A DNA stretch of 57,805 nt from Chloroflexota bacterium (GTDB lineage: Bacteria > Chloroflexota > Dehalococcoidia > Bin125): the NCBI GenBank assembly GCA_009838915.1, contig VXQT01000015.1, forward strand, positions 1 to 57,805, read 5' to 3'. Each line of letters opens with the position of its first letter. Position 1 is the stretch's first letter. Positions 1 through 57,805 of this stretch are shown here, one piece after another. The translations under genes and the position numbers were made by a program. The notes beneath the pieces were generated by a model. It saw only the letters and a program-made list of their open reading frames with translations. It was not told the DNA's origin and made no database searches.

Positions 1-55
<55 letters not shown>

Positions 56-191
56 AGAGTCAGACCACAACCCGTCTCGGCGTGGTCATGTCTCGTTGCT
101 CCCTGATCTTGTTCAGTCACCCGGCCAGTATAGAACGCCGGCAGCTACCCGGCAAGCCGGTCGATCAGTGTCACTTCGGTAACGGCGGTGT

Positions 192-241
192 GCCCCCCTC
201 TGCCTTCGGCATCTCCCCCCGCCTTGGCGGGGGGAGAGGGG
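192..241 (-). repeat. Intergenic double-hairpin repeat, copy R1
   Basis: Copy in the orientation that starts with the small hairpin. It has TGCC-ttc-GGCA, then the large hairpin CCCCCCGCC-tt-GGCGGGGGG, enclosed by CCCCTCT/AGAGGGG arms. It lies just downstream of the stop of the gene at 254-1003. Confidence 0.85.
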
Positions 242-253
242 AGCGCTGGGGAC

Positions 254-1003
254 TTAGCCCAGGCCGACGATGTGGATTCGGCCGGTTTCTCCGGCGATGT
301 CGTCGACGTAGTGGAGCCTCAGGACTTCGACCTCCACGTACGTCGGCACCGCCATCCGGCCGGAGCGATTGAGTCTCGGGTCGACGCGGAACTCCGGTCG
401 CTCTTCGTCCTCGCCGACCTGCTCGGGGTCCAAGGCGTGGGGGTGGCCGCTGGCGCGGCACCAGCCGGCGAAGTCTCCGTCGAACTCGAACCAGGCGCCG
501 CCCGACGCCTCGGCGAACTCCTGCATCGCGCCCAGCGCCCGCCAGAGTTCGCCCGGATTAACGGGATCGGGTTGGACCCGGAGCGCAACTAGCGGCAGAT
601 GCTCGGCGACCGCATCGATCACATCCTCTACGGGCGGCGGATCGATCTCGAACCAGCGCGGGCCGCCGTCATGGTGATTCTGCGAGAGCTGCCGCTCCAG
701 CTCCAGCGCGTGCATCCGCGCCGCGCGGATGGCGTCGACGCCGGGGTGCGACTCGCTCGGCTCGGGCGTGCGCTGGGCGCGCTGCTCGGCCAGCTCCGCC
801 TCGAGCTCCTCGATCCGCGCCGCCTGCTCGGGATCGGCGACCACGACCTCCTCGACGACGCGCTCAGGCTCGGGCGGGGACGCAGGCGGCGACTCTTCCG
901 GCGCGGCGGGACGCGCTCGGTCCGATGACGTCTGCCGCTCAAGCCACATGATCGCGGCGACTGCGCCGGAAACGAATGCCACGAGCGTCTGCAGCAGCCT
1001 CAC
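254..1003 (-). CDS. Membrane-anchored coiled-coil protein with shared C-terminal domain
   Basis: 249 aa with a GTG start that overlaps the pyrE-like stop (GTGA), so the two genes are translationally coupled. A longer open frame continues upstream but is only the antiphase shadow of the pyrE-like gene. Residues about 5-21 form one membrane segment, followed by a Pro/Glu-rich linker (30-46) and a charged coiled coil (about 55-105). The last 100 residues contain ELWRALGAMQEFAEAS, a WC pair, then DDIAGETGRIHI. This tail resembles the C-terminus of the coiled-coil protein at 16840-17850 (ELWKALRAL, WC, DDSSGKTGAVHI). Function unknown. The shared domain would probably face the cytoplasm in this copy. 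Confidence 0.75.
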   Translation of the reverse strand: MRLLQTLVAFVSGAVAAIMWLERQTSSDRARPAAPEESPPASPPEPERVVEEVVVADPEQAARIEELEAELAEQRAQRTPEPSESHPGVDAIRAARMHALELERQLSQNHHDGGPRWFEIDPPPVEDVIDAVAEHLPLVALRVQPDPVNPGELWRALGAMQEFAEASGGAWFEFDGDFAGWCRASGHPHALDPEQVGEDEERPEFRVDPRLNRSGRMAVPTYVEVEVLRLHYVDDIAGETGRIHIVGLG

Positions 1004-1680
1004 CGCTCGCCCTCCCGCACGCTCTCCAACCAGGTCAGGCACTTGGCGTACATCGCCTCCGTGATCAGTTCGCGGGTGAGCAGGTAGTTGAGCAGACCCT
1101 CGAGCGTGAGCAGCGAGTGCACCTTGACGCCTTCGCGGCGCATCCGCTCGACGCCGCCCGCGCCGCGGTCGATCAGGACGAACGCGTCGTGGACCATCAG
1201 CCCGGCCGAGCGCAAGAGGTCGGCCGTCTCGGCCAGCGAGCCGCCGCGAGTCATCAGGTCGTCGACCAGGATCACGGTCTGGCCCGGGTAGTACGCGCCC
1301 TCGATCTCCTCGGCCACGTGGCGAATCTGGCTCGAGGGATGCACGTAGATCATCGGCACGTTGCTCGACAGCGAAAAGGCGGTGGCGGCGTGCAGACCGC
1401 CCATCGGCACGCCTGCGATCAGCTCGAAGGGGGCGATCGTCGGTCGCAGCATCCCGCCCAGCATCCGTGTCTCGTCGCTGAGCAGCTCGCCGATCCGGCG
1501 CAGCGCCCAGGGGTGCGCGATCAGACGGCGGACATTGAGGTAGACGGGCGAGCCGAGCGTCGCGCCGAGGTCGAAGTCGCCGAACATGATCCCGCCCGAG
1601 TCCCACAGCGCCCGCGCCAGCCAGAGGTTGCCGGGTTCGTCGCCCTGCGGCGTCCAGGCGGGCTGGCTGGGATCGGACAT
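1000..1680 (-). CDS. pyrE: Orotate phosphoribosyltransferase-like protein
   Basis: 226 aa. The PRPP-binding loop VDDLMTRGGS (residues 139-148) and the overall length fit type I phosphoribosyltransferases of the orotate (PyrE) group, which make OMP from orotate and PRPP in the cytosol. The region before the loop normally carries RKxxKxHG with the catalytic Lys. Here it reads HPSSQIRHVAEEIEG and has no Lys, so substrate or mechanism may differ. It starts inside the stop of the dehydrogenase gene upstream (ATGA overlap) and ends inside the GTG of the next gene, so it is the middle gene of a three-gene overlapping operon. Orotate specificity is likely but not certain. Confidence 0.8.
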   Translation of the reverse strand: MSDPSQPAWTPQGDEPGNLWLARALWDSGGIMFGDFDLGATLGSPVYLNVRRLIAHPWALRRIGELLSDETRMLGGMLRPTIAPFELIAGVPMGGLHAATAFSLSSNVPMIYVHPSSQIRHVAEEIEGAYYPGQTVILVDDLMTRGGSLAETADLLRSAGLMVHDAFVLIDRGAGGVERMRREGVKVHSLLTLEGLLNYLLTRELITEAMYAKCLTWLESVREGER

Positions 1681-2657
1681 CAGTCGCCCACCGAGTTGGG
1701 CAGGGGCCGCCCCGCGAGCCCGGCGCGTAGGTTGGCGACCGCCATGTCGGCCATCTTGCCGCGCGTCGCCGTCGAGGCCGAGCCGATGTGCGGCAGGACC
1801 ACGACGTTGTCCATCTCCAGCAGCGGCGAGTCCATGGCCAACGGCTCCACCGCGGTCACGTCGAGTCCCGCGCCGCCGATCACTCCGTCTTGTAGCGCGC
1901 GTACGAGCGCTGATTCGTCCACGATTGGCCCGCGTGCGGTGTTGATCAGGATCGCGCTGGGCTTCATCAGTTCGAACGCGCGGGCGTTGATCAGGTTCCG
2001 CGTGTCGTTGGTCAGGGCGATGCTGACGCATACGAAATCGGACTGCGACAGTACCTCGTCGAAGGCGCGCTGTTCCGCGCCCACCACCGCCGATTCGTCC
2101 GGCCGCGGTGTGCGATTCCAGCAGAGCACGCGCATCCCGAATCCCTGAGCTCGGCGGGCAATGGCCTGCCCGATGGCGCCGAATCCGACGATGCCCAGGG
2201 TCGAGCCGAACACGTCGACGCCGGCCATCTGGGTCGGCGTCCAGGTCTGCCACATGCCGTCCTTGACGTACTCCGCCGCCTCCACGACTCGCCGCGCCGA
2301 GGCGAGGATCAGCGCCCAGGCCATGTCGGCGGTGGTTTCGGTCAGGACGCCGGGCGTGTTGCCGACGGGGATGCCCCGCGCCGCGCAGGCGGCCACATCG
2401 ACATTATCCACGCCGACCGCCATCTGCGAGACCACCTTGAGCTGCGCGCCCGCAGCATCGAGCACGGCCTCGTCAATCGTGTCGGTGATCAGGCAGAGCA
2501 GGCCGTCCATGCCGGCGACATGCTGCAGCAGTTCCTCGCGCGCAGGTGGGAAGTCGACGGGCCAGACGTCGAGATCGAACGCCGGGTCCTGGCGCAACTC
2601 GGCGAAGCCGGCGCCCGGCAGCGCTCGAGTCGCGAACACGCGATACGACGCGGACAT
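1680..2657 (-). CDS. D-2-hydroxyacid dehydrogenase (GyaR/SerA type)
   Basis: 325 aa, the usual length for NAD(P)-dependent D-2-hydroxyacid dehydrogenases such as glyoxylate/hydroxypyruvate reductase. A Rossmann motif, GIVGFGAIGQAIARR, sits near the middle. The catalytic Arg is in NTARGPIVDE, the Glu in the GLDVTAVEP stretch and the His in VLPHIGSAS. The start is preceded by a good GGGAGG ribosome-binding site and by a TATCTT hexamer about 30 nt upstream. First gene of the operon with the pyrE-like gene and the anchored coiled-coil gene. The exact 2-oxoacid substrate cannot be read from sequence. Confidence 0.9.
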   Translation of the reverse strand: MSASYRVFATRALPGAGFAELRQDPAFDLDVWPVDFPPAREELLQHVAGMDGLLCLITDTIDEAVLDAAGAQLKVVSQMAVGVDNVDVAACAARGIPVGNTPGVLTETTADMAWALILASARRVVEAAEYVKDGMWQTWTPTQMAGVDVFGSTLGIVGFGAIGQAIARRAQGFGMRVLCWNRTPRPDESAVVGAEQRAFDEVLSQSDFVCVSIALTNDTRNLINARAFELMKPSAILINTARGPIVDESALVRALQDGVIGGAGLDVTAVEPLAMDSPLLEMDNVVVLPHIGSASTATRGKMADMAVANLRAGLAGRPLPNSVGD

Positions 2658-2734
2658 CGACAGCCTCCCGATTCAGAGTCAAGATAATGCGAGCAACGGC
2701 GATTGACGATTCCGTCCTGTGAAGCGAGTTCCGC

Positions 2735-3154
2735 ATGAGATCGGTCGCGCTCTTGCTCGTGTTGCTGTCCGCGATCGCTCTGGCGGCCTGCGGCGGCGGA
2801 GAGCGTCTGACGCTCGAGCAGTACTCCGACTGGTGCACGGGCGGCATCGCCTCCGCCGCGTCGCTCATCGATCCTGAGCGCGTCACCTGGGGAGAGTTGG
2901 AAGAGCTTGCATCGCAGTCGGCCGAGGAGTTGCGGGCCGTCAATCCGCCGCGGGAACTGTCGGAGTTCCACCGCGCCAGCCTGAAGACGCTCGATTTCGT
3001 CGCCGAGGTCGCAGTCGAACAGGATCGGGACGAGCTGGCCAATCCGCTCGCCTTTGGTCTCGAAGCGATCGCCATCGCCACGCAACTGAGGCGGTCGGTA
3101 GACGCACTCTCGCCTGAGGTGCGGGCCTCACTCGGTGAGGCAGGATGCGTGTGA
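2735..3154 (+). CDS. Small lipoprotein
   Basis: 139 aa. The N-terminus is a clear lipoprotein signal peptide: basic start, hydrophobic core and lipobox LAAC, with the lipidated Cys near residue 19 followed by Gly-rich spacing. The mature part is acidic and helical, with no family that I recognise. It is divergent from the dehydrogenase at 1680-2657 and followed by a head-to-head pair of intergenic repeats. Predicted to sit on the outer face of the cytoplasmic membrane. Confidence 0.75.
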   Translation: MRSVALLLVLLSAIALAACGGGERLTLEQYSDWCTGGIASAASLIDPERVTWGELEELASQSAEELRAVNPPRELSEFHRASLKTLDFVAEVAVEQDRDELANPLAFGLEAIAIATQLRRSVDALSPEVRASLGEAGCV

Positions 3155-3155
3155 T

Positions 3156-3209
3156 CCCCTCTCCCCCCGCGCCAGCGGGGGGAGATGTCCCGTAGGGACA
3201 GAGGGGGGC
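3156..3209 (+). repeat. Intergenic double-hairpin repeat, copy R2
   Basis: Large hairpin CCCCCCGC-gcca-GCGGGGGG, then small hairpin TCCC-gta-GGGA, enclosed by CCCCTCT/AGAGGGG arms. It begins immediately after the lipoprotein stop and is head-to-head with R3. Confidence 0.9.
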
Positions 3210-3232
3210 ACGCCCGACGTCCCGCGCACGGA

Positions 3233-3281
3233 GCCCCCCTCTGCCTTCGGCATCTCCCCCCGCGCCAGCGGGGGGAGAGGG
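3233..3281 (-). repeat. Intergenic double-hairpin repeat, copy R3
   Basis: Inverted partner of R2, with a spacer of about 23 nt between them. Small hairpin TGCC-ttc-GGCA, then CCCCCCGC-gcca-GCGGGGGG. The end of the copy lies only a few bases from the stop codon of the gene at 3286-3669. Confidence 0.9.
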
Positions 3282-3285
3282 ATCT

Positions 3286-3669
3286 CTACAGCAGCCGGCG
3301 GATCAGCAGCAGGCCGATGGGGCCCAGGGTGAGGCCCAGCAGCCAGCCGAGTTGGGGCGGGCGGCCCTTGTGCGAGGCCATCGCCGCGCCGGCGAATCCC
3401 ATGCCCGCCCAGAGCGTCAGGATGAACAGCAGCAGCAGGGCCGCGCCGACGACGATCGTCACTGCCAGCCCCAGCGCCGCCGCCGCCAGACCCAGCGGGA
3501 TGCCGATCAGCCAGAGCAGGAAGCGCTCCAGCGGATTGCGGGTTCGACGATTGGCGCGCCGCGCCTGGTCCCGCGCGCTGCCGGCCCAGTGTTGACCGCG
3601 GCCCACCCAGACCGTGACCATGCGGCGGCCGTCGTGCCACTGCAGCGATTCGCCGTCTCGTCGGGACAT
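3286..3669 (-). CDS. Small integral membrane protein, unknown function
   Basis: 127 aa. A basic cytoplasmic N-terminus (about residues 1-45, rich in Arg) is followed by two long hydrophobic segments in about 46-92 and a third near the C-terminus (about 108-123). No family recognised. The start is fixed by a TAGCAT hexamer exactly 6 nt upstream of the ATG, which suggests a leaderless transcript. No Shine-Dalgarno sequence is visible. Confidence 0.7.
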   Translation of the reverse strand: MSRRDGESLQWHDGRRMVTVWVGRGQHWAGSARDQARRANRRTRNPLERFLLWLIGIPLGLAAAALGLAVTIVVGAALLLLFILTLWAGMGFAGAAMASHKGRPPQLGWLLGLTLGPIGLLLIRRLL

Positions 3670-3675
3670 ATCCCC

Positions 3676-3681
3676 ATGCTA
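3676..3681 (-). promoter_or_regulatory. -10-like hexamer TAGCAT, leaderless start
   Basis: TAGCAT on the minus strand ends 6 nt before the ATG at 3669. This matches the spacing seen at nine other starts in the window. No consensus -35 is apparent. Confidence 0.6.
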
Positions 3682-3698
3682 TGAGGATTCGTCGAGCG

Positions 3699-4277
3699 CT
3701 ACCTGTCTTGCTCGCGCGCGGCGACCTGGTCGATCCGCATCTGCCGCTGGTTCGCCTCCGTGCCGCCCTGGTACTGGGGCCGATAGTCCGACTGCCGTCC
3801 TTCGATCTGCGCCGTATGCATCCGATCGTGTCGGTAGAACGAGCGCAGCCATTGCATCAGGGTCAGCACACCAAAGCCCGGCGTGGAGGCGGTATGCGCG
3901 AACTCGTCCAGGGTCAGCGAGCGGATGTAATCGTTGGTCTTCGTCCGCTCGTCGATCAGCGCATCGAGCAGCTCGCGAACGGAGTGCTGAGGCGCGCGCT
4001 CGATTGGGATGGCGACCGGTTCGCCGCGGATGTCCGAGGCGTCGACGCCGTCCTCGGCCTGTCCGGCGCGGCACCAGGCGATGTAGCTGCGCTCCATCTC
4101 CCAGAGGTGAGCGAGCTGCTCCTTGGCCGTCCACTGCTCCTCGCCGACGGCGTCGACCGGCACACGGTTGGCGTCGTCCTCGTTCAAGCCCTCGGCGGCG
4201 GCGAGCAGTTTGCCGCGTTCGAGCGCCATCTTCGAGAGCAGGTCGTCCACGTCCTGCTGCGTGTATGTCTGCGCCAT
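3699..4277 (-). CDS. DinB-family protein (third of tandem trio)
   Basis: 192 aa with the DinB/DfsB four-helix-bundle pattern. A first His lies in QLAHLWEMERSY and two more in RHDRMHTAQIEGR; these three normally bind a divalent metal. DinB-like proteins include bacillithiol and mycothiol transferases and many uncharacterised members, so substrate is unknown. The ATG overlaps the TAA of the upstream DinB gene (TAATG), so the trio at 3699-5243 is one translationally coupled unit. It is longer than its two neighbours because of a C-terminal tail after the last His. Confidence 0.8.
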   Translation of the reverse strand: MAQTYTQQDVDDLLSKMALERGKLLAAAEGLNEDDANRVPVDAVGEEQWTAKEQLAHLWEMERSYIAWCRAGQAEDGVDASDIRGEPVAIPIERAPQHSVRELLDALIDERTKTNDYIRSLTLDEFAHTASTPGFGVLTLMQWLRSFYRHDRMHTAQIEGRQSDYRPQYQGGTEANQRQMRIDQVAAREQDR

Positions 4278-4759
4278 TACTCGTCTCCAGTCGTCGCCAG
4301 CGCCCGCCGGATCTGCCCCAGGTGGGCGCGGTCGTGTTCAATGTTCTTCTCGACCAGGATTGCGACCGAGTAGCGCTCGCGCTCCTCGTGCCGGCCCTCG
4401 CGCAACCAATCTTCGGCCGCGATCTGCTCGAGGATCGCCCCGCTCGACGCGCGCAAGGCAAAGAAGGTGGCGACCGACGGCTCGATCTCGCGGTCGTAGT
4501 GCAACCGCTCGGCGAACCGGCTTTCGCTGAACGGCACGATCAGAGGCGAGTCGTGGGCCAGCATCTGACGCAGGCGCATCGCGTCGGCGACCTCGTTGTC
4601 GGTCAGGTGATGCACGATCTGGCGCACCGACCACTCGCCGGGACTCTCTCGCGCTTCGAGCTGGTCCTCGGAGAGCTCGCCCAGCACCTGCTCGACCTCG
4701 AAGGTCGATTCGAGGTAGTCAACCAACAATTGGGGTCGCTCGCTGGGATGCTCGGGCAT
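4277..4759 (-). CDS. DinB-family protein (second of tandem trio)
   Basis: 160 aa starting MPEHPSERPQ. The open frame extends further upstream, but that part is the shadow of the previous gene. Metal-ligand His candidates are in QIVHHLTDNE and EHDRAHLGQI. The helix pattern matches the two flanking genes, so this is a tandem duplication. It lies 10 nt after the upstream DinB gene and overlaps the downstream one by one base. Probably cytosolic; reaction unknown. Confidence 0.8.
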   Translation of the reverse strand: MPEHPSERPQLLVDYLESTFEVEQVLGELSEDQLEARESPGEWSVRQIVHHLTDNEVADAMRLRQMLAHDSPLIVPFSESRFAERLHYDREIEPSVATFFALRASSGAILEQIAAEDWLREGRHEERERYSVAILVEKNIEHDRAHLGQIRRALATTGDE

Positions 4760-4769
4760 GGTCCCCGTC

Positions 4770-5243
4770 CTAGCAGGTGCCGGTGAGCGCGTAGCGGATC
4801 TGGTCGATGTGCTCGTCCACGTGGCGGACGCTGGCGGCGAGCCAGTCCTCGACGCTGCGCGAAGCGTTGCCGGGCATCGGACGCGGCTGGGTCCACTCGT
4901 CCTCGCTGAGCGCATCGAGGATCGACGCGGCCGACTCGACCAGCGCCTCAACCGTGCGCAGCGCCGGCGTCACGGGTCGCCTGTCGTTGCGCAAACGCTT
5001 CTGCATGATGTCGCCGTCGATCGGCCACATCTCGACCTCGATGTCGAGCAGCATCATGCGCAATCGCAGACCGGCCATGATCGCGACATCGGAGACGTGG
5101 TGCACGTTCTCGCGCGCAGTCCAGCCCGGGTCGGGCGGCGCGCCGTCAAGCTGCGCGATTGACGCGCCGGCGACCGACCCCTTGAGTCGGCTGGGGCCGT
5201 CGCGGTAGCGGAAGAGCAGTTCGGAGCGCTCGTCGGACGTCAT
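4770..5243 (-). CDS. DinB-family protein (first of tandem trio)
   Basis: 157 aa. His residues in ENVHHVSDVAI and RHVDEHIDQIRYAL occupy the DinB metal positions. The ATG overlaps the stop of the gene at 5240-5908 (ATGA), so the membrane-anchored gene and the three DinB genes form one operon. Similar length and helix order to the gene at 4277-4759 point to duplication. Function beyond metal-dependent DinB fold is not known. Confidence 0.8.
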   Translation of the reverse strand: MTSDERSELLFRYRDGPSRLKGSVAGASIAQLDGAPPDPGWTARENVHHVSDVAIMAGLRLRMMLLDIEVEMWPIDGDIMQKRLRNDRRPVTPALRTVEALVESAASILDALSEDEWTQPRPMPGNASRSVEDWLAASVRHVDEHIDQIRYALTGTC

Positions 5244-5908
5244 TCCAGCCGACCCTTGACCAACTCGGCCGCGCGCCGCACGTCGTCGTCGTCCAGCGCG
5301 CCCGACGGCTCCGAATCGCCGCGCACCACGGCCAGCACATCGCCCGAAGCCCAGCGCAACTCCAGCATCCGCTGGACGCCAGCGCCGTTCTCGCTGCGCG
5401 TCCACTCGCGGGCGAGTATCCCACCGCGCTCGCCCGCATCTTCAACGCTGACCTCCGCGTCGCTCGGGTCCAGCCGAGGCTCTTCGGCCAGCGCCGCCAG
5501 CGCCTGGTCGGCGGTCTCGTAGCGCGTCAACTCCAACTCGACCCGCCGGTGAGCGCGGTTGCGATAGACGGTCTGGCCGCAGACCCAGTCGAGAAACTCG
5601 CCCATCGAACGCGGGTCGCGGTAGCTCTCGCGGTAGCCGATCACGCGGCCCGACTCGTCGAGCTGCGCAATCGTCGCCTCGGGATTGTCGTCAGCCAGCG
5701 CAATCGCTTCCGAGGTCACCGCTTCCGCCGTCTGTGGAGACAGCCCGGCAGGCAAATCGGTGGTGCGCAATCCCGCAGCCCGCAGCGCCGACACGCCGTC
5801 AATCCCCAACGAGCGCCGCCGCTGGAAGGCCCGAACCATCGCCTGCACAACCGGCACGCCGACGACAAGCAGCAGGATCAAGATGCCAATGACCAGCTCG
5901 GTGGACAT
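5240..5908 (-). CDS. Single-span membrane-anchored protein, unknown function
   Basis: 222 aa. A strongly hydrophobic segment at residues about 5-25 anchors the protein, followed by an Arg-rich stop-transfer stretch and a soluble acidic domain. No family recognised. First gene of the operon that continues into the three DinB genes. The start is supported by a TAGCCT hexamer exactly 6 nt upstream (leaderless). Repeat R4 lies just behind that hexamer, where a -35 element would be. Confidence 0.75.
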   Translation of the reverse strand: MSTELVIGILILLLVVGVPVVQAMVRAFQRRRSLGIDGVSALRAAGLRTTDLPAGLSPQTAEAVTSEAIALADDNPEATIAQLDESGRVIGYRESYRDPRSMGEFLDWVCGQTVYRNRAHRRVELELTRYETADQALAALAEEPRLDPSDAEVSVEDAGERGGILAREWTRSENGAGVQRMLELRWASGDVLAVVRGDSEPSGALDDDDVRRAAELVKGRLE

Positions 5909-5914
5909 GGGCTC

Positions 5915-5920
5915 AGGCTA
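5915..5920 (-). promoter_or_regulatory. -10-like hexamer TAGCCT, leaderless start
   Basis: The minus-strand hexamer ends 6 nt before the ATG at 5908. Its upstream flank (plus-strand 5932 onward) is repeat R4. Confidence 0.65.
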
Positions 5921-5931
5921 CCGCAAGAGGA

Positions 5932-5980
5932 GCCCCCCTCTGCCTTCGGCATCTCCCCCCGCGGAGCGGGGGAAGAGGGG
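5932..5980 (-). repeat. Intergenic double-hairpin repeat, copy R4
   Basis: Small hairpin TGCC-ttc-GGCA, then CCCCCCGC-gga-GCGGGGG, with CCCCTCT/AGAGGGG arms. It abuts the promoter of the gene at 5240-5908. Confidence 0.85.
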
Positions 5981-6008
5981 AATGGGAGGTTGAACTGCTG
6001 AGGCTTCT

Positions 6009-6668
6009 TTACCCCAGCAACGCTGACATGGACACTCTCAAGTCCGACAAGTCATCCAACACAACATCAGCCTCATCCAGCTCGCCGGGCTGCGAGTAGC
6101 CGGTCTTCACCGCAACGACGCGGGCACCGATCGCATGTCCGGCTTCGATGTCGTGGCCGGTGTCGCCGATCACGACAACATCCGACCTGTCGCTGGAGTA
6201 CTGGCGCAGGCGTTCAAGGCCCGCCGCGAGCAGCTCGGTGCGATTCGGGTGGTCGTCGCCGAAGCCGCCGTCGAGGAAGTAGTCCCAGATGCCGAGTGGG
6301 GCGAGCTTGGCCTCGGCAGCGCGGCGGAAGTTGCCCGTGCCCAGTCCGAGCGTCACGTCTTCCTCGGCGAGCGCTTCCAGGAGCGGCCCGACGCCCGGGC
6401 AGAGTCGCGAGTCGCGCTCGACCAGCGCATCGCCCAGGTGCGGCACGTAGTGGTCGATGAAGCGCGCGAGATCGTCGGCCGAGCAGTCGCGACCCTGCCG
6501 AGCCAGCGCCGTCGGCACAATCCACGTATCGCTGCGGCCGGCGAAATTCATCCCGTCCAGCGCGTCGTCGATGTCCCAGAGTTGCTTGAAGGTGCGCGAC
6601 ATCGCCAGCGTCCCCGCACCCTGCGAGAGCGACAGCGTGCCGTCGATGTCGAACATGAGGATGGTCAT
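6009..6668 (-). CDS. HAD-superfamily phosphatase (phosphoglycolate phosphatase-like)
   Basis: 219 aa. Motif I is FDIDGTL near the N-terminus (nucleophile Asp and acid/base Asp), motif II lies in GLGTGN, and motif IV is VVVIGDTGHDIEAG, which supplies the Mg-binding acidic residues. A helical cap lies between motifs I and II. This pattern is typical of Gph/YqaB-like phosphatases that act on small phosphorylated metabolites. Start chosen at MTILMFDIDG. The frame opens 42 nt earlier, but that extension (MDSRLRGNDE) is only the translation of palindromic repeat P1. Monocistronic. Confidence 0.85.
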   Translation of the reverse strand: MTILMFDIDGTLSLSQGAGTLAMSRTFKQLWDIDDALDGMNFAGRSDTWIVPTALARQGRDCSADDLARFIDHYVPHLGDALVERDSRLCPGVGPLLEALAEEDVTLGLGTGNFRRAAEAKLAPLGIWDYFLDGGFGDDHPNRTELLAAGLERLRQYSSDRSDVVVIGDTGHDIEAGHAIGARVVAVKTGYSQPGELDEADVVLDDLSDLRVSMSALLG

Positions 6669-6683
6669 GACAGGTTGATTTTC

Positions 6684-6710
6684 GTCATTCCCGCGAAGGC
6701 GGGAATCCAT
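6684..6710 (+). repeat. Palindromic repeat P1
   Basis: Palindrome ATTCCCGC-gaag-GCGGGAAT with GTC...CCAT flanks. Inverted relative to P2, 102 nt away. Confidence 0.9.
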
Positions 6711-6811
6711 TCAGCACAACCATTGAGCAACAGGCAAGCATTGAGACCGGGCTGACCCGCAAGCTGGAAGAGGTGAACACCCATATGCACTGCCAACTGA
6801 CGTCTTCCTGG

Positions 6812-6839
6812 ATGGATTCCCGCCTTCGCGGGAATGACG
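6812..6839 (-). repeat. Palindromic repeat P2
   Basis: Inverted copy of P1 with the same loop (CTTC = reverse complement of GAAG). P1 and P2 bracket a non-coding segment of about 100 bp; the whole 6684-6839 block could be one small mobile or structured unit. Confidence 0.9.
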
Positions 6840-6872
6840 GATCAGCTCATGTCTTTGCATCCCGTTGGCCAG

Positions 6873-7448
6873 TCACTCAAACAGCGCGAAGTCCGACCAA
6901 CCGCCGCGCACTCGGAGCAGCAGGCCGGATGCATCGAGCGGGATGTCGTAGACCGCGACTACGGTGATCGTCAGTTGCGGCTGGAGAATGAGCGGCGGCG
7001 CGTAGGCGACCGTCGACGCGGCTCTCGCTGCGCCCAGCGAGAGCGCGGCGTCGGCAAGATAGGCGCGACCGTCGGTGGTCACCAGTTGCAGGCCGTCCAG
7101 CGGTAGCTCGACCGCTTGCTTGGAGCGGTTGCTCATCGTCAGCGTGACCGACGCGAAGCGCTGGGCCGGGTTGCGCCAGATGCCCTCGGCGCGGATCTGA
7201 TCGGGGAAGGCGATGCCGACAATCGCGACCTCGACCGGCCCGACCAGCTCCGAGTGACCCAGCTCAATCGCATCGGTGCGCAGCGCGTCGGGCGAGTCGG
7301 TCAGCTCCACGGCGGCGGGCTGGGCGTCGTCACCGCCGCCGGTCAGTTCGTCGAATCCGCCCGACACGAACAGGTAGACGATCACGACCACCACCACGAT
7401 CAGCACCAGCACCGCGTAGCGCTGCGTGCCGCTCATACCGCTCAACAT
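6873..7448 (-). CDS. Membrane-anchored beta-rich protein (DUF4352-like)
   Basis: 191 aa. One very hydrophobic segment (about residues 11-30) is followed by a Gly/Asp linker and a beta-rich extracytoplasmic domain. The pattern of conserved hydrophobic strands with SNRSKQAVELP resembles DUF4352/telokin-like immunoprotective folds. That family link is weak. An alternative start at 7436 (MSGTQRYA) has slightly better upstream purines; both keep the membrane span. The rhodanese gene upstream ends 39 nt before this start, so co-transcription is likely. Confidence 0.65.
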   Translation of the reverse strand: MLSGMSGTQRYAVLVLIVVVVVIVYLFVSGGFDELTGGGDDAQPAAVELTDSPDALRTDAIELGHSELVGPVEVAIVGIAFPDQIRAEGIWRNPAQRFASVTLTMSNRSKQAVELPLDGLQLVTTDGRAYLADAALSLGAARAASTVAYAPPLILQPQLTITVVAVYDIPLDASGLLLRVRGGWSDFALFE

Positions 7449-7487
7449 GGGATGCGACCGCTCGTCGGGGCCACCGAGGCGCGCACG

Positions 7488-7832
7488 CTACTCAGGATGC
7501 TCGATCGGCAGGCCGGCGGCGATCCAGGCGTCGGTGCCGCCCTCGACGTTGTAGAGGTCGCTGAAACCGAGCGCCGCCGCGAACTCGCAGGCGACCGCCG
7601 AACGCTGTCCCTTGGCGCAGATGAACATCACCGGCTGGTCCTTGCCGCCCGCGATCTGCTCCAACTCGTCGGCGCGGGTCATCACCGACATGTGCGGCAT
7701 CAGCGGCGCACCGGCGGCGTGGCCGTTGGCATACTCGTCCAGCTCGCGCGTGTCGATCAGGGTCACGCCGGCCTGTCGTTTCTCCTCCGCCTCCTCCACC
7801 GAGATTCGCTGAAACGGTTCCTGCTGCGCCAT
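7488..7832 (-). CDS. Single-domain rhodanese
   Basis: 114 aa. One complete rhodanese domain: LIDTRELDEYANGHAAGA supplies the substrate-side signature, and the active-site loop ICAKGQRS places the catalytic Cys at residue 72. Such single-domain proteins (GlpE/PspE type) carry sulfane sulfur on that Cys. The start is supported by AAAGG about 8 nt upstream, and a TACGAT hexamer lies about 40 nt upstream of the ATG. Cytosolic, no signal peptide. Confidence 0.9.
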   Translation of the reverse strand: MAQQEPFQRISVEEAEEKRQAGVTLIDTRELDEYANGHAAGAPLMPHMSVMTRADELEQIAGGKDQPVMFICAKGQRSAVACEFAAALGFSDLYNVEGGTDAWIAAGLPIEHPE

Positions 7833-7901
7833 CGTGGGACCTTTCGGATCGGCTGCTCACGCCGTGATCTGCATCGTATCACCGCAACCCGCGCCCATCT
7901 C

Positions 7902-7929
7902 CGTCATTCCCGCGCAGGCGGGAATCCAT
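7902..7929 (+). repeat. Palindromic repeat P3
   Basis: ATTCCCGC-gcag-GCGGGAAT with GTC...CCAT flanks, direct orientation with P4 and P5. Confidence 0.9.
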
Positions 7930-7992
7930 CCGGGACCAACATCGCGCCTTCCATCCGGCGGCTCACCTCAGGTCATTCCCGCGACCCTTCAC

Positions 7993-8020
7993 CGTCATTC
8001 CCGCGCAGGCGGGAATCCAT
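7993..8020 (+). repeat. Palindromic repeat P4
   Basis: Same palindrome and loop (gcag) as P3, about 90 nt further on. Confidence 0.9.
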
Positions 8021-8088
8021 TCAGGAACACGTCTACACTCGCCTCTCCGCCCGCGCACCAACTCCGTCACTCCCTCGCCATCCCACTC

Positions 8089-8116
8089 CGTCATTCCCGC
8101 GCAGGCGGGAATCCAT
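8089..8116 (+). repeat. Palindromic repeat P5
   Basis: Same palindrome as P3 and P4, spacing again just under 100 nt. It is the last copy before the GIY-YIG gene. Confidence 0.9.
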
Positions 8117-8157
8117 CCAGGATCGCGTCTGCATTCGCCTCCTACCTCACGTGACTC

Positions 8158-8163
8158 TAGGCT
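8158..8163 (+). promoter_or_regulatory. -10-like hexamer TAGGCT, leaderless start
   Basis: Ends 7 nt before the ATG at 8171. No Shine-Dalgarno sequence in between. Confidence 0.6.
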
Positions 8164-8170
8164 GCACGCG

Positions 8171-8464
8171 ATGCGACGTCGCGAACCCGCCGTGTACATC
8201 ATCACCAACAAGCCCAAAGGCACGCTGTACATCGGTGTCACATCCAATCTGCCTCAGCGCATCTGGACTCACAAGCAGCGCCTCGTGGAAGGATTCGCCA
8301 AGCGTTACGGACTGGATCAGCTGGTCTGGTACGAGTATCACGACAACATGGAGCAAGCGATCCTGAAAGAAAAGCAGTTGAAGAAGTGGGAGCGGCCGTG
8401 GAAGTTTCGGCTCATCTTCGAGTCGAATCCGACGTGGAGGGATCTGTTCGAGGACTTGGCCTGA
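8171..8464 (+). CDS. GIY-YIG nuclease (UPF0213/YhbQ-like)
   Basis: 97 aa, a single GIY-YIG domain. The signature is VYI (8-10) and YIG (20-22), with the family Arg at about 30 (LPQRIWTH), His at 34 and acidic residues in ILKEKQLKKW. This compact family cuts DNA through a metal-dependent single active site. The gene is enclosed by palindromic repeats, three direct copies upstream (P3-P5) and one inverted copy downstream (P6), and has its own leaderless promoter. Association of small GIY-YIG proteins with such palindromes suggests, by analogy with REP-associated RAYT transposases, a role in spreading or processing the repeats; this is inference. Confidence 0.9.
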   Translation: MRRREPAVYIITNKPKGTLYIGVTSNLPQRIWTHKQRLVEGFAKRYGLDQLVWYEYHDNMEQAILKEKQLKKWERPWKFRLIFESNPTWRDLFEDLA

Positions 8465-8493
8465 GGATGTCGTCCAGCGCGGTGTTGGTCCTG

Positions 8494-8522
8494 GATGGAT
8501 TCCCGCCTGCGCGGGAATGACG
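8494..8522 (-). repeat. Palindromic repeat P6
   Basis: Inverted copy of P3-P5 located 30 nt after the GIY-YIG stop. Decayed half-copies follow to about 8590. Confidence 0.9.
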
Positions 8523-8607
8523 GTGAAGGGGCGCGGGAGTGACGGAGTGGGCGGTGGGAATGACGGAGGCGGCGCGGGAGCTGACGGAGCAGGGGGAAGC
8601 AGCGCGG

Positions 8608-8613
8608 TAGCAT
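8608..8613 (+). promoter_or_regulatory. -10-like hexamer TAGCAT upstream of acs
   Basis: Gives a predicted leader of about 35 nt before the acs ATG at 8656. No clear -35. Confidence 0.4.
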
Positions 8614-8655
8614 CTGCGGTATGAGACTGACTCCGAAGCAGATGAGGATGCCGAC

Positions 8656-10638
<1,983 letters not shown>

Positions 10639-10686
10639 GCGCGTTCCGGCACAACACTCATGGAACTCTAAGGAGTGAGTGGCGAT

Positions 10687-11799
10687 ATGGCGAGAAAACA
10701 AGCTAAGGATCGCCTCGACCAGATAAGTCGTGATCTCAGGAAGGACCCAGACGAGCCTCAAAGGTTCACCGTGCGAGAGATTCTAGGTTGGTTCGGTTAC
10801 CAGCGGAGGGCACGGCACAATCGTCGAGATGTCAGTAGTACGTTTCGGACGAAGGGGTTGATGACGGATCCTGACGTCAATGCAGTGCACATCGACTCGA
10901 CCGTTTCAGTCAAGCTCAGACCCGAAGCAGCTGGCACCGCTACGAATGGTGCAATCTCGACGGCTCAGTCTGCGGAAAGCGAAGAGGAAACTACTAGAGA
11001 CCCTATTCTAGCTGAAGACGATGGGCGACCAGATGACAGTGCGGATATCGCCAACCTGGTTAGCCGTCTCAGATCTGCGAATCGAGAAGTCACTTCTGTT
11101 TCCCTTTCGGACACCTTCGAAAAAGCGATCACGACGATGCTTTTGAACGACTACTCGCAGCTCCCCGTGATATCAGGAAAGTCAACAGTCAGGGGAATGA
11201 TCAGCTGGCAGTCCATCGGGCAATCCCTTTCGCAAGGAGTAAAGCCTGACAGGGTCCAAGACTGCATGACACGTTCCTATAGAGAAGTGCGAGCCGACAG
11301 CCGACTCCTCGATGTCGTAGAGGAGATTGTCGACAATGGTTCAGTTCTGGTGGTGGGCAGCGACTCTCAATTGCTGGGCATCATTACCACGGCGGATCTG
11401 AGTGAGGAGTTCAAGAAGCTGGCTGAGCCCTTCCTCCAGATAGGCGAGATCGAGCAGCATCTTCGCAACCTCTTGAGCCATTTGGATGGCGACGAACTGC
11501 AGAAGTTCACAGACCCATCTGATGAGAAGTCTGTTGGCGAGATATCCGACTTGGCGCTAGGAGAGATCATTCGGATTCTGCAGAACAAAGAAGTTTGGGA
11601 GACCGTCGCCGTGAATCTGGACCGGAAGGTGCTGGTGAACCGCCTGGAAGAAGTGAGAGAGATTCGCAATCAGGTCATGCACTTTGATCCGGATGGTCTA
11701 GACGAGTCGCAACTAGAACTCATTCGCGGTGTCTCCAAGATGTTGCACGAGCTACGAGAGCTTCCGCGAAGGCAGTCTGGAAGAGTCACGACGCGGTGA
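10687..11799 (+). CDS. wHTH-CBS-HEPN protein, putative conflict-system RNase
   Basis: 370 aa, started at MARKQAKDRL behind AAGGAG. An in-frame GTG at 10675 overlaps that ribosome-binding site and is rejected. Residues 20-80 look like a small winged-helix domain (VREILGWFGYQRR...FRTKGLMT.P). Residues about 135-180 and 197-245 are two CBS repeats (SQLPVISG...GMISW; VLVVGS..QLLGIITTADL), which bind adenine nucleotides in characterised proteins. The C-terminus is helical and carries R327-NQVM-H332 in EIRNQVMHF, a match to the HEPN RNase motif R-x4-6-H. Base composition is visibly poorer in GC, and AGA, CTA and TCT codons are common, unlike the neighbours, which suggests transfer. The proposed RNase role is inferred from the motif. 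Confidence 0.7.
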   Translation: MARKQAKDRLDQISRDLRKDPDEPQRFTVREILGWFGYQRRARHNRRDVSSTFRTKGLMTDPDVNAVHIDSTVSVKLRPEAAGTATNGAISTAQSAESEEETTRDPILAEDDGRPDDSADIANLVSRLRSANREVTSVSLSDTFEKAITTMLLNDYSQLPVISGKSTVRGMISWQSIGQSLSQGVKPDRVQDCMTRSYREVRADSRLLDVVEEIVDNGSVLVVGSDSQLLGIITTADLSEEFKKLAEPFLQIGEIEQHLRNLLSHLDGDELQKFTDPSDEKSVGEISDLALGEIIRILQNKEVWETVAVNLDRKVLVNRLEEVREIRNQVMHFDPDGLDESQLELIRGVSKMLHELRELPRRQSGRVTTR

Positions 11800-11866
11800 A
11801 CGACGCTCTGGAGTGCGATGCCAACACCAAGTGGGTTCATCGCCGACCGGTCTTGACCCAGTCCCC

Positions 11867-12085
11867 CTACAGCAGCCTCGGCGACCGCTTCCGGCCTGGA
11901 CGGGGGTCGTAGTTGGACTTGAACATCAGGAGCTGGTCTCGCTCGATCAGGTACTTGCCTCCGTAGAGGCGGGCGGGGACTCGGCCCTGCTTGATCAGGC
12001 GGCGCATCGACTGCGGGTGGATGTTCAGCTCTCTTGCCGCCTCGACGATGTCCAGCCAGTCCTCGAACGGGTCACCCTCGGCCAT
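11867..12085 (-). CDS. Excisionase-family helix-turn-helix protein
   Basis: 72 aa starting MAEGDPFEDW behind GGAGGAG. The longer open frame upstream is a shadow of the acd genes. WLDIVEAARELNIHPQSMRR is a MerR/excisionase-type HTH, followed by LIKQGRVPARLYGGKYLI (wing) and a basic tail. Such proteins bind DNA as small recombination-directionality factors or repressors. No integrase is in the window. The leader contains a 9-bp inverted repeat between its -10 and its start, which suggests autoregulation. It is convergent with the wHTH-CBS-HEPN gene, so the two may mark one small acquired segment. Confidence 0.8.
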   Translation of the reverse strand: MAEGDPFEDWLDIVEAARELNIHPQSMRRLIKQGRVPARLYGGKYLIERDQLLMFKSNYDPRPGRKRSPRLL

Positions 12086-12099
12086 GGCCTGCTCCTCCA

Positions 12100-12131
12100 C
12101 AGTTTCGCTGCGATGTCGAACTGCGAAACTG
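12100..12131. promoter_or_regulatory. Operator-like inverted repeat CAGTTTCGC-N14-GCGAAACTG
   Basis: A perfect 9-bp inverted repeat lies between the TATACT hexamer (12137-12132) and the ATG of the excisionase-family gene (12085). The half-site geometry suits a dimer of that HTH protein. Confidence 0.65.
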
Positions 12132-12137
12132 AGTATA
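12132..12137 (-). promoter_or_regulatory. -10 element TATACT of the HTH gene
   Basis: Closest match to a classical -10 in the window. Predicted start near 12125, inside or beside the right arm of the inverted repeat, so binding there would block initiation. Confidence 0.55.
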
Positions 12138-12155
12138 CAGAATAGCAGGCGGCGG

Positions 12156-12192
12156 TCTTCTTCTCCCCCCGCATTGCGGGGGGAGAGAGAAG
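12156..12192 (+). repeat. Intergenic repeat, partial copy R5
   Basis: Only the large hairpin (CCCCCCGC-att-GCGGGGGG) with TTCTTCT/AGAGAGAA-like arms. The small hairpin is missing. It ends 7 nt before the TATCCT of the acd beta gene. Confidence 0.8.
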
Positions 12193-12199
12193 TGGCGTG

Positions 12200-12205
12200 T
12201 ATCCT
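12200..12205 (+). promoter_or_regulatory. -10-like hexamer TATCCT of acd beta gene
   Basis: Context cGTGTATCCTG is identical to that in front of nuoB (55426-55435), and in both cases a double-hairpin repeat sits just upstream. Confidence 0.5.
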
Positions 12206-12241
12206 GCGGCCAGTTGAATCGCCTATCCGCCGGAGACGCCC

Positions 12242-12937
12242 ATGACCGATGTGATTGCCGCCGCACGCGCTGCACAGCGCACGCTGTTGTCCGAGGTTGA
12301 AGCCAAGCAACTGCTCGCCGAGGCGGGCGTCAACGTGACCGAGACCCGTCTCGCCGCGTCCGCCGACGAGGCCGCCTCGCACGCCGCCGAGCTCGGCTAT
12401 CCAGTGGCGCTCAAGGTCGTCTCCGACGCGATCACGCACAAGACCGACGTGGGTGGCGTCGAACTCGGCATCGCCGACGAAGCGGGTCTGCGAACCGCCT
12501 GGGACGCCATCCACGCGCGCGTCGCGGGAGCCGCCCCGGGCGCCGACCTGCAGGGGCTCTCGGTCCAGCCGATGGCGGAGCCGGGCGCGGAGGTCATCCT
12601 CGGCATCACTCAGGATCAGCAGTTCGGTCCGGTGCTGATGTTCGGACTCGGCGGCGTCTTCGTCGAGGTGCTCAAAGACGTCGCCTTCCGCATCGTGCCC
12701 CTCGAACCGCGCGACGCCACGGAGATGGTCCGCGAAATCCAGGGCTTCCCGGTGCTCGAGGGCTTCCGCGGCACGCCGGCGGCGAACCTCGAAGCAATCG
12801 AGTCGATGCTGCTGCAACTCTCGGAGTTCGCCGAAGCGAACCCGGACGTGGCCGAGCTGGACCTCAACCCCGTGTTCGCTCGTCCCGACGGCGCAGTCGC
12901 GGTTGACGCGCGCATCCTCTTGACCTCTGAGGCCTAG
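12242..12937 (+). CDS. ADP-forming acetyl-CoA synthetase, beta (ATP-grasp) subunit
   Basis: 231 aa, the size of separate beta subunits of ADP-forming acyl-CoA synthetases (ACD). The ATP-grasp fold is visible: LGYPVALKVVSDAITHKTDVGGV (nucleotide-binding Lys and hinge), then GPVLMFGLGGVFVEVLKDVAFRI and ELDLNPV near the end, the Mg-binding part. It pairs with the alpha subunit encoded at 13087-14502 to interconvert acyl-CoA plus ADP and Pi with free acid plus ATP. A GCCGGAG ribosome-binding region precedes the ATG. The two subunit genes are separated by 149 bp that hold a pair of inverted repeat copies. Confidence 0.9.
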   Translation: MTDVIAAARAAQRTLLSEVEAKQLLAEAGVNVTETRLAASADEAASHAAELGYPVALKVVSDAITHKTDVGGVELGIADEAGLRTAWDAIHARVAGAAPGADLQGLSVQPMAEPGAEVILGITQDQQFGPVLMFGLGGVFVEVLKDVAFRIVPLEPRDATEMVREIQGFPVLEGFRGTPAANLEAIESMLLQLSEFAEANPDVAELDLNPVFARPDGAVAVDARILLTSEA

Positions 12938-12945
12938 CACATTTC

Positions 12946-12991
12946 CGCTCCCCCTTGCAGGGGGAGCTATCACGTAGTGACTGAGGGGGTC
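12946..12991 (+). repeat. Intergenic double-hairpin repeat, variant copy R6
   Basis: Shortened large hairpin CTCCCCC-ttgc-GGGGGAG-like, then small hairpin TCAC-gta-GTGA. Lies between the two acd subunit genes, head-to-head with R7. Confidence 0.8.
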
Positions 12992-13032
12992 CCGCTCCAA
13001 CGTGACGCTGACACATGAGCCGCTGGAGGCGC

Positions 13033-13074
13033 GACCCCCTCAGCCTTCGGCAGCTCCCCCTGCGAGGGGGAGCA
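13033..13074 (-). repeat. Intergenic double-hairpin repeat, variant copy R7
   Basis: Small hairpin GCC-ttc-GGC, then CTCCCCCT-gcg-AGGGGGAG. Its right edge leads straight into the ribosome-binding site of the acd alpha gene. Confidence 0.8.
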
Positions 13075-13086
13075 GGGAGAGTTCCG

Positions 13087-14502
13087 ATGGCCGTAACACG
13101 TGAACGCCTGACCCGCGCGCTGGCGCCCAAGGTGGTCGCCGTGATCGGCGACAAGAAGGCGAGCGGATACAACTGGCTGCGCTCGATGAAGGAGTTCGAC
13201 GGCCCCGTGTACAGCGTCCAGGTCGACGAGAGCGAGATTCCCGGCATCGAAGAACTGGGCATTCCCAACTACAAGTCTCTGACCGACATCCCCGACCAGG
13301 TTGACTTCGCCGTCTGCGCCGTGCCGCGGCAGGTCGCGCCGTTCATCGTCCAGGGCTGCGTCGAGGCCAACGTCGGCGGCGTGACGCTGTTCACCTCCGG
13401 CTTCGCCGAAACCGGCGAGGACATCGGGGTCGAGCTGCAGAACAAGATCTTCGAGATCGCCGACCCGGCCGGGCTCGCCCTGATCGGCCCTAACTGCATG
13501 GGACTGCATGTGCCCGGACTCGGCGTGCGCTTCAATCGCGACCAGCCGGCCGGCGTGCAGGGCAACATCGGTTTCGTCTCGCAGTCGGGCACGCACGGGA
13601 TGAACTTCTCGCTGACCGGCGCGGCGCAGGGCCTCTACTGCTCGACTCTGGTCAGCTTCGGCAACGGGATCATCCTCGAAGCCGCCGACTACCTGGAATA
13701 CCTCGCCGACGACCCGCAGACCGAAGTGATCGGCATGTACATCGAGGGCGCGCGCGACGGCCAGCGCCTGTTCCGCACGCTGCGCGAGGTCGCGGCGAAG
13801 AAGCCGGTGATCATCTGGAAGGGCGGCCAGACCGAGGGCGGCGGACGCGCCATCCGCTCGCACACCGCCTCGCTGGCCAGCGACCAGGCGATCTGGGAAG
13901 CGATGATCACGCAAGTCGGCGCGGTCGCGGTGCACAACCTCGACGAGATGATCGACGTGGTCAAGGCGACGCTGCTGACCAAGCGCACGCAGGGCAACCG
14001 GCTCGGGCTGATCGCCATGACCGGCGGTCAATCGGTGGTGCTCACCGACGCGTTCGAGAAGGCCGGCTGGAAGGTCCCGACGCTCTCCGACGAGAGCTAC
14101 GCCCAGCTCTCGGAGTTCTTCAACATCATCGGCGGCAGCTACCGCAATCCGCTCGACGCCGCCGGCACGATCGGCCAGGACCCCAAGCACCTCGACACGA
14201 TCTTCGACATCCTCGATGCCGACGAGAACATCGACGCGGTCGGGATGGAGCTCTCCGCCACCTTCATGGCCCGCCGCTGGCAGGACAAGCCCGAGGAATT
14301 CGACCGCCTGATCGGTTCCCTCAAGCGCTTCATGGCGGAATCCGACAAGCCATTCCTCGCCGCCCTCCACCCGAGCCACGTCGAGGAAGCCGCCCTCACC
14401 GCCCGTAAAAGACTCCAGGAAGAAGGCATCGCCACCTTCCCCAGCTTCGAGCGCGCGGCAAACGCGCTGAGGAAGGCCTCGGCGCTGGCGGCGGTCAGCT
14501 GA
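13087..14502 (+). CDS. ADP-forming acetyl-CoA synthetase, alpha (CoA-binding) subunit
   Basis: 471 aa starting MAVTRERLTR. The open frame begins 72 nt earlier inside repeat R7 and is not used. It has a Rossmann CoA-binding domain (about 15-140), then a succinyl-CoA-ligase-like domain with IGPNCMGLHVPG and GFVSQSGTHG. RSHTASLA carries His259 at the position of the phosphohistidine that shuttles phosphate to the beta subunit. Separate alpha and beta genes are the arrangement known from archaea and several bacteria. Substrate range (acetate versus branched or aryl acids) cannot be read. Confidence 0.9.
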   Translation: MAVTRERLTRALAPKVVAVIGDKKASGYNWLRSMKEFDGPVYSVQVDESEIPGIEELGIPNYKSLTDIPDQVDFAVCAVPRQVAPFIVQGCVEANVGGVTLFTSGFAETGEDIGVELQNKIFEIADPAGLALIGPNCMGLHVPGLGVRFNRDQPAGVQGNIGFVSQSGTHGMNFSLTGAAQGLYCSTLVSFGNGIILEAADYLEYLADDPQTEVIGMYIEGARDGQRLFRTLREVAAKKPVIIWKGGQTEGGGRAIRSHTASLASDQAIWEAMITQVGAVAVHNLDEMIDVVKATLLTKRTQGNRLGLIAMTGGQSVVLTDAFEKAGWKVPTLSDESYAQLSEFFNIIGGSYRNPLDAAGTIGQDPKHLDTIFDILDADENIDAVGMELSATFMARRWQDKPEEFDRLIGSLKRFMAESDKPFLAALHPSHVEEAALTARKRLQEEGIATFPSFERAANALRKASALAAVS

Positions 14503-14547
14503 GAACTCCCGGAGCGGGGAAGTACTTGCATCGGTAGGACCCCGACC

Positions 14548-16137
14548 ATGCCAACACCCATCACGCCTACCGACCTCCACGACCGACTCGCCGAGGATGC
14601 GCCCATCGCCCTGATCGATGTGCGCGATCCTCCCGAGTACAACGCCTCTCACATCGTCGGGGCGAGCCTGATTCCTCGGCGGATGCTGGAGTTTGAGCTC
14701 GGGGATGCCGTGCCTCACCGCGACACGCCGATTGTGCTCTGCGACGAGGATGAGGGGCGCGTGCACTATGCCGCCGCGACCGTGGAGCGGATGGGGTACA
14801 CCGACGTCTCGACGCTGTCCGGCGGGACGAATCGCTGGGCGTTTCTCGACCTGCCGACCGAGTGGGGCGTCAACGTGCCGAGCAAGGACTTCGGCGAGCG
14901 GGTCGAGGTCGTGCACCACGTGCCGGAAATCGACGCCGACGAACTGCACGCGCGGATCGGACGCGGCGACAACCTGGTCATCCTCGACACGCGCACGCCG
15001 GAGGAATATCGGCGCTCCTGCATTCCCGGCGGACGCAGCATGCCCGGCGGCGAGCTGGCGTTGCGGATCACCGACGTGCTGGCCGACGCTCCCGAAGACG
15101 CGACAGTCGTGGTCAATTGCGCCGGGCGGACGCGGAGCATCATCGGCACGCGGGTCTTGCAGCGAATGTCGCTCGGACGCGAGGTTGTCGGCCTGAAGAA
15201 CGGCACTGCCGGTTGGATGCTGGCCGGTCACGAGCTCGAGTTCGGCGCAGACCGCGACGCGCTGCCCGCAATCACCTCCGAAGGTCAGGCGGTGGCCGAG
15301 CAATATGCGCAGCGCTGTGCTGAAGAGGACGGGGTACAGCTCATTGGCGTCGCTGAACTGGACGCACTTATAGAGCGAAGCAGGTCGGAGAGCGTCTACT
15401 TCATCGACGTGCGCACCGACGTCGAGCACGCGGTCGGTCACATTCCCGGCTTCCGCTGGTTCCCGGGCGGACAGGCCGTGCAGCGCAGCGACGATGTCGC
15501 GATCGTCCATCATGCACAAATCGTCTTCGCCTGCGACGGCCTCGCCCGCGCCGGGTTGACGGCCTCGTGGTATCGACAGATGGGACACCGACATATCTAT
15601 GCGCTGGACGGCGGGATCGGCGCCTGGACCTCGGAGGGTCGGTCGCTGGAGCGAGGCCGCTTATCGACCGAGCCGTCCTTGTTGCGCAAAGCGCGGGAGT
15701 CCGTCGCCGTCGTCGAACCGGGGGCGGTCTTTGAGCGATCCGACGTCGTGCCGCTTCACGTCGGCACCAGCCAGGAGTTCGCAGCAGGTCACCCGCCCGG
15801 CGCGCGATGGGCGCCTCGCGCGACGCTGGAACGCGACATCGAGCAACTTTCGCCCGATCCAACGACGCCGATCATCACGATCTGCGAGGACGGCATGCAG
15901 TCGTTGCTCGCAGCCCAAACGCTGAATGATCTCGGCCGCGAGTCCGTGAGCGCAATGAGCAATGGCATGTGGGCGTATCGGGATGCAGGACTGCCGTTGG
16001 AGATCGGTCTGACCGGCGTCATGTCTCCGCCGAGCGACATCCTCAGCTTCGGTCCGCAGCGCGGCTACGCCGACATGCAGCACTACCTCCGCTGGGAGAC
16101 GGCGCTAGGCGAGAAGTACGTTGGTCAGTCGCCATAG
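14548..16137 (+). CDS. Four-domain tandem rhodanese
   Basis: 529 aa consisting of four rhodanese-like domains in series. Each keeps a Cys at the active-site position: Cys65 (CDEDEGR), Cys191 (CAGRTRS), Cys329 (CDGLARA) and Cys446 (CEDGMQS). Domain 2 has the most canonical loop and the LDTRTPEEYRRSCIPGG signature. Domains 1 and 3 also keep DVR near their N-termini, while domain 4 is the most diverged. Cytosolic; probably moves sulfane sulfur or detoxifies thiols. It lies 45 nt after the acd alpha gene and may be co-transcribed. Most multi-rhodaneses have two domains with one inactive, so four Cys-bearing domains are unusual. Confidence 0.9.
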   Translation: MPTPITPTDLHDRLAEDAPIALIDVRDPPEYNASHIVGASLIPRRMLEFELGDAVPHRDTPIVLCDEDEGRVHYAAATVERMGYTDVSTLSGGTNRWAFLDLPTEWGVNVPSKDFGERVEVVHHVPEIDADELHARIGRGDNLVILDTRTPEEYRRSCIPGGRSMPGGELALRITDVLADAPEDATVVVNCAGRTRSIIGTRVLQRMSLGREVVGLKNGTAGWMLAGHELEFGADRDALPAITSEGQAVAEQYAQRCAEEDGVQLIGVAELDALIERSRSESVYFIDVRTDVEHAVGHIPGFRWFPGGQAVQRSDDVAIVHHAQIVFACDGLARAGLTASWYRQMGHRHIYALDGGIGAWTSEGRSLERGRLSTEPSLLRKARESVAVVEPGAVFERSDVVPLHVGTSQEFAAGHPPGARWAPRATLERDIEQLSPDPTTPIITICEDGMQSLLAAQTLNDLGRESVSAMSNGMWAYRDAGLPLEIGLTGVMSPPSDILSFGPQRGYADMQHYLRWETALGEKYVGQSP

Positions 16138-16157
16138 CCCTCGCATCCGCTCCGTGC

Positions 16158-16163
16158 GACACT
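16158..16163 (+). promoter_or_regulatory. Possible -10 (GACACT), leaderless pth start
   Basis: Has the 6-nt spacing to the ATG at 16170 seen elsewhere, but the first base is G instead of T. Weak. Confidence 0.3.
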
Positions 16164-16169
16164 TGAGGC

Positions 16170-16856
16170 ATGGTCCGACTGCCCAAACTGCGACGACGCG
16201 GACTGAAGCCGCTGCAGGGCGCACGGCTGATCGTGGGTCTGGGCAATCCTGGTCCCGATTACTCGCAGAATCGACATAACGCGGGCGCGCGCTCGGTCGA
16301 GCGCATCCGTAAGATCCTTCGTCTGCCGCAGTTCGAGCGGGAGTCCCGCTACCGCGTTTCGCAGGGCGAGACCGCGCACGGGCCGGTGGCGGTGGTCATT
16401 CCCCGCACGTTCATGAACGAGTCGGGCAAGTCGGTGCAGTCGTTGCTCGACAGGTATCGCGCCGAGCCGTCCGATCTCGTGCTGCTCGTCGACGAGCTGG
16501 ACCTGGAGCCGGGGCGCATTCGCATCCGAGCCTCCGGCTCCGACGCCGGGCAGCGCGGGATGCGCTCGATCAAGGCCGTGATCGGCGAGTTGGCATTACA
16601 AAACGTGCCAAGAGTGCGGATCGGAGTCGGACGGCCGATCGTCGACGGCAAGCCGTCGCACCATCCCGACGATGTCGCCGATTGGCTCTTGAGCGATCCG
16701 ACGCCTGGCGAGCGCCGCCTCTTGCACGAGGCGGAGATGCGCGCTGCCGAGGCGGTCGTCCACCTGCTCGAACACGGCGTCGAGTCGGCGATGAACGTCT
16801 ACAACCGAGTGCCGGCCAACGCGGAAGGCGGAGCGGGCGATGTCGGAACAATCTGA
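16170..16856 (+). CDS. pth: Peptidyl-tRNA hydrolase, divergent active site
   Basis: 228 aa, somewhat longer than bacterial Pth (about 190) because of short extensions at both ends. Pth frees tRNA from prematurely released peptidyl-tRNA. GLGNPGPDYSQNRHNAG holds the catalytic His and Asn, FMNESG the substrate Asn, and LVDELDLEPG the Asp. The glycine-rich GGHNGL segment that normally supplies another His and Asn reads SDAGQRGMRSI, so those two residues are Gln and Arg here. Gene order pth then mfd is common in bacteria and supports the call; the coiled-coil gene sits between them, overlapping pth by 17 nt. Confidence 0.88.
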   Translation: MVRLPKLRRRGLKPLQGARLIVGLGNPGPDYSQNRHNAGARSVERIRKILRLPQFERESRYRVSQGETAHGPVAVVIPRTFMNESGKSVQSLLDRYRAEPSDLVLLVDELDLEPGRIRIRASGSDAGQRGMRSIKAVIGELALQNVPRVRIGVGRPIVDGKPSHHPDDVADWLLSDPTPGERRLLHEAEMRAAEAVVHLLEHGVESAMNVYNRVPANAEGGAGDVGTI

Positions 16857-17850
16857 TTCGTCCAACGTCGACGCTGCGCTCGCGGCGCCCGCCCTTGACT
16901 GGCTCAGCGAGTCGGCGGCGCGGGAGCTGGCCGCCTACCTGCTCGAACGCGAGCCGGACGAGGTCCGCGCCGACCTCAATCGCACGGCCGAGCGGCTGAA
17001 CAGAATCCGTGAGCGACTGCTCTTGCTGGTCGAACCGCCTCCGACAGCGCCGCCCGACGAGACGCGACTCGCCGAGTTGGAACAGACCGTCTCCAGCCTG
17101 GAGCAGCAACTCGACGAGCGAACCGCACAGTTCGAGAAGACCAATGAAGAGCACGTGGCCGAGCGGGTCCGCCTGATCGAAGAGCGGCAGGCAGCCGATA
17201 CGCGGGTTGCGGAGCTGGAGACGGAGTTGTCCGAGGCCAGGCAGACGGTCGACCGTTTGCAGGCCAAGAGCGACAGCTTCGCCGCTGCGTTGGTCGATCG
17301 CGGACCTGCGCCCGAGGAGCTTGCCGACGAGATCGCGGAGGCGGAGGCGCAGTACACGATCGCCGGCGTGATCGAGATGGCGCGCGACCGATGCGAGCGC
17401 GTTGTCATGCCGGAAGCGGCGCTGCGAGAGATCGACGCGCTCGACGCCGACGAAAAGGCGGCCGACTGGGCCCGCGAGCTGTGGAAGGCGCTGCGGGCGC
17501 TCAACGCCTATGCCGAAGAGAGCGAGTACTTCCAGGGCGGGTTCTGGGAGTGGTGCGAGCACTCCAACGGCGATCACAATCTCTGGCCGGCGACGCCGAA
17601 GAAGCTGGCGATGAGCGAATCCGATGCGGTAATGAACTCCGGCCCGCTGCGTCGCACGCGGAGATTCCTGGTCAGCAGCGATGTCGAGCCCAGCGGCTAT
17701 CTGCACATGCAGGCGCATCTCAAGATTGCAGAGGGTGGAGGCCAGCACATCCCCCGTCTGTTCTTCCATGACGACAGCAGCGGCAAGACGGGTGCGGTCC
17801 ATATCGGCTTCATCGGACCGCACCGACTCGTGCCGAACACGCAGAGCTAG
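16840..17850 (+). CDS. Coiled-coil protein with C-terminal domain shared with 254-1003
   Basis: 336 aa. An N-terminal helical part is followed by a long heptad-rich coiled coil (about residues 65-160), a helical linker, and a C-terminal domain of about 140 residues. That domain contains RELWKALRAL, a WEWC pair, SSDVEPSGYLHMQAH and FFHDDSSGKTGAVHIG. The same motifs in the same order end the protein at 254-1003. No membrane segment or signal peptide, so cytosolic. Overlaps pth by 17 nt and precedes mfd by 72 nt. I do not recognise a named family; the HDD...GKTG...HIG core might bind a ligand, but this is only a guess. Confidence 0.75.
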   Translation: MSEQSDSSNVDAALAAPALDWLSESAARELAAYLLEREPDEVRADLNRTAERLNRIRERLLLLVEPPPTAPPDETRLAELEQTVSSLEQQLDERTAQFEKTNEEHVAERVRLIEERQAADTRVAELETELSEARQTVDRLQAKSDSFAAALVDRGPAPEELADEIAEAEAQYTIAGVIEMARDRCERVVMPEAALREIDALDADEKAADWARELWKALRALNAYAEESEYFQGGFWEWCEHSNGDHNLWPATPKKLAMSESDAVMNSGPLRRTRRFLVSSDVEPSGYLHMQAHLKIAEGGGQHIPRLFFHDDSSGKTGAVHIGFIGPHRLVPNTQS

Positions 17851-17883
17851 CTCGAAGGTCTCCATTCCGAGGTCGCGCTGCCG

Positions 17884-17889
17884 TACGCT
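17884..17889 (+). promoter_or_regulatory. -10-like hexamer TACGCT upstream of mfd
   Basis: Same hexamer as at the tRNA and two leaderless genes, but here 33 nt before the GTG, giving a leader of about 27 nt with GGACGGAG as ribosome-binding site. Confidence 0.45.
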
Positions 17890-17922
17890 GAGCCTTGACA
17901 TCAGCGGACGGAGCTTGCGCGC

Positions 17923-20900
17923 GTGAGCGCTACCGACCCGCATGACACGCCGCCCGGCCTGCTTGCAGGACTGGGATCGGCTGTGCGCGACGCGCTGCGG
18001 CCGTTTGCCGATCAAGCGATGCTGGGTGTCCCCGACGCGGCCAAGCCGTCCGTAATCGCCGCGCTGGCTTCGGACCACGCCGGGCCGGTGCTAATCCTGA
18101 CCGCAACGCCGGCGTCCGCCGCCGACCTCGCCGATGCGCTCCCGCTGTGGATGGACGCCGGCGCCCGGAACAGACTGCTGCAGTTTCCCGCCCGCGAGAC
18201 CGCGCCCTATGAGCGCCAGCGCCCCGCGCCCGACCTGGTCGAGGCGCGGCTGACCGCCGTTGAGTCGCTGCGCGACGCGGCGCCGATCATCGTCGCCGAC
18301 GCCGACGGCGCGGCGCAGCGGACGGTCTCGGCGGCGTCCGCGCCGCTGGCGGTGACGCAGGGCGCGACCTTGCGCCTCGTCGACCTGGTCCGCTCGCTCG
18401 ACTCGAACGGTTACAGGCGCGAGCGGATTGTCGTGGAACCGGGAGCCTTCGCCGTGCGCGGCGGCATCGTCGACCTGTGGCCGCCGGCCGACGACGCGCC
18501 GATTCGGCTGGAGCTGTTCGGCGACGAGGTCGAGTCGATCCGGCGATTCGACCCTCGCACCCAACGATCGTCCGAGACGATCGAGTCGTTCGCTCTGCGA
18601 TCGGCCCGCGAGTGGAGCCGTTCTGCAGAATCTCAACTGCTTCTCGACCAGTTGCTTGAGTCGCTGGATGGCTGTCCCGCAGCAGAGATCGCCGAGTCCG
18701 AGCAGAGCGCCGAGGCCGCAGCGCTCTCGCTCGACATCGAGCTGCTCCGCGCCGGCGGCGAGCCGTCGCGTCCCGACTTCTGGACGCAGTTTCTCGCTCC
18801 AAGCACGATCTTCGACCATCTCCCGCCTGACGGCTTGATCATCCTTGACGAGGCGCATGACCTCTCGGCGCGGCTGGGGGAACGCGACCAGCGCGCGACG
18901 CACGCCCGTGAGGAGCTGGAGCGCGGCGGTCGGATCCCGCGCGGCCTACAGCACCCGTGGCTTACATGCGAAGAAGTGCAATCGCGGCTCGATCATGCGA
19001 CTCAGATGGTGCGCTCGCTGTCCAGACTCGCCGGCGGCGACCAGCGACTGCCGTTCCGCTCGACTCCAAGACTGGCAGGCAAGCTGACCCAGCTCTTCGA
19101 GTCGCTCCGCGAAGCGCAGGGCAAGGGATCAACCGTCCTGGTCTCACTCCAGGAGGCGCGACTGTCGGAGCTGATGCATGACCTGGGACTGCCGCTGGCC
19201 CGCCTTGAAGCCGAGTCGCCACCCAACCCGTCCGCGATCAGCGTCGGACGAGCGGCGATTGGCGAAGGATGGCAGCTCGACGACCCGCAGACCGGGGAAC
19301 GAGTCGTCACGCTGATCAGTGACACCGAGATCTTCGGATTCGAACGACAGCGTCGCCGCCGGCCGCTGCGCACGCGCCAGTCCGCTGAGCACGACTCCCA
19401 CCTGTTGGAAACGCTCAAGCGAGGCGACTTCGTCGTACACGTCGACAGCGGGATTGGCCGATTCGAGGGCGTCGTGCAGCAACGGATCGGGGGACGTGAG
19501 GGTGAATACATCGACATCCGCTTCGCCCAGGGTGACCGGCTGCTGGTGCCGACCGACAAGCTGGATCGGGTCCAGCCGTACGTCGGTCCGTCGGATGCGC
19601 CGCCCACGCTGACTCGGCTGGGCACCGGCCAATGGCAGCGGGCCAAAGCCCGGGTGCGCGGCGCCGTCGCGGACATTGCCGACGAGCTGCTCGAGTTGCA
19701 CGCTGCACGCGAGACCCAGCCCGGCCTCGCGATCGAACCCGACACACCCTGGCAGATCGAACTGGAGGCGTCGTTTCCATTCATCGAGACGCCCGACCAG
19801 CACCGCGCAATCGAGGAAGTACGCCGAGAGCAGGAGGCGGCCAGACCGATGGATCGGCTGATCGTCGGCGATGTCGGCTATGGCAAGACCGAGGTTGCAA
19901 TCCGAGCCGCGTTCAAGGCCGTGATGTCGGGTCACCAGGTCGCCGTACTGGTGCCCACGACGGTGCTCGCCCAGCAGCACTTCGACACCTTCCGTCAGCG
20001 GCTGGCGGCGATGCAGGTCCGCGTCGACATGCTCTCGCGACTGCGCACTGGCCACGAACAGCAGCTCACGGTCGAGGGACTGAAGTCGGGCGCGGTCGAC
20101 ATCGTGATCGGCACGCACCGGCTGCTGCAGCAGGACATCGGCTTCAAGAGCCTCGGTCTGTTGGTGATCGACGAGGAACAGCGCTTCGGCGTCGAACACA
20201 AGGAACGGCTCAAGAAACTGCGAAGTGAAGTCGATGTGCTCACACTCTCGGCGACGCCGATCCCGCGCTCGCTGCACCAGGCCGTGACCGGCATCCGCGA
20301 TATGTCGACGATCGCCACGCCGCCGGAGGAGCGCCTGCCGATCACGACCTACGTGATGGAACGCGACGACAGTGTGATCCGCGAGGCGATTCTGCGGGAA
20401 CTGGACCGCGGCGGGCAAGTCTACTTCCTGCACAACGAGGTGCGGACGATTGATGGCGAGGCGCTCGAGCTACAGCGGCTCGTGCCGGAGGCGAACATCC
20501 TCGTCGCGCACGGCCAGATGCCGGCCAACCTGCTGCGACGGCACATGGAAGAGTTCACCAAGGCCGAAGCTGATGTACTGGTCTGCTCGACGATTATCGA
20601 GTCGGGCGTCGACATTCCGCGCGTGAACACGATCATCATCGACCGCGCCGAGCGCCTCGGGCTGGCCCAGATGTACCAGTTGCGCGGCCGCGTGGGACGC
20701 TCCAGCGTCCGAGCGTTCGCCTACCTGATGACGGAGCCGTACCGCTCACTCAGCGAGGTCGCGCAGCGCCGGCTGGCCACGATCATGGAGGCGGACGACC
20801 TGGGCGCGGGCTTCCAGATCGCGCTCAAGGACCTCGAGATCCGCGGGGCTGGCAATCTGCTCGGCGCGCAGCAGTCGGGACACATCGGCGCGGTCGGCTT

Positions 20901-21420
20901 CACCCTCTTCACCCAACTGCTGGGCGAGGCGGTCGAGCGTGCCAGGTCGAAGCGATCCGGACAGCGCGCGGCCAGTCCGCGCCAGGGCACGCGGGTCTCG
21001 ATCGATCTCGCGGTGCCGAGTTTCCTGCCCGAGTCCTACGTCGACGATATGGGTCTGCGCATGTCGCTCTATCAGCGGTTGGCAGCCGCCGCGTCGCCGA
21101 AGTCAGTCGACAAACTCGGTCGCGAGCTGGAGGATCGCTTCGGCCCGCTGCCGCTGCCGGCGCGCAACCTGCTCGGGGCGCTAAGGCTTAAAGTGCTCGC
21201 TTCACGAATTGGCGCCGAGTCGATTCAGTCCGAGTCCGATCGAGTTGTGGTCCGCCTTGCCCCCGGCCTCCGCTTCAGCGACGCCCAGCGCCGAATCGCC
21301 GTCCCGCGCCAGATCCAGATCGGCCCCACCCAGCTCCGCTATGCCCCTTCGAGACGGCTCCCCGATTCGGACTGGGAATCCGCGCTGTCGGACGCATTGG
21401 CGAGACTGTCGGAGACGTAA
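17923..21420 (+). CDS. mfd: Transcription-repair coupling factor
   Basis: 1165 aa, normal length for Mfd, with a GTG start. Mfd pushes stalled RNA polymerase off lesions and recruits UvrA. The N-terminal UvrB-like module contains QFPARETAPYER. The CarD-like RNA-polymerase-interacting domain starts near residue 502 (GDFVVHVDSGIGRFEG). The RecG-like motor carries Walker A GDVGYGKTE near 648, the DEEQ box near 749 (VIDEEQRFG) and the second motor lobe with ESGVDIPRVNT and QLRGRVGRSS. The C-terminal TRCF domain follows from about 1010. All motor motifs are intact. A horizontally acquired two-gene unit begins 40 nt downstream. Confidence 0.97.
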   Translation: MSATDPHDTPPGLLAGLGSAVRDALRPFADQAMLGVPDAAKPSVIAALASDHAGPVLILTATPASAADLADALPLWMDAGARNRLLQFPARETAPYERQRPAPDLVEARLTAVESLRDAAPIIVADADGAAQRTVSAASAPLAVTQGATLRLVDLVRSLDSNGYRRERIVVEPGAFAVRGGIVDLWPPADDAPIRLELFGDEVESIRRFDPRTQRSSETIESFALRSAREWSRSAESQLLLDQLLESLDGCPAAEIAESEQSAEAAALSLDIELLRAGGEPSRPDFWTQFLAPSTIFDHLPPDGLIILDEAHDLSARLGERDQRATHAREELERGGRIPRGLQHPWLTCEEVQSRLDHATQMVRSLSRLAGGDQRLPFRSTPRLAGKLTQLFESLREAQGKGSTVLVSLQEARLSELMHDLGLPLARLEAESPPNPSAISVGRAAIGEGWQLDDPQTGERVVTLISDTEIFGFERQRRRRPLRTRQSAEHDSHLLETLKRGDFVVHVDSGIGRFEGVVQQRIGGREGEYIDIRFAQGDRLLVPTDKLDRVQPYVGPSDAPPTLTRLGTGQWQRAKARVRGAVADIADELLELHAARETQPGLAIEPDTPWQIELEASFPFIETPDQHRAIEEVRREQEAARPMDRLIVGDVGYGKTEVAIRAAFKAVMSGHQVAVLVPTTVLAQQHFDTFRQRLAAMQVRVDMLSRLRTGHEQQLTVEGLKSGAVDIVIGTHRLLQQDIGFKSLGLLVIDEEQRFGVEHKERLKKLRSEVDVLTLSATPIPRSLHQAVTGIRDMSTIATPPEERLPITTYVMERDDSVIREAILRELDRGGQVYFLHNEVRTIDGEALELQRLVPEANILVAHGQMPANLLRRHMEEFTKAEADVLVCSTIIESGVDIPRVNTIIIDRAERLGLAQMYQLRGRVGRSSVRAFAYLMTEPYRSLSEVAQRRLATIMEADDLGAGFQIALKDLEIRGAGNLLGAQQSGHIGAVGFTLFTQLLGEAVERARSKRSGQRAASPRQGTRVSIDLAVPSFLPESYVDDMGLRMSLYQRLAAAASPKSVDKLGRELEDRFGPLPLPARNLLGALRLKVLASRIGAESIQSESDRVVVRLAPGLRFSDAQRRIAVPRQIQIGPTQLRYAPSRRLPDSDWESALSDALARLSET

Positions 21421-21447
21421 GCCCTGGATCATACCTGCTGGTGCGAG

Positions 21448-21453
21448 TAGCTT
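21448..21453 (+). promoter_or_regulatory. -10-like hexamer TAGCTT, leaderless start
   Basis: Ends 6 nt before the ATG at 21460; gives the two-gene GHKL unit its own promoter in the mfd downstream region. Confidence 0.55.
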
Positions 21454-21459
21454 CCGGGC

Positions 21460-22032
21460 ATGACTGGTCAGACCGACCAACAACCCCGTCGACTGACCAA
21501 CTGGGAGATAGCTGTGCTCGTGCTTGCAGATTTGGGCGGAGCACACACATCACAGCACACCGAGGATATAGCCGCCAAGTGCTACGAGTTAGAATCTCAG
21601 CGGTTCCGCTGGAAGAAGTACGACTTCCCCAGCTTGGATGCGGTTAAGCAGGCCCTAAGCGACGCACGTCGCGACCGGCATGGCGGCCTGATTAGCGGTT
21701 CAGCGCGAACTGACCTTTGGCGCCTCACCCCAGCCGGTGTGACTTGGGCAGAGCAGCATCGAAGACGCGGCTTGACTGAGGCCGGTCGGTTACGCCTCGA
21801 GGATCAGAGGGCGCTCGATCAGTTCATCGAACATCCTTCATTCTTGAGTTGGCAATCGAGCGAGAGTCCGCCCGGCCGCCATGATGCGGCGATGTTACTG
21901 CACCTCTTGCCTGATGCGCCGGTTCGCGCGATTACCAGTCGCGTCGATCTACTGCGAACAATTGCGCGCCAGGCAGGTCGCGATGATGTAGAAAGGTATC
22001 TCCAATGGCTTCAAGACGGCGTCGACCCGTAA
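21460..22032 (+). CDS. Small winged-helix-like partner of GHKL ATPase
   Basis: 190 aa. Residues about 12-110 look like an Mrr-N-type winged-helix module: LTNWEIAVLVLADLGG, then a helix ending in RFRWKKYDFPSLDAVKQALSDARR, then GGLISGSARTDLWRLTPAGV as the wing. The rest is helical with no motif I recognise. It overlaps the ATPase gene by 28 nt, so the two are translationally coupled. Lower GC and codon choice separate both from mfd and from the exchanger that follow on either side. Plausible role: DNA or target recognition for the ATPase partner. The family assignment of this module is tentative. Confidence 0.7.
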   Translation: MTGQTDQQPRRLTNWEIAVLVLADLGGAHTSQHTEDIAAKCYELESQRFRWKKYDFPSLDAVKQALSDARRDRHGGLISGSARTDLWRLTPAGVTWAEQHRRRGLTEAGRLRLEDQRALDQFIEHPSFLSWQSSESPPGRHDAAMLLHLLPDAPVRAITSRVDLLRTIARQAGRDDVERYLQWLQDGVDP

Positions 22033-24188
22033 GTGTCGAGTACACCGCGCGTGCACAACGCCAGGACGCGGAGAACGCGATGGGATCAGATCCTATTCGC
22101 GCAATCATTGAACTTGTCACTAACGCCGACGATGCTTACGCCCGAGATGGGTACCAAGGCGATGCCAGCATCCTGATCCGAGTACAACGGAGGCGCGAAA
22201 GGCCACATGTAATCGAGATTCTCGATAGGGCAAGCGGGATGTCCACCGAACAGGTAGAGCAACGCCTTGCGCGCGCTGGCGGTCGAAACAGTGGATTCGA
22301 AGCAGGGCAAGACGTACGAGGTCTGCTCGGCCGCGGAGCAAAGGATGTTGCCCACTTCGGACCAGTCCAGTGGGTCACGGTCCGTGATGAGCTGCGGACA
22401 ACATTCTCCCTAGATCTCACCAGCCCCGACGATGCCACTGGATGGATCGAGGGTCCGGAGCGCCCTGCAGATAAACGCTCAAGACGTTCCGGCACTGCTG
22501 TCACTATGGAAGTACAGAAGCGCTTCAGTCTCCCCATGCCTGACAAGCTACGTGGCAGTCTGACCCGCCACTACGCGCTGCGGCCAATTCTGCGGAACCG
22601 GAAAGGGAGGGATGTCAAACTAGACACCGGGAGCGGGGCCAAGAAGCTAACGTATCACGAGCCTTCAGGTGATCTGCTGGAGGACTCGACAGTTGTGCCG
22701 ATCGATGGCTACGCCGGTCAAACGGCTACAATCACTCTCAGTAGAGCACCGGAATCGATCGACGATGGTGAAGACCGCGAGTACTGGCATCACTCCTTGT
22801 TGATTCAATCAGGTTCGGCTGCATACGACGTCTTCAGTGCTGGCAGATATCGCTCTGGCCACCACGCTAGTCTGCTAGGCCACTTCTTCGGCACGGTCGA
22901 TGTGCCTGGCATTAGCGAGCTTATTCGCGAACATGATCGACTTGAAGAGCTAAGTGAGGAACCTCCGTCGAGCAACCCGATCCGCCTGATCAAGCGAGAC
23001 AGGTCAGGCCTCGTGGCGCGACGTGACCATCCGTTCGTCGATGCTCTGTACAAGGCGGTTGAGCAAGTTCTTGAGCCACACGTCGAGCGTCTACGGAAGG
23101 AACTGCAGTCTGCTGCTGGTCAGAACGTCGGCGAAGAGCTTCAACGTCGACTCAACGAAGCTGGGCGCGTCATTTCCAAGTGTCTGCGAGACGAGGTTGC
23201 GTCAGAAGGCGGCGGACAAGATGGCTCCAACCCGCCACTCGGGCTCTCAATGGTCCCTTCGACGCGCATCGTCCCACCAAGCACCAGAGCATCAGTGACG
23301 GTGCGATATCGATCTCGAGATGCACAGCAGACCCCAGTTGCTAGAGTCTCCTTTCGGGAGTTCGATCAGGAGGACCCTCGTACCGGTACGTTGGCGTTGG
23401 AACAGCGGACGAATGGGTACTTCAGCAAGTCGATCAGCCTTGAGCCTCGCCCTGACGGATCGACGACCGGACTAACTGTGTCTCTAGATAACGACGCTGT
23501 TTCGGGAGAAGTGCGATGGGAAGAAACTGATGCGGACTCTGTGGATCGACTTCAGTTTGAGCACGCGCACAACACGGTCGGAGAGGGTGGTTTGCGCCGC
23601 CTCCGACTACTCGCCCCCTTCGATCTCATCGAGGACGAAGACGATCCGCCGACAGTGACGATTTCCGGGGCATCGAGCATCACCATGCCAGAGAGCCCCA
23701 CTGTGTTTCGCGCTGATGTCAGGCGCCAATGTCTCATGAGTGTGATCACAGTGCGCGGACAAGGACTAGGTTCCAAGGCGAAGCTCACGGCTCTTGCTGC
23801 TGGCGAACCGGCCGATGCGCACATCGAGGTCCGCTCTGCGGGGGTTGCAGGATTCGTTCCAAAGATCGAAGAGCATGACAATGACCTGCGTGCGTGGATG
23901 GTTCCCGAAGAAGGTAAAATCGTACTGAACGCCAAACACCCTGCGCTGTCCCGCTACCTTGGTCACAGTCGCGACGGCTGGCCTGGCCAGAACTCCGCGC
24001 CCTTCAAGAGCATGCTTGCCGAGCTAATCTCCGCAACCGCTGTGCGTAGCGTTCTAACTGCACGGCATCGCCAACCGCTCGACGTGAACGATCTGTTGCA
24101 TGAGTACGAGACCCACTTTTCGAAACTGGTACCTCAGCTCCATCGTGCTCTGGTCACGGAAGCAGAGCTAAGGGTGGCCTCTGCTTGA
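22005..24188 (+). CDS. GHKL/HSP90-type ATPase, putative defence protein
   Basis: 727 aa behind AAAGG. The N-terminal Bergerat ATP-binding fold is clear: N-box ELVTNADDA (E36, N40, D42), Mg/adenine motif DRASGM (D74-M79) and lid GLLGRGAKD (106-114). This places it with HSP90/MutL/MORC-like ATPases, not histidine kinases; no phospho-acceptor or transducer domain is seen. The middle (about 130-400) is the expected transducer-like region, followed by beta-rich segments (about 430-600) and a helical C-terminus with FKSMLAELISATAV. MORC-related GHKL ATPases are known from bacterial restriction-like conflict loci, which is the basis for suggesting defence. No nuclease domain is visible in either protein. 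Confidence 0.8.
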   Translation: MASRRRRPVSVEYTARAQRQDAENAMGSDPIRAIIELVTNADDAYARDGYQGDASILIRVQRRRERPHVIEILDRASGMSTEQVEQRLARAGGRNSGFEAGQDVRGLLGRGAKDVAHFGPVQWVTVRDELRTTFSLDLTSPDDATGWIEGPERPADKRSRRSGTAVTMEVQKRFSLPMPDKLRGSLTRHYALRPILRNRKGRDVKLDTGSGAKKLTYHEPSGDLLEDSTVVPIDGYAGQTATITLSRAPESIDDGEDREYWHHSLLIQSGSAAYDVFSAGRYRSGHHASLLGHFFGTVDVPGISELIREHDRLEELSEEPPSSNPIRLIKRDRSGLVARRDHPFVDALYKAVEQVLEPHVERLRKELQSAAGQNVGEELQRRLNEAGRVISKCLRDEVASEGGGQDGSNPPLGLSMVPSTRIVPPSTRASVTVRYRSRDAQQTPVARVSFREFDQEDPRTGTLALEQRTNGYFSKSISLEPRPDGSTTGLTVSLDNDAVSGEVRWEETDADSVDRLQFEHAHNTVGEGGLRRLRLLAPFDLIEDEDDPPTVTISGASSITMPESPTVFRADVRRQCLMSVITVRGQGLGSKAKLTALAAGEPADAHIEVRSAGVAGFVPKIEEHDNDLRAWMVPEEGKIVLNAKHPALSRYLGHSRDGWPGQNSAPFKSMLAELISATAVRSVLTARHRQPLDVNDLLHEYETHFSKLVPQLHRALVTEAELRVASA

Positions 24189-24218
24189 CAATAGGGCGAC
24201 CGTTGTCCGATTGCCGGA

Positions 24219-24224
24219 TACGCT
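24219..24224 (+). promoter_or_regulatory. -10-like hexamer TACGCT, leaderless start
   Basis: Ends 6 nt before the GTG at 24231. A TTGACA at 24185 is 28 nt away, too far to be its -35. Confidence 0.65.
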
Positions 24225-24230
24225 ATCCAT

Positions 24231-25559
24231 GTGAATCTCCGAACTCCCTGGACTCTGCTGATCCTGGCTGTGCTGGCGGGGATTCCGTCGCTGGTCTTTC
24301 GGCTGGGTGGGATTGAACTCGATACGTACCCGGAGGTGGCGATCTCCGGTTTGGCGATCCTGTCGGCGGCGTTCCTGATCTCCTCCGGCGCCGAGGCGTC
24401 GCAGTACGACATCCCGGCGGCGCTGTCGGTCGCCCTGGTGGCGTTCATCGCCGTGCTGCCCGAGTACGCGGTCGACCTGCTCTTGGCCTACGAGGCGGGG
24501 CAATACGCGTCTGACCCGGTGGCGTTCTCGGGGTTCTCGGAGAAGGCCAACCTGGCGCTGGCGAATATGACCGGCGCCAACCGCCTGTTGCTCGGCGTGG
24601 GCTGGGCGACCGTGATCTTCCTCTTCGCCTGGAAGGCGGCGGGCCCGCGCGAGCTGATCAAATCCACTGCGCGTCACGCCTGGCGAGATCTGCGCGGTCG
24701 CCCCAACGACGGCACCGAGCCCGAACTGACGCTGCCGCGCGGGATCGCGCTCGACGTCGGCATTCTGGTCGTCGCGACGCTGTATTCGTTCATCATCGTC
24801 GCCAAGGGACGCATCGCGCTCGAGGACACGATCCTGCTCGGCGTGCTGTTCCTTTGGTACGTGATCCGTCTCGCCCGCGCGCCGGTCCACGAGCCGGACC
24901 TGGAGGGCCCCGCAGAAGCGATCGGACGACTGCCGGTCTGGCCGCGCCGTGCCGCCGTGCTCTTCTTCATCGTCTATTCGGCCATTGTGATCGGGCTCGC
25001 CGCCGAGCCGTTCGTGCACGGCCTCGAATACGTCGGCCGCGATGTCGGCATCGGCGAGTTCTTCGTGATCCAGTGGATTGCGCCGCTCGCATCGGAGTCT
25101 CCCGAGTTCCTGGCCGCGCTCTACCTGGTCTGGCGGGGCTCGGCCGGGATGGGCGTTAACATGCTCATCTCCAGCAAGGTCAACCAGTGGACGCTGCTGA
25201 TCGCGTCGGTGCCGATTGCCTACATCGCCGGCGGCGGCGCGCTGTCGGGGATCACGTCGAGCGACACGCAGGTGGCGGAGGTCTTCATCACCGCCGCGCA
25301 GTCGGTCTTCGGCGTGATGCTGATCATCGACCGCCAGCTCACGGCGCGGGCCGGCTTCGCATTGCTCGGTGTCTTCCTGGCGCAGTTGATCAGCCAGTTC
25401 TTCTTCCAGGAAAACAACTTGATTCGCTGGATCTTCGGGGTCATCTATCTTGGCTGTGCGGCGGCGATGCTGCCGAGCCATTGGCGGCTCTTCCCGCCTA
25501 CGCTGCGCGAGGCCTTTCAACGGCCCGGCGCGACTCCTGAGGAAGGAACTCACGTATGA
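24231..25559 (+). CDS. CaCA-family cation/proton exchanger
   Basis: 442 aa with a GTG start placed by the leaderless promoter. About eleven hydrophobic spans. Two inverted alpha-repeats of the Ca2+/cation antiporter superfamily are visible: FIAVLPEYAVDLLLAY...ANMTGANRLLLGVGW in the first half and WIAPLASESPEFLAALYLVW...NMLISSKVNQWTLLIA in the second, each with the acidic residue that binds the ion. A charged loop separates the halves. It likely exchanges Na+ or Ca2+ against H+ or Na+ across the cytoplasmic membrane; the exact ion is unknown. The stop overlaps the next ATG (ATGA). Confidence 0.85.
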   Translation: MNLRTPWTLLILAVLAGIPSLVFRLGGIELDTYPEVAISGLAILSAAFLISSGAEASQYDIPAALSVALVAFIAVLPEYAVDLLLAYEAGQYASDPVAFSGFSEKANLALANMTGANRLLLGVGWATVIFLFAWKAAGPRELIKSTARHAWRDLRGRPNDGTEPELTLPRGIALDVGILVVATLYSFIIVAKGRIALEDTILLGVLFLWYVIRLARAPVHEPDLEGPAEAIGRLPVWPRRAAVLFFIVYSAIVIGLAAEPFVHGLEYVGRDVGIGEFFVIQWIAPLASESPEFLAALYLVWRGSAGMGVNMLISSKVNQWTLLIASVPIAYIAGGGALSGITSSDTQVAEVFITAAQSVFGVMLIIDRQLTARAGFALLGVFLAQLISQFFFQENNLIRWIFGVIYLGCAAAMLPSHWRLFPPTLREAFQRPGATPEEGTHV

Positions 25560-26266
25560 CCAACTGGGCCGAACTCTCCGATCAGCTCGAAGGCACACTC
25601 GGACTGGCCAACAAACCGCTCGCGATCACGTTCCACGACGTGGCCAGCGGCGTTGACCGTTTCCAGTCCAACATGCCATCGCCGGCTGACGACGGCCGCA
25701 CGGGCGCCGTGCCCGCCGGCTGCGTGTTCTGGATGCACGCGACGGACCGGACCTTCTCGACCGTTGCCCAGGATCACGCGAACTGTTCAGTCGGCTCGGT
25801 CACGCATGGATTCCTCGGTCTAATGGACGTGATGGAGAACGGCGATGTCGGCGCGCTGCTCGAGTCGGGCTGGGTCACCCCAGAGGCGGCGATGGCGCTG
25901 CCGGTCGTCGAGGAGCAGCCCGAAGAAGTGGTCTACGGCCCACTGGGCGAGTCGCCGACGGATCCCGATGTCGTCTTCTTGAGGATCACCGGACGGCAAC
26001 TCATGGTGTTGCACGACGCCTTCCCGGATATGCGCATTGAAGGCAAGCCGCAGTGTCACATCATTGCAATCGCCAAGGCGGGCGAGATGGCCGCTTCGGT
26101 CGGCTGCCAGCTTTCGCGCGTACGCACGCAGATGCCCAACGCCGAAGTGACCTGCGCGATTCCCGCCTCGCAACTGTCGAACCTGCTCGAACGGCTGGAA
26201 GTGACAGCTGCGGCCGACCATGCTGTGGCCCAATACGCGGCTGACGACATGGCCAGGTTTGCGTAG
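25556..26266 (+). CDS. DUF169 family protein
   Basis: 236 aa, overlapping the exchanger gene by 4 nt. The pattern LANKPLAITFHD at the N-terminus, AGCVFWMHA, DHANCSVGSVTHG and PQCHIIAIAKAG is typical of DUF169 (COG2043), with Cys residues spaced as possible metal or cluster ligands. Biochemical role of the family is not established to my knowledge. Cytosolic. GAGGAAGG is a strong ribosome-binding site. Linked to the exchanger and to the MaoC gene 24 nt downstream. Confidence 0.8.
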   Translation: MTNWAELSDQLEGTLGLANKPLAITFHDVASGVDRFQSNMPSPADDGRTGAVPAGCVFWMHATDRTFSTVAQDHANCSVGSVTHGFLGLMDVMENGDVGALLESGWVTPEAAMALPVVEEQPEEVVYGPLGESPTDPDVVFLRITGRQLMVLHDAFPDMRIEGKPQCHIIAIAKAGEMAASVGCQLSRVRTQMPNAEVTCAIPASQLSNLLERLEVTAAADHAVAQYAADDMARFA

Positions 26267-26290
26267 TTTTCCTTCGTTCGGAGGCACGCC

Positions 26291-26749
26291 GTGCCAGGAT
26301 TGTGGTTCGAGGAACTTGAGCCTGGGCTCGTGATCAAGCACGAGCCCTCGCGTACCGTGACCGAGGCCGACAATCTGCTCTTCACGGCTCTGACCCACAA
26401 TGCCCAGCCGCTGCACCTCGACGCGGAGTTCGCTGCGGGGACCCAGTTTGGCCAGCGCATCGTCAACAGCATCTTCACGCTCGGACTGGCGGTGGGTCTG
26501 AGCGTCGCCGACACCACGCTGGGCACGACGCTCGGCAATCTCGGCTTCGACGAGACCACTTTTCCTAACCCGGTTTTCGTCGGCGACACGATCACCTGCG
26601 AAACCGAGGTCATCGAGCGGCGCGAATCGAGAAGCCGCCCCGATCGGGGAATCGTCACGTTCGAGCACCGAGGAATCAATCAGCGAGACGAACTGGTCGT
26701 CAAGTGTCGACGTCAGGGGATGATGCTCAAGCGGCCCTTGGACGGCTAG
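26291..26749 (+). CDS. MaoC-like hydratase/dehydratase
   Basis: 152 aa, single hotdog domain. GTG start behind TCGGAGG. The hydratase signature is [10 protein letters not shown] (Asn, Pro and catalytic His), followed by [18 protein letters not shown], as in MaoC and (R)-specific enoyl-CoA or mesaconyl-CoA hydratases. Probably hydrates or dehydrates an acyl-CoA in the cytosol. Last gene of the exchanger-DUF169-MaoC run, ending just before the tRNA promoter. Confidence 0.85.
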
Positions 26750-26779
26750 GAGGCCGGACTGGCGCACGGCCTTCAGTGA

Positions 26780-26785
26780 TACGCT
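26780..26785 (+). promoter_or_regulatory. -10-like hexamer TACGCT of tRNA-Pro
   Basis: Ends 9 nt before the mature tRNA 5' end. Because tRNA promoters are constrained, this supports reading the same hexamer at protein genes as a true -10. Confidence 0.7.
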
Positions 26786-26794
26786 GAGCCCCGT

Positions 26795-26871
<77 letters not shown>

Positions 26872-26900
26872 TCCGCTAGCCTGCTTCGGGCAGGTGACCA

Positions 26901-27458
26901 ATGCGACTCTCCCGACCTCGGATTGAACCCGTCTCCGACGAAGAGTCGACCGACGAGCAGCGCGAGATTCTCGCCGCCGCCGGACGCGGACGATCACCGC
27001 TCAACGTACAGCGCACCATCGCGCAGTACCCCGCCCTGGCCAGGTCACGGCAGGCGTTCACCAACCACGTCATGCGCGAGACCTCGCTGCCCGCTCGAGA
27101 ACGTGAGTTGCTGATCCTACGCACCGGCTGGAACTGTCGATCCGAGTACGAGTTCGCCCAGCACAGCCGCTTCGGACGCTCCGTGGGATTGACCGACGAG
27201 GAGATTCGACGCGTCACGCTCGGTCCCGAGGCCGATGGCTGGGCCGACTTCGACGCCACCCTGTTGCGCGCCGCCGATGAACTACATCACGACGCCTTCA
27301 TCTCCGATGACACCTGGAACAAGCTGGCCGAGCGCTACTCGACCGAGCAACTGATGGATACGGTCTTTGCGGTCGGGCAGTATCACATCGTCTCGATGGC
27401 GCTGAATACCTTCGGCGTACAGTTTGAGCCGGACACGACCGATCGCTTCCCAGCCTGA
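26901..27458 (+). CDS. Carboxymuconolactone decarboxylase-family protein
   Basis: 185 aa. The AhpD-like helical core shows RERELLILRTGWNCRSEYEFAQHSRFG, where the conserved Glu, Cys-region and His of the family lie, followed by GLTDEEIRRV. The two-Cys CxxC of peroxidase-type AhpD is absent, so this is the CMD-like branch with decarboxylase or unknown activity. A short TTCG hairpin lies between the tRNA and this gene, and TAGCCT at about 26876 is a candidate -10. Operon with the alpha/beta hydrolase 20 nt downstream. Confidence 0.85.
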   Translation: MRLSRPRIEPVSDEESTDEQREILAAAGRGRSPLNVQRTIAQYPALARSRQAFTNHVMRETSLPARERELLILRTGWNCRSEYEFAQHSRFGRSVGLTDEEIRRVTLGPEADGWADFDATLLRAADELHHDAFISDDTWNKLAERYSTEQLMDTVFAVGQYHIVSMALNTFGVQFEPDTTDRFPA

Positions 27459-27478
27459 ACGGATCCCGGAGGACGACC

Positions 27479-28207
27479 ATGACTACTTCTCAGACCACCC
27501 CCGCCACTGTCGTACTGGTGCACGGCGCCTGGCACGGACCCTGGTGCTTCGACAAGGTCGTCGCCGGCCTCGAGGCGCGCGGCGTACCCGTCGTTGCAGT
27601 AGAGCGTCGCAAGTTGCACGAGGCCAGCGGCACGCTGCGGGGCGTCACAAACTCCGCCGAGAACGAGGCCATCGTGCGGACGGCGCTCGATGAAATCGAC
27701 GGCCCCGTCGTCCTGCTGGGACACTCGTTCGGCGGCGTGCCGATCACCACGGCGCCGCTGGGCAACGACCACGTCAAGCACCTCGTCTACCTGACGGCGA
27801 TCATGCCCGACACCGACGGCTCGATGCCGGACAACTTCGTCAATCCCGAGTTGGCGACCGCCGTGCAGCCCGGCGAGGACGGTTCAACCACGGTCCAGGC
27901 CGACAAGATTCGCTATGCGTTCTACCACCAGTGCTCGGACGAGGACTATGAGCATGCGCTCACCCAGCTCGTCCGCGACGACGCCGCAATTCCATTCGAC
28001 GCGCCCCGAGACACAGCCTGGAACAAGATCACCACGACCTACGTCGTCTGCACCGAGGACCAGGCATTGCTCGCCGAGGGCCAGCGCACACTCGCGCGCC
28101 GCGCCGACCGGGTCGTCGAGTGGGCCACCGACCACTCGCCGTTCCTATCCGCCCCCCACCTGATGGTCGACCTGCTCGACGACCTCGCCCGCGAGTACGC
28201 GGCCTAG
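27479..28207 (+). CDS. Alpha/beta hydrolase (methylesterase/HNL-like)
   Basis: 242 aa behind CGGAGGA. The oxyanion region is VLVHGAWHGPWCF, the nucleophile elbow GHSFGG with Ser83, and the C-terminal catalytic His lies in TDHSPFLS. This arrangement matches the plant methylesterase/hydroxynitrile lyase-like group and bacterial esterases such as pyrethroid hydrolase. Substrate unknown. Its TAG stop shares the palindrome CTAG with the stop of the convergent gene at 28204. Confidence 0.88.
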   Translation: MTTSQTTPATVVLVHGAWHGPWCFDKVVAGLEARGVPVVAVERRKLHEASGTLRGVTNSAENEAIVRTALDEIDGPVVLLGHSFGGVPITTAPLGNDHVKHLVYLTAIMPDTDGSMPDNFVNPELATAVQPGEDGSTTVQADKIRYAFYHQCSDEDYEHALTQLVRDDAAIPFDAPRDTAWNKITTTYVVCTEDQALLAEGQRTLARRADRVVEWATDHSPFLSAPHLMVDLLDDLAREYAA

Positions 28208-28515
28208 CCCAACACGGCGACAAGTATGCCGGCCACAGCGGCAACCAGTGTGACGTAGGCGGCGATCAGCAGCGCCTGCCGATTGAGCGCCTGCTGGAAG
28301 CGCGCTTCCATCTCCGCAATCTGCTGTCGAAGCTCCGATGCTCTCACGTCCACGTGCGAGTTGACTGTGTCAAGCTCTGACCCCGTGATGAAGTCTTCTG
28401 TTGCCTGCTCCAACTCAGAGTCGAGCGCTACGGAGACTTCCAAGGCCGGCGCTTCCTCAGCGACGCCGACCCGAACCAGCGTGTCTCGGAAACGCTGGAT
28501 ATTGATGATCGCCAT
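28204..28515 (-). CDS. Coiled-coil, tail-anchored membrane protein (DUF1640-like)
   Basis: 103 aa. A short N-terminal segment is followed by a coiled coil (about 45-80, ELRQQIAEMEARFQQAL) and one C-terminal membrane span (about 81-102). This layout resembles DUF1640/CCDC90-type proteins of bacteria and mitochondria, although the sequence match is loose. Probably a tail-anchored inner-membrane protein that oligomerises through the coiled coil. Ends on the same CTAG as the hydrolase. Confidence 0.6.
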   Translation of the reverse strand: MAIINIQRFRDTLVRVGVAEEAPALEVSVALDSELEQATEDFITGSELDTVNSHVDVRASELRQQIAEMEARFQQALNRQALLIAAYVTLVAAVAGILVAVLG

Positions 28516-28541
28516 GACGCTCCCTCGCCTCGCTCCATAGA

Positions 28542-30830
28542 TTACTCCTCCAGCAGCCGATCCAGGAGCTTGGTCGGGCTGGCCGGGAGGGAATTCATGC
28601 GGATGCCTGTGGCGTCGTAGATCGCGTTGGCGATGGCCGCGAGCGGAGGCACGATCGGCACCTCGCCGACGCCGCGTACGCCGTACGGGTGGCTGGGGTT
28701 GGGCACCTCGACCAGGATGGTCTCAATCTCGGGCAGATCGAGCGAGGTCGGCATGCGGTAGTCGAGCAGGCTGGCGTTGGTCATCCGACCCTCGGGCGAG
28801 TAGACGTACTCCTCGGTCAGCGCCATGCCCGCGCCCTGCGCGACGCCGCCCTGCACCTGGCCCTCGACGTAGGACGGGTGCACTGCCGTGCCCACGTCTT
28901 GCACCGCCGAGTAGCGCAACACATCCACCTTGCCCGTGTCCTGATCCACCGCCACGTCGACGATGTGGCAGGCAAATGCGGGGCCTGGGCGATTCGGCGA
29001 CACGTCGGCCGCGCCTTGAATCTGACCGCCTGTCCGCTGCAGCTGGCCGCAGAGTTCGGGGAACGTCATCGACTGGCCGTCCGGACCCTTCAGGACGCCG
29101 TCCGCGTACGAAACCGCTTCTTCGTCGCATTCCCAGATCCGCGCCGCGCGCGCGGCGAGCTGCTGCTGCATGTCAAGCGCGGCTTCGTGGACGGCAAGGC
29201 CGCTGGCGTAGGACACGCGCGAGCCGCCGGTGACGTTGGTGAAGCCGATCTGATCCGTGTCGACGACCTGCGGCCGCACCTGCTCGTAGCCGATGCCCAT
29301 CGACTCCGCGAACTGCATGGCCAGCCCGGCCCGCTGTCCGCCGATGTCGACCGAGCCGAGCGACAGGTTGACCGTCCCGTCGGCGTTGGTCATGGCGTAG
29401 GCCGAAGACTCGCCGCCGGCGTTGTGCCAGAACCCCATCGAGACGCCGCGGCCTATCAGTCGGCCGTCCTCGTCGATGCCAAGCTCCGAGCGGTAATGCG
29501 GCGAGTCCATGGCCGCCTGCATCGTCTCCTCCGCTCCGATTGCGGGCATTCGCGTCCCGTCCGCGCGACGCGTGCCTTCGGCGGCGGCGTTCTGCGCGCG
29601 CAATTCCATCGGGTCGCGTTCCAACCGCTCTGCCAGCTGGTCGAGTAGCGACTCGACCGCATAGGTCGCCTGAGGCGATCCCGGCGCGCGATAAGCGTGC
29701 GCCTTGGGCTTGTTCGTGAGCACGTCGAGCGCGTTGACGTAGAGATTGGGAACGTCGTAGGAGGAGAACATGCAGGACGCACCCGCTCCCACAGGCGAGC
29801 CCGGGAACGCGCCGGCCTCGTACGCCAGCGTCGCCTCACCTGCGACCAGCGTGCCGTCGTTCTTGGCCCCGATCTTGCAGCGCACGTAGGTCGCCGAGGT
29901 TGGGCCGGTGCCAACGAGCACCTCTTCGCGGTTCATGTACATCTTCACCGGTCGGCCGGTCTTTTTCGACATGATCGCCGCCGCCGGTTCCATGTACGGT
30001 TTGGTCTTGCCGCCGAACCCGCCGCCGATCTCCATCGGCACCACCTTTACGTCGGCCATGGGAATGCCCAGCATGTGCGCGACCGTGTCGCGGATCGCGA
30101 ACGGCCCCTGGGACGACGTCCAGATCGTCAAGGTTCCGTCGGGATTCCAGTAGGCGGTGCCGGTCTGCGGTTCGATGTATCCCTGGTGCGCCGCCGCCGT
30201 CTCGAACTCGCCTTCGAGGATGATGTCCGCTTCCTCGAAGCCGGCCGCCGGATCGCCGTGTTCGAGCTCAAGCTGCGAAGCGATGTTGGAGTCGCGCTCG
30301 CTTCGTCCGTCGCCGGGCACGAACCGAGCGACCATTTCGACCATCTTCATGCCCTCATGCAGGATCGGCGCGCCGTCCGCCATCGCGTCGTGCACCGTGA
30401 GCACCGGCGGCAACACCTCGTACTCAACCTCGATCAATGACAGCGCGTCCTCGGCGATGTGCGGGTCGGTCGCGCACAAGCCAGCGACCGGATGACCCTG
30501 ATACAGCACTTTCTCCGAGGCGAAGGTTTGCTCCAGCACCCACTTGTAGGGCGACACGCTCTCACCAAAGTCGAGGATTGTGTCCGACGCGCCGGGCAGA
30601 TCTGCGTGCGTGATCACGCAGCGCACGCCGTCCAGCGCTTCCGCCTTCGAGGTGTCGATGCTGAGGATCCGCGCGTGCGCATGCGGAGAACGCAGGATGC
30701 GTCCGTAGAGCATCCCCGGCAGCGAAATGTCAGCGCCGTAGTTGGCACGTCCGGTCACCTTGTCCACGCCGTCGGGACGGATCGGGCGGGTTCCAACAAC
30801 GTTGAACGCGGGCTTGGTTTCAGTAGTCAT
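28542..30830 (-). CDS. Molybdenum hydroxylase large subunit (xanthine dehydrogenase family)
   Basis: 762 aa starting MTTETKPAF behind GAGGAG; an upstream extension of the frame is not needed. It has the two molybdopterin-binding domains of the XDH/CO-dehydrogenase/aldehyde oxidase family: GRANYGADISLPGMLYG at the N-terminus, EIGGGFGGKT, YRAPGSPQ and the C-terminal GVGEVP with the base Glu at about 723. It hydroxylates a heterocycle or aldehyde using water. The medium FAD subunit and small 2Fe-2S subunit are not next to it. Instead it follows a MoaD-like gene and a double-hotdog dehydratase gene, 71 nt apart, on the same strand. Substrate unknown. Confidence 0.92.
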   Translation of the reverse strand: MTTETKPAFNVVGTRPIRPDGVDKVTGRANYGADISLPGMLYGRILRSPHAHARILSIDTSKAEALDGVRCVITHADLPGASDTILDFGESVSPYKWVLEQTFASEKVLYQGHPVAGLCATDPHIAEDALSLIEVEYEVLPPVLTVHDAMADGAPILHEGMKMVEMVARFVPGDGRSERDSNIASQLELEHGDPAAGFEEADIILEGEFETAAAHQGYIEPQTGTAYWNPDGTLTIWTSSQGPFAIRDTVAHMLGIPMADVKVVPMEIGGGFGGKTKPYMEPAAAIMSKKTGRPVKMYMNREEVLVGTGPTSATYVRCKIGAKNDGTLVAGEATLAYEAGAFPGSPVGAGASCMFSSYDVPNLYVNALDVLTNKPKAHAYRAPGSPQATYAVESLLDQLAERLERDPMELRAQNAAAEGTRRADGTRMPAIGAEETMQAAMDSPHYRSELGIDEDGRLIGRGVSMGFWHNAGGESSAYAMTNADGTVNLSLGSVDIGGQRAGLAMQFAESMGIGYEQVRPQVVDTDQIGFTNVTGGSRVSYASGLAVHEAALDMQQQLAARAARIWECDEEAVSYADGVLKGPDGQSMTFPELCGQLQRTGGQIQGAADVSPNRPGPAFACHIVDVAVDQDTGKVDVLRYSAVQDVGTAVHPSYVEGQVQGGVAQGAGMALTEEYVYSPEGRMTNASLLDYRMPTSLDLPEIETILVEVPNPSHPYGVRGVGEVPIVPPLAAIANAIYDATGIRMNSLPASPTKLLDRLLEE

Positions 30831-30901
30831 CGGCGGCTCCTCGTCATTCAGTTCTCCGTCGTACACAGGATATTCGCTATCGCGATTTTGATCGTCGCCT
30901 G

Positions 30902-31180
30902 CTAACACTTGCCCCCGGCCATGGCCTGGATGATGTGAATCTCCGCGCCCTTCGGCACCCGGGCGAGCAAACCCAGCGGCTGCTCGACGCTGTTCACCGC
31001 GATGGTCAGGCTCGACTTCAGCCGACCCTCTTCAACCAGCGACATGTGGAAGCCGGGATAGCGCGACTCCAGGTCGTCGATCACCTGCGAGATCGTGGCG
31101 CCGCTGGCGGAGACTGTGCGCAGCCCTCCGGTCAGGGGCCGCATGCCGATCGGGACGAAGACGGTCAGATCGCCGGACAT
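30902..31180 (-). CDS. MoaD/ThiS-like sulfur carrier with extended tail
   Basis: 92 aa from MSGDLTVF, chosen because GCGAGGT precedes it. A start 27 nt upstream is possible. The ubiquitin-like beta-grasp pattern is LTVFVPIGMRPLTGG...VIDDLESRYPGF...LTIAVNSVEQPL...GAEIHIIQAMAGG. MoaD-type proteins must end in Gly-Gly to be adenylated and carry sulfur; here GG is followed by Lys-Cys, so activation would need trimming or another mode. Its place beside a molybdenum hydroxylase gene suggests a link to molybdopterin synthesis or to enzyme maturation. Cytosolic. Confidence 0.8.
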   Translation of the reverse strand: MSGDLTVFVPIGMRPLTGGLRTVSASGATISQVIDDLESRYPGFHMSLVEEGRLKSSLTIAVNSVEQPLGLLARVPKGAEIHIIQAMAGGKC

Positions 31181-31213
31181 CGGACCTCGCTGTCGACTTC
31201 CCGCCATCAGGGG

Positions 31214-32050
31214 TCAGAGCCTGAGGCTGCCCTCGGCGACGACTGCGATCACGCCGTTGTCCTTCTCCACCCAGCAAGCAATGTCTCGACGCGCTGGATC
31301 GTCCTCGTTGGGGCCTTGCAGCACGCCCTTGACCGTGACGGTCTCGTTAGGCCAGACGATGTTGGTGAACTTGACCAGCAGCTTGCCCGATGACTTCCAG
31401 GCGTCGCGGAAGCGTTGATCGAGCAGTTCCCCCAGCAGCGACATCGTCATCTTGCCGCCCACGACGACATCCGTGAACCCGAGTTCTTCCGACGCCTGCT
31501 TGTCGGTGTGATAGTTGCGATCGCCGTGGAAAAAAGAGCCGCACATCTCCAGTGTGATCGTCCGCACGATCGAATCGAACGGTTCACCCTCAGGCAGCGA
31601 GTAGGTGCGCGCCCCTTCCTTCTTCGACGGATCGCGCAGCGTCACCTGACCCTCGCTCTGGTCGAGTACGAAGGACTGGTGATGCCGCTGCACGACCGCC
31701 ACATCGCCCGCCTCGTCTTTGAGCACGGTCTCCGTCAGGATCACACTGCGGTCGCGGCGCTGGTAGATGTCAACGGAGCGGCCCGATGCCTCGTACGTGG
31801 CTCCCGCCGCGAGCGGCTTGCGGAAGTCCCACTCCTGCCGCAGCCAGAGATTGCCGAAGGCGTTCTCGAAGTACATCCGGGTCGACATGTCAGCATTCGC
31901 GGCCACCATCGACGGCGCGCTCACACGATCCTGCGGGCTGTTAAGTTCTAGTCCCTGGTAGTAGTCGTCAAGCGCGCGCTCGTCGATCACGATCTGTGCC
32001 GATCCGAGATCGACGCCCGGCTTCGGCTCGGCAAACTTGGCGATCGCCAT
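31214..32050 (-). CDS. Double-hotdog MaoC/FAS1-like dehydratase
   Basis: 278 aa. Two hotdog halves: the N-terminal one (about 20-150) contains RQEWDFRKPLAAGATYEA, as in FAS1-type dehydratase domains. The C-terminal one contains NYHTDKQASEELGFTDVVVGG, with the His and Asp of the hydratase-2 motif. Such fused proteins hydrate enoyl-CoA or dehydrate 3-hydroxyacyl-CoA esters. First gene of the unit with the MoaD-like and molybdenum hydroxylase genes. GAGGACAGG precedes the ATG and TATCAT (minus, near 32100) is a candidate -10. Confidence 0.8.
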   Translation of the reverse strand: MAIAKFAEPKPGVDLGSAQIVIDERALDDYYQGLELNSPQDRVSAPSMVAANADMSTRMYFENAFGNLWLRQEWDFRKPLAAGATYEASGRSVDIYQRRDRSVILTETVLKDEAGDVAVVQRHHQSFVLDQSEGQVTLRDPSKKEGARTYSLPEGEPFDSIVRTITLEMCGSFFHGDRNYHTDKQASEELGFTDVVVGGKMTMSLLGELLDQRFRDAWKSSGKLLVKFTNIVWPNETVTVKGVLQGPNEDDPARRDIACWVEKDNGVIAVVAEGSLRL

Positions 32051-32116
32051 GGCCCTGTCCTCTTTTCCATCGCATGGTCGGGGAAGCTGCGTCGATGATA
32101 GCGGCGCTCACCCTGC

Positions 32117-35100
32117 CTATTCGGGCGCGGGCTGCGGCCAGTCGATGTCGGCGCCTTCGAGGTAAATCATCAGCGGCTGATCGTGAGTCAGCGTGCGCAG
32201 GGAGTTGAGGTTGGCCGGCAGGAACGGCGCGTAGATTTTCCAGACTTGACGCTCCTGATCCCATGCGAAGACACGGAAGTCCCGATCGGCAAGCGCGCCG
32301 AACGCGCTGCCGGCTCGGACGCTCGGCCCGCTCCAGGTAACGAGATTCCACCCTTCGCGCAGCCGCACGATCCGCTCGTTGCGGTACTCAAAGGCGTCAA
32401 TGGCGACGATCGGTCGCGCGTCTTCAAGATGCAGGACAAGGTCGGCCGACCCCCGGCCGCCAGGTGGTGTGGAGACACTGACGCAGTCCGTCGACCAGAA
32501 GAGGACCCTGGCCGGCCGATTGCCAATCCAGACGCGCGGCGCGGTCGAATCCAGGGCAACGCGGGAGCCGCATATCTCGACCGTCTCGCCGCCCTCCACG
32601 TAGCCGGCGCCCGGTGTGACGCTGGCGATCTGACCTGCCGCTGCGACCCGAATCACGTCGCTCTCCAGCGTCGTGCGATGTCCAGGCCGTTGCCCAATGA
32701 TCGAGAAGTGAGTCGCAGAAGGATCGACATCGAGATCAACGAAGCGGAACGCGCCGTCCACGACCGGCGCCGCGGCGACGAAGCGTCGCACGGCGGCAGG
32801 CCCGGCGTAGAGATGCGCCATGACTGCATCGGAAGCGGTGCCAGCGACGTTGATGCCGGCCGCGCTCCAGCGGAGTTCCTCGATCGTCGGCGCAGGCCAC
32901 GGCGATGAGATATCCAGCCGTTGACCTCGTAGCTCATTGCCCCAGACGAACCGTGGACCTGTCAGCTCCACATTCGAATCTTCGATCTCGATGCCTTTCT
33001 GGTTGGCTCGGATCAGGTTGGCGCCCCCTGGCGCTTGCACGCTCACGCGGGCGGATCGGCTTGCCGCGCGGAGATTGAGCGACAGCTCGCCGCCGGCCGT
33101 GAACGGCTCACGATACGCCAGTGGGACACCGTCGACGGCGAAGCGAATCTCGGCGCCCGGACCTGTGATCGTCGCCTGGAAGCGGGACTCGTCATCAAGC
33201 GGCAGCGACGCAGCGAGACGGCGATCGAGATAGACGTTGACCTGTGTGCCCGTCGGAGCAGGCAAGCCGTCGAGACTCACAACGCCGGACAGCTGCAGCG
33301 ACGGTCCCGAACGGGGCTGGTTCCATGCGGAATTCAGCGGGTCAATCGGCGGCCAGTCGTCGTAGGGCGGTGCGGCCCCGGGCGGGTCGCCCGACGGACC
33401 GATCCAGGCCCCCAGAGCCTCCGCTGCGACGTACACGCCCGCCCCGGCATTTGACTCGATCGTGCTGTCCGACAGCTCCACCGAGCCGCCTTCGCCAACT
33501 AACACGCCGTGGGACTCGCTGCCGCGTACTTCGACGCCTGCGATCGTTGCGTCGAGACCGTGTACGGCGACTCCGACACGGCTGCGTTCCACGACAACCT
33601 GGCGCACCAACACTCGGTTACCGCTCACACGCACGCCTGACTCCACGCCGCCGCGAATCGTCAGGCCCCAGAGTTCGCAATCCGCGCCGAGCGCGATCCC
33701 GACTGCCACTCCCGAGGCATTCAGCGTCCAATCGCTTCCGTCGATGATCGTGTCCGGAGGAACTGGCGGGAGCGGTGAACGCAGGGCGATCCTCCGGTCT
33801 TCCTGACTGCCGTCGAAGAAGATCAAGCGGGCGCCCGATGCCAGCGCGTAGCGAAGCGTGTCGGCTCCGTCGTCGTGAGATGACTTCACCACGGCTGCGG
33901 CGCTGATCGCGGCGCTGATCGCGGCTTCGGCGTCGACCAGTCCTGCGCCCGACTCCTGTTCGCCTCCGCGCGGTAAGAGGTCTCTGGCAGTCTCGGTCAG
34001 CAGGTCACGAATCAGGCGTCGCTCCAAGAGCGGGTTGCCGCCGTCGGCGGCGAGCAACGCGGGCTGCGCCTCCAACAGCAGGGCCGCGACTGCCGCGACA
34101 TGAGGCGCAGCGGCGGACGATCCCCGGAAGCGAGGCGCGAACATCGTCGTGTCGGACACCGTGACCATGTCAACCGCGGCGATCTCGGGCTTAGCCAACC
34201 CGTTCAGCGTGGGTCCGCTGCTCGAGTAGGCGGCCAACATCTGCATGCCGACATTGACCGCGCCTACGGTGATCGCGCCGGCGGCGTCGGATTGCGCGAG
34301 CATGCTGCCCTCCGGCGTGCGGTAGGTGAACTGAGGTCTCTGCCCACTGGTGTTGAACACGAACAGTTGGAAGCTCACCGGAGCGGCGTCATCGCGAGGA
34401 TTCTGAATCACGGCGTAGACAGTCGCGTCATCGCCTCGATACTCGTGCTCGATGTACTCGCGCGGCTCGTGGCTGTCGATTCCGATGCCTTGCCTCGTCT
34501 CGCTGGAAGCAATCACCTGGCCATCGTCCGCCATCAGGTACAGGTTGTAGTCGTTGGTCGATCGGTCCCAGGTGTCGTCCCAGAAGAGCGCCAACAGGAT
34601 TCGATCGCCATGCTTGACCCGGAACCCGTTGCCTGAGCCTGACAGTGAGTCCTCTCCGGACTCGCCGTCCTTGCCCCCGAATCGATGCGTCATGCCCGGC
34701 GTAGACAGTCCCAGTGAACGTCCGTCGACGCCTGGCCGCCACTCTCCCGACCAATGCGACTCGGCCCAGTTGCCGGCCGATGTGACGTAGGCCCGCAGCG
34801 GCCAATCGGGATGTTCGAGTGCGGCGGTGGTGTTGCGAGACACGTCACTGCGCTGATCGGCAGGCAAGGGATAGGCGACGTCGTCAACGATGATGTCGAC
34901 GTGCTTTGCGTAGTGATTGACGGCGGCGATGTGGTCCAGATCGGTCACGACTGCGGCGAATGAGATGTCCGCACCGGGCGCGAGGTCGTGAATGACCTCG
35001 ATCATCGCGGTGCCTTCCTCTCCGCCGTCCAGGCCTCCTGCGCCAAAGCCACGCGCATCGACCAGTTTCGGCGCCTCGCCGATCTGTTGCGCATCCTTCA

Positions 35101-35506
35101 ACCCCTGGATTCCGTCGGAGATGACGGCGATACGAATGTCGGAGCCATCGACGTTGAACCGCGTTCTCGCGGCCGCCGCGTTGAGCGCTTCATCGCCCTC
35201 GGACAGCGCGGCGCCGGCGGCGAACCTGGCATAGCGCGGGGTGCTGACCGACAACACGCCGGCAGCGCGCCGCAGTTGTGCGATCCGATCGGCCGCGACC
35301 CAGCCTTGCCAGCGGCCGAGATCGGGAACCGCCAGTTCGATTTGCAGGCCAGCCTCCTGCAGCGCTCGCTCGGTCTCGGGTCCCGCATGCTCAACACGCA
35401 CATCCACGTGCAAGCGCAGATCTGCGCCGCGCAACATCCCCGCTTGGGCGCACATCGCCAATGCGGCGCAGAGCAGCAGGACCCAGATTCGCAGTAGTCG
35501 AGGCAT
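32117..35506 (-). CDS. Large secreted subtilase-like protease with beta-helix and TIG domains
   Basis: 1129 aa starting MPRLLRIWVL, with a signal peptide in residues 1-22. The S8-type catalytic region shows AVISDGIQG (Asp131) and GSSAAAPHVAAVAALL (Ser near 463). The usual HGT reads EGTAMIEVIHDLAPGA, so Glu164 replaces His. After it come a right-handed beta-helix stretch (about 650-760, NRVLVRQVVVERSRV), Ig-like segments, a TIG domain (about 960-1050) and a C-terminal GWNLVTW...LMIYLEG domain. Exported. The start is fixed by TACTCT 6 nt upstream; the longer open frame at the 5' side overlaps the divergent gene and is rejected. Confidence 0.85.
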   Translation of the reverse strand: MPRLLRIWVLLLCAALAMCAQAGMLRGADLRLHVDVRVEHAGPETERALQEAGLQIELAVPDLGRWQGWVAADRIAQLRRAAGVLSVSTPRYARFAAGAALSEGDEALNAAAARTRFNVDGSDIRIAVISDGIQGLKDAQQIGEAPKLVDARGFGAGGLDGGEEGTAMIEVIHDLAPGADISFAAVVTDLDHIAAVNHYAKHVDIIVDDVAYPLPADQRSDVSRNTTAALEHPDWPLRAYVTSAGNWAESHWSGEWRPGVDGRSLGLSTPGMTHRFGGKDGESGEDSLSGSGNGFRVKHGDRILLALFWDDTWDRSTNDYNLYLMADDGQVIASSETRQGIGIDSHEPREYIEHEYRGDDATVYAVIQNPRDDAAPVSFQLFVFNTSGQRPQFTYRTPEGSMLAQSDAAGAITVGAVNVGMQMLAAYSSSGPTLNGLAKPEIAAVDMVTVSDTTMFAPRFRGSSAAAPHVAAVAALLLEAQPALLAADGGNPLLERRLIRDLLTETARDLLPRGGEQESGAGLVDAEAAISAAISAAAVVKSSHDDGADTLRYALASGARLIFFDGSQEDRRIALRSPLPPVPPDTIIDGSDWTLNASGVAVGIALGADCELWGLTIRGGVESGVRVSGNRVLVRQVVVERSRVGVAVHGLDATIAGVEVRGSESHGVLVGEGGSVELSDSTIESNAGAGVYVAAEALGAWIGPSGDPPGAAPPYDDWPPIDPLNSAWNQPRSGPSLQLSGVVSLDGLPAPTGTQVNVYLDRRLAASLPLDDESRFQATITGPGAEIRFAVDGVPLAYREPFTAGGELSLNLRAASRSARVSVQAPGGANLIRANQKGIEIEDSNVELTGPRFVWGNELRGQRLDISSPWPAPTIEELRWSAAGINVAGTASDAVMAHLYAGPAAVRRFVAAAPVVDGAFRFVDLDVDPSATHFSIIGQRPGHRTTLESDVIRVAAAGQIASVTPGAGYVEGGETVEICGSRVALDSTAPRVWIGNRPARVLFWSTDCVSVSTPPGGRGSADLVLHLEDARPIVAIDAFEYRNERIVRLREGWNLVTWSGPSVRAGSAFGALADRDFRVFAWDQERQVWKIYAPFLPANLNSLRTLTHDQPLMIYLEGADIDWPQPAPE

Positions 35507-35512
35507 GCGCGG

Positions 35513-35518
35513 AGAGTA
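35513..35518 (-). promoter_or_regulatory. -10-like hexamer TACTCT, leaderless start
   Basis: Minus strand, ends 6 nt before the protease ATG at 35506. Divergent from the hexamer at 35580. Confidence 0.6.
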
Positions 35519-35579
35519 CCTGAGGCGATCACCGTGCCACTGCCCTGCCGTCGAGAGGGGGCTGGCACAGCGAGGCCGA

Positions 35580-35585
35580 TACACT
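35580..35585 (+). promoter_or_regulatory. -10-like hexamer TACACT, leaderless start
   Basis: Ends 6 nt before the in-frame GTG at 35592, which decides the start of that gene against an open frame extending about 350 nt further upstream through the protease gene. Confidence 0.65.
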
Positions 35586-35591
35586 CGATTC

Positions 35592-36764
35592 GTGCCGACT
35601 CTTCCAGGTTTGCGAAGCGGGTTCGCCTGGTGGCTGCCTCCCCTGACGGCGGTGCTGGGCGCCATCGTCGCCGTCCTGATCTCGCAATCGACGGCCGCCG
35701 CGTGGAGCGCCGACGTTCACCTCTGGGCGCGCGACGGTCATCCGCCGGGCGTCTACGCGGAGCTGGTACTCGATCGCTCGGTTCAGGAGTCCGCGACCGA
35801 GGGAATGATGGCCAGCGAGTCCGGCCTGCCTCGGATTGACGGCGTCGCTGTAGAACTGACCGACACCCTGATCCGCGTCACGGTGCAAGCCTCCGCCCAG
35901 GCCGACGCCGAAGCGCTTGCCCTGTCGCTGGCCCATGCCGTCGTCGCCGAGGCACACGCTCGCTACGGCGACGATGCCGGACTTGACCTGCTCGGCCTGG
36001 TGCGCCCCGGCGCGCGCAAGATTGCACCGGCGACCGAATGGTCGGCCGCCTGGGCGTCCGCAGTGGGATTGCTGGTCGGCCTTGCGCTCGCCGCGGCGAC
36101 TGCGCGCGTGACGCGCAGCCCCGAGTCCAATCTTGGGCGAATCGGCCGGCTCGGACTTCGACCGATCGCTGTGGTCAGCGACGAAGCGGAGCAACGATCT
36201 CAGGCGGACCTCTTCCAGGTCTCTGGCGATCCCGTCAGCGAGACGACGGAGCGCGGTTCGATGCTCGACGACGCGGTCCAGCTTGCCAACGCGCTGAACC
36301 CCGTCTCGGGCATTGTCGCGTTCACGCCGTTGGACGCGGCATCCGACCTCAACGCCTCCCTGATCCGCGCCGCCCAGACGCTGGCCGCGCGAGGCAACAT
36401 CGTCATCTGGCTCGATGCCCGACGCCCCGCATTTGAGCTGACTCACACCGAGCCACCGGACTGGTTGCAGGGCGCAGCCTGGTCGCGGCCTCACCGTTCG
36501 GAGCTGATTCTCCGTGAGGCTGCGCGCGCAGTTCCTCCAAACGGCTATGTGCTGGTGCCCACCGACCCCCTCTCCGACCCCAGCGCCAGCGAAGTCGCAC
36601 GTTCGGCGGTCGGCGTCGTCCTCGTCGCGCGCGCGGACGCCGAGGACCAGCAACTAATCCAGGCCTGCGACATGCTGCGCTCGATGCCGCTGCTCGGCGT
36701 CGTCCTCAGTCATGCCCCGCAGCGCGACCTTCACGAGTTTGAGCTGGCGCATCCGCCCGACTAG
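35592..36764 (+). CDS. Wzz/BY-kinase-like membrane protein without P-loop
   Basis: 390 aa from GTG. One span near residues 12-32, an extracytoplasmic domain to about 145, a second span at about 152-172, then a cytoplasmic domain. This is the topology of chain-length regulators fused to bacterial tyrosine kinases. In the cytoplasmic part GIVAFTPLDAASDLNASL sits where the Walker A of BY-kinases should be, without GKS/T, and VIWLDARRP stands in for the Walker A' motif (LIDADLRRP in active kinases). So it looks like a pseudokinase that may still bind partners in polysaccharide export. No export genes lie next to it. Family link is inferred from fold pattern. Confidence 0.65.
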   Translation: MPTLPGLRSGFAWWLPPLTAVLGAIVAVLISQSTAAAWSADVHLWARDGHPPGVYAELVLDRSVQESATEGMMASESGLPRIDGVAVELTDTLIRVTVQASAQADAEALALSLAHAVVAEAHARYGDDAGLDLLGLVRPGARKIAPATEWSAAWASAVGLLVGLALAAATARVTRSPESNLGRIGRLGLRPIAVVSDEAEQRSQADLFQVSGDPVSETTERGSMLDDAVQLANALNPVSGIVAFTPLDAASDLNASLIRAAQTLAARGNIVIWLDARRPAFELTHTEPPDWLQGAAWSRPHRSELILREAARAVPPNGYVLVPTDPLSDPSASEVARSAVGVVLVARADAEDQQLIQACDMLRSMPLLGVVLSHAPQRDLHEFELAHPPD

Positions 36765-36815
36765 AGCAACACGAGCTGAGATCAAGACCAGTCATCAGAT
36801 CCGAGAGGCGCGTCC

Positions 36816-37970
36816 ATGCAGTTTGAGCTGACACCCGACCTGACTGACTTACAGTCGCGTCTACTCGAGTTTGTGACCGAGCAGATCGACCCGCTGACCG
36901 ACGGCGTCGACCCGGAGTCGCCACCGCCGAGTCTGCGGCGCGAGATCGCGCGGCGATCCGAGGCGGCCGGCTTCTATCGGTTGGCGTTGCCCGAGTCCGA
37001 CGGCGGACTGGGCGGCGGACCTCGCCTGCTCACGGCGGCTCGCGAGGCGCTCGCCTTGAGCGGCAACCCGCTCGCCTCCGCCGCGCTTGGTTCGGGACCA
37101 GGGATCATGCGCCTGGCCGATAACCCCGAGCAGCGCGAAGCACTGTACGAGCCGATCGTCCGAGGCGAGCGCCGAGCCGCATTCGCCTTTACCGAGACGC
37201 TGCGGCCGGACGGAAGCCGCAAGCCCACCGAGGCGATCCGCGCCCGGCTGGACGACGGATCGGACGGCTTTGCCGTCAGCGGGGCCAAGGGTTTCGTCAC
37301 CGGCGGCGCGGACTCCGACTGGCTGGTCGTCGTCGCCAACGTGCCAGAGGAAGGCACGGCGCTGCTGGTCATCGACCGCGACGCGCCTGGCGTCAGCGAA
37401 GGTGAACTGGGCGCATCAATCGACGGCAGCACCCACTCGCCGTTCTTCTTCGACGCAGTGCCTGTTCCCGGCTCGCGTTTGTTGGGCAACGTCGGCGACG
37501 GATTGCCGCGGGCGATGCAGAACATTGATCGGATGAGACTCGGCGTTGCGGCCGAGTGCGTCGGCTGGACGCGCTGGGTGGCGCGGACCACACTGCAACG
37601 AATCGAGGGTCCGCACCGCAGCGGACAGCCGCTTGCCGAGCAGCAGCAAGTGCAGGCAATCTTCGCCGACATTGCGGCGGACAGCTTCGCCGCGCGCGCG
37701 GCGCTCTACCAGGCCGCCGACGCGCGCGAGGCCGACGAATCGACGGCCGGCACGCAAGTCGCCGCCGCCAAGTGGTTGGCCTCGGAGTGCCTGCACCGAA
37801 GCGTGGATCGAGCCATCCAGTTGCACGGAGCACAGGCGCTCTTGAGAGGCCACCCCCTGGAGCGCCTCTACCGCTGGAGCCGCTCGCTCAGGATCGCCGA
37901 GGGTCCGACCGAACTGCTCCGCCTCACCGTCACCCGCCACATCCGCCAAAACGGCCCTGCCGCCCTCTAG
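36816..37970 (+). CDS. Acyl-CoA dehydrogenase
   Basis: 384 aa, the usual length. It has an N-terminal helical domain, the FAD/substrate region AFAFTETLRPDGSRKP in the middle, a beta domain with FFFDAVPVPGSRLLG, and a C-terminal helical domain with AIQLHGAQALLRGHPLERLYRWSR. The catalytic base of classical members (Glu near the C-terminus) may be in RIAEGPTELLRL. Oxidises an acyl-CoA to the enoyl-CoA with an electron-transfer flavoprotein as acceptor. It lies 51 nt after the Wzz-like gene, behind GAGAGG. It is convergent with the Rieske oxygenase gene across repeat R8. Confidence 0.88.
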   Translation: MQFELTPDLTDLQSRLLEFVTEQIDPLTDGVDPESPPPSLRREIARRSEAAGFYRLALPESDGGLGGGPRLLTAAREALALSGNPLASAALGSGPGIMRLADNPEQREALYEPIVRGERRAAFAFTETLRPDGSRKPTEAIRARLDDGSDGFAVSGAKGFVTGGADSDWLVVVANVPEEGTALLVIDRDAPGVSEGELGASIDGSTHSPFFFDAVPVPGSRLLGNVGDGLPRAMQNIDRMRLGVAAECVGWTRWVARTTLQRIEGPHRSGQPLAEQQQVQAIFADIAADSFAARAALYQAADAREADESTAGTQVAAAKWLASECLHRSVDRAIQLHGAQALLRGHPLERLYRWSRSLRIAEGPTELLRLTVTRHIRQNGPAAL

Positions 37971-37977
37971 CCACGAT

Positions 37978-38029
37978 CCCTCTCCCCCCGCGTAGCGGGG
38001 GGAGATGTCGCGGAGCGACAGAGGGGGGC
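37978..38029 (+). repeat. Intergenic double-hairpin repeat, copy R8
   Basis: Large hairpin CCCCCCGC-gta-GCGGGGGG, small hairpin TCGC-gga-GCGA. Sits between two convergent genes, so it could be in both 3' ends. No T-tract follows, so terminator function is not shown. Confidence 0.9.
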
Positions 38030-38036
38030 AGCCCGC

Positions 38037-39131
38037 CTATGTGTTGCCCGGGCGCGTGTCGTCCGGCTCCGGCAGGAACTGCTGATACCAACGCCTCATG
38101 GCGATGACGGGGCCGTCGTCACGACTGAGCCTGGGCCGCGCCTGGAATGTCTTGTTCTCCCAGATGTCGATGTCCTGCGGGAACTGCGAGACCCAGTTGC
38201 CGATTACCCACCAGACCAGCCAGCGCGGCATCGACTTCGGGGCGTACCACTGGAAATCGATCTGTTGCTCCAACGGACTGATTGGCAGGAAGGTCTTCAC
38301 CATCGTGAGCTCCCCCCAACCGGGAAGGTCGAAGCGGAAGGTCAGCAAGCTGCCCGGTCCGTGATAGGAGACCCGCACCTTGGTTTCGCCGCCGGGCAGC
38401 GTCCGACCGAGGGCCCGCAGCGTCACGGCGTCGTCGAAGTGCATCATCCACGGCCGGTCCTCGTCAAGCACCCACTTGGCGCGGTGAACGATCTCGACGC
38501 CCGGCACGCGCACCTGCGTCCAGGGCAGGTGCAGCTGACTGTGCAACGCCTGGAAGTGGGCCGTATCGGCGGCGTTCTCGCAGATCTCGATGATGTGCAT
38601 CCGCACTCGCCCGGCATTCCGCTGACCGCGGCGCACGAAACTGCCCTCGTCCACTTCGCTGATGCGCGGCACCTCGTACGCCGGCGGCTCTTCGGGATCG
38701 CCGGATTCGGCATCGCTGCGGTGATAAAGGAACAACTGTCCGTGCACGTCTTCCAGCTCGTAGGGACGCGTCAGCACGCGCTCGGGCGGCTGATCGCTGT
38801 AGGGGATCCGCTGCGCGCGGCCCTCGCCGTCGAACTGCCAGAGGTGAAACGGACACTCGATGCAGTCGCCGTCGACTCTGCCGCCGGCGAGATTGGCGCC
38901 GAGGTGCGGACAGAACGCGTCCATCAGGTGACTCTCGCCGCTCTCGCGTGCCCGCCAGAGCACGAACTGTTTGCCGAGGCAGGTGATAGCTCGGATTTCG
39001 CCAGGTCGGATCGAGTCGGACGAGGCGATTCGGTACCAACCCGTGGGGTAGGGATAGGGGTAGCTTTCCCCGCGCTGCGCGTCGAATACCGCGGTGTCGG
39101 CTTTGCCACGAGAACGCAGGCCCAACATCAT
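38037..39131 (-). CDS. Rieske non-haem iron oxygenase
   Basis: 364 aa. The Rieske 2Fe-2S ligands are Cys74, His76, Cys93 and His96 (CPH...CPFH). The mononuclear iron triad region is ENAADTAHFQALH with Asp189, His192 and His197. This is the DxxHxxxxH layout of 3-ketosteroid 9-hydroxylase (KshA) and the Neverland/DAF-36 cholesterol desaturase group, both acting on sterol-like substrates, which suggests but does not prove such a substrate. A reductase partner is not nearby. It starts 9 nt after the LON-domain gene, so the two are co-transcribed. Confidence 0.9.
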   Translation of the reverse strand: MMLGLRSRGKADTAVFDAQRGESYPYPYPTGWYRIASSDSIRPGEIRAITCLGKQFVLWRARESGESHLMDAFCPHLGANLAGGRVDGDCIECPFHLWQFDGEGRAQRIPYSDQPPERVLTRPYELEDVHGQLFLYHRSDAESGDPEEPPAYEVPRISEVDEGSFVRRGQRNAGRVRMHIIEICENAADTAHFQALHSQLHLPWTQVRVPGVEIVHRAKWVLDEDRPWMMHFDDAVTLRALGRTLPGGETKVRVSYHGPGSLLTFRFDLPGWGELTMVKTFLPISPLEQQIDFQWYAPKSMPRWLVWWVIGNWVSQFPQDIDIWENKTFQARPRLSRDDGPVIAMRRWYQQFLPEPDDTRPGNT

Positions 39132-39140
39132 GCCACTACC

Positions 39141-39806
39141 TCAGTTGCCGACGCCGAGGCCTTCGTAGCGCTGGCGATGGTGCAGATGCACGCGATCGGT
39201 GAGTTGGCGATTCGAGGCGCGCAGGATGCGGCTAAGCAGGTTGAGCTGTTCTACCGTCGACTCCGACTTGAGAATCTCCTGCTTGACCGTGGCCGGCGCC
39301 TCGATCCGCGAGGCGATGTGATTGACCAGGGGGTAGGGCTGTCGCGGCAAGCGGTACGAGCGCTGCCATGAGTTCTGCAGGGCCAGCGCCAGGCCCAGGT
39401 GATCGCGGTACAGGTCGGCCGCCGCGTCGTAGGCGACGTGGGCGCCGTCGGAGTCGCGATCGTCGGGGTCGTCAATGAACTCGACCTCGGCGACCCAGTA
39501 TGGCCGCTCGCCCAGCTTCTCGATGATCCGGAAGCGGCGCTCGCCGATGCAGCCGATGTTGAAGCGACCGTCGGGAAACGCTTCATTCGATTCCATCCGC
39601 ACTGTGCAGCCGACCTCGTGGGTGGGTTCACGTTCCTCGGGCGACGCTGTCTGCCGTCCCCGACGGGTCAGCACGATGCCGAACGGCTCGTTGGTTTCCA
39701 GCGTGTCCTTGACGAGCTGCCGGTAGCGCGGCTCGAAGATGTGCAGCGGCACGGTCTCGCCGGGAAAGACCACGATCTGGAGCGGAAACAGCGGCAGTTC
39801 CGGCAT
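39141..39806 (-). CDS. LON N-terminal substrate-binding domain protein
   Basis: 221 aa from MPELPLFPLQ; a TTG four codons earlier is possible. PLFPLQIVVFPGETVPLHIFEPRYRQL is the start of the Lon N-terminal (PUA-like) domain, followed by FGIVL...GCTVRM and RFNIGCIGERRFRI. It stops before any ATPase or protease domain, so it is a stand-alone LON-domain protein like those near catabolic genes in many bacteria, with a likely substrate-recognition or adaptor role. Operon with the Rieske gene. Confidence 0.9.
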   Translation of the reverse strand: MPELPLFPLQIVVFPGETVPLHIFEPRYRQLVKDTLETNEPFGIVLTRRGRQTASPEEREPTHEVGCTVRMESNEAFPDGRFNIGCIGERRFRIIEKLGERPYWVAEVEFIDDPDDRDSDGAHVAYDAAADLYRDHLGLALALQNSWQRSYRLPRQPYPLVNHIASRIEAPATVKQEILKSESTVEQLNLLSRILRASNRQLTDRVHLHHRQRYEGLGVGN

Positions 39807-39840
39807 GTCGGCCCTCAACAGACCTGTTCAATCCATCCCA

Positions 39841-39884
39841 TCTCCCCCCGCGAAGCGGGGGGAGATGCCGAAGGCAGAGGGGGC
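39841..39884 (+). repeat. Intergenic double-hairpin repeat, copy R9
   Basis: Large hairpin CCCCCCGC-gaa-GCGGGGGG, small hairpin TGCC-gaa-GGCA. Lies between the HpaB-type gene stop and the LON-domain gene start, that is, inside a same-strand gene run. Confidence 0.9.
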
Positions 39885-39895
39885 TCCCGCTCTAC

Positions 39896-41335
39896 CTACC
39901 TCACACCCGCCATTCTACCCGCGAGCCGCATCACCCGGCGGGCGCCTCCGTTCTCGTTGAACGCGCGGAAGATCTGCAGACGCTCAGCCTGCAGCGATCC
40001 CTCGGCGTGGATCGCCAGCACTTCCTGGTACGCGCCATAGTCCGATGAGGTCAGGTCGCGGATGAGGTTGAGCAGCTTCATCCGCTGCGCGCCGTCGACG
40101 CCGTCGCGCCCGGCCAGGTACTTCTGCAGGAACGGGCGCAGCTCTTCCGACTCCCAGTCCTCGTCGCCCGGTCCGGTGACCAGGATGCCGCCGGCAAGCT
40201 CCTGCACGTGCTGTACGGCCTCGTGATAGCCGTGCGCGAAGATCGACTTGGCCATATTGACCGTCATCGGGTCCGGCGCGACCTGACCGTTGGGCTTGGC
40301 GATGCAGCGGTCGGCCGACTTCTCCAGCAGCGCCCGCGTCGTCTCCGCATACTGGATCAGGTCAACGAACTTCTCGCGCACGTGCGACACGTTGATGATG
40401 CCGTTGTAGTCGGCGGCCAGCGCCGCGCAGCCGCCCAGCGCGTCGATCAGCGGCAGCTTGTACGAAACCGCCGTGAACCGGTGGTACTCAACGAACGTCA
40501 GCGCCAGTTGACCGGCCGCCTCGGTGTCGCCGTCCAGGAAGATGCGCTCGTTGGGTACGAACACGTCGTCGAAGATCGTCATCGTCTCCATCATCTTGCG
40601 CACCGCCGAAATCGGGCGTTCGCCGTCGTGGTTGGCGTTGTCGCCGAACGGCGAGGCGATGAAGCGCAGATTGGGCGTGTTGACCGGCAGCGCAAACGCG
40701 ATTGACCAGTCCTGCTCATCCGGTCCCATTGCGCGCGTCGGCAGCACGATGACTTCGTTTGTATTCGTCACCACCGAGGTGTGCGCTTTGGCCCCGCGCA
40801 CCACGACGCCGTCCGGTCGTCGCTCCACGACGCGCAGGTACATGTCCGGGTCGGATTGCTGCGAGGGCCGCTTGATCCGATCACCCTTCACGTCTGTCTG
40901 CGCGACCGCCAGCGCGAGGTCGTTCGAGCGGCAGTGCTCGTAGAACGACTGCACCCGCTCAAAGTATGTTTGGTCCTCGAACTCGGCCGTCACCGCGAGC
41001 AGCGCAAACAGCGCGTCGGTGCCGATTTCCTTGATCAGCACCACCAGCGTGTCGCCCTCTGCCGTGGCAGCCTCGATCAACCTTGATCGGTTGAGCAGAT
41101 CTTCAGCGGTGCGTGGGATCCGGTAGTAGGCGGAGTACTCCTCACCGTCCTCTTCGTAGGTGGCCAGCTCGCGGTACTCGTCCGACTCCGCCATCTCGTA
41201 GTCGATGCAGGCGTGCTTGACCGCTTTGCGGATCGTTGGGTGCGTCGTCACGTCGTCGACTCGTTCGCCGCGGTACCAGATTTCGCGGTCGTCCCTCAGC
41301 GACTCGACATACTCGGCGGGCGTTCGCAGGCCCAT
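39896..41335 (-). CDS. HpaB-type flavin monooxygenase
   Basis: 479 aa, the length of the large component of 4-hydroxyphenylacetate 3-monooxygenase. N-terminal RTPAEYVESLRDDREIWYRG, then GVVVRGAKAHTSVVTNTNEVIVLP and the FDDVFVPNERIF hinge are typical. The related 4-hydroxybutyryl-CoA dehydratase needs three Cys and one His for its 4Fe-4S cluster. In the segment EYHRFTAVSYKLP the His is present but the nearby Cys is not, which favours a FADH2-dependent monooxygenase over the dehydratase. A phenolic substrate is likely. GGAAG precedes the ATG; TAGGAT near 41384-41389 (minus) is a candidate -10. Confidence 0.85.
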   Translation of the reverse strand: MGLRTPAEYVESLRDDREIWYRGERVDDVTTHPTIRKAVKHACIDYEMAESDEYRELATYEEDGEEYSAYYRIPRTAEDLLNRSRLIEAATAEGDTLVVLIKEIGTDALFALLAVTAEFEDQTYFERVQSFYEHCRSNDLALAVAQTDVKGDRIKRPSQQSDPDMYLRVVERRPDGVVVRGAKAHTSVVTNTNEVIVLPTRAMGPDEQDWSIAFALPVNTPNLRFIASPFGDNANHDGERPISAVRKMMETMTIFDDVFVPNERIFLDGDTEAAGQLALTFVEYHRFTAVSYKLPLIDALGGCAALAADYNGIINVSHVREKFVDLIQYAETTRALLEKSADRCIAKPNGQVAPDPMTVNMAKSIFAHGYHEAVQHVQELAGGILVTGPGDEDWESEELRPFLQKYLAGRDGVDGAQRMKLLNLIRDLTSSDYGAYQEVLAIHAEGSLQAERLQIFRAFNENGGARRVMRLAGRMAGVR

Positions 41336-41432
41336 GGCGCACTTCCAATCAGCAGACAGGCGGGTGTCACGTTTCGTGCAGCGATCCTAGACCACTTCAC
41401 CAGTTCAACTTGCCTATCTTGCTGTCCACAAC

Positions 41433-42566
41433 ATGAACGCCCGTCGCCCGCTGCTGATCCTGTTCTTCGCTCTTCTGCCTGCTGCGTTCCTCACCTTGCC
41501 CGCTGATGGAGAAACGCCGGTCAAGATCAGCATTGGCGCAACGGCCGTCTGCGTGCTCACCGACAAGGCTGAGATCGCCTGCTGGGGCGCCGGCAATCCG
41601 ATCGTGGAGGACGTTCCCGAAGGCAAGTTCAGCGATCTGAGCCTCGGACCGAACGACGGATGCGCGATCGACACGAACGGAACCGCTGTCTGCTGGGGTT
41701 CGGGGTATGCCAACATCCGCGCCATGATCGACTCCGTGCTGAGCCGCAATCCCGACGCCGATCTCGTCACCCTGGGGTTCGCCGAGTTTCTGCCAACTGA
41801 CCGTTCAGACCTGGTCCAGGTCGTGGTCCACCCCTGGCGGCACTACGCCTGCGCCCGCACCGAACTGGGCGCAATCGTCTGCTGGGGTCGGCCGATCCCT
41901 GATAGTCCGGCTCCGCACGGCGCGGACTTCGTCGACCTGATCAACACCGGTCGCGACTTCTGCGCGCTCGACTCGGCAGGCGCCACGACTTGCTGGGGAG
42001 ATCTCACGCTGGAGGGATACGTCTCCGACGCGGGTCCGTTCACGCGAATCTCCGCCAGCGGCAACGGACTCTGTGGTGTCACCGACAGCGGCGCAGTCCG
42101 ATGCCTCACGCACGACTCGCCTACGGCGCCTGGTCCGCCGCAGCCCTACGCCCAGGTCTTCCGCAACGTGCACATCATCGGCGCGCAGGGTTGCGGGATC
42201 CTCGAAGACGGCTCGCTCCACTGCCAGCAGACGCATCACTGGTGTTCCCACTACTTCCCGGAGGCCGAGTTCTGTCCGCCCCAGGCGATCCGCTTCCAGT
42301 CCTGGGACATCGACTTCACGCTGCTCTATGAAGGCGGCCCGGATTCCGAAACCACTGCTTCACGCACCTACGTCCAGCTCTTCGGCGATCGGGCGGCCTG
42401 CGCGGTCACGGTGGAGGGCGGAATCGACTGCTGGAGCGACTTCCGCAGCGGCGATCCTCGCCAGCAGGTCCCCGACCGCTTCCGGCCACCGCTTCCGCCC
42501 GCGAACTCCGACACTCACGAATCCGATGGTGAGTCGGAGGACGAGCCGGCTTCGTCTTCGCCATAG
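41433..42566 (+). CDS. Secreted RCC1-like repeat protein
   Basis: 377 aa with a signal peptide (1-27). At least five repeats of the form 'CA-[LIV]-x-x-x-G-x-x-x-CWG' are visible, for example VCVLTDKAEIACWG, GCAIDTNGTAVCWG, ACARTELGAIVCWG and FCALDSAGATTCWG, with a Cys pair in each that probably forms a disulfide inside one propeller blade. RCC1-like propellers mediate protein or surface binding. The tail is Pro/Ser/Glu-rich. TATCTT ends 12 nt before the ATG. It is 85 nt upstream of a second secreted protein gene. Confidence 0.85.
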   Translation: MNARRPLLILFFALLPAAFLTLPADGETPVKISIGATAVCVLTDKAEIACWGAGNPIVEDVPEGKFSDLSLGPNDGCAIDTNGTAVCWGSGYANIRAMIDSVLSRNPDADLVTLGFAEFLPTDRSDLVQVVVHPWRHYACARTELGAIVCWGRPIPDSPAPHGADFVDLINTGRDFCALDSAGATTCWGDLTLEGYVSDAGPFTRISASGNGLCGVTDSGAVRCLTHDSPTAPGPPQPYAQVFRNVHIIGAQGCGILEDGSLHCQQTHHWCSHYFPEAEFCPPQAIRFQSWDIDFTLLYEGGPDSETTASRTYVQLFGDRAACAVTVEGGIDCWSDFRSGDPRQQVPDRFRPPLPPANSDTHESDGESEDEPASSSP

Positions 42567-42651
42567 GCGCATCTCTCCGTGCCGCGCCGCTCGCCCGTTT
42601 CGGATCTACACGTACCATGTGTGACGAACATAACGAGCAAGCGAACGGACC

Positions 42652-45246
42652 GTGAGTATGCGCAGACTCCTCGCCCTGTCGTCGATCGTCGTAGTCGTCG
42701 CCGCGATCGCGTCCCTGGCAGCCTGGCAGTCGACGTTGGCGCAGGAAGATGCGGGCGACTGTCCGCCAACCGACATGGGCGAGTTGAATGAAACGAACAG
42801 TCCACTGAGCGCGTCGGGAGACTGGAGCGGCGCCGAGTGCAACGATTCCCGCTTCCACGACGGCCGGCCTGGCCGGCAGTTCATTTTCTCGGTCAGTGCT
42901 GTGGCTGTCGTGCGCGTCGACCTGAACTCCGATGACCGCGACCCGATCCTCTACTTGCAGGACGCGGAAGGCGCGCTGATCGACTCCGACGACGACACCG
43001 GCGGCAGCAATGACGCGCGGATCGAGCGCGAGTTGCCCGCCGGCGTGTACACGATCGAGGCGAGCGCGGTCGGTTGGGCGGGGCGCGACTTCGGCACGTT
43101 CGATCTCTCCGTGCGTATCGTCAGCGGCTGCCACGATGTCGTCGACCTGGGCACGCTGGAAGACTCGCTATCGTCCGAAGGAGTCTGGTCGCACTACGGC
43201 TGCGAGTCGGCCTTTCGTTCTGATCGTTCTTCGCAGCGCTACCGCTTCGAACTCTCAGAGCTGACGCGGGTGCAGATCGATCTCATCTCGGTCACGGCCG
43301 ACTCATATCTCTATCTGCTCGACGCCGATGGCGCGCTGCTGGAAGTCGACGACGACGGGGGCGACAAGTGGAACTCCCGTATCGTGCGCCTGCTAGATGC
43401 CGGGACCTTCACGCTCGAGACGACCAACTGGGGTGACCGCGATCTCAAGAACCTGCAGGAAGCCGGTTACCGTCTCAGCATTACTCGCGCCGTTGACGGC
43501 CCCACGATCAAGCTCGATGCGATCCTCGCACCCGAGCGCGTCGTGCAAGGTTTGCCGTTCGACATCCATTACCGCGTCAGCAATCTTGGCGATGCGCCGG
43601 TGTCCTCCGTCGACGGCCGCGTACAGGTCCGCGTGCGCTGGCCGTACATCTCCAACTGGCGCACTTCCGAGATCGACACCAGCGGCGATGACGGCGAGCT
43701 CTGGGGCGTCGGCGCGAGCTATCACAGCGACGAATCGCTGGCCGCGTTCGGAAGCCAGCCGCTCGAGCAACTGTTTTCCTTCTCGGGTCTCTTCACGTGG
43801 CGCCATGGTCCGTCGGACGTGATGCTCGATGTGTCGGTGCTCGACCCGGACGACAAGCGCCTCAGCCGACACGTCCTGAGTCGGCCGATCATGGTGTTGA
43901 CCGGATTCGATCTCGGCGCGCTGACCGTCAGCGTTGACGGCGCGGAGTACCGGGTGGTCTCGACGGTTGGTGAAGATGGCGAGGTCGAGACCGAGGTCAC
44001 TGCTGTGTCTGCGGGACTCCAGGCCGACGAGTCCAATAGCGCCGACGAGGATGCATCGAAACTGCCCGACGATGTCCAACTCAAGGCGCTGTACGCGGCA
44101 GGCGTCCAGACCCAGGTGCTGAGCGACTTGCCCGCCGTGGTCGACACGCTGCGAACGGCGGTCGACTCCTTCTTTGCGCAGGTGTCGCGCGGCGGCTTGC
44201 CGCTCTCCGACGTGCCGTCGCCGTCCGCGCCGACTCGCGACGCCCTGCTGGCCGTGTCCGCCTCGGCCCATCGCGAGCTGCTTGAACAGGCCGGCTTCGA
44301 TTCGAGCCGGTTCCAGTCGGCCGAGACCGCGGAGGCGCTGGTCGTGCGCGCCGGTCAGGCGGCGGCGCTGCGCATCGAGCGATCCATCGACAGGTGGAGC
44401 CTGCTCGCCGATGTCATCTCGGCGCAGGACGCGATCGCTGCCCACGCCAGCCTCTCGCTCGCTGCTCAGGTCGACGCCCGACTCGTCGAGGCGGCGGAGC
44501 TGGTGCTACTCAAACGCGGCGCCGACAACGGTTGGGATGACGCGGCCGTGGCCTCGGCGTTGGCCGACTTCCGGGGCGGCATTGATTGTCGACCCAACAC
44601 CCGCGCGCTGTCTTCTGGCGACGCCGTGCTCCGTCATCTCTCGCCGGTCTACGCCGCGATGCTCGACCGAGCGTACTGCGGGATCCTGGCGGCGGACGAT
44701 GACCACGACCAACTTCTGACCGGTCTCGGTCTCTCGATGAATCCGCTGATCCCGGAGACGGCCGTGGAGGACAGGCCGCGTCCGACGCCTCAGGTGCCCA
44801 GCGTGGAATGGGTCCTGACTCGCGTCCACGAGGACGGACGGATCGAGTTCGCAACCGAACTCTCCAACGGAGAGCAGGTCCTGCCCTCCGGCCGCATGTT
44901 CCCCGCCGACGCGCCGACCGACGTCTGGTTGCGCACCGGACCGGTGATGTTCGGCGAGACCGAGCTGGGACGAATCTACGCGCGCCGGCTCGGCACGGGT
45001 ACCGTCGAGGCGGCCTTCGTCGCCTCGGGCGGCAGACCAGCGGGTGCAGCGCGATGGAGTCTGCCGGCGGATACCGCCGTTGGCGTCTGGCTTCTCAGCG
45101 GTCCCGTCGAGCGCGCCGCTGTCGGTTCAGGAGATGACCTTGTTCAGCGGGTAGCTGACCAGCCCGCTGGCGCCGGCGCGGCGCAATTCGGGGATCATCT
45201 CTCGCTCCTGTCGTTCATCGAGAATAATCTCCAACGCAACCCATGA
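42652..45246 (+). CDS. Secreted protein with two PPC-like domains
   Basis: 864 aa, signal peptide in about 1-30 (start GTG at 42652 or ATG at 42658). Two bacterial pre-peptidase C-terminal (PPC)-like beta domains, each with paired Cys, at about 35-155 and 160-285: both contain YLQDAEGALIDSDDD / YLLDADGALLEVDDD and an end such as PAGVYTIEAS. A CARDB-like segment (about 290-400) and a long helical region follow. The last 40 codons (45127-45246) run antisense through the 3' end of hisG and their residues look non-protein-like, so the original stop may have been lost. Extracellular; function unknown. Confidence 0.75.
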   Translation: MSMRRLLALSSIVVVVAAIASLAAWQSTLAQEDAGDCPPTDMGELNETNSPLSASGDWSGAECNDSRFHDGRPGRQFIFSVSAVAVVRVDLNSDDRDPILYLQDAEGALIDSDDDTGGSNDARIERELPAGVYTIEASAVGWAGRDFGTFDLSVRIVSGCHDVVDLGTLEDSLSSEGVWSHYGCESAFRSDRSSQRYRFELSELTRVQIDLISVTADSYLYLLDADGALLEVDDDGGDKWNSRIVRLLDAGTFTLETTNWGDRDLKNLQEAGYRLSITRAVDGPTIKLDAILAPERVVQGLPFDIHYRVSNLGDAPVSSVDGRVQVRVRWPYISNWRTSEIDTSGDDGELWGVGASYHSDESLAAFGSQPLEQLFSFSGLFTWRHGPSDVMLDVSVLDPDDKRLSRHVLSRPIMVLTGFDLGALTVSVDGAEYRVVSTVGEDGEVETEVTAVSAGLQADESNSADEDASKLPDDVQLKALYAAGVQTQVLSDLPAVVDTLRTAVDSFFAQVSRGGLPLSDVPSPSAPTRDALLAVSASAHRELLEQAGFDSSRFQSAETAEALVVRAGQAAALRIERSIDRWSLLADVISAQDAIAAHASLSLAAQVDARLVEAAELVLLKRGADNGWDDAAVASALADFRGGIDCRPNTRALSSGDAVLRHLSPVYAAMLDRAYCGILAADDDHDQLLTGLGLSMNPLIPETAVEDRPRPTPQVPSVEWVLTRVHEDGRIEFATELSNGEQVLPSGRMFPADAPTDVWLRTGPVMFGETELGRIYARRLGTGTVEAAFVASGGRPAGAARWSLPADTAVGVWLLSGPVERAAVGSGDDLVQRVADQPAGAGAAQFGDHLSLLSFIENNLQRNP

Positions 45247-45996
45247 GTCATCGATCAACGGGCTGATCGTGGGGGCGTGCTCGCCGAACTTGCCAATCAC
45301 GGCGAGCACGTCCTCGAGCGATGAACGCGGTGTGTTGAGCTTCAGGCCGACCTTGCTGGTCGCGTTGATCGCGCCCTGCAGCAGCGTGTTGAGCGCCTCG
45401 ATCTTCTCGCGTCGGCCGGGATCCGACCAGGCCTCCTTGTTTGCGATCAGGCGCGGGGTGCTCTCCAGCACTTCCGCGATCACCCGCAGGTTGTTGGCCC
45501 GCAGGGACGACCCGGTCTCGGTTACGTCGACGATCGCGTCGATGATTCGCGCCTTGACCTCGGTCGCGCCCCAGCTGAATTCGACCCGCACGTCGATGCC
45601 CCGCGCTGCGAAGAACTCCCGCGTCGTGCGCACCAGTTCTGTGGCGATTACGCCGCCCTCCAGTTGCTCCAACTCCTGCACGCTCGACTCAGCCGGCACC
45701 GCCAGCACCCAGCGCGCGGGACGGCTGGTCGCCTTGCTATAGGTCATCTCGGCCACTTCGACGACGTCCGCGCCCGTCTCGATCACCCAGTCGTGGCCGG
45801 TGATGCCGACATCGACCACGCCGTCCTCGACGTAGCGCGCCATCTCCTGCGCGCGAAACATCGTGCAACTGATCTGGTCGTCGTCGATCTCGGGGAAGTA
45901 GCTGCGCGATGAGACCGTGACGCCGAAGCCGGCCCGCCGAAACAGGTCCAGCGTCGGCGCTTCCAGCGATCCCTTGGGCATTCCCAGTCTGAGCAT
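45127..45996 (-). CDS. hisG: ATP phosphoribosyltransferase, long form
   Basis: 289 aa starting MLRLGMPKGS behind GACGGAG. HisG makes the first committed step of histidine synthesis from ATP and PRPP. LRLGMPKGSLEAPTLDLFRRAGF at the N-terminus, DVGITGHDW in the middle and IDAIVDVTETGSSLRANNL for PRPP binding are clear. The C-terminal 75 residues form the ACT-like regulatory domain of long-form HisG (HisG_L), so HisZ is not needed and feedback by histidine is expected. No other his gene is in the window. Its last 120 bp overlap the convergent secreted-protein frame. Confidence 0.95.
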   Translation of the reverse strand: MLRLGMPKGSLEAPTLDLFRRAGFGVTVSSRSYFPEIDDDQISCTMFRAQEMARYVEDGVVDVGITGHDWVIETGADVVEVAEMTYSKATSRPARWVLAVPAESSVQELEQLEGGVIATELVRTTREFFAARGIDVRVEFSWGATEVKARIIDAIVDVTETGSSLRANNLRVIAEVLESTPRLIANKEAWSDPGRREKIEALNTLLQGAINATSKVGLKLNTPRSSLEDVLAVIGKFGEHAPTISPLIDDSWVALEIILDERQEREMIPELRRAGASGLVSYPLNKVIS

Positions 45997-46100
45997 GTCG
46001 GCGTCTCCGTCGCGGATCCTGCCCGCCTGTGACGATTGCAGTCTGTTTAAGTCTGTGTCACGATCATCGCCCATGCGTCAGGATGCCCAGTGTCGCGGGA

Positions 46101-46106
46101 TACACT
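46101..46106 (+). promoter_or_regulatory. -10-like hexamer TACACT, leaderless start
   Basis: Ends 6 nt before the ATG at 46113 and fixes that start against an open frame reaching 84 nt further upstream. Confidence 0.65.
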
Positions 46107-46112
46107 GCCCGC

Positions 46113-47267
46113 ATGACGACGCTCGATCCGCCCCAGGCGCAGGTGCCCCTGACCGAAGAACGCCGAGAGCGCCTGCGTGAGATGATCGCCGACGAGCTCG
46201 ACGCCGCCTGGCTCTACGACCGTCTCGCCGGCATGAGCCAGCCACCCCAGGCCCAGGTACTCAGCCGGATGTCCGAGTCGGAACTGCAGCACGCCACCCA
46301 CTGGGTGCGGTTGTTAGGCGACGAACGCTTCCCGACCGAACTGCACCGCCCCTCACTGCGCGTCCGCCTGATGGCATTTCAGGCCCGCATCTGGGGCCTG
46401 GGCTTCGTGATCTCGCAGCTTCGGCGCGAGGAATTGGTCGACATCCAGAAGTACGTCTCCGACCCGGACTCCGGTGACCTGGCCGAGGAGGAACGCGAGC
46501 ATCGCGCCACCCTGGCCGAGCTGGCACCGCAGTTCGGTGCGGTTGGCGCGGTCGGCGAGGGGCACGCAGGCGTCGGCGCCGACGGCGCGTCCACCTTTCG
46601 CGCGGCGCTGTTCGGCCTCAACGACGGCATCGTCTCCAACCTCGCCCTGATCGCGGGCGTGGCCGGTGTCGCCATCGGCTCCGAAGCGGTCCTCGTCGCC
46701 GGTATCGGCGGCTGGTTGGCTGGCGCATTCTCGATGGCCGCCGGCGAATACATCTCCGTGCGCGGTCAGTCCGAGGTGCTGCACCGGCAGATCGCGATGG
46801 AACGCGACGAGGTGCTGCTCGACCCCGAGGAAGAGAAGCAGGAGTTGGTCGCCATCTACACCGCCAAGGGGCTATCTCAGGGACTGGCCGAGCAGGTCGC
46901 CGAAGAGCTTTCGGCTAATCCGGAGTCGTTGATCGACACGATGGTGCGTGAGGAGTTGGGACTCGACCCCGAGCATCTCGGCGATCCCTGGAAGGCGGCG
47001 ATCAGTTCGTTCGGCGCATTCTCGGTCGGCGCGCTGATTCCGCTGATTCCGTTCCTGGTCTGGCACGCATCGGGCTGGACCGTCGACTACTGGGCGCTGA
47101 TCACGGGCGTCGTGGCCAGCGTGGTCACGCTGGCGGTGGCCGGTCTCTTTACTTCGCTGGTTACCAGCCGCAACCCGCTCTACGCCGCCGCCCGATCGGT
47201 GTTCGTCGGGATGCTCGCCGCCGGAGTGACCTTCGGCGTCGGCAGCTTGCTGCCCTTCGATCTCTAA
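46113..47267 (+). CDS. Erythrin-VIT1 iron/manganese transporter (MbfA-like)
   Basis: 384 aa. The N-terminal 140 residues are ferritin-like (erythrin) with metal ligands in ADELDAAWLYDRLA, ESELQHATHW and EEEREHRATL. Then comes a CCC1/VIT1 transporter with LFGLNDGIVSNLALIAG, the FSMAAGEYISVRGQ span and a cytoplasmic metal-binding helix loop rich in Glu (ERDEVLLDPEEEKQEL), with about five membrane spans. Characterised fusions of this kind (MbfA) export iron from the cytoplasm under iron stress. Divergent from hisG. Confidence 0.92.
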   Translation: MTTLDPPQAQVPLTEERRERLREMIADELDAAWLYDRLAGMSQPPQAQVLSRMSESELQHATHWVRLLGDERFPTELHRPSLRVRLMAFQARIWGLGFVISQLRREELVDIQKYVSDPDSGDLAEEEREHRATLAELAPQFGAVGAVGEGHAGVGADGASTFRAALFGLNDGIVSNLALIAGVAGVAIGSEAVLVAGIGGWLAGAFSMAAGEYISVRGQSEVLHRQIAMERDEVLLDPEEEKQELVAIYTAKGLSQGLAEQVAEELSANPESLIDTMVREELGLDPEHLGDPWKAAISSFGAFSVGALIPLIPFLVWHASGWTVDYWALITGVVASVVTLAVAGLFTSLVTSRNPLYAAARSVFVGMLAAGVTFGVGSLLPFDL

Positions 47268-47282
47268 CAGTCCCAGAGCGGC

Positions 47283-48539
47283 CTAGAACAGCCGCGACAG
47301 CTCTTCGTCGGGATCGAAGTTGTCCACGTCGACGCCGAATTCTCGCGGCAGCTCCGCGCCGAACGCCTGGGCGTCCCGCTCGAGATCGAGCTGCTCCACG
47401 CGCGGGTAGAACTCGGACGCGGGCATCCGCTCCGGGAATCCGAGCGCGCAGAGGCGTTGTCCCTGGTCGGGTATGTCGCTCAGGGCCTCGAAGATGGCCT
47501 GGCCATGGGCCAGCACGATGATATCCGGCGCATCCCCGTCTCCTCCGCGGAACGCGCGCGCCGCCAATAGCCCGCAGATGAACTCCTCGACCACCGGACG
47601 CATCGGCTGTGCGTCGTCGAGCTTGACCGGGCTCGAGGTGTAGCCGATGTCCTTGAGCGCGCGTCGGAAACCGGCGTGACCCGGCGCAACATGCGCGAAC
47701 AGCGCCTTGACATCGCCGTCGGGCGTCTGCGAACGGCTTCGGGCGAACTCAAGCACGGTGCCCCAGTCGGGTCTGGTCTCGGGATTCGGCTTCTCGCCCA
47801 GGATCTCGCCCAGCTCCTTCTCGATGCTGCGGCCGTCAACGATCAGGTACATCTCCCGTGACTCGCCGGTTTCGAGTCGCGTGAACACGGGCGGCGGTGC
47901 GGGTGCAGGAGCGCCAACACTCCGAGCGAGCGTCGGCTGGAAGGCGAACTCGTCATCCGCCTCGAATGCGCCGTCCCCGTCGTCCTCGTAGTCGACGCGC
48001 GGCAACGGCGTGCGGAAGAGCCGCGCGTCGTCCTCGATGTCGTAGAAGTCGACCTGCGCCTCGACCTCGGCGTTCTCCGGCAAGAACTCGGTGAACCCGA
48101 ACACGGAGACGCGTTCCGCCTGGTCAGCCAGGTGAGGCAGCGAGGCGATCAGCTCCTCGTTGTGAGTGCCCACGATGACCTGCCACTCCTGCTCGGGCAG
48201 CGCCGCGTCGTTCAAACTCGCGATTCTGTCGCGGATCAGGTCGGCGCAACTCTGGCCGGGGACGAATCGGTCGCCGAGCGCAATCATGAAACCCGACGAG
48301 CGCAGGAAGTGCATGAAGCCCTGCTGCCCCGGCGACCAGAACACGAAGGTGGCGTGATACGGCGCCGGTCCGCACGTTTGCTTGACGAACGCCTCGAGCC
48401 GCCGCCAGTCGGGGCGTGTATCGGGCCCGGGCGGCTGCCCGATCACGCGGCCCAGCGTGCCGTCAATCGAGGGGCCGTCAACGAACACGTAGTGTCCGCG
48501 CGGCGATGCGGTGGGCAGGTCAGGGTGCTGCAGTGTCAT
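47283..48539 (-). CDS. Tandem NYN/PIN-like domain protein
   Basis: 418 aa made of two homologous halves joined by an acidic, Pro-rich linker (about 185-225). Half 1 begins VFVDGPSIDGTLGRVIG...DTRPDW and half 2 VDGRSIEKELGEILG...ETRPDW. Each later shows a strand such as WQVIVGTHNEE or DIIVLAHGQ and a RVSVFGF / RLCALGF strand. The opening Asp in VDG and the strand order resemble the NYN (LabA-like) branch of PIN RNases, but the later catalytic acids are not obvious, so activity is uncertain. Cytosolic, convergent with the VIT1 gene. Confidence 0.6.
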   Translation of the reverse strand: MTLQHPDLPTASPRGHYVFVDGPSIDGTLGRVIGQPPGPDTRPDWRRLEAFVKQTCGPAPYHATFVFWSPGQQGFMHFLRSSGFMIALGDRFVPGQSCADLIRDRIASLNDAALPEQEWQVIVGTHNEELIASLPHLADQAERVSVFGFTEFLPENAEVEAQVDFYDIEDDARLFRTPLPRVDYEDDGDGAFEADDEFAFQPTLARSVGAPAPAPPPVFTRLETGESREMYLIVDGRSIEKELGEILGEKPNPETRPDWGTVLEFARSRSQTPDGDVKALFAHVAPGHAGFRRALKDIGYTSSPVKLDDAQPMRPVVEEFICGLLAARAFRGGDGDAPDIIVLAHGQAIFEALSDIPDQGQRLCALGFPERMPASEFYPRVEQLDLERDAQAFGAELPREFGVDVDNFDPDEELSRLF

Positions 48540-48688
48540 GGTGGGCGGCTCGTTCGTGCTTGGATGTGCAAAGCATGATGGATAGACGCCTCGTCCGCAT
48601 GGTCGGGAAATGGAGGGCGGCTTCGGCTGTCGGTCTCAATCAGCGTATCGTCAAACCGACCCCCGTGCGCGTCGCGTTCTCATCCCAG

Positions 48689-48715
48689 CTCTCCCCCCGC
48701 CAAGCGGAAAGAGAT
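48689..48715 (+). repeat. Intergenic repeat, decayed copy R10
   Basis: Left half of the large hairpin is intact (CTCTCCCCCCGC) but the right half is GCGGAAAGAG, so pairing is lost. About 17 nt before R11. Confidence 0.6.
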
Positions 48716-48731
48716 GGCGAGACCTTTATTC

Positions 48732-48777
48732 TTCTCCCCCCGCGCAGCGGGGGGAGATGCCGCAGGCAGAGGGGGGC
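48732..48777 (+). repeat. Intergenic double-hairpin repeat, copy R11
   Basis: Large hairpin CCCCCCGC-gca-GCGGGGGG, small hairpin TGCC-gca-GGCA. Ends a few bases after the nuoG stop. Confidence 0.9.
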
Positions 48778-48782
48778 TCCCG

Positions 48783-51407
48783 CTACTCCACCGCCGAAAC
48801 CACCGCCGCACTCAGCGACTCCGCCTCTGCTGCGTGCAGCGCCTGGACCGCGCCGCCCTCATGCAGCAGCGAAGCCCAGACCGCGCCCTGCGGTACGTCC
48901 TCGGTAATCTCCGCCGGCAGGATGACCTGCGCGCCGTTCGCCGCGAGGCTGATCCGCGCTCCGTCTGCGATGTTGCGAGCCGCCGCGTCGGCTGGGTGAA
49001 TCTGTAGGGAACCCGACCGCTCCAGCAGGTCGGCATTCACGTCTCCGCGCGCGGCCGACAGGCGGTCGGTGTACAGATCCCGGCCGCTGAGCAGGGTCAG
49101 ACCCTGCTCCGATGCCGCCGCGCCGCTCTCGTCAACCGGCAGGAAGCGCTGCGTGGCCGCGCCGTTGATCGGCATCCGCGACTGGGTCGCGCCAACAGAC
49201 TCAAGTGCGGCGTATCGGCTGTCTATCGCCGCGAGCGCCGCGCGGGCTTCCTGCTCGTCCGAGGGCTGCTGCGGCGCAGGGATCGGTGCTCCCGGTTCGC
49301 CGTCCTCGGTTGTCGTCGGTGTCTCGACCGCAGGCAGATCTGCGCTGAGTGCGGACAGCCACGACGTCAGCGTTCTCGCATTGCGCTGCGCAGCCGCCGC
49401 GCTTCGTAGGCGGAGAATCTGCCGATCCGCGTTCGTGATGTGTCCGTCTTTCGCAAAGGCAGACACGTCGGGCAGGACGTGCGTCGCAAGCTGCGCCGTA
49501 CCGCTCGCCACCTCGTCGATTACGACGAGGCAATCGAGATTGCCAAGCGCGGCAATCGTGGCGGCGCGATCGGGATGCAGCAGCACGGGGTTGTCCCGCG
49601 CCACGAGCAGCGCCTTCAGGCTGCCGTTTCGGGCGGCTTCGAGCATGCCGCCGACAACCAGGCCACCCTCGCCCGGAGCGATGCCCAGGTCGCGAAGCCC
49701 GACCGAGTTCGCTTCCGGCGGCAGCACATGAAGCGCCGCCGGCGCGTCGGCCGGTCCGGCCAGCGCGATCGACAGGTTGGCCGCCGCCCTGACCTGAGCT
49801 CCAGCCTGAGTTGCGTTGGAGCGCGACGGTGCGACGACAACCGCCACCGATCCGCCGCGCCGCCGCAGGGCCGTGGCCGCTGCAGCCTCGACGCCGGCGG
49901 CTGAACCGCTCACGTCGGCCAGTCCCTCCACCTCGGAGAGTCCGGTGCGCACGTCGAGATCCCTGAGCACCTGACTCGCCAACGACTGCGCGACTGCAGC
50001 CAGGTCGCCGTTCGACGGATGGATCGCGTGCGCGTCGTCGACCGCGTAGTCGGCCAGCGGATTGCGCCGTGACGAGATGCTGATCAGCGATGCGCCGTGG
50101 TTCGCCACTGCGTCCTTGATCCGCACGCCCAGCACGTTGTTCGAGGACGAGATGTCGTCGCCAATGGCGACAACCAGGTCGGCCGACTCAACCGAGGTCA
50201 GACGCGATGGCAGATGATCGGAGCCGAATGCGTCGTTCAGCGCCTCTCCAATCGCTGCCGTAATCGGTCCTAGCGACGAGTCGAGATTGACCACGCCGAT
50301 TCGGGACGCCAGCGTGCGCAGTGCGTTCAGCTCTTCCAGCGTCATCTGTCCGGAGCCGAGGACGCCGACCGCAGACGGACCGTGCTCCTCGATGATCGCC
50401 GACAGCGCGGCTGCGGCGTGTTGGGCAACTGCGTCGCCGTCTTGTTCGAAGGCGTCCTCGCCCCGGCCGATGGTCGCGGCACGCAGCCGATCGCTGTCTC
50501 TTGTCTGGTCGTAGCCGAAGCGTCCCCGCACGCAGATCTGCGAACGCGAGACATCGTTGCCGTTGCCCGGTCGCACCTGCACGCCGCGACCGTCGCGCAC
50601 GCCCATCTGGATCGTGCAGCCCATCGAGCACTCGGTGCAGGTGGTCGTCACCCAGCGGTCCGGACGCGCCACCCACTTGTTCGGCGCTTCCATCAGCGTC
50701 GCCGTCGGGCAGACGTCAATGCAGGCCCCGCAGAAGTCGCAGTTCGACTCGTCAATCTGTCCGCCCGCGCCAAACGCGATCCGCGTCGAGAATCCGCGCC
50801 CCGCCAGCGTGATCGCCGTCGTGTGACGCAGGTCGTCGCAGGCCCGCACGCAGCGCGTGCAGATGATGCACATCTGCGGGTCGAACTCGAAGAACGGATT
50901 GGCTCGGTCTGGCTCCGGTTGTTGGAAGCGGTAATAGCTGCGCGCCTCGTCCAGATACGGCTCAACATTGGCGCGGCCCACGTCGGCAGCGTCGCAAGTG
51001 GTCTGCAGTTCGCAGCGGTAGTTCTTGGAGCAGGTCACGCAGCGGTGCGTGACCTCGTTGTCGCGCAGGCAGATCTCGCCGGTGCGGCAGTGCTCGATCC
51101 GGTGACAGGTCAGGCAGCGGTCGGAGTGATTGGCCAGGATCACGGCCAGCACTTCCTGGCGCATCTCGGTCACTTCCGGCGTGTCGGTGCGCACGACCAT
51201 GCCGTCCATCACCGTGGTCGTGCAGGAAAGGGGCAGTCCGCGCATGCCCTCGACCTCGACTGCGCAGGTGCGGCAACCCGCGTAGGGCGGCAGGCCATCG
51301 AGATAGCAGAGATTTGAGATCGGGAATCCGGCGTTCTTGATAACCTCAACCAGCGGAGCCCCAACCTCAGCCTCAACCGCCCGTCCATTGATCGTAATCG
51401 TCGCCAT
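48783..51407 (-). CDS. nuoG: NADH-quinone oxidoreductase subunit G
   Basis: 874 aa from MATITINGRA behind GGGGAGA. The N-terminal 2Fe-2S domain has Cys ligands in NLCYLDGLPPYAGCRTC and the following SC. Then the His-Cys cluster region SDRCLTCHRIEHC, a second Cys set CVTCSKNYRC, and two 4Fe-4S motifs (MCIICTRCVRAC, CDFCGACIDVCP). Next comes CTECSMGC at the start of the molybdopterin-oxidoreductase-like domain. NuoG is the electron-carrying subunit of complex I; formate dehydrogenase alpha subunits share this plan but have Cys/Sec at the metal, which I do not find. It is isolated from nuoB-nuoI 4 kb away on the other strand. Confidence 0.85.
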   Translation of the reverse strand: MATITINGRAVEAEVGAPLVEVIKNAGFPISNLCYLDGLPPYAGCRTCAVEVEGMRGLPLSCTTTVMDGMVVRTDTPEVTEMRQEVLAVILANHSDRCLTCHRIEHCRTGEICLRDNEVTHRCVTCSKNYRCELQTTCDAADVGRANVEPYLDEARSYYRFQQPEPDRANPFFEFDPQMCIICTRCVRACDDLRHTTAITLAGRGFSTRIAFGAGGQIDESNCDFCGACIDVCPTATLMEAPNKWVARPDRWVTTTCTECSMGCTIQMGVRDGRGVQVRPGNGNDVSRSQICVRGRFGYDQTRDSDRLRAATIGRGEDAFEQDGDAVAQHAAAALSAIIEEHGPSAVGVLGSGQMTLEELNALRTLASRIGVVNLDSSLGPITAAIGEALNDAFGSDHLPSRLTSVESADLVVAIGDDISSSNNVLGVRIKDAVANHGASLISISSRRNPLADYAVDDAHAIHPSNGDLAAVAQSLASQVLRDLDVRTGLSEVEGLADVSGSAAGVEAAAATALRRRGGSVAVVVAPSRSNATQAGAQVRAAANLSIALAGPADAPAALHVLPPEANSVGLRDLGIAPGEGGLVVGGMLEAARNGSLKALLVARDNPVLLHPDRAATIAALGNLDCLVVIDEVASGTAQLATHVLPDVSAFAKDGHITNADRQILRLRSAAAAQRNARTLTSWLSALSADLPAVETPTTTEDGEPGAPIPAPQQPSDEQEARAALAAIDSRYAALESVGATQSRMPINGAATQRFLPVDESGAAASEQGLTLLSGRDLYTDRLSAARGDVNADLLERSGSLQIHPADAAARNIADGARISLAANGAQVILPAEITEDVPQGAVWASLLHEGGAVQALHAAEAESLSAAVVSAVE

Positions 51408-51455
51408 AGTGTCTCCCCAGGTGCAGCCAGCCGCACGCACGCGGAATCAGCCAGC

Positions 51456-51461
51456 AGTCTA
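51456..51461 (-). promoter_or_regulatory. -10-like hexamer TAGACT upstream of nuoG
   Basis: Minus strand; predicts a leader of about 40 nt with a Shine-Dalgarno sequence. Confidence 0.4.
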
Positions 51462-51531
51462 TCAGCAGGTCTGACTTTGTCGGGGATCGTCTGTCCTGGA
51501 TCCTGCATCAGGAGTTGGTCCCGGAAACCGT

Positions 51532-51537
51532 TACGCT
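51532..51537 (+). promoter_or_regulatory. -10-like hexamer TACGCT, leaderless start
   Basis: Ends 6 nt before the ATG at 51544. Confidence 0.65.
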
Positions 51538-51543
51538 GAGCGC

Positions 51544-52713
51544 ATGGATCGGGCCTATTTCGACCACGCGGCGACGACGCCCCTCGACCCTCGGGTCCTG
51601 GAGGCGATGATCCCGGCGCTCGAACGCGGCTGGGGTAACCCATCCGGTATCTACCGCGAGGCTCAGTATGCGGCGGGAGTCCTGGACCAGGCGCGGGACG
51701 ACATCGCCGGCGTGCTCGAGTGCTCACCCTCGGAGGTCGTACTGACCTCGGGCGGGACGGAGTCAGACAACCTGGCGATTCGCGGCGCGGCGCTGGCACA
51801 GGACGCATTGGGTCGCGGCCGGCATTTGATCACCCAGGCGACTGAGCATCACGCGGTGCTGCACACGATGGAGCAGCTTGAGCGCGAAGGCTTCGAGCTA
51901 TCCGTACTGGACGTTGATTCGGACGGACTCGTCGACCCCGAACAGGCGGCGGGAGCGGTCCGCGACGATACCGCCGTGGTCAGCATCATGCTGGCCAACA
52001 ACGAAATCGGGACGGTACAGCCAATCGCCGAGATCGCACGCGCCGTGAAGGAGCGAAACCGCCGCACGGTCGTACACACCGACGCCGTCCAGGCGGCGGG
52101 CGCGGTCGACATCCGTCCAGACGCGCTCGGGGTTGACCTGATGTCGCTGACGGCGCACAAGATCTACGGACCCAAGGGCGCGGGCCTGCTCTACGCGCGC
52201 CGTCGGACACCGCTGCAACCGCAGCAGCTGGGCGGCGGCCAGGAGGAGGAGCGCCGCGCGGGCACGGAGTCGGTGGCGCAGGCGGTGGGCCTGGCGAAAG
52301 CCTTGGCACTGGCTGAACAGGAACGCGTGCAGCGCACGGCTCATGCCTCGGACCTGCGCAATCGTCTCTGGCGAGAACTGAGCGAGCGCGTGCATCCCAT
52401 CCGTCTGAACGGTCCTTCCGATTGGTCGCGCCGACTGGCCAACAATCTTAACGTGAGTTTCCCCGGCGTCGAGGGTGAGAGCATTCTTCTGCAGCTCGAT
52501 CTCGAGGGCTTCGCCGCCTCATCGGGCAGCGCCTGTTCGACGGGCAGCACCGAGCCAAGCCACGTGCTGACCGCCATCGGCCTTGATCCTGACACCGCTC
52601 ACAGCACTGTGAGGCTGAGTCTGGGACAGTCGAACACGGACGCGCACATCGAGGGCATCGCAAGGTCGATCGAGCAGATCACGGCGCGTCTGCGCGCGCT
52701 TTCGCCGGTGTAG
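51544..52713 (+). CDS. Cysteine desulfurase (NifS/IscS class)
   Basis: 389 aa. PLP-dependent enzyme that takes sulfur from cysteine for Fe-S clusters or thiolation. YFDHAATTPLDPRV opens the fold. TSGGTESDN binds the cofactor, the PLP Lys is Lys206 in SLTAHKIYGPKG, and the persulfide Cys is Cys331 in SGSACSTGS, on the flexible loop of group I desulfurases. Alone, with an IscA-type carrier gene 4 kb downstream; no IscU or regulator is adjacent. A Uma2-type gene follows 24 nt later behind its own ribosome-binding site. Confidence 0.95.
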   Translation: MDRAYFDHAATTPLDPRVLEAMIPALERGWGNPSGIYREAQYAAGVLDQARDDIAGVLECSPSEVVLTSGGTESDNLAIRGAALAQDALGRGRHLITQATEHHAVLHTMEQLEREGFELSVLDVDSDGLVDPEQAAGAVRDDTAVVSIMLANNEIGTVQPIAEIARAVKERNRRTVVHTDAVQAAGAVDIRPDALGVDLMSLTAHKIYGPKGAGLLYARRRTPLQPQQLGGGQEEERRAGTESVAQAVGLAKALALAEQERVQRTAHASDLRNRLWRELSERVHPIRLNGPSDWSRRLANNLNVSFPGVEGESILLQLDLEGFAASSGSACSTGSTEPSHVLTAIGLDPDTAHSTVRLSLGQSNTDAHIEGIARSIEQITARLRALSPV

Positions 52714-52737
52714 GTTGACGGCGAGGGGAGAACGGCG

Positions 52738-53412
52738 ATGGTCACCGCGGAACGAACGGCATCGACTTCCGAGTCGCAGGCGACGCCCGAGCGGTCGCAA
52801 GTCGCAGAGCGGATCCATCCGCTGAGGATTCAGTTGCCCGCGGAATGGGAACTGACTGACGAGCGGTTCCTGGAGTTCTGCAGCCTGAACGAGGGATGGC
52901 ACGTCGAATCGGATGACGAAGGAGGGCTGTGGATCGTGGCGCCACCGGGGACCGAAAGCAGCGAGCGGGAAGCCAACCTGGTCACCGACCTCATGAACTG
53001 GACCAGGCGCTGCCGTCGCGGACGCGCAATCGGATCGGGTCTGGTGCAACTTCCCAACGGTTGGCGACGAGCCCCCGACGCGGCCTGGATCAGCGACGAA
53101 CGGCTGGCCGAGATCGCTGGCGACGATCACATCATCTGGCGCGTCTGTCCGGACTTCGTTGTCGAGGTCCGATCTGCGACGGACGACCTTGAAGATCTCC
53201 AGACCAAAATGGAGATGTGGATCGCGCAGGGCGCGAGACTGGGTTGGCTGGTCGATCCCGACGAGGAAGCGATCTCGATCTACCGTCCCGAACAGGAGCC
53301 TCAGCAGATCGAGCGCCCGGATTCGCTGACGGCGACCGAGATTGCCGACGATCTGACCATCGACTTCACCCGGATTTGGCCGCAGCGGGATCCAGCGCCT
53401 GAGACCAGTTGA
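52738..53412 (+). CDS. Uma2-family (DUF820) PD-(D/E)xK nuclease-like protein
   Basis: 224 aa. The family core is RRAPDAAWIS (Asp), then CPDFVVEVRSATDDLEDLQTKM (Glu of the ExK-type site) and GARLGWLVDPDEEAISIYRP. The Lys of the motif is replaced by Arg (EVR), which is seen in some Uma2 proteins. These are common in cyanobacteria and Chloroflexi with no settled function; a restriction-like fold is known. Behind GAGGGGAG. Its 3' end overlaps the convergent AlkZ-like gene by 47 bp. Confidence 0.85.
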   Translation: MVTAERTASTSESQATPERSQVAERIHPLRIQLPAEWELTDERFLEFCSLNEGWHVESDDEGGLWIVAPPGTESSEREANLVTDLMNWTRRCRRGRAIGSGLVQLPNGWRRAPDAAWISDERLAEIAGDDHIIWRVCPDFVVEVRSATDDLEDLQTKMEMWIAQGARLGWLVDPDEEAISIYRPEQEPQQIERPDSLTATEIADDLTIDFTRIWPQRDPAPETS

Positions 53413-54496
53413 TATCCGTCTCAAGGAATCGCCCGATCTCGGCGAACTCGTCGTCGAGTTGGGCCTGGTCGTCGTCCGAAAGCGGTTCGAAGGCGGACAC
53501 GGTGGCGGCGAGGCCGCGCGCGCGGCGCTTGCGATCCCAGGTGCCGACCAGGCGTCCGTCGATCAGCACGCAGGAACGAATCATGCCGCCGCCGGCGTTG
53601 ATCCGCTTGAGCAGCGGATCGGGCACGCCCAGTTCTCGCTTGGCGTATCCCAACAGGTACGGATCGAACGGCCCTACGACGCGCACGCGACCGACAGGCT
53701 CGGCGAGCACGCGATAGGCCTGCGACGCCGCCTCCGGCGTCATCCACATGACCGTTCCCTCGACGCTGACTTCTACAAGCTCAGGTTGCACCGCGTCGAA
53801 GCCGCTCCGTGTGTCGGCGGCGGGCAGTCCGGTCCACCAGCGGAAGTCGGCGGGAGTGGCGGGGCCGTACGCGGCGAAGTAGCGCCGCGCGAGCTCGGCT
53901 GCGGGATCCGACGGCTCAAGGCCGGGATCGGGCAACCAGTCGTCGATCAGCATGTGCGTCTCTTCGCCGTCGCGATCGGCGCCGAAACAGATCACGCCCA
54001 GCATCGAGGCCGTGCGCAGCAAATGTCTGGGCGCCTGTCCCGCGTGCGGCAAGCCGGCGGCGGCCAGCGCGCCCTCGATCTCGGTGCGCATGATCGATCC
54101 GCCGCCGGACAGGTGATCACGGAAGAACTGCAATACCTGCGCGTGATCGTCGTCGGAGATGCCGAGGTCTGCCCGGCGCTTGAGCGCCTTGGCGTCCATC
54201 TTCGGCCCCAGCAAGTCGAACATCCAGCGCAAGTCGGCGGCGGGCACCAGGTGCAGCGTGCCGCGCATCAACCAGCTGCGCACGGCGGAGCGCTCCACGC
54301 TTCGGGCATGGTCTACGTCGGCTGCGGTCAGTCCGATCGATCGCGTGCCCACGCCGAGCAGCATGCCCAGCCGGTCCTGCGCCTGGATCGCGCCGGCGGC
54401 GCGGACGGCCGATTCGATTTCGGCGGAACGGTCAATGCCCAGGCCTTGTGCCTGGATGCGCAGTCTGCGCGCCTCGGACCAGCTCAGTTCCAGCAC
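53366..54496 (-). CDS. AlkZ/YcaQ-like winged-helix glycosylase family protein
   Basis: 376 aa, GTG start with GGTGGAGG upstream. The HTH_42 (DUF1006) pattern is visible: LRIQAQGLG, then GAIQAQD with the Gln38-x-Gln40 pair that in AlkZ and YcaQ forms the glycosylase active site, then RGTLHLVP and winged-helix repeats, ending with DGRLVGTWDRKRR. Family members excise damaged bases or unhook interstrand crosslinks. The substrate of this one is unknown. Divergent from the methyltransferase gene, with overlapping promoter regions. Confidence 0.85.
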   Translation of the reverse strand: MLELSWSEARRLRIQAQGLGIDRSAEIESAVRAAGAIQAQDRLGMLLGVGTRSIGLTAADVDHARSVERSAVRSWLMRGTLHLVPAADLRWMFDLLGPKMDAKALKRRADLGISDDDHAQVLQFFRDHLSGGGSIMRTEIEGALAAAGLPHAGQAPRHLLRTASMLGVICFGADRDGEETHMLIDDWLPDPGLEPSDPAAELARRYFAAYGPATPADFRWWTGLPAADTRSGFDAVQPELVEVSVEGTVMWMTPEAASQAYRVLAEPVGRVRVVGPFDPYLLGYAKRELGVPDPLLKRINAGGGMIRSCVLIDGRLVGTWDRKRRARGLAATVSAFEPLSDDDQAQLDDEFAEIGRFLETDINWSQALDPAAAKSG

Positions 54497-54525
54497 TTGG
54501 CGCCTCCACCGGTGTTCGCCACTTC

Positions 54526-54531
54526 AGGCTA
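54526..54531 (-). promoter_or_regulatory. -10-like hexamer TAGCCT of AlkZ-like gene
   Basis: Minus strand; leader of about 25 nt containing a Shine-Dalgarno sequence. Only 15 nt from the divergent hexamer at 54547. Confidence 0.45.
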
Positions 54532-54546
54532 GAGGCGCGGAGTTGC

Positions 54547-54552
54547 TAGGCT
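54547..54552 (+). promoter_or_regulatory. -10-like hexamer TAGGCT, leaderless start
   Basis: Ends 7 nt before the GTG at 54560. Confidence 0.6.
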
Positions 54553-54559
54553 CGCGGTC

Positions 54560-55354
54560 GTGAGTAACGCACAACGACCCGACGGCTGGCAGCCCGAACA
54601 ATACGCGCGCTTCCGCGCCGAGCGCGAGCAGCCGTTCTACGACCTGCTCGCCCTGGTCGAGCCGGCGCCCGGCGGTCGCGTGGTCGACCTGGGTTGCGGC
54701 ACGGGCGTATTGACCCGAGTCCTGCACGAACGGACGCAGGCGTCACAGACGGTCGGCATCGACCGATCCGAGGCGATGCTGCGCAAGAGTGCTGAGCACG
54801 AGGGCGGCGGCGTCCGCTTCGAGCGTGGCGATATCGCTGAGTTCAGCGGCCTGGACGGCGGCCGTCTGGACATCGTCTTCGCGAACGCATCGATTCAATG
54901 GGTACCCGACCATGCGTCGCTATTCCCAAGACTCGCGGCAATGCTGAAGCCGGGCGGACAACTCGCCGTGCAGATGCCGGCCAACGAGGACCATGCCTCG
55001 CATGCGGTCGCGCGCGAAGTGGCGCAGCAGTCGCCGCACGCCGAGGCGCTGGGTGGTTTTGTCTACCGCCACTCGATCGAGTCGGCGGAGTGGTACGCCG
55101 AGCAGCTCGCCCGACTCGGCTTCGCCGAGCAGCACGTCCGCGTACAGGTCTACTTGCATCGTCTGCCCGGCCCCGAGGATGTGGTCGAGTGGGTCAAGGG
55201 CTCGCTGCTGACCGGCTACCGCGACCGCATGTCGTCGGACGACTACGAGGCGTTCGAGACCGCCTATCGCCAGCGCCTGCTCGCCGTGCTCCCCGACGAG
55301 CGACCCTTCCTCTACCCATTCAAGCGCCTCCTTCTCTGGGGCAGGACCAGCTAG
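54560..55354 (+). CDS. Trans-aconitate 2-methyltransferase-like protein
   Basis: 264 aa, GTG start. Class I SAM-dependent fold: VVDLGCGTGVLTRVL (motif I, about 41-55), GIDRSEAML (motif II), FANASIQWVPDH and LKPGGQLAVQMP. The IQWVPDH element and the overall length fit Tam, which methylates trans-aconitate, an inhibitor of aconitase. No aconitase gene nearby, so the substrate is an inference. Monocistronic, leaderless, followed by repeat R12. Confidence 0.85.
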   Translation: MSNAQRPDGWQPEQYARFRAEREQPFYDLLALVEPAPGGRVVDLGCGTGVLTRVLHERTQASQTVGIDRSEAMLRKSAEHEGGGVRFERGDIAEFSGLDGGRLDIVFANASIQWVPDHASLFPRLAAMLKPGGQLAVQMPANEDHASHAVAREVAQQSPHAEALGGFVYRHSIESAEWYAEQLARLGFAEQHVRVQVYLHRLPGPEDVVEWVKGSLLTGYRDRMSSDDYEAFETAYRQRLLAVLPDERPFLYPFKRLLLWGRTS

Positions 55355-55372
55355 CCCTCCCAGCCCTCCCTT

Positions 55373-55423
55373 CTCTCCCCCCGCTTCAGCGGGGCGAGAT
55401 GTCTCGTAGAGACAGAGGGGGGC
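55373..55423 (+). repeat. Intergenic double-hairpin repeat, copy R12
   Basis: Large hairpin CCCCCCGC-ttca-GCGGGGCG (one mismatch), small hairpin TCTC-gta-GAGA. Ends 5 nt before the nuoB -10. Confidence 0.9.
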
Positions 55424-55428
55424 TCGTG

Positions 55429-55434
55429 TATCCT
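55429..55434 (+). promoter_or_regulatory. -10-like hexamer TATCCT of nuoB
   Basis: Context cGTGTATCCTG as at the acd beta gene; leader about 25 nt with GAGGGGA as ribosome-binding site. Confidence 0.5.
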
Positions 55435-55460
55435 GACGTGGAGGCTTGAGGGGAGCTGGC

Positions 55461-56168
55461 ATGGTTGCTCCGACGATTGACACGGGGGGGGCTCCGATCC
55501 CCCTGCTCGACCCGGTCACCGATGTCGAAGACGAGCTGCGTTCGCAGTTGCTCGTGTCGACCGTCGATAAGGTCTTCGGCTGGGCTCGACGGTCCTCGCT
55601 CTGGCCGGCGATGTTCGGGCTCGCCTGCTGCGCCATCGAGATGATTGCCACTGCCAATTCCCGCTACGACCTGTCGCGCTTCGGCGCCGAGATCTTCCGC
55701 GCCTCGCCGCGGCAGGCCGACCTGATGATCGTCGCCGGCACGGTGACCTGGAAGATGGCCCCGCCCGTGCGCCGCATCTACCTCCAGATGCCCGAGCCAA
55801 AGTGGGTCATCTCCATGGGCTCCTGTTCCAACATCGGCGGGCCCTTCGCGCACGGCTACTCGACCCTGCCCGGGGTCAACAACGTCGTCCCGGTCGACGT
55901 CTACGTGCCCGGCTGTCCGCCGCGGCCGGAGTCACTGCTCGCCGGCCTGATGCTGCTGCAACAGGTCGTCGACGACGAACACGCGCACGCCGGTCGCAAG
56001 CGCCGCCCCGAACCGACCGGCGACTTCTCACGCATGCTGCCTGAGGGCGACCCGATCCGGCAGGAGCTGGAATCGCTCTTCCCGCCCTTCCTCAGCGCCG
56101 ACGGCCAACCGCGCGACGCCTGGACCGGCGCACTGCCGCACGACCAGAATTTCTTTACCAGCCGCTAG
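55461..56168 (+). CDS. nuoB: NADH-quinone oxidoreductase subunit B
   Basis: 235 aa from the ATG; a TTG 15 nt upstream overlaps the ribosome-binding site. The ligands of cluster N2 are Cys56 and Cys57 (LACCAIE), Cys122 (SCSN) and Cys152 (GCPPRPE). [24 protein letters not shown] and [10 protein letters not shown] are nearly invariant in the family. A C-terminal extension of about 60 residues beyond the usual end is present. It sits directly before nuoI, with no nuoC, D or H between them, unlike standard operons. Confidence 0.95.
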
Positions 56169-56180
56169 AGGGACTACGAC

Positions 56181-56666
56181 ATGGTGTTCGGCAAAGGCAT
56201 CGCCAAGGGACTGATGACCGTCGTCAAGCACGTGCGCAAGCCCGTGATCACCGTGCAGTTCCCTGAGGAAGAGCGCAACATCCCGCCGCGCGCGCGGACC
56301 AATCTGGTCTGGTTCGTCGAGCGCTGCACCGGCTGCTCCACCTGCGCCCAGAGCTGCCCCGACGGCTGCATCCTGGTCGACACCGAGCCGCGCGAGGACG
56401 GTTCCTTCCTCGTCAACCGCTACGAGATCGATTTCCGCCTCTGCATGTACTGCGGCCTCTGCACCGAGGCCTGCCCCTACGAGGCGATCCAGGTCGGCGG
56501 CTCCTACACCAACGTCGTCACCAACCCCAACCGCCTTTACAAGGACAAAGACGACCTGATCGAGCTGGCCAACGAGTACCTCGAACAGCACGACTGGGTC
56601 TACCCCAACGGCCAGCAGGCGGTCCAGCAAACCGTCCACCCCAGCGAACGCCGCCAACACCACTAA
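56181..56666 (+). CDS. nuoI: NADH-quinone oxidoreductase subunit I
   Basis: 161 aa. Two 4Fe-4S motifs: Cys49, 52, 55 and 59 (CTGCSTCAQSCP) and Cys88, 91, 94 and 98 (CMYCGLCTEACP), the N6a/N6b clusters that pass electrons towards N2 in NuoB. It starts 13 nt after the nuoB stop behind AGAGGGA. The N-terminal amphipathic helix KGIAKGLMTVVKHV suits membrane contact. Together with nuoB it forms a two-gene electron-transfer unit. Confidence 0.93.
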   Translation: MVFGKGIAKGLMTVVKHVRKPVITVQFPEEERNIPPRARTNLVWFVERCTGCSTCAQSCPDGCILVDTEPREDGSFLVNRYEIDFRLCMYCGLCTEACPYEAIQVGGSYTNVVTNPNRLYKDKDDLIELANEYLEQHDWVYPNGQQAVQQTVHPSERRQHH

Positions 56667-56700
56667 CCGCTCCAGCCCCTGCGCACGAAGGGGCCCGTTC

Positions 56701-56753
56701 CCCTCTCCCCCCGCTTCAGCGGGGGGAGATGTGTCGTAGAGACAGAGGGGGGC
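56701..56753 (+). repeat. Intergenic double-hairpin repeat, copy R13
   Basis: Large hairpin CCCCCCGC-ttca-GCGGGGGG; small hairpin TGTC-gta-GAGACA, which has one mispair, so this copy appears to be decaying. Confidence 0.85.
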
Positions 56754-56812
56754 TCCCCAACTTCCGTCCCTCCCTGCGTCTCCTGCAATGCACGACGATC
56801 CACCGAGTGCGC

Positions 56813-56818
56813 TATCAT
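56813..56818 (+). promoter_or_regulatory. -10-like hexamer TATCAT of iscA-type gene
   Basis: Leader about 30 nt, with GAGAGGA before the ATG at 56855. Confidence 0.45.
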
Positions 56819-56854
56819 TGGCTTTGCACTCGATCCATTGAGAGGACGCTCGCG

Positions 56855-57238
56855 ATGGTCTTTCAGATGACGGAAATGCTGGACGTTACCGACCTGGCCG
56901 CCGAAAAGGCCAAGACGCTGCTGGTCGACAAGGGATTCGCCGACGGCGCGCTGCGCGTCTTCGTGGTCGGCGGCGGCTGCTCCGGCTACCAGTACGGCAT
57001 GGCCCTGGCCACCGACGCCGAGGCAGGCGACCAGGTCGTGGAGAAGAACGGCGTCCGCTTCCTCGTCGACGAGGAATCGGCCCCGTTGATCTCCGGCTCG
57101 CGCGTCGACTACATCGACGACGTGATGAAGCAGGGCTTCTCGATCTCGAATCCCAACGCGACGCAGTCCTGCGCCTGCGGCACGAGCTTCGACACCGCCG
57201 CCGGCGGTGGCGCCTCCCAGGCCCGCTCCTGCATCTAA
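56855..57238 (+). CDS. IscA/ErpA-type iron-sulfur carrier
   Basis: 127 aa from MVFQMTEMLD. The HesB/IscA fold is shown by VFVVGGGCSGYQYGMAL with Cys42 and the C-terminal CACGTSF with Cys106 and Cys108, the three conserved Cys that hold the cluster. A Gly/Ala-rich tail ending in ARSCI is extra. It delivers 2Fe-2S or 4Fe-4S clusters to apoproteins such as the complex I subunits encoded nearby. The longer open frame upstream runs through repeat R13 and is rejected. Confidence 0.93.
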   Translation: MVFQMTEMLDVTDLAAEKAKTLLVDKGFADGALRVFVVGGGCSGYQYGMALATDAEAGDQVVEKNGVRFLVDEESAPLISGSRVDYIDDVMKQGFSISNPNATQSCACGTSFDTAAGGGASQARSCI

Positions 57239-57245
57239 CCATCTC

Positions 57246-57294
57246 CCTCTCCCCCCGCGCAGCGGGGGGAGATGTCCCGTAGGGACAGAGGGGG
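57246..57294 (+). repeat. Intergenic double-hairpin repeat, copy R14
   Basis: Large hairpin CCCCCCGC-gca-GCGGGGGG, small hairpin TCCC-gta-GGGA. Ends 8 nt before the metF ATG, leaving no room for the usual hexamer there. Confidence 0.9.
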
Positions 57295-57302
57295 CACTGC
57301 GC

Positions 57303-57805
57303 ATGACCCGCATCTCGCAGTTGCTTGATGCGGGTCCAACATTGTCCTTCGAATTCTCCGCCCCGCGCGACGAGGATGGCGCCGAGCGTCTCAGGCAAAC
57401 GCTCGGCCAACTCTCGTTGCACCGGCCTCACTTCATGTCGGTCACCTACGGAGCCGGCGGCGCCACCCGAGGGCCGACCCGCGACTGGGTCCGTGCTATC
57501 CGCGCCGACTTCGGCGTCGAGGCGATGCCCCACCTCACCTGCGTCGCCCATACCCGCGACGAGATCGCTGAGATCATCAAGCACTACCAGTCCGACGGCA
57601 TCACCAACATCCTCGCCCTGCGCGGCGACCAACCGCAGACCGCCTCCCCGCTCCCCCCCTCTGGTGTGGAACTGCCGCAGACCGCCTCCCCGCGGCCCGG
57701 GTGGGGTGGGGCGCGGCGGCGGGCCGGGTGGGCCGGTGGCGTTGGGGGGTGGGGGCGGGCACGGGGGCGGTCGGGGGGGGGGGGGGGGGGGGGGGGGGGG
57801 TGCTG
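57303..57805 (+). CDS. metF: Methylenetetrahydrofolate reductase, 5' part only
   Basis: The frame opens at ATG 57303 (MTRISQLLDAG) and runs off the window. FEFSAPRDEDGAERL and SVTYGAGGATR are MetF signatures, followed by HLTCVAHTRDEI and GITNILALRGD, which line the FAD and folate site. MetF reduces 5,10-methylene-THF to 5-methyl-THF for methionine synthesis. Sequence is trustworthy only to about 57640. Beyond that an 18-bp segment is duplicated and the text decays into a poly-G run, so the later codons should be ignored. Immediately follows repeat R14, probably co-transcribed with the iscA-type gene. Confidence 0.85.
   Translation, partial: MTRISQLLDAGPTLSFEFSAPRDEDGAERLRQTLGQLSLHRPHFMSVTYGAGGATRGPTRDWVRAIRADFGVEAMPHLTCVAHTRDEIAEIIKHYQSDGITNILALRGDQPQTASPLPPSGVELPQTASPRPGWGGARRRAGWAGGVGGWGRARGRSGGGGGGGGGC
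57633..57805. other. Degraded contig end with duplicated 18-mer and poly-G run
   Basis: CCGCAGACCGCCTCCCCG occurs at 57633 and again at 57675, then G/C-only text leads to 28 G residues (57773-57800). Probable mis-extension of the assembly. Confidence 0.8.

Follow-up and report, generated by a model that had tools for sequence, protein, structure and literature searches.

In silico analysis of a Chloroflexota DNA stretch of 57,805 nucleotides (analyzed as a whole and here named the window) revealed a two-gene cassette, inserted between mfd and a gene for an exchanger-like membrane protein, that encodes a small winged-helix protein and a GHKL ATPase. The cassette is probably a hitherto unnamed DNA-conflict module that lacks its own nuclease. 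The reading that we favor, with a probability of roughly 0.55, is that of a laterally moving, paraMORC-like DNA-conflict module tied to DNA modification, and from these analyses a defense role of the pair is plausible. A reading made from the sequence only had proposed the locus as a candidate undescribed system; no match to a Pfam, NCBIfam, or PADLOC system and none in the searchable literature was obtained, and the family looks undescribed.

Both genes lie on the forward strand, and the 28-nt overlap claimed for them is exact (Table 1). The start of the ATPase gene is supported by the residues M1-A2, which are common to two diverged relatives. Also in line with the sequence-only reading, the GC content of the insert (58.2%) is below the window mean of 65.8%; no other stretch of this length in the window has a lower GC content, and GC3 amounts to 58 to 61% in the pair versus 82 to 87% in the flanking genes. 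The claim that the cassette has its own −10 element had to be dropped: between positions 21200 and 24400, no promoter-like site was found on the forward strand and one chance match on the reverse strand.

Table 1. Features of the two-gene cassette and its flanks (window positions)
Feature	Position	Strand	Basis
Small partner (190 aa): N-terminal winged helix and C-terminal helical domain	21460..22032	+	ORF; AF2 pLDDT 90; 55 ATPase-paired homologs
Winged-helix domain of small partner (residues 12-108)	21493..21783	+	VIA-align Z 8-10, residues ~5-108
C-terminal helical domain of small partner (residues 113-188)	21796..22023	+	AF2 helices 113-124, 126-134, 140-146, 155-171, 175-188
GHKL ATPase, 727 aa	22005..24188	+	ORF; HATPase_c_3; AF2 pLDDT 87
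28-nt overlap of small-partner and ATPase genes	22005..22032	.	ORF coordinates
GHKL ATP-binding domain (~residues 15-175)	22047..22529	+	Invariant columns, 71 homologs; structure match
E36/N40 motif; D74; also G109-R-G111	22110-22124 (E36/N40); 22224-22226 (D74)		Within GHKL domain
S5-like transducer domain (~residues 180-315)	22542..22949	+	Structural match over residues 1-373
Long helical hairpin/coiled coil (residues 343-400)	23031..23204	+	AF2 helices 343-370, 377-400
Beta-rich region (residues 413-622), tandem beta-sandwich-like	23241..23870	+	AF2 strands; alignment
C-terminal alpha/beta and helical domain (residues 623-727), R629 invariant	23871..24185	+	Alignments; AF2
Left junction, 3' of mfd stop	21421..21459	.	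60-bp empty sites in G011, G002, G013, G010, G005
Right junction	24189..24230	.	GATTGCCGGATACGCTATCC similar to 3' part of 60-bp empty site
mfd, flanking housekeeping gene outside module	17923..21420	+	ORF
Exchanger-like membrane protein gene, flanking, outside module	24231..25559	+	ORF; present in 13/15 genus genomes

Predicted architecture of the two proteins

The Bergerat ATP site of the large protein, described as intact from the sequence, is indeed so, with E36, N40, D42, D43, D74, G78, R105, and G111 invariant among 71 homologs. Assignment to the GHKL superfamily rests on the conservation of E36, N40, D74, G78, and G109-R110-G111 and on a Pfam match to HATPase_c_3 that lies only just above the cut-off. 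Altogether, 15 residues of the ATPase are invariant in this set, 14 of them in its N-terminal module and the exception being R629. Matches to kinase, topoisomerase, or MutL families were not obtained, in agreement with the reported lack of kinase, topoisomerase, and mismatch-repair domains. In the AF2 model, residues 1 to 373 match the GHKL and middle/S5 modules of Hsp90, MORC2, MORC3, and SMCHD1 (Z 20 to 23), the Hsp90 match being confined to these residues when the whole protein was used for the structure search; a PDB profile search with the ATPase family returned marginal GHKL (Hsp90) matches only. Behind the GHKL and S5 domains, a helical hairpin leads in the model to a beta-rich region and from there to a helical tail, so that the C-terminal half is beta-rich, as had been suggested, and then helical. 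In the alignment, the beta-rich region is missing or shorter in a subfamily of ~630-aa ATPases. No nuclease signature was recognized in either protein, as claimed before, and the C-terminal half of the ATPase shows neither a conserved acidic/lysine set among the 71 homologs nor a match to a nuclease family in Pfam, NCBIfam, or PADLOC.

The small protein is predicted by AF2 to consist of a winged helix and a helical domain. Its winged helix aligned with winged-helix proteins in VIA-align and is similar in structure to MarR, MntR, and F-93 type regulators. Of the "Mrr-N-like winged helix" proposed earlier, the fold was thus recovered in the model, whereas a sequence match to Mrr_N was not: a Pfam search up to E = 1 gave no family, Mrr_N included. 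An Mrr_N protein is encoded just 5' of the pair in a related locus (L033/L040). A known housekeeping family, for which a check had been proposed, was not matched by the small protein, and a PDB profile search with its family returned nothing. A MukE/MukF-like (kleisin-associated) identity was set aside, and no such relation is claimed, since the Foldseek matches were high-rmsd only; the regulator matches in the same search were high-rmsd as well. Winged helices are known to read 6mA in the type IV restriction enzymes DpnI and HhiV4I, and the winged helix of such enzymes has also been reported beside NTPase modules (PMC11037411). The likeness to the small protein lies in a winged helix used in restriction. 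In DpnI and HhiV4I, however, it is fused to a nuclease, whereas in the cassette it is a separate protein, for which the reading of 6mA is conjectural.

Insertion site, spread, and pairing

The pair was found in 3 of the 15 species of the window's genus, with 36 to 45% identity, and vertical single-copy inheritance, named beforehand as a point to be checked, does not describe its occurrence in these genomes. The gap between mfd and the exchanger gene measures 60 bp in five sister genomes (G011, G002, G013, G010, and G005) and 134 to 137 bp in G001 and G004. In G008, G009, and G014, the junction extends over 1.12 to 1.14 kb and holds another, unrelated two-gene unit, encoding a protein of 217 to 221 aa and a Ymh protein (PF09509), and the end of this unit is visible in G007. 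Ymh is a family of HEPN proteins, for which fusions to paraMORCs in restriction-modification loci have been reported (PMC3710099). The Ymh/HEPN protein of the alternative cassette (loci L018, L024, L027, and L128) has a length of 138 to 145 aa. From the empty sites and the alternative unit, it follows that the window pair is an insertion at a variable site; the mfd-exchanger junction is a small site at which pairs of the conflict type are exchanged.

G003 also carries the pair at this junction. Compared with the window, its Mfd protein shows 91% amino acid identity, its small protein 39%, and its large protein 36%, and in G001 the pair is located elsewhere, between unrelated genes. Slow vertical divergence is hard to fit to this pattern, and replacement or repeated arrival fits it. 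Along the identity profile, mfd is closest to G003 and then to G010, and the exchanger gene to G009 and G011, which hints that mfd alleles may have recombined with the cassette.

When used as a single query, the window ATPase found no relatives outside the genus. In a class sample of 393 genomes, the alignment identified 10 carriers and a larger profile 12, two of them partial; a scan of bacteria and archaea with one genome per species yielded 172 relatives, and 80 of these were retained. The view of the two genes as a unit gained support from this set: a small partner accompanies the ATPase in 55 of 81 distinct loci, directly upstream in 54 and directly downstream in one. The spacing in the 54 loci ranges from −107 to +20 nt, an overlap or a short gap being the rule. 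ATPase loci without a winged-helix partner (26 of 84) include a branch that is frequent among Gemmatimonadota, Rhodothermota, and Acidobacteriota, and an HMM search over all ORFs flanking the ATPase found no hidden partner in this "solo" branch. Many partnerless copies (e.g., L052, L055, L065, L068, and L076) are found in RHO, CAR, and COS bins, names that suggest sponge-symbiont projects. In a tree of 71 ATPases, 34 phylum changes were counted for 23 phyla, with archaea placed inside bacterial groups. Searches of plasmids, phages, and IMG/VR with several queries yielded no relatives, so that carriage by a recognizable plasmid or phage is unsupported.

Not all members of the family act as mobile defense genes, as indicated by one Anaerolineae genus (that of G397) in which an ATPase of the ~630-aa branch is retained in 40 of 57 genomes, mostly at one place; the downstream sequence is common to 24 of the 30 loci examined there. 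In the same genus (loci L184 and L193), the small partner is enlarged to 317 to 430 aa. The retention would also suit an accessory DNA-repair or chromosome-maintenance clamp, in which a structure in the DNA would be recognized by the winged helix and the GHKL protein would serve as a MutL-like matchmaker, a reading that we consider unlikely. PolX (HHH, polymerase beta thumb, and PHP) is encoded 3' of the pair in an operon-like arrangement in the Dehalococcoidia loci L094 and L117 and near the pair in the Anaerolineae genus, and the window pair happens to stand 3' of mfd. However, mfd is the insertion site only, as seen from the sister genomes without the pair and from its other location in G001, and among the 145 near genes PolX was matched only twice, in sister taxa. 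Furthermore, the spread is patchy outside that Anaerolineae genus, and replacement of the proteins at a single site is seen in the window's genus.

We regard as quite improbable that the cassette is an abortive or toxic module, in which the ATPase (or the pair) would become toxic on a trigger, with the winged-helix protein as sensor or antitoxin, and cause cell suicide upon infection. The overlapping arrangement of a small upstream and a large downstream gene would suit such a module, and the alternative cassette at the junction ends in a HEPN protein. In addition, the ATPase genes of G001 (TAG) and G003 (TGA), i.e., two of the three genus members, contain one in-frame stop each, as would be expected if the gene were costly and selection on it relaxed. 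On the other hand, no toxic enzymatic domain was recognized, the ATPase site is the sole strictly conserved site, and the stops may represent decay or assembly error, the genomes being metagenome-derived. They lie at differing places, near 2623-2628 in L002 and near 223-237 in L003.

Gene neighborhoods and restriction-modification

Restriction-modification is the strongest functional lead for the pair, some relatives of which share an operon with DNA methyltransferase genes. A DNA methyltransferase gene adjoins it in L054 (overlapping, upstream), L085, L093, L103, and L116 and also in L192. In family tallies that are based on mechanical ORF calls and involve no formal test, N6_N4 methylases made up 6 of 145 near genes versus at most 1 of 145 far genes, GmrSD (2), Fic (3), and PIN (3) were also among the near genes, the far genes were housekeeping-like, and the PADLOC families matched were 253 near versus 112 far. 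Most pairs lie outside defense islands, and the window pair lies between housekeeping genes. In the window, G001, and G003, no gene next to the pair encodes a methyltransferase or a nuclease; as neither a methyltransferase nor an endonuclease gene stands beside it, a restriction-modification system proper was rejected for the window. Several N6/N4-type methyltransferase matches were found on other contigs of the window's genome, which makes an action in trans possible, if conjectural.

Homologs of the small protein are also encoded in loci that lack this ATPase family. In L152, its homolog (E about 1e-57) forms one run (5711-8680) with a DNA methyltransferase and a TdeIII endonuclease, so that in this TdeIII-type restriction-modification locus the latter two replace the GHKL protein. 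A small protein with a methyltransferase and a HARE-HTH protein is encoded in L153, and small proteins with a second GHKL family are found in L154, L191, and L192. This makes the winged-helix protein a shared component of restriction-type loci. HARE-HTH, which has been proposed as a reader of modified DNA (PMC10853773), stands beside the small protein in L077/L190, L153, and L188. The L191 locus (1850-8179) is an apparent five-gene operon for a 303-aa unknown protein, an M.Eco57I-like methylase, a sigma-r4-like protein, the winged-helix protein, and a divergent GHKL ATPase. Related pairs in L154, L185, and L191 come with sigma-r4-like genes, which, together with the regulator-like winged helix, would suit a regulatory pair of a winged-helix transcription factor and a GHKL co-regulator that silence specific loci, but we judge this very unlikely, as the wide patchy spread, the methyltransferase and endonuclease partners, and the site-specific replacement are unlike a host regulator.

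Several further arrangements were observed. A 94-aa gene alongside the L152 run encodes an N terminus similar, by eye, to that of a gene beside the GHKL pair in L034/L098. One bin (OM1 bin76) holds two ATPase copies (L047:1859-5237 and L062:8646-12172), in which an upstream DndB-family gene replaces the winged-helix gene. A gene for 71 to 84 aa with the motif RFKRLASxRTN...LGNxSN and no Pfam match is present in eight loci (including L045, L053, L060, L074, and L086), mostly just upstream of the small partner and further off in L079. Directly 3' of the ATPase, L094, L101, L108, and L117 carry an acidic gene of 70 to 90 aa (FLDSK...DYYEWLKDNFKSFFNH). A single ORF in L156 (6388-7245) joins a short methyltransferase-like start to a GHKL-family C-terminal part and may be a fusion or a deletion scar. 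RecQ as a partner (G327 and G235) was set aside as the common location of two close relatives.

Relation to known GHKL proteins and proposed mechanism

With its predicted order of an N-terminal GHKL domain followed by S5, the ATPase has the architecture of a paraMORC in the broad sense and not that of a MORC. The MORC motif GhXhhpXXRhl was found after residue 180 in 0 of 71 homologs, and its absence from the S5 domain rules out membership in the MORC family. paraMORC3/GHKL-Shedu was rejected, as no DUF4263 restriction-fold nuclease was matched in Pfam, NCBIfam, or PADLOC, and so was paraMORC4, as no TIR match was obtained in either protein or adjacent to them in the window. An ExxxH pair, as conserved toward the C-terminal end of S5 in paraMORC2, is not among the invariant columns of our alignment, which comprises members of the cassette family. 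Helicases and endonucleases, the characteristic neighbors of paraMORCs, were not seen at the window, and a methyltransferase adjoins a minority of the relatives.

Prokaryotic MORC and paraMORC1 to -5 GHKL ATPases were described in restriction-modification loci by Iyer in 2008 (PMC2292703). The cassette family resembles them in its N-terminal GHKL and S5-like domains with C-terminal extensions, its sporadic occurrence across bacteria and archaea, and the DNA methyltransferase neighbors in part of the family. In contrast to them, the cassette ATPase has no MORC motif and no recognized nuclease or TIR tail and possesses a long beta-rich region, and the constant partner here is a small winged-helix protein, not an SFII helicase or nuclease. 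A further relative in architecture is VcSduA, an anti-phage Shedu protein with a GHKL N-terminal domain (paraMORC3), in which a GHKL ATPase is likewise joined to a clamp-like middle domain and control of an effector has been proposed (PMC12137116). VcSduA, however, is a single gene with a DUF4263 nuclease, whereas the cassette proteins match no such domain. The pair is thus best classified as paraMORC-like, taking the term broadly, rather than as a MORC or Shedu protein, and, since MORC and paraMORC proteins in restriction loci have been known since 2008 (PMC2292703), the idea extends an existing category and does not found another.

The fold of the ATPase module is also like that of eukaryotic MORC2/3 and SMCHD1 (Z 21 to 22 over ~310 residues, 11 to 17% identity), but the cassette lacks CW, hinge, and chromatin-reader domains and has a separate winged-helix partner. 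MORC2/3 and SMCHD1 clamp DNA under the control of ATP and silence it without cleavage. For the pair, we infer a defense activity with a clamp or switch mechanism, in which the winged-helix protein would bind DNA, read its sequence or methylation state, and load the ATPase onto it. The N-terminal domains of the ATPase would dimerize upon ATP binding and close the clamp round the bound DNA, and its coiled coil and beta-rich arms could hold or bridge duplexes. Such a clamp might block, compact, or mark non-self DNA or license an unlinked nuclease. Where a linked methyltransferase is present, host methylation would protect self; the window pair would act alone or with host methyltransferases encoded elsewhere, and a nuclease or methyltransferase may perhaps act in trans.

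A bolder version, which we put forward as a tentative and rather doubtful one, is a nuclease-free immunity in which a winged-helix modification reader would load a MORC/SMCHD1-like clamp and foreign DNA would be silenced or compacted, not cut. In eukaryotes, genes and transposons are silenced by MORC and SMCHD1; for their prokaryotic relatives, a link to restriction loci has been known since 2008, and, to our knowledge, little biochemical work exists. If true, the cassette would be a prokaryotic counterpart of MORC silencing. The small two-gene unit, from a family missed by current defense-gene libraries, offers a compact test of GHKL clamps blocking foreign DNA without cutting.
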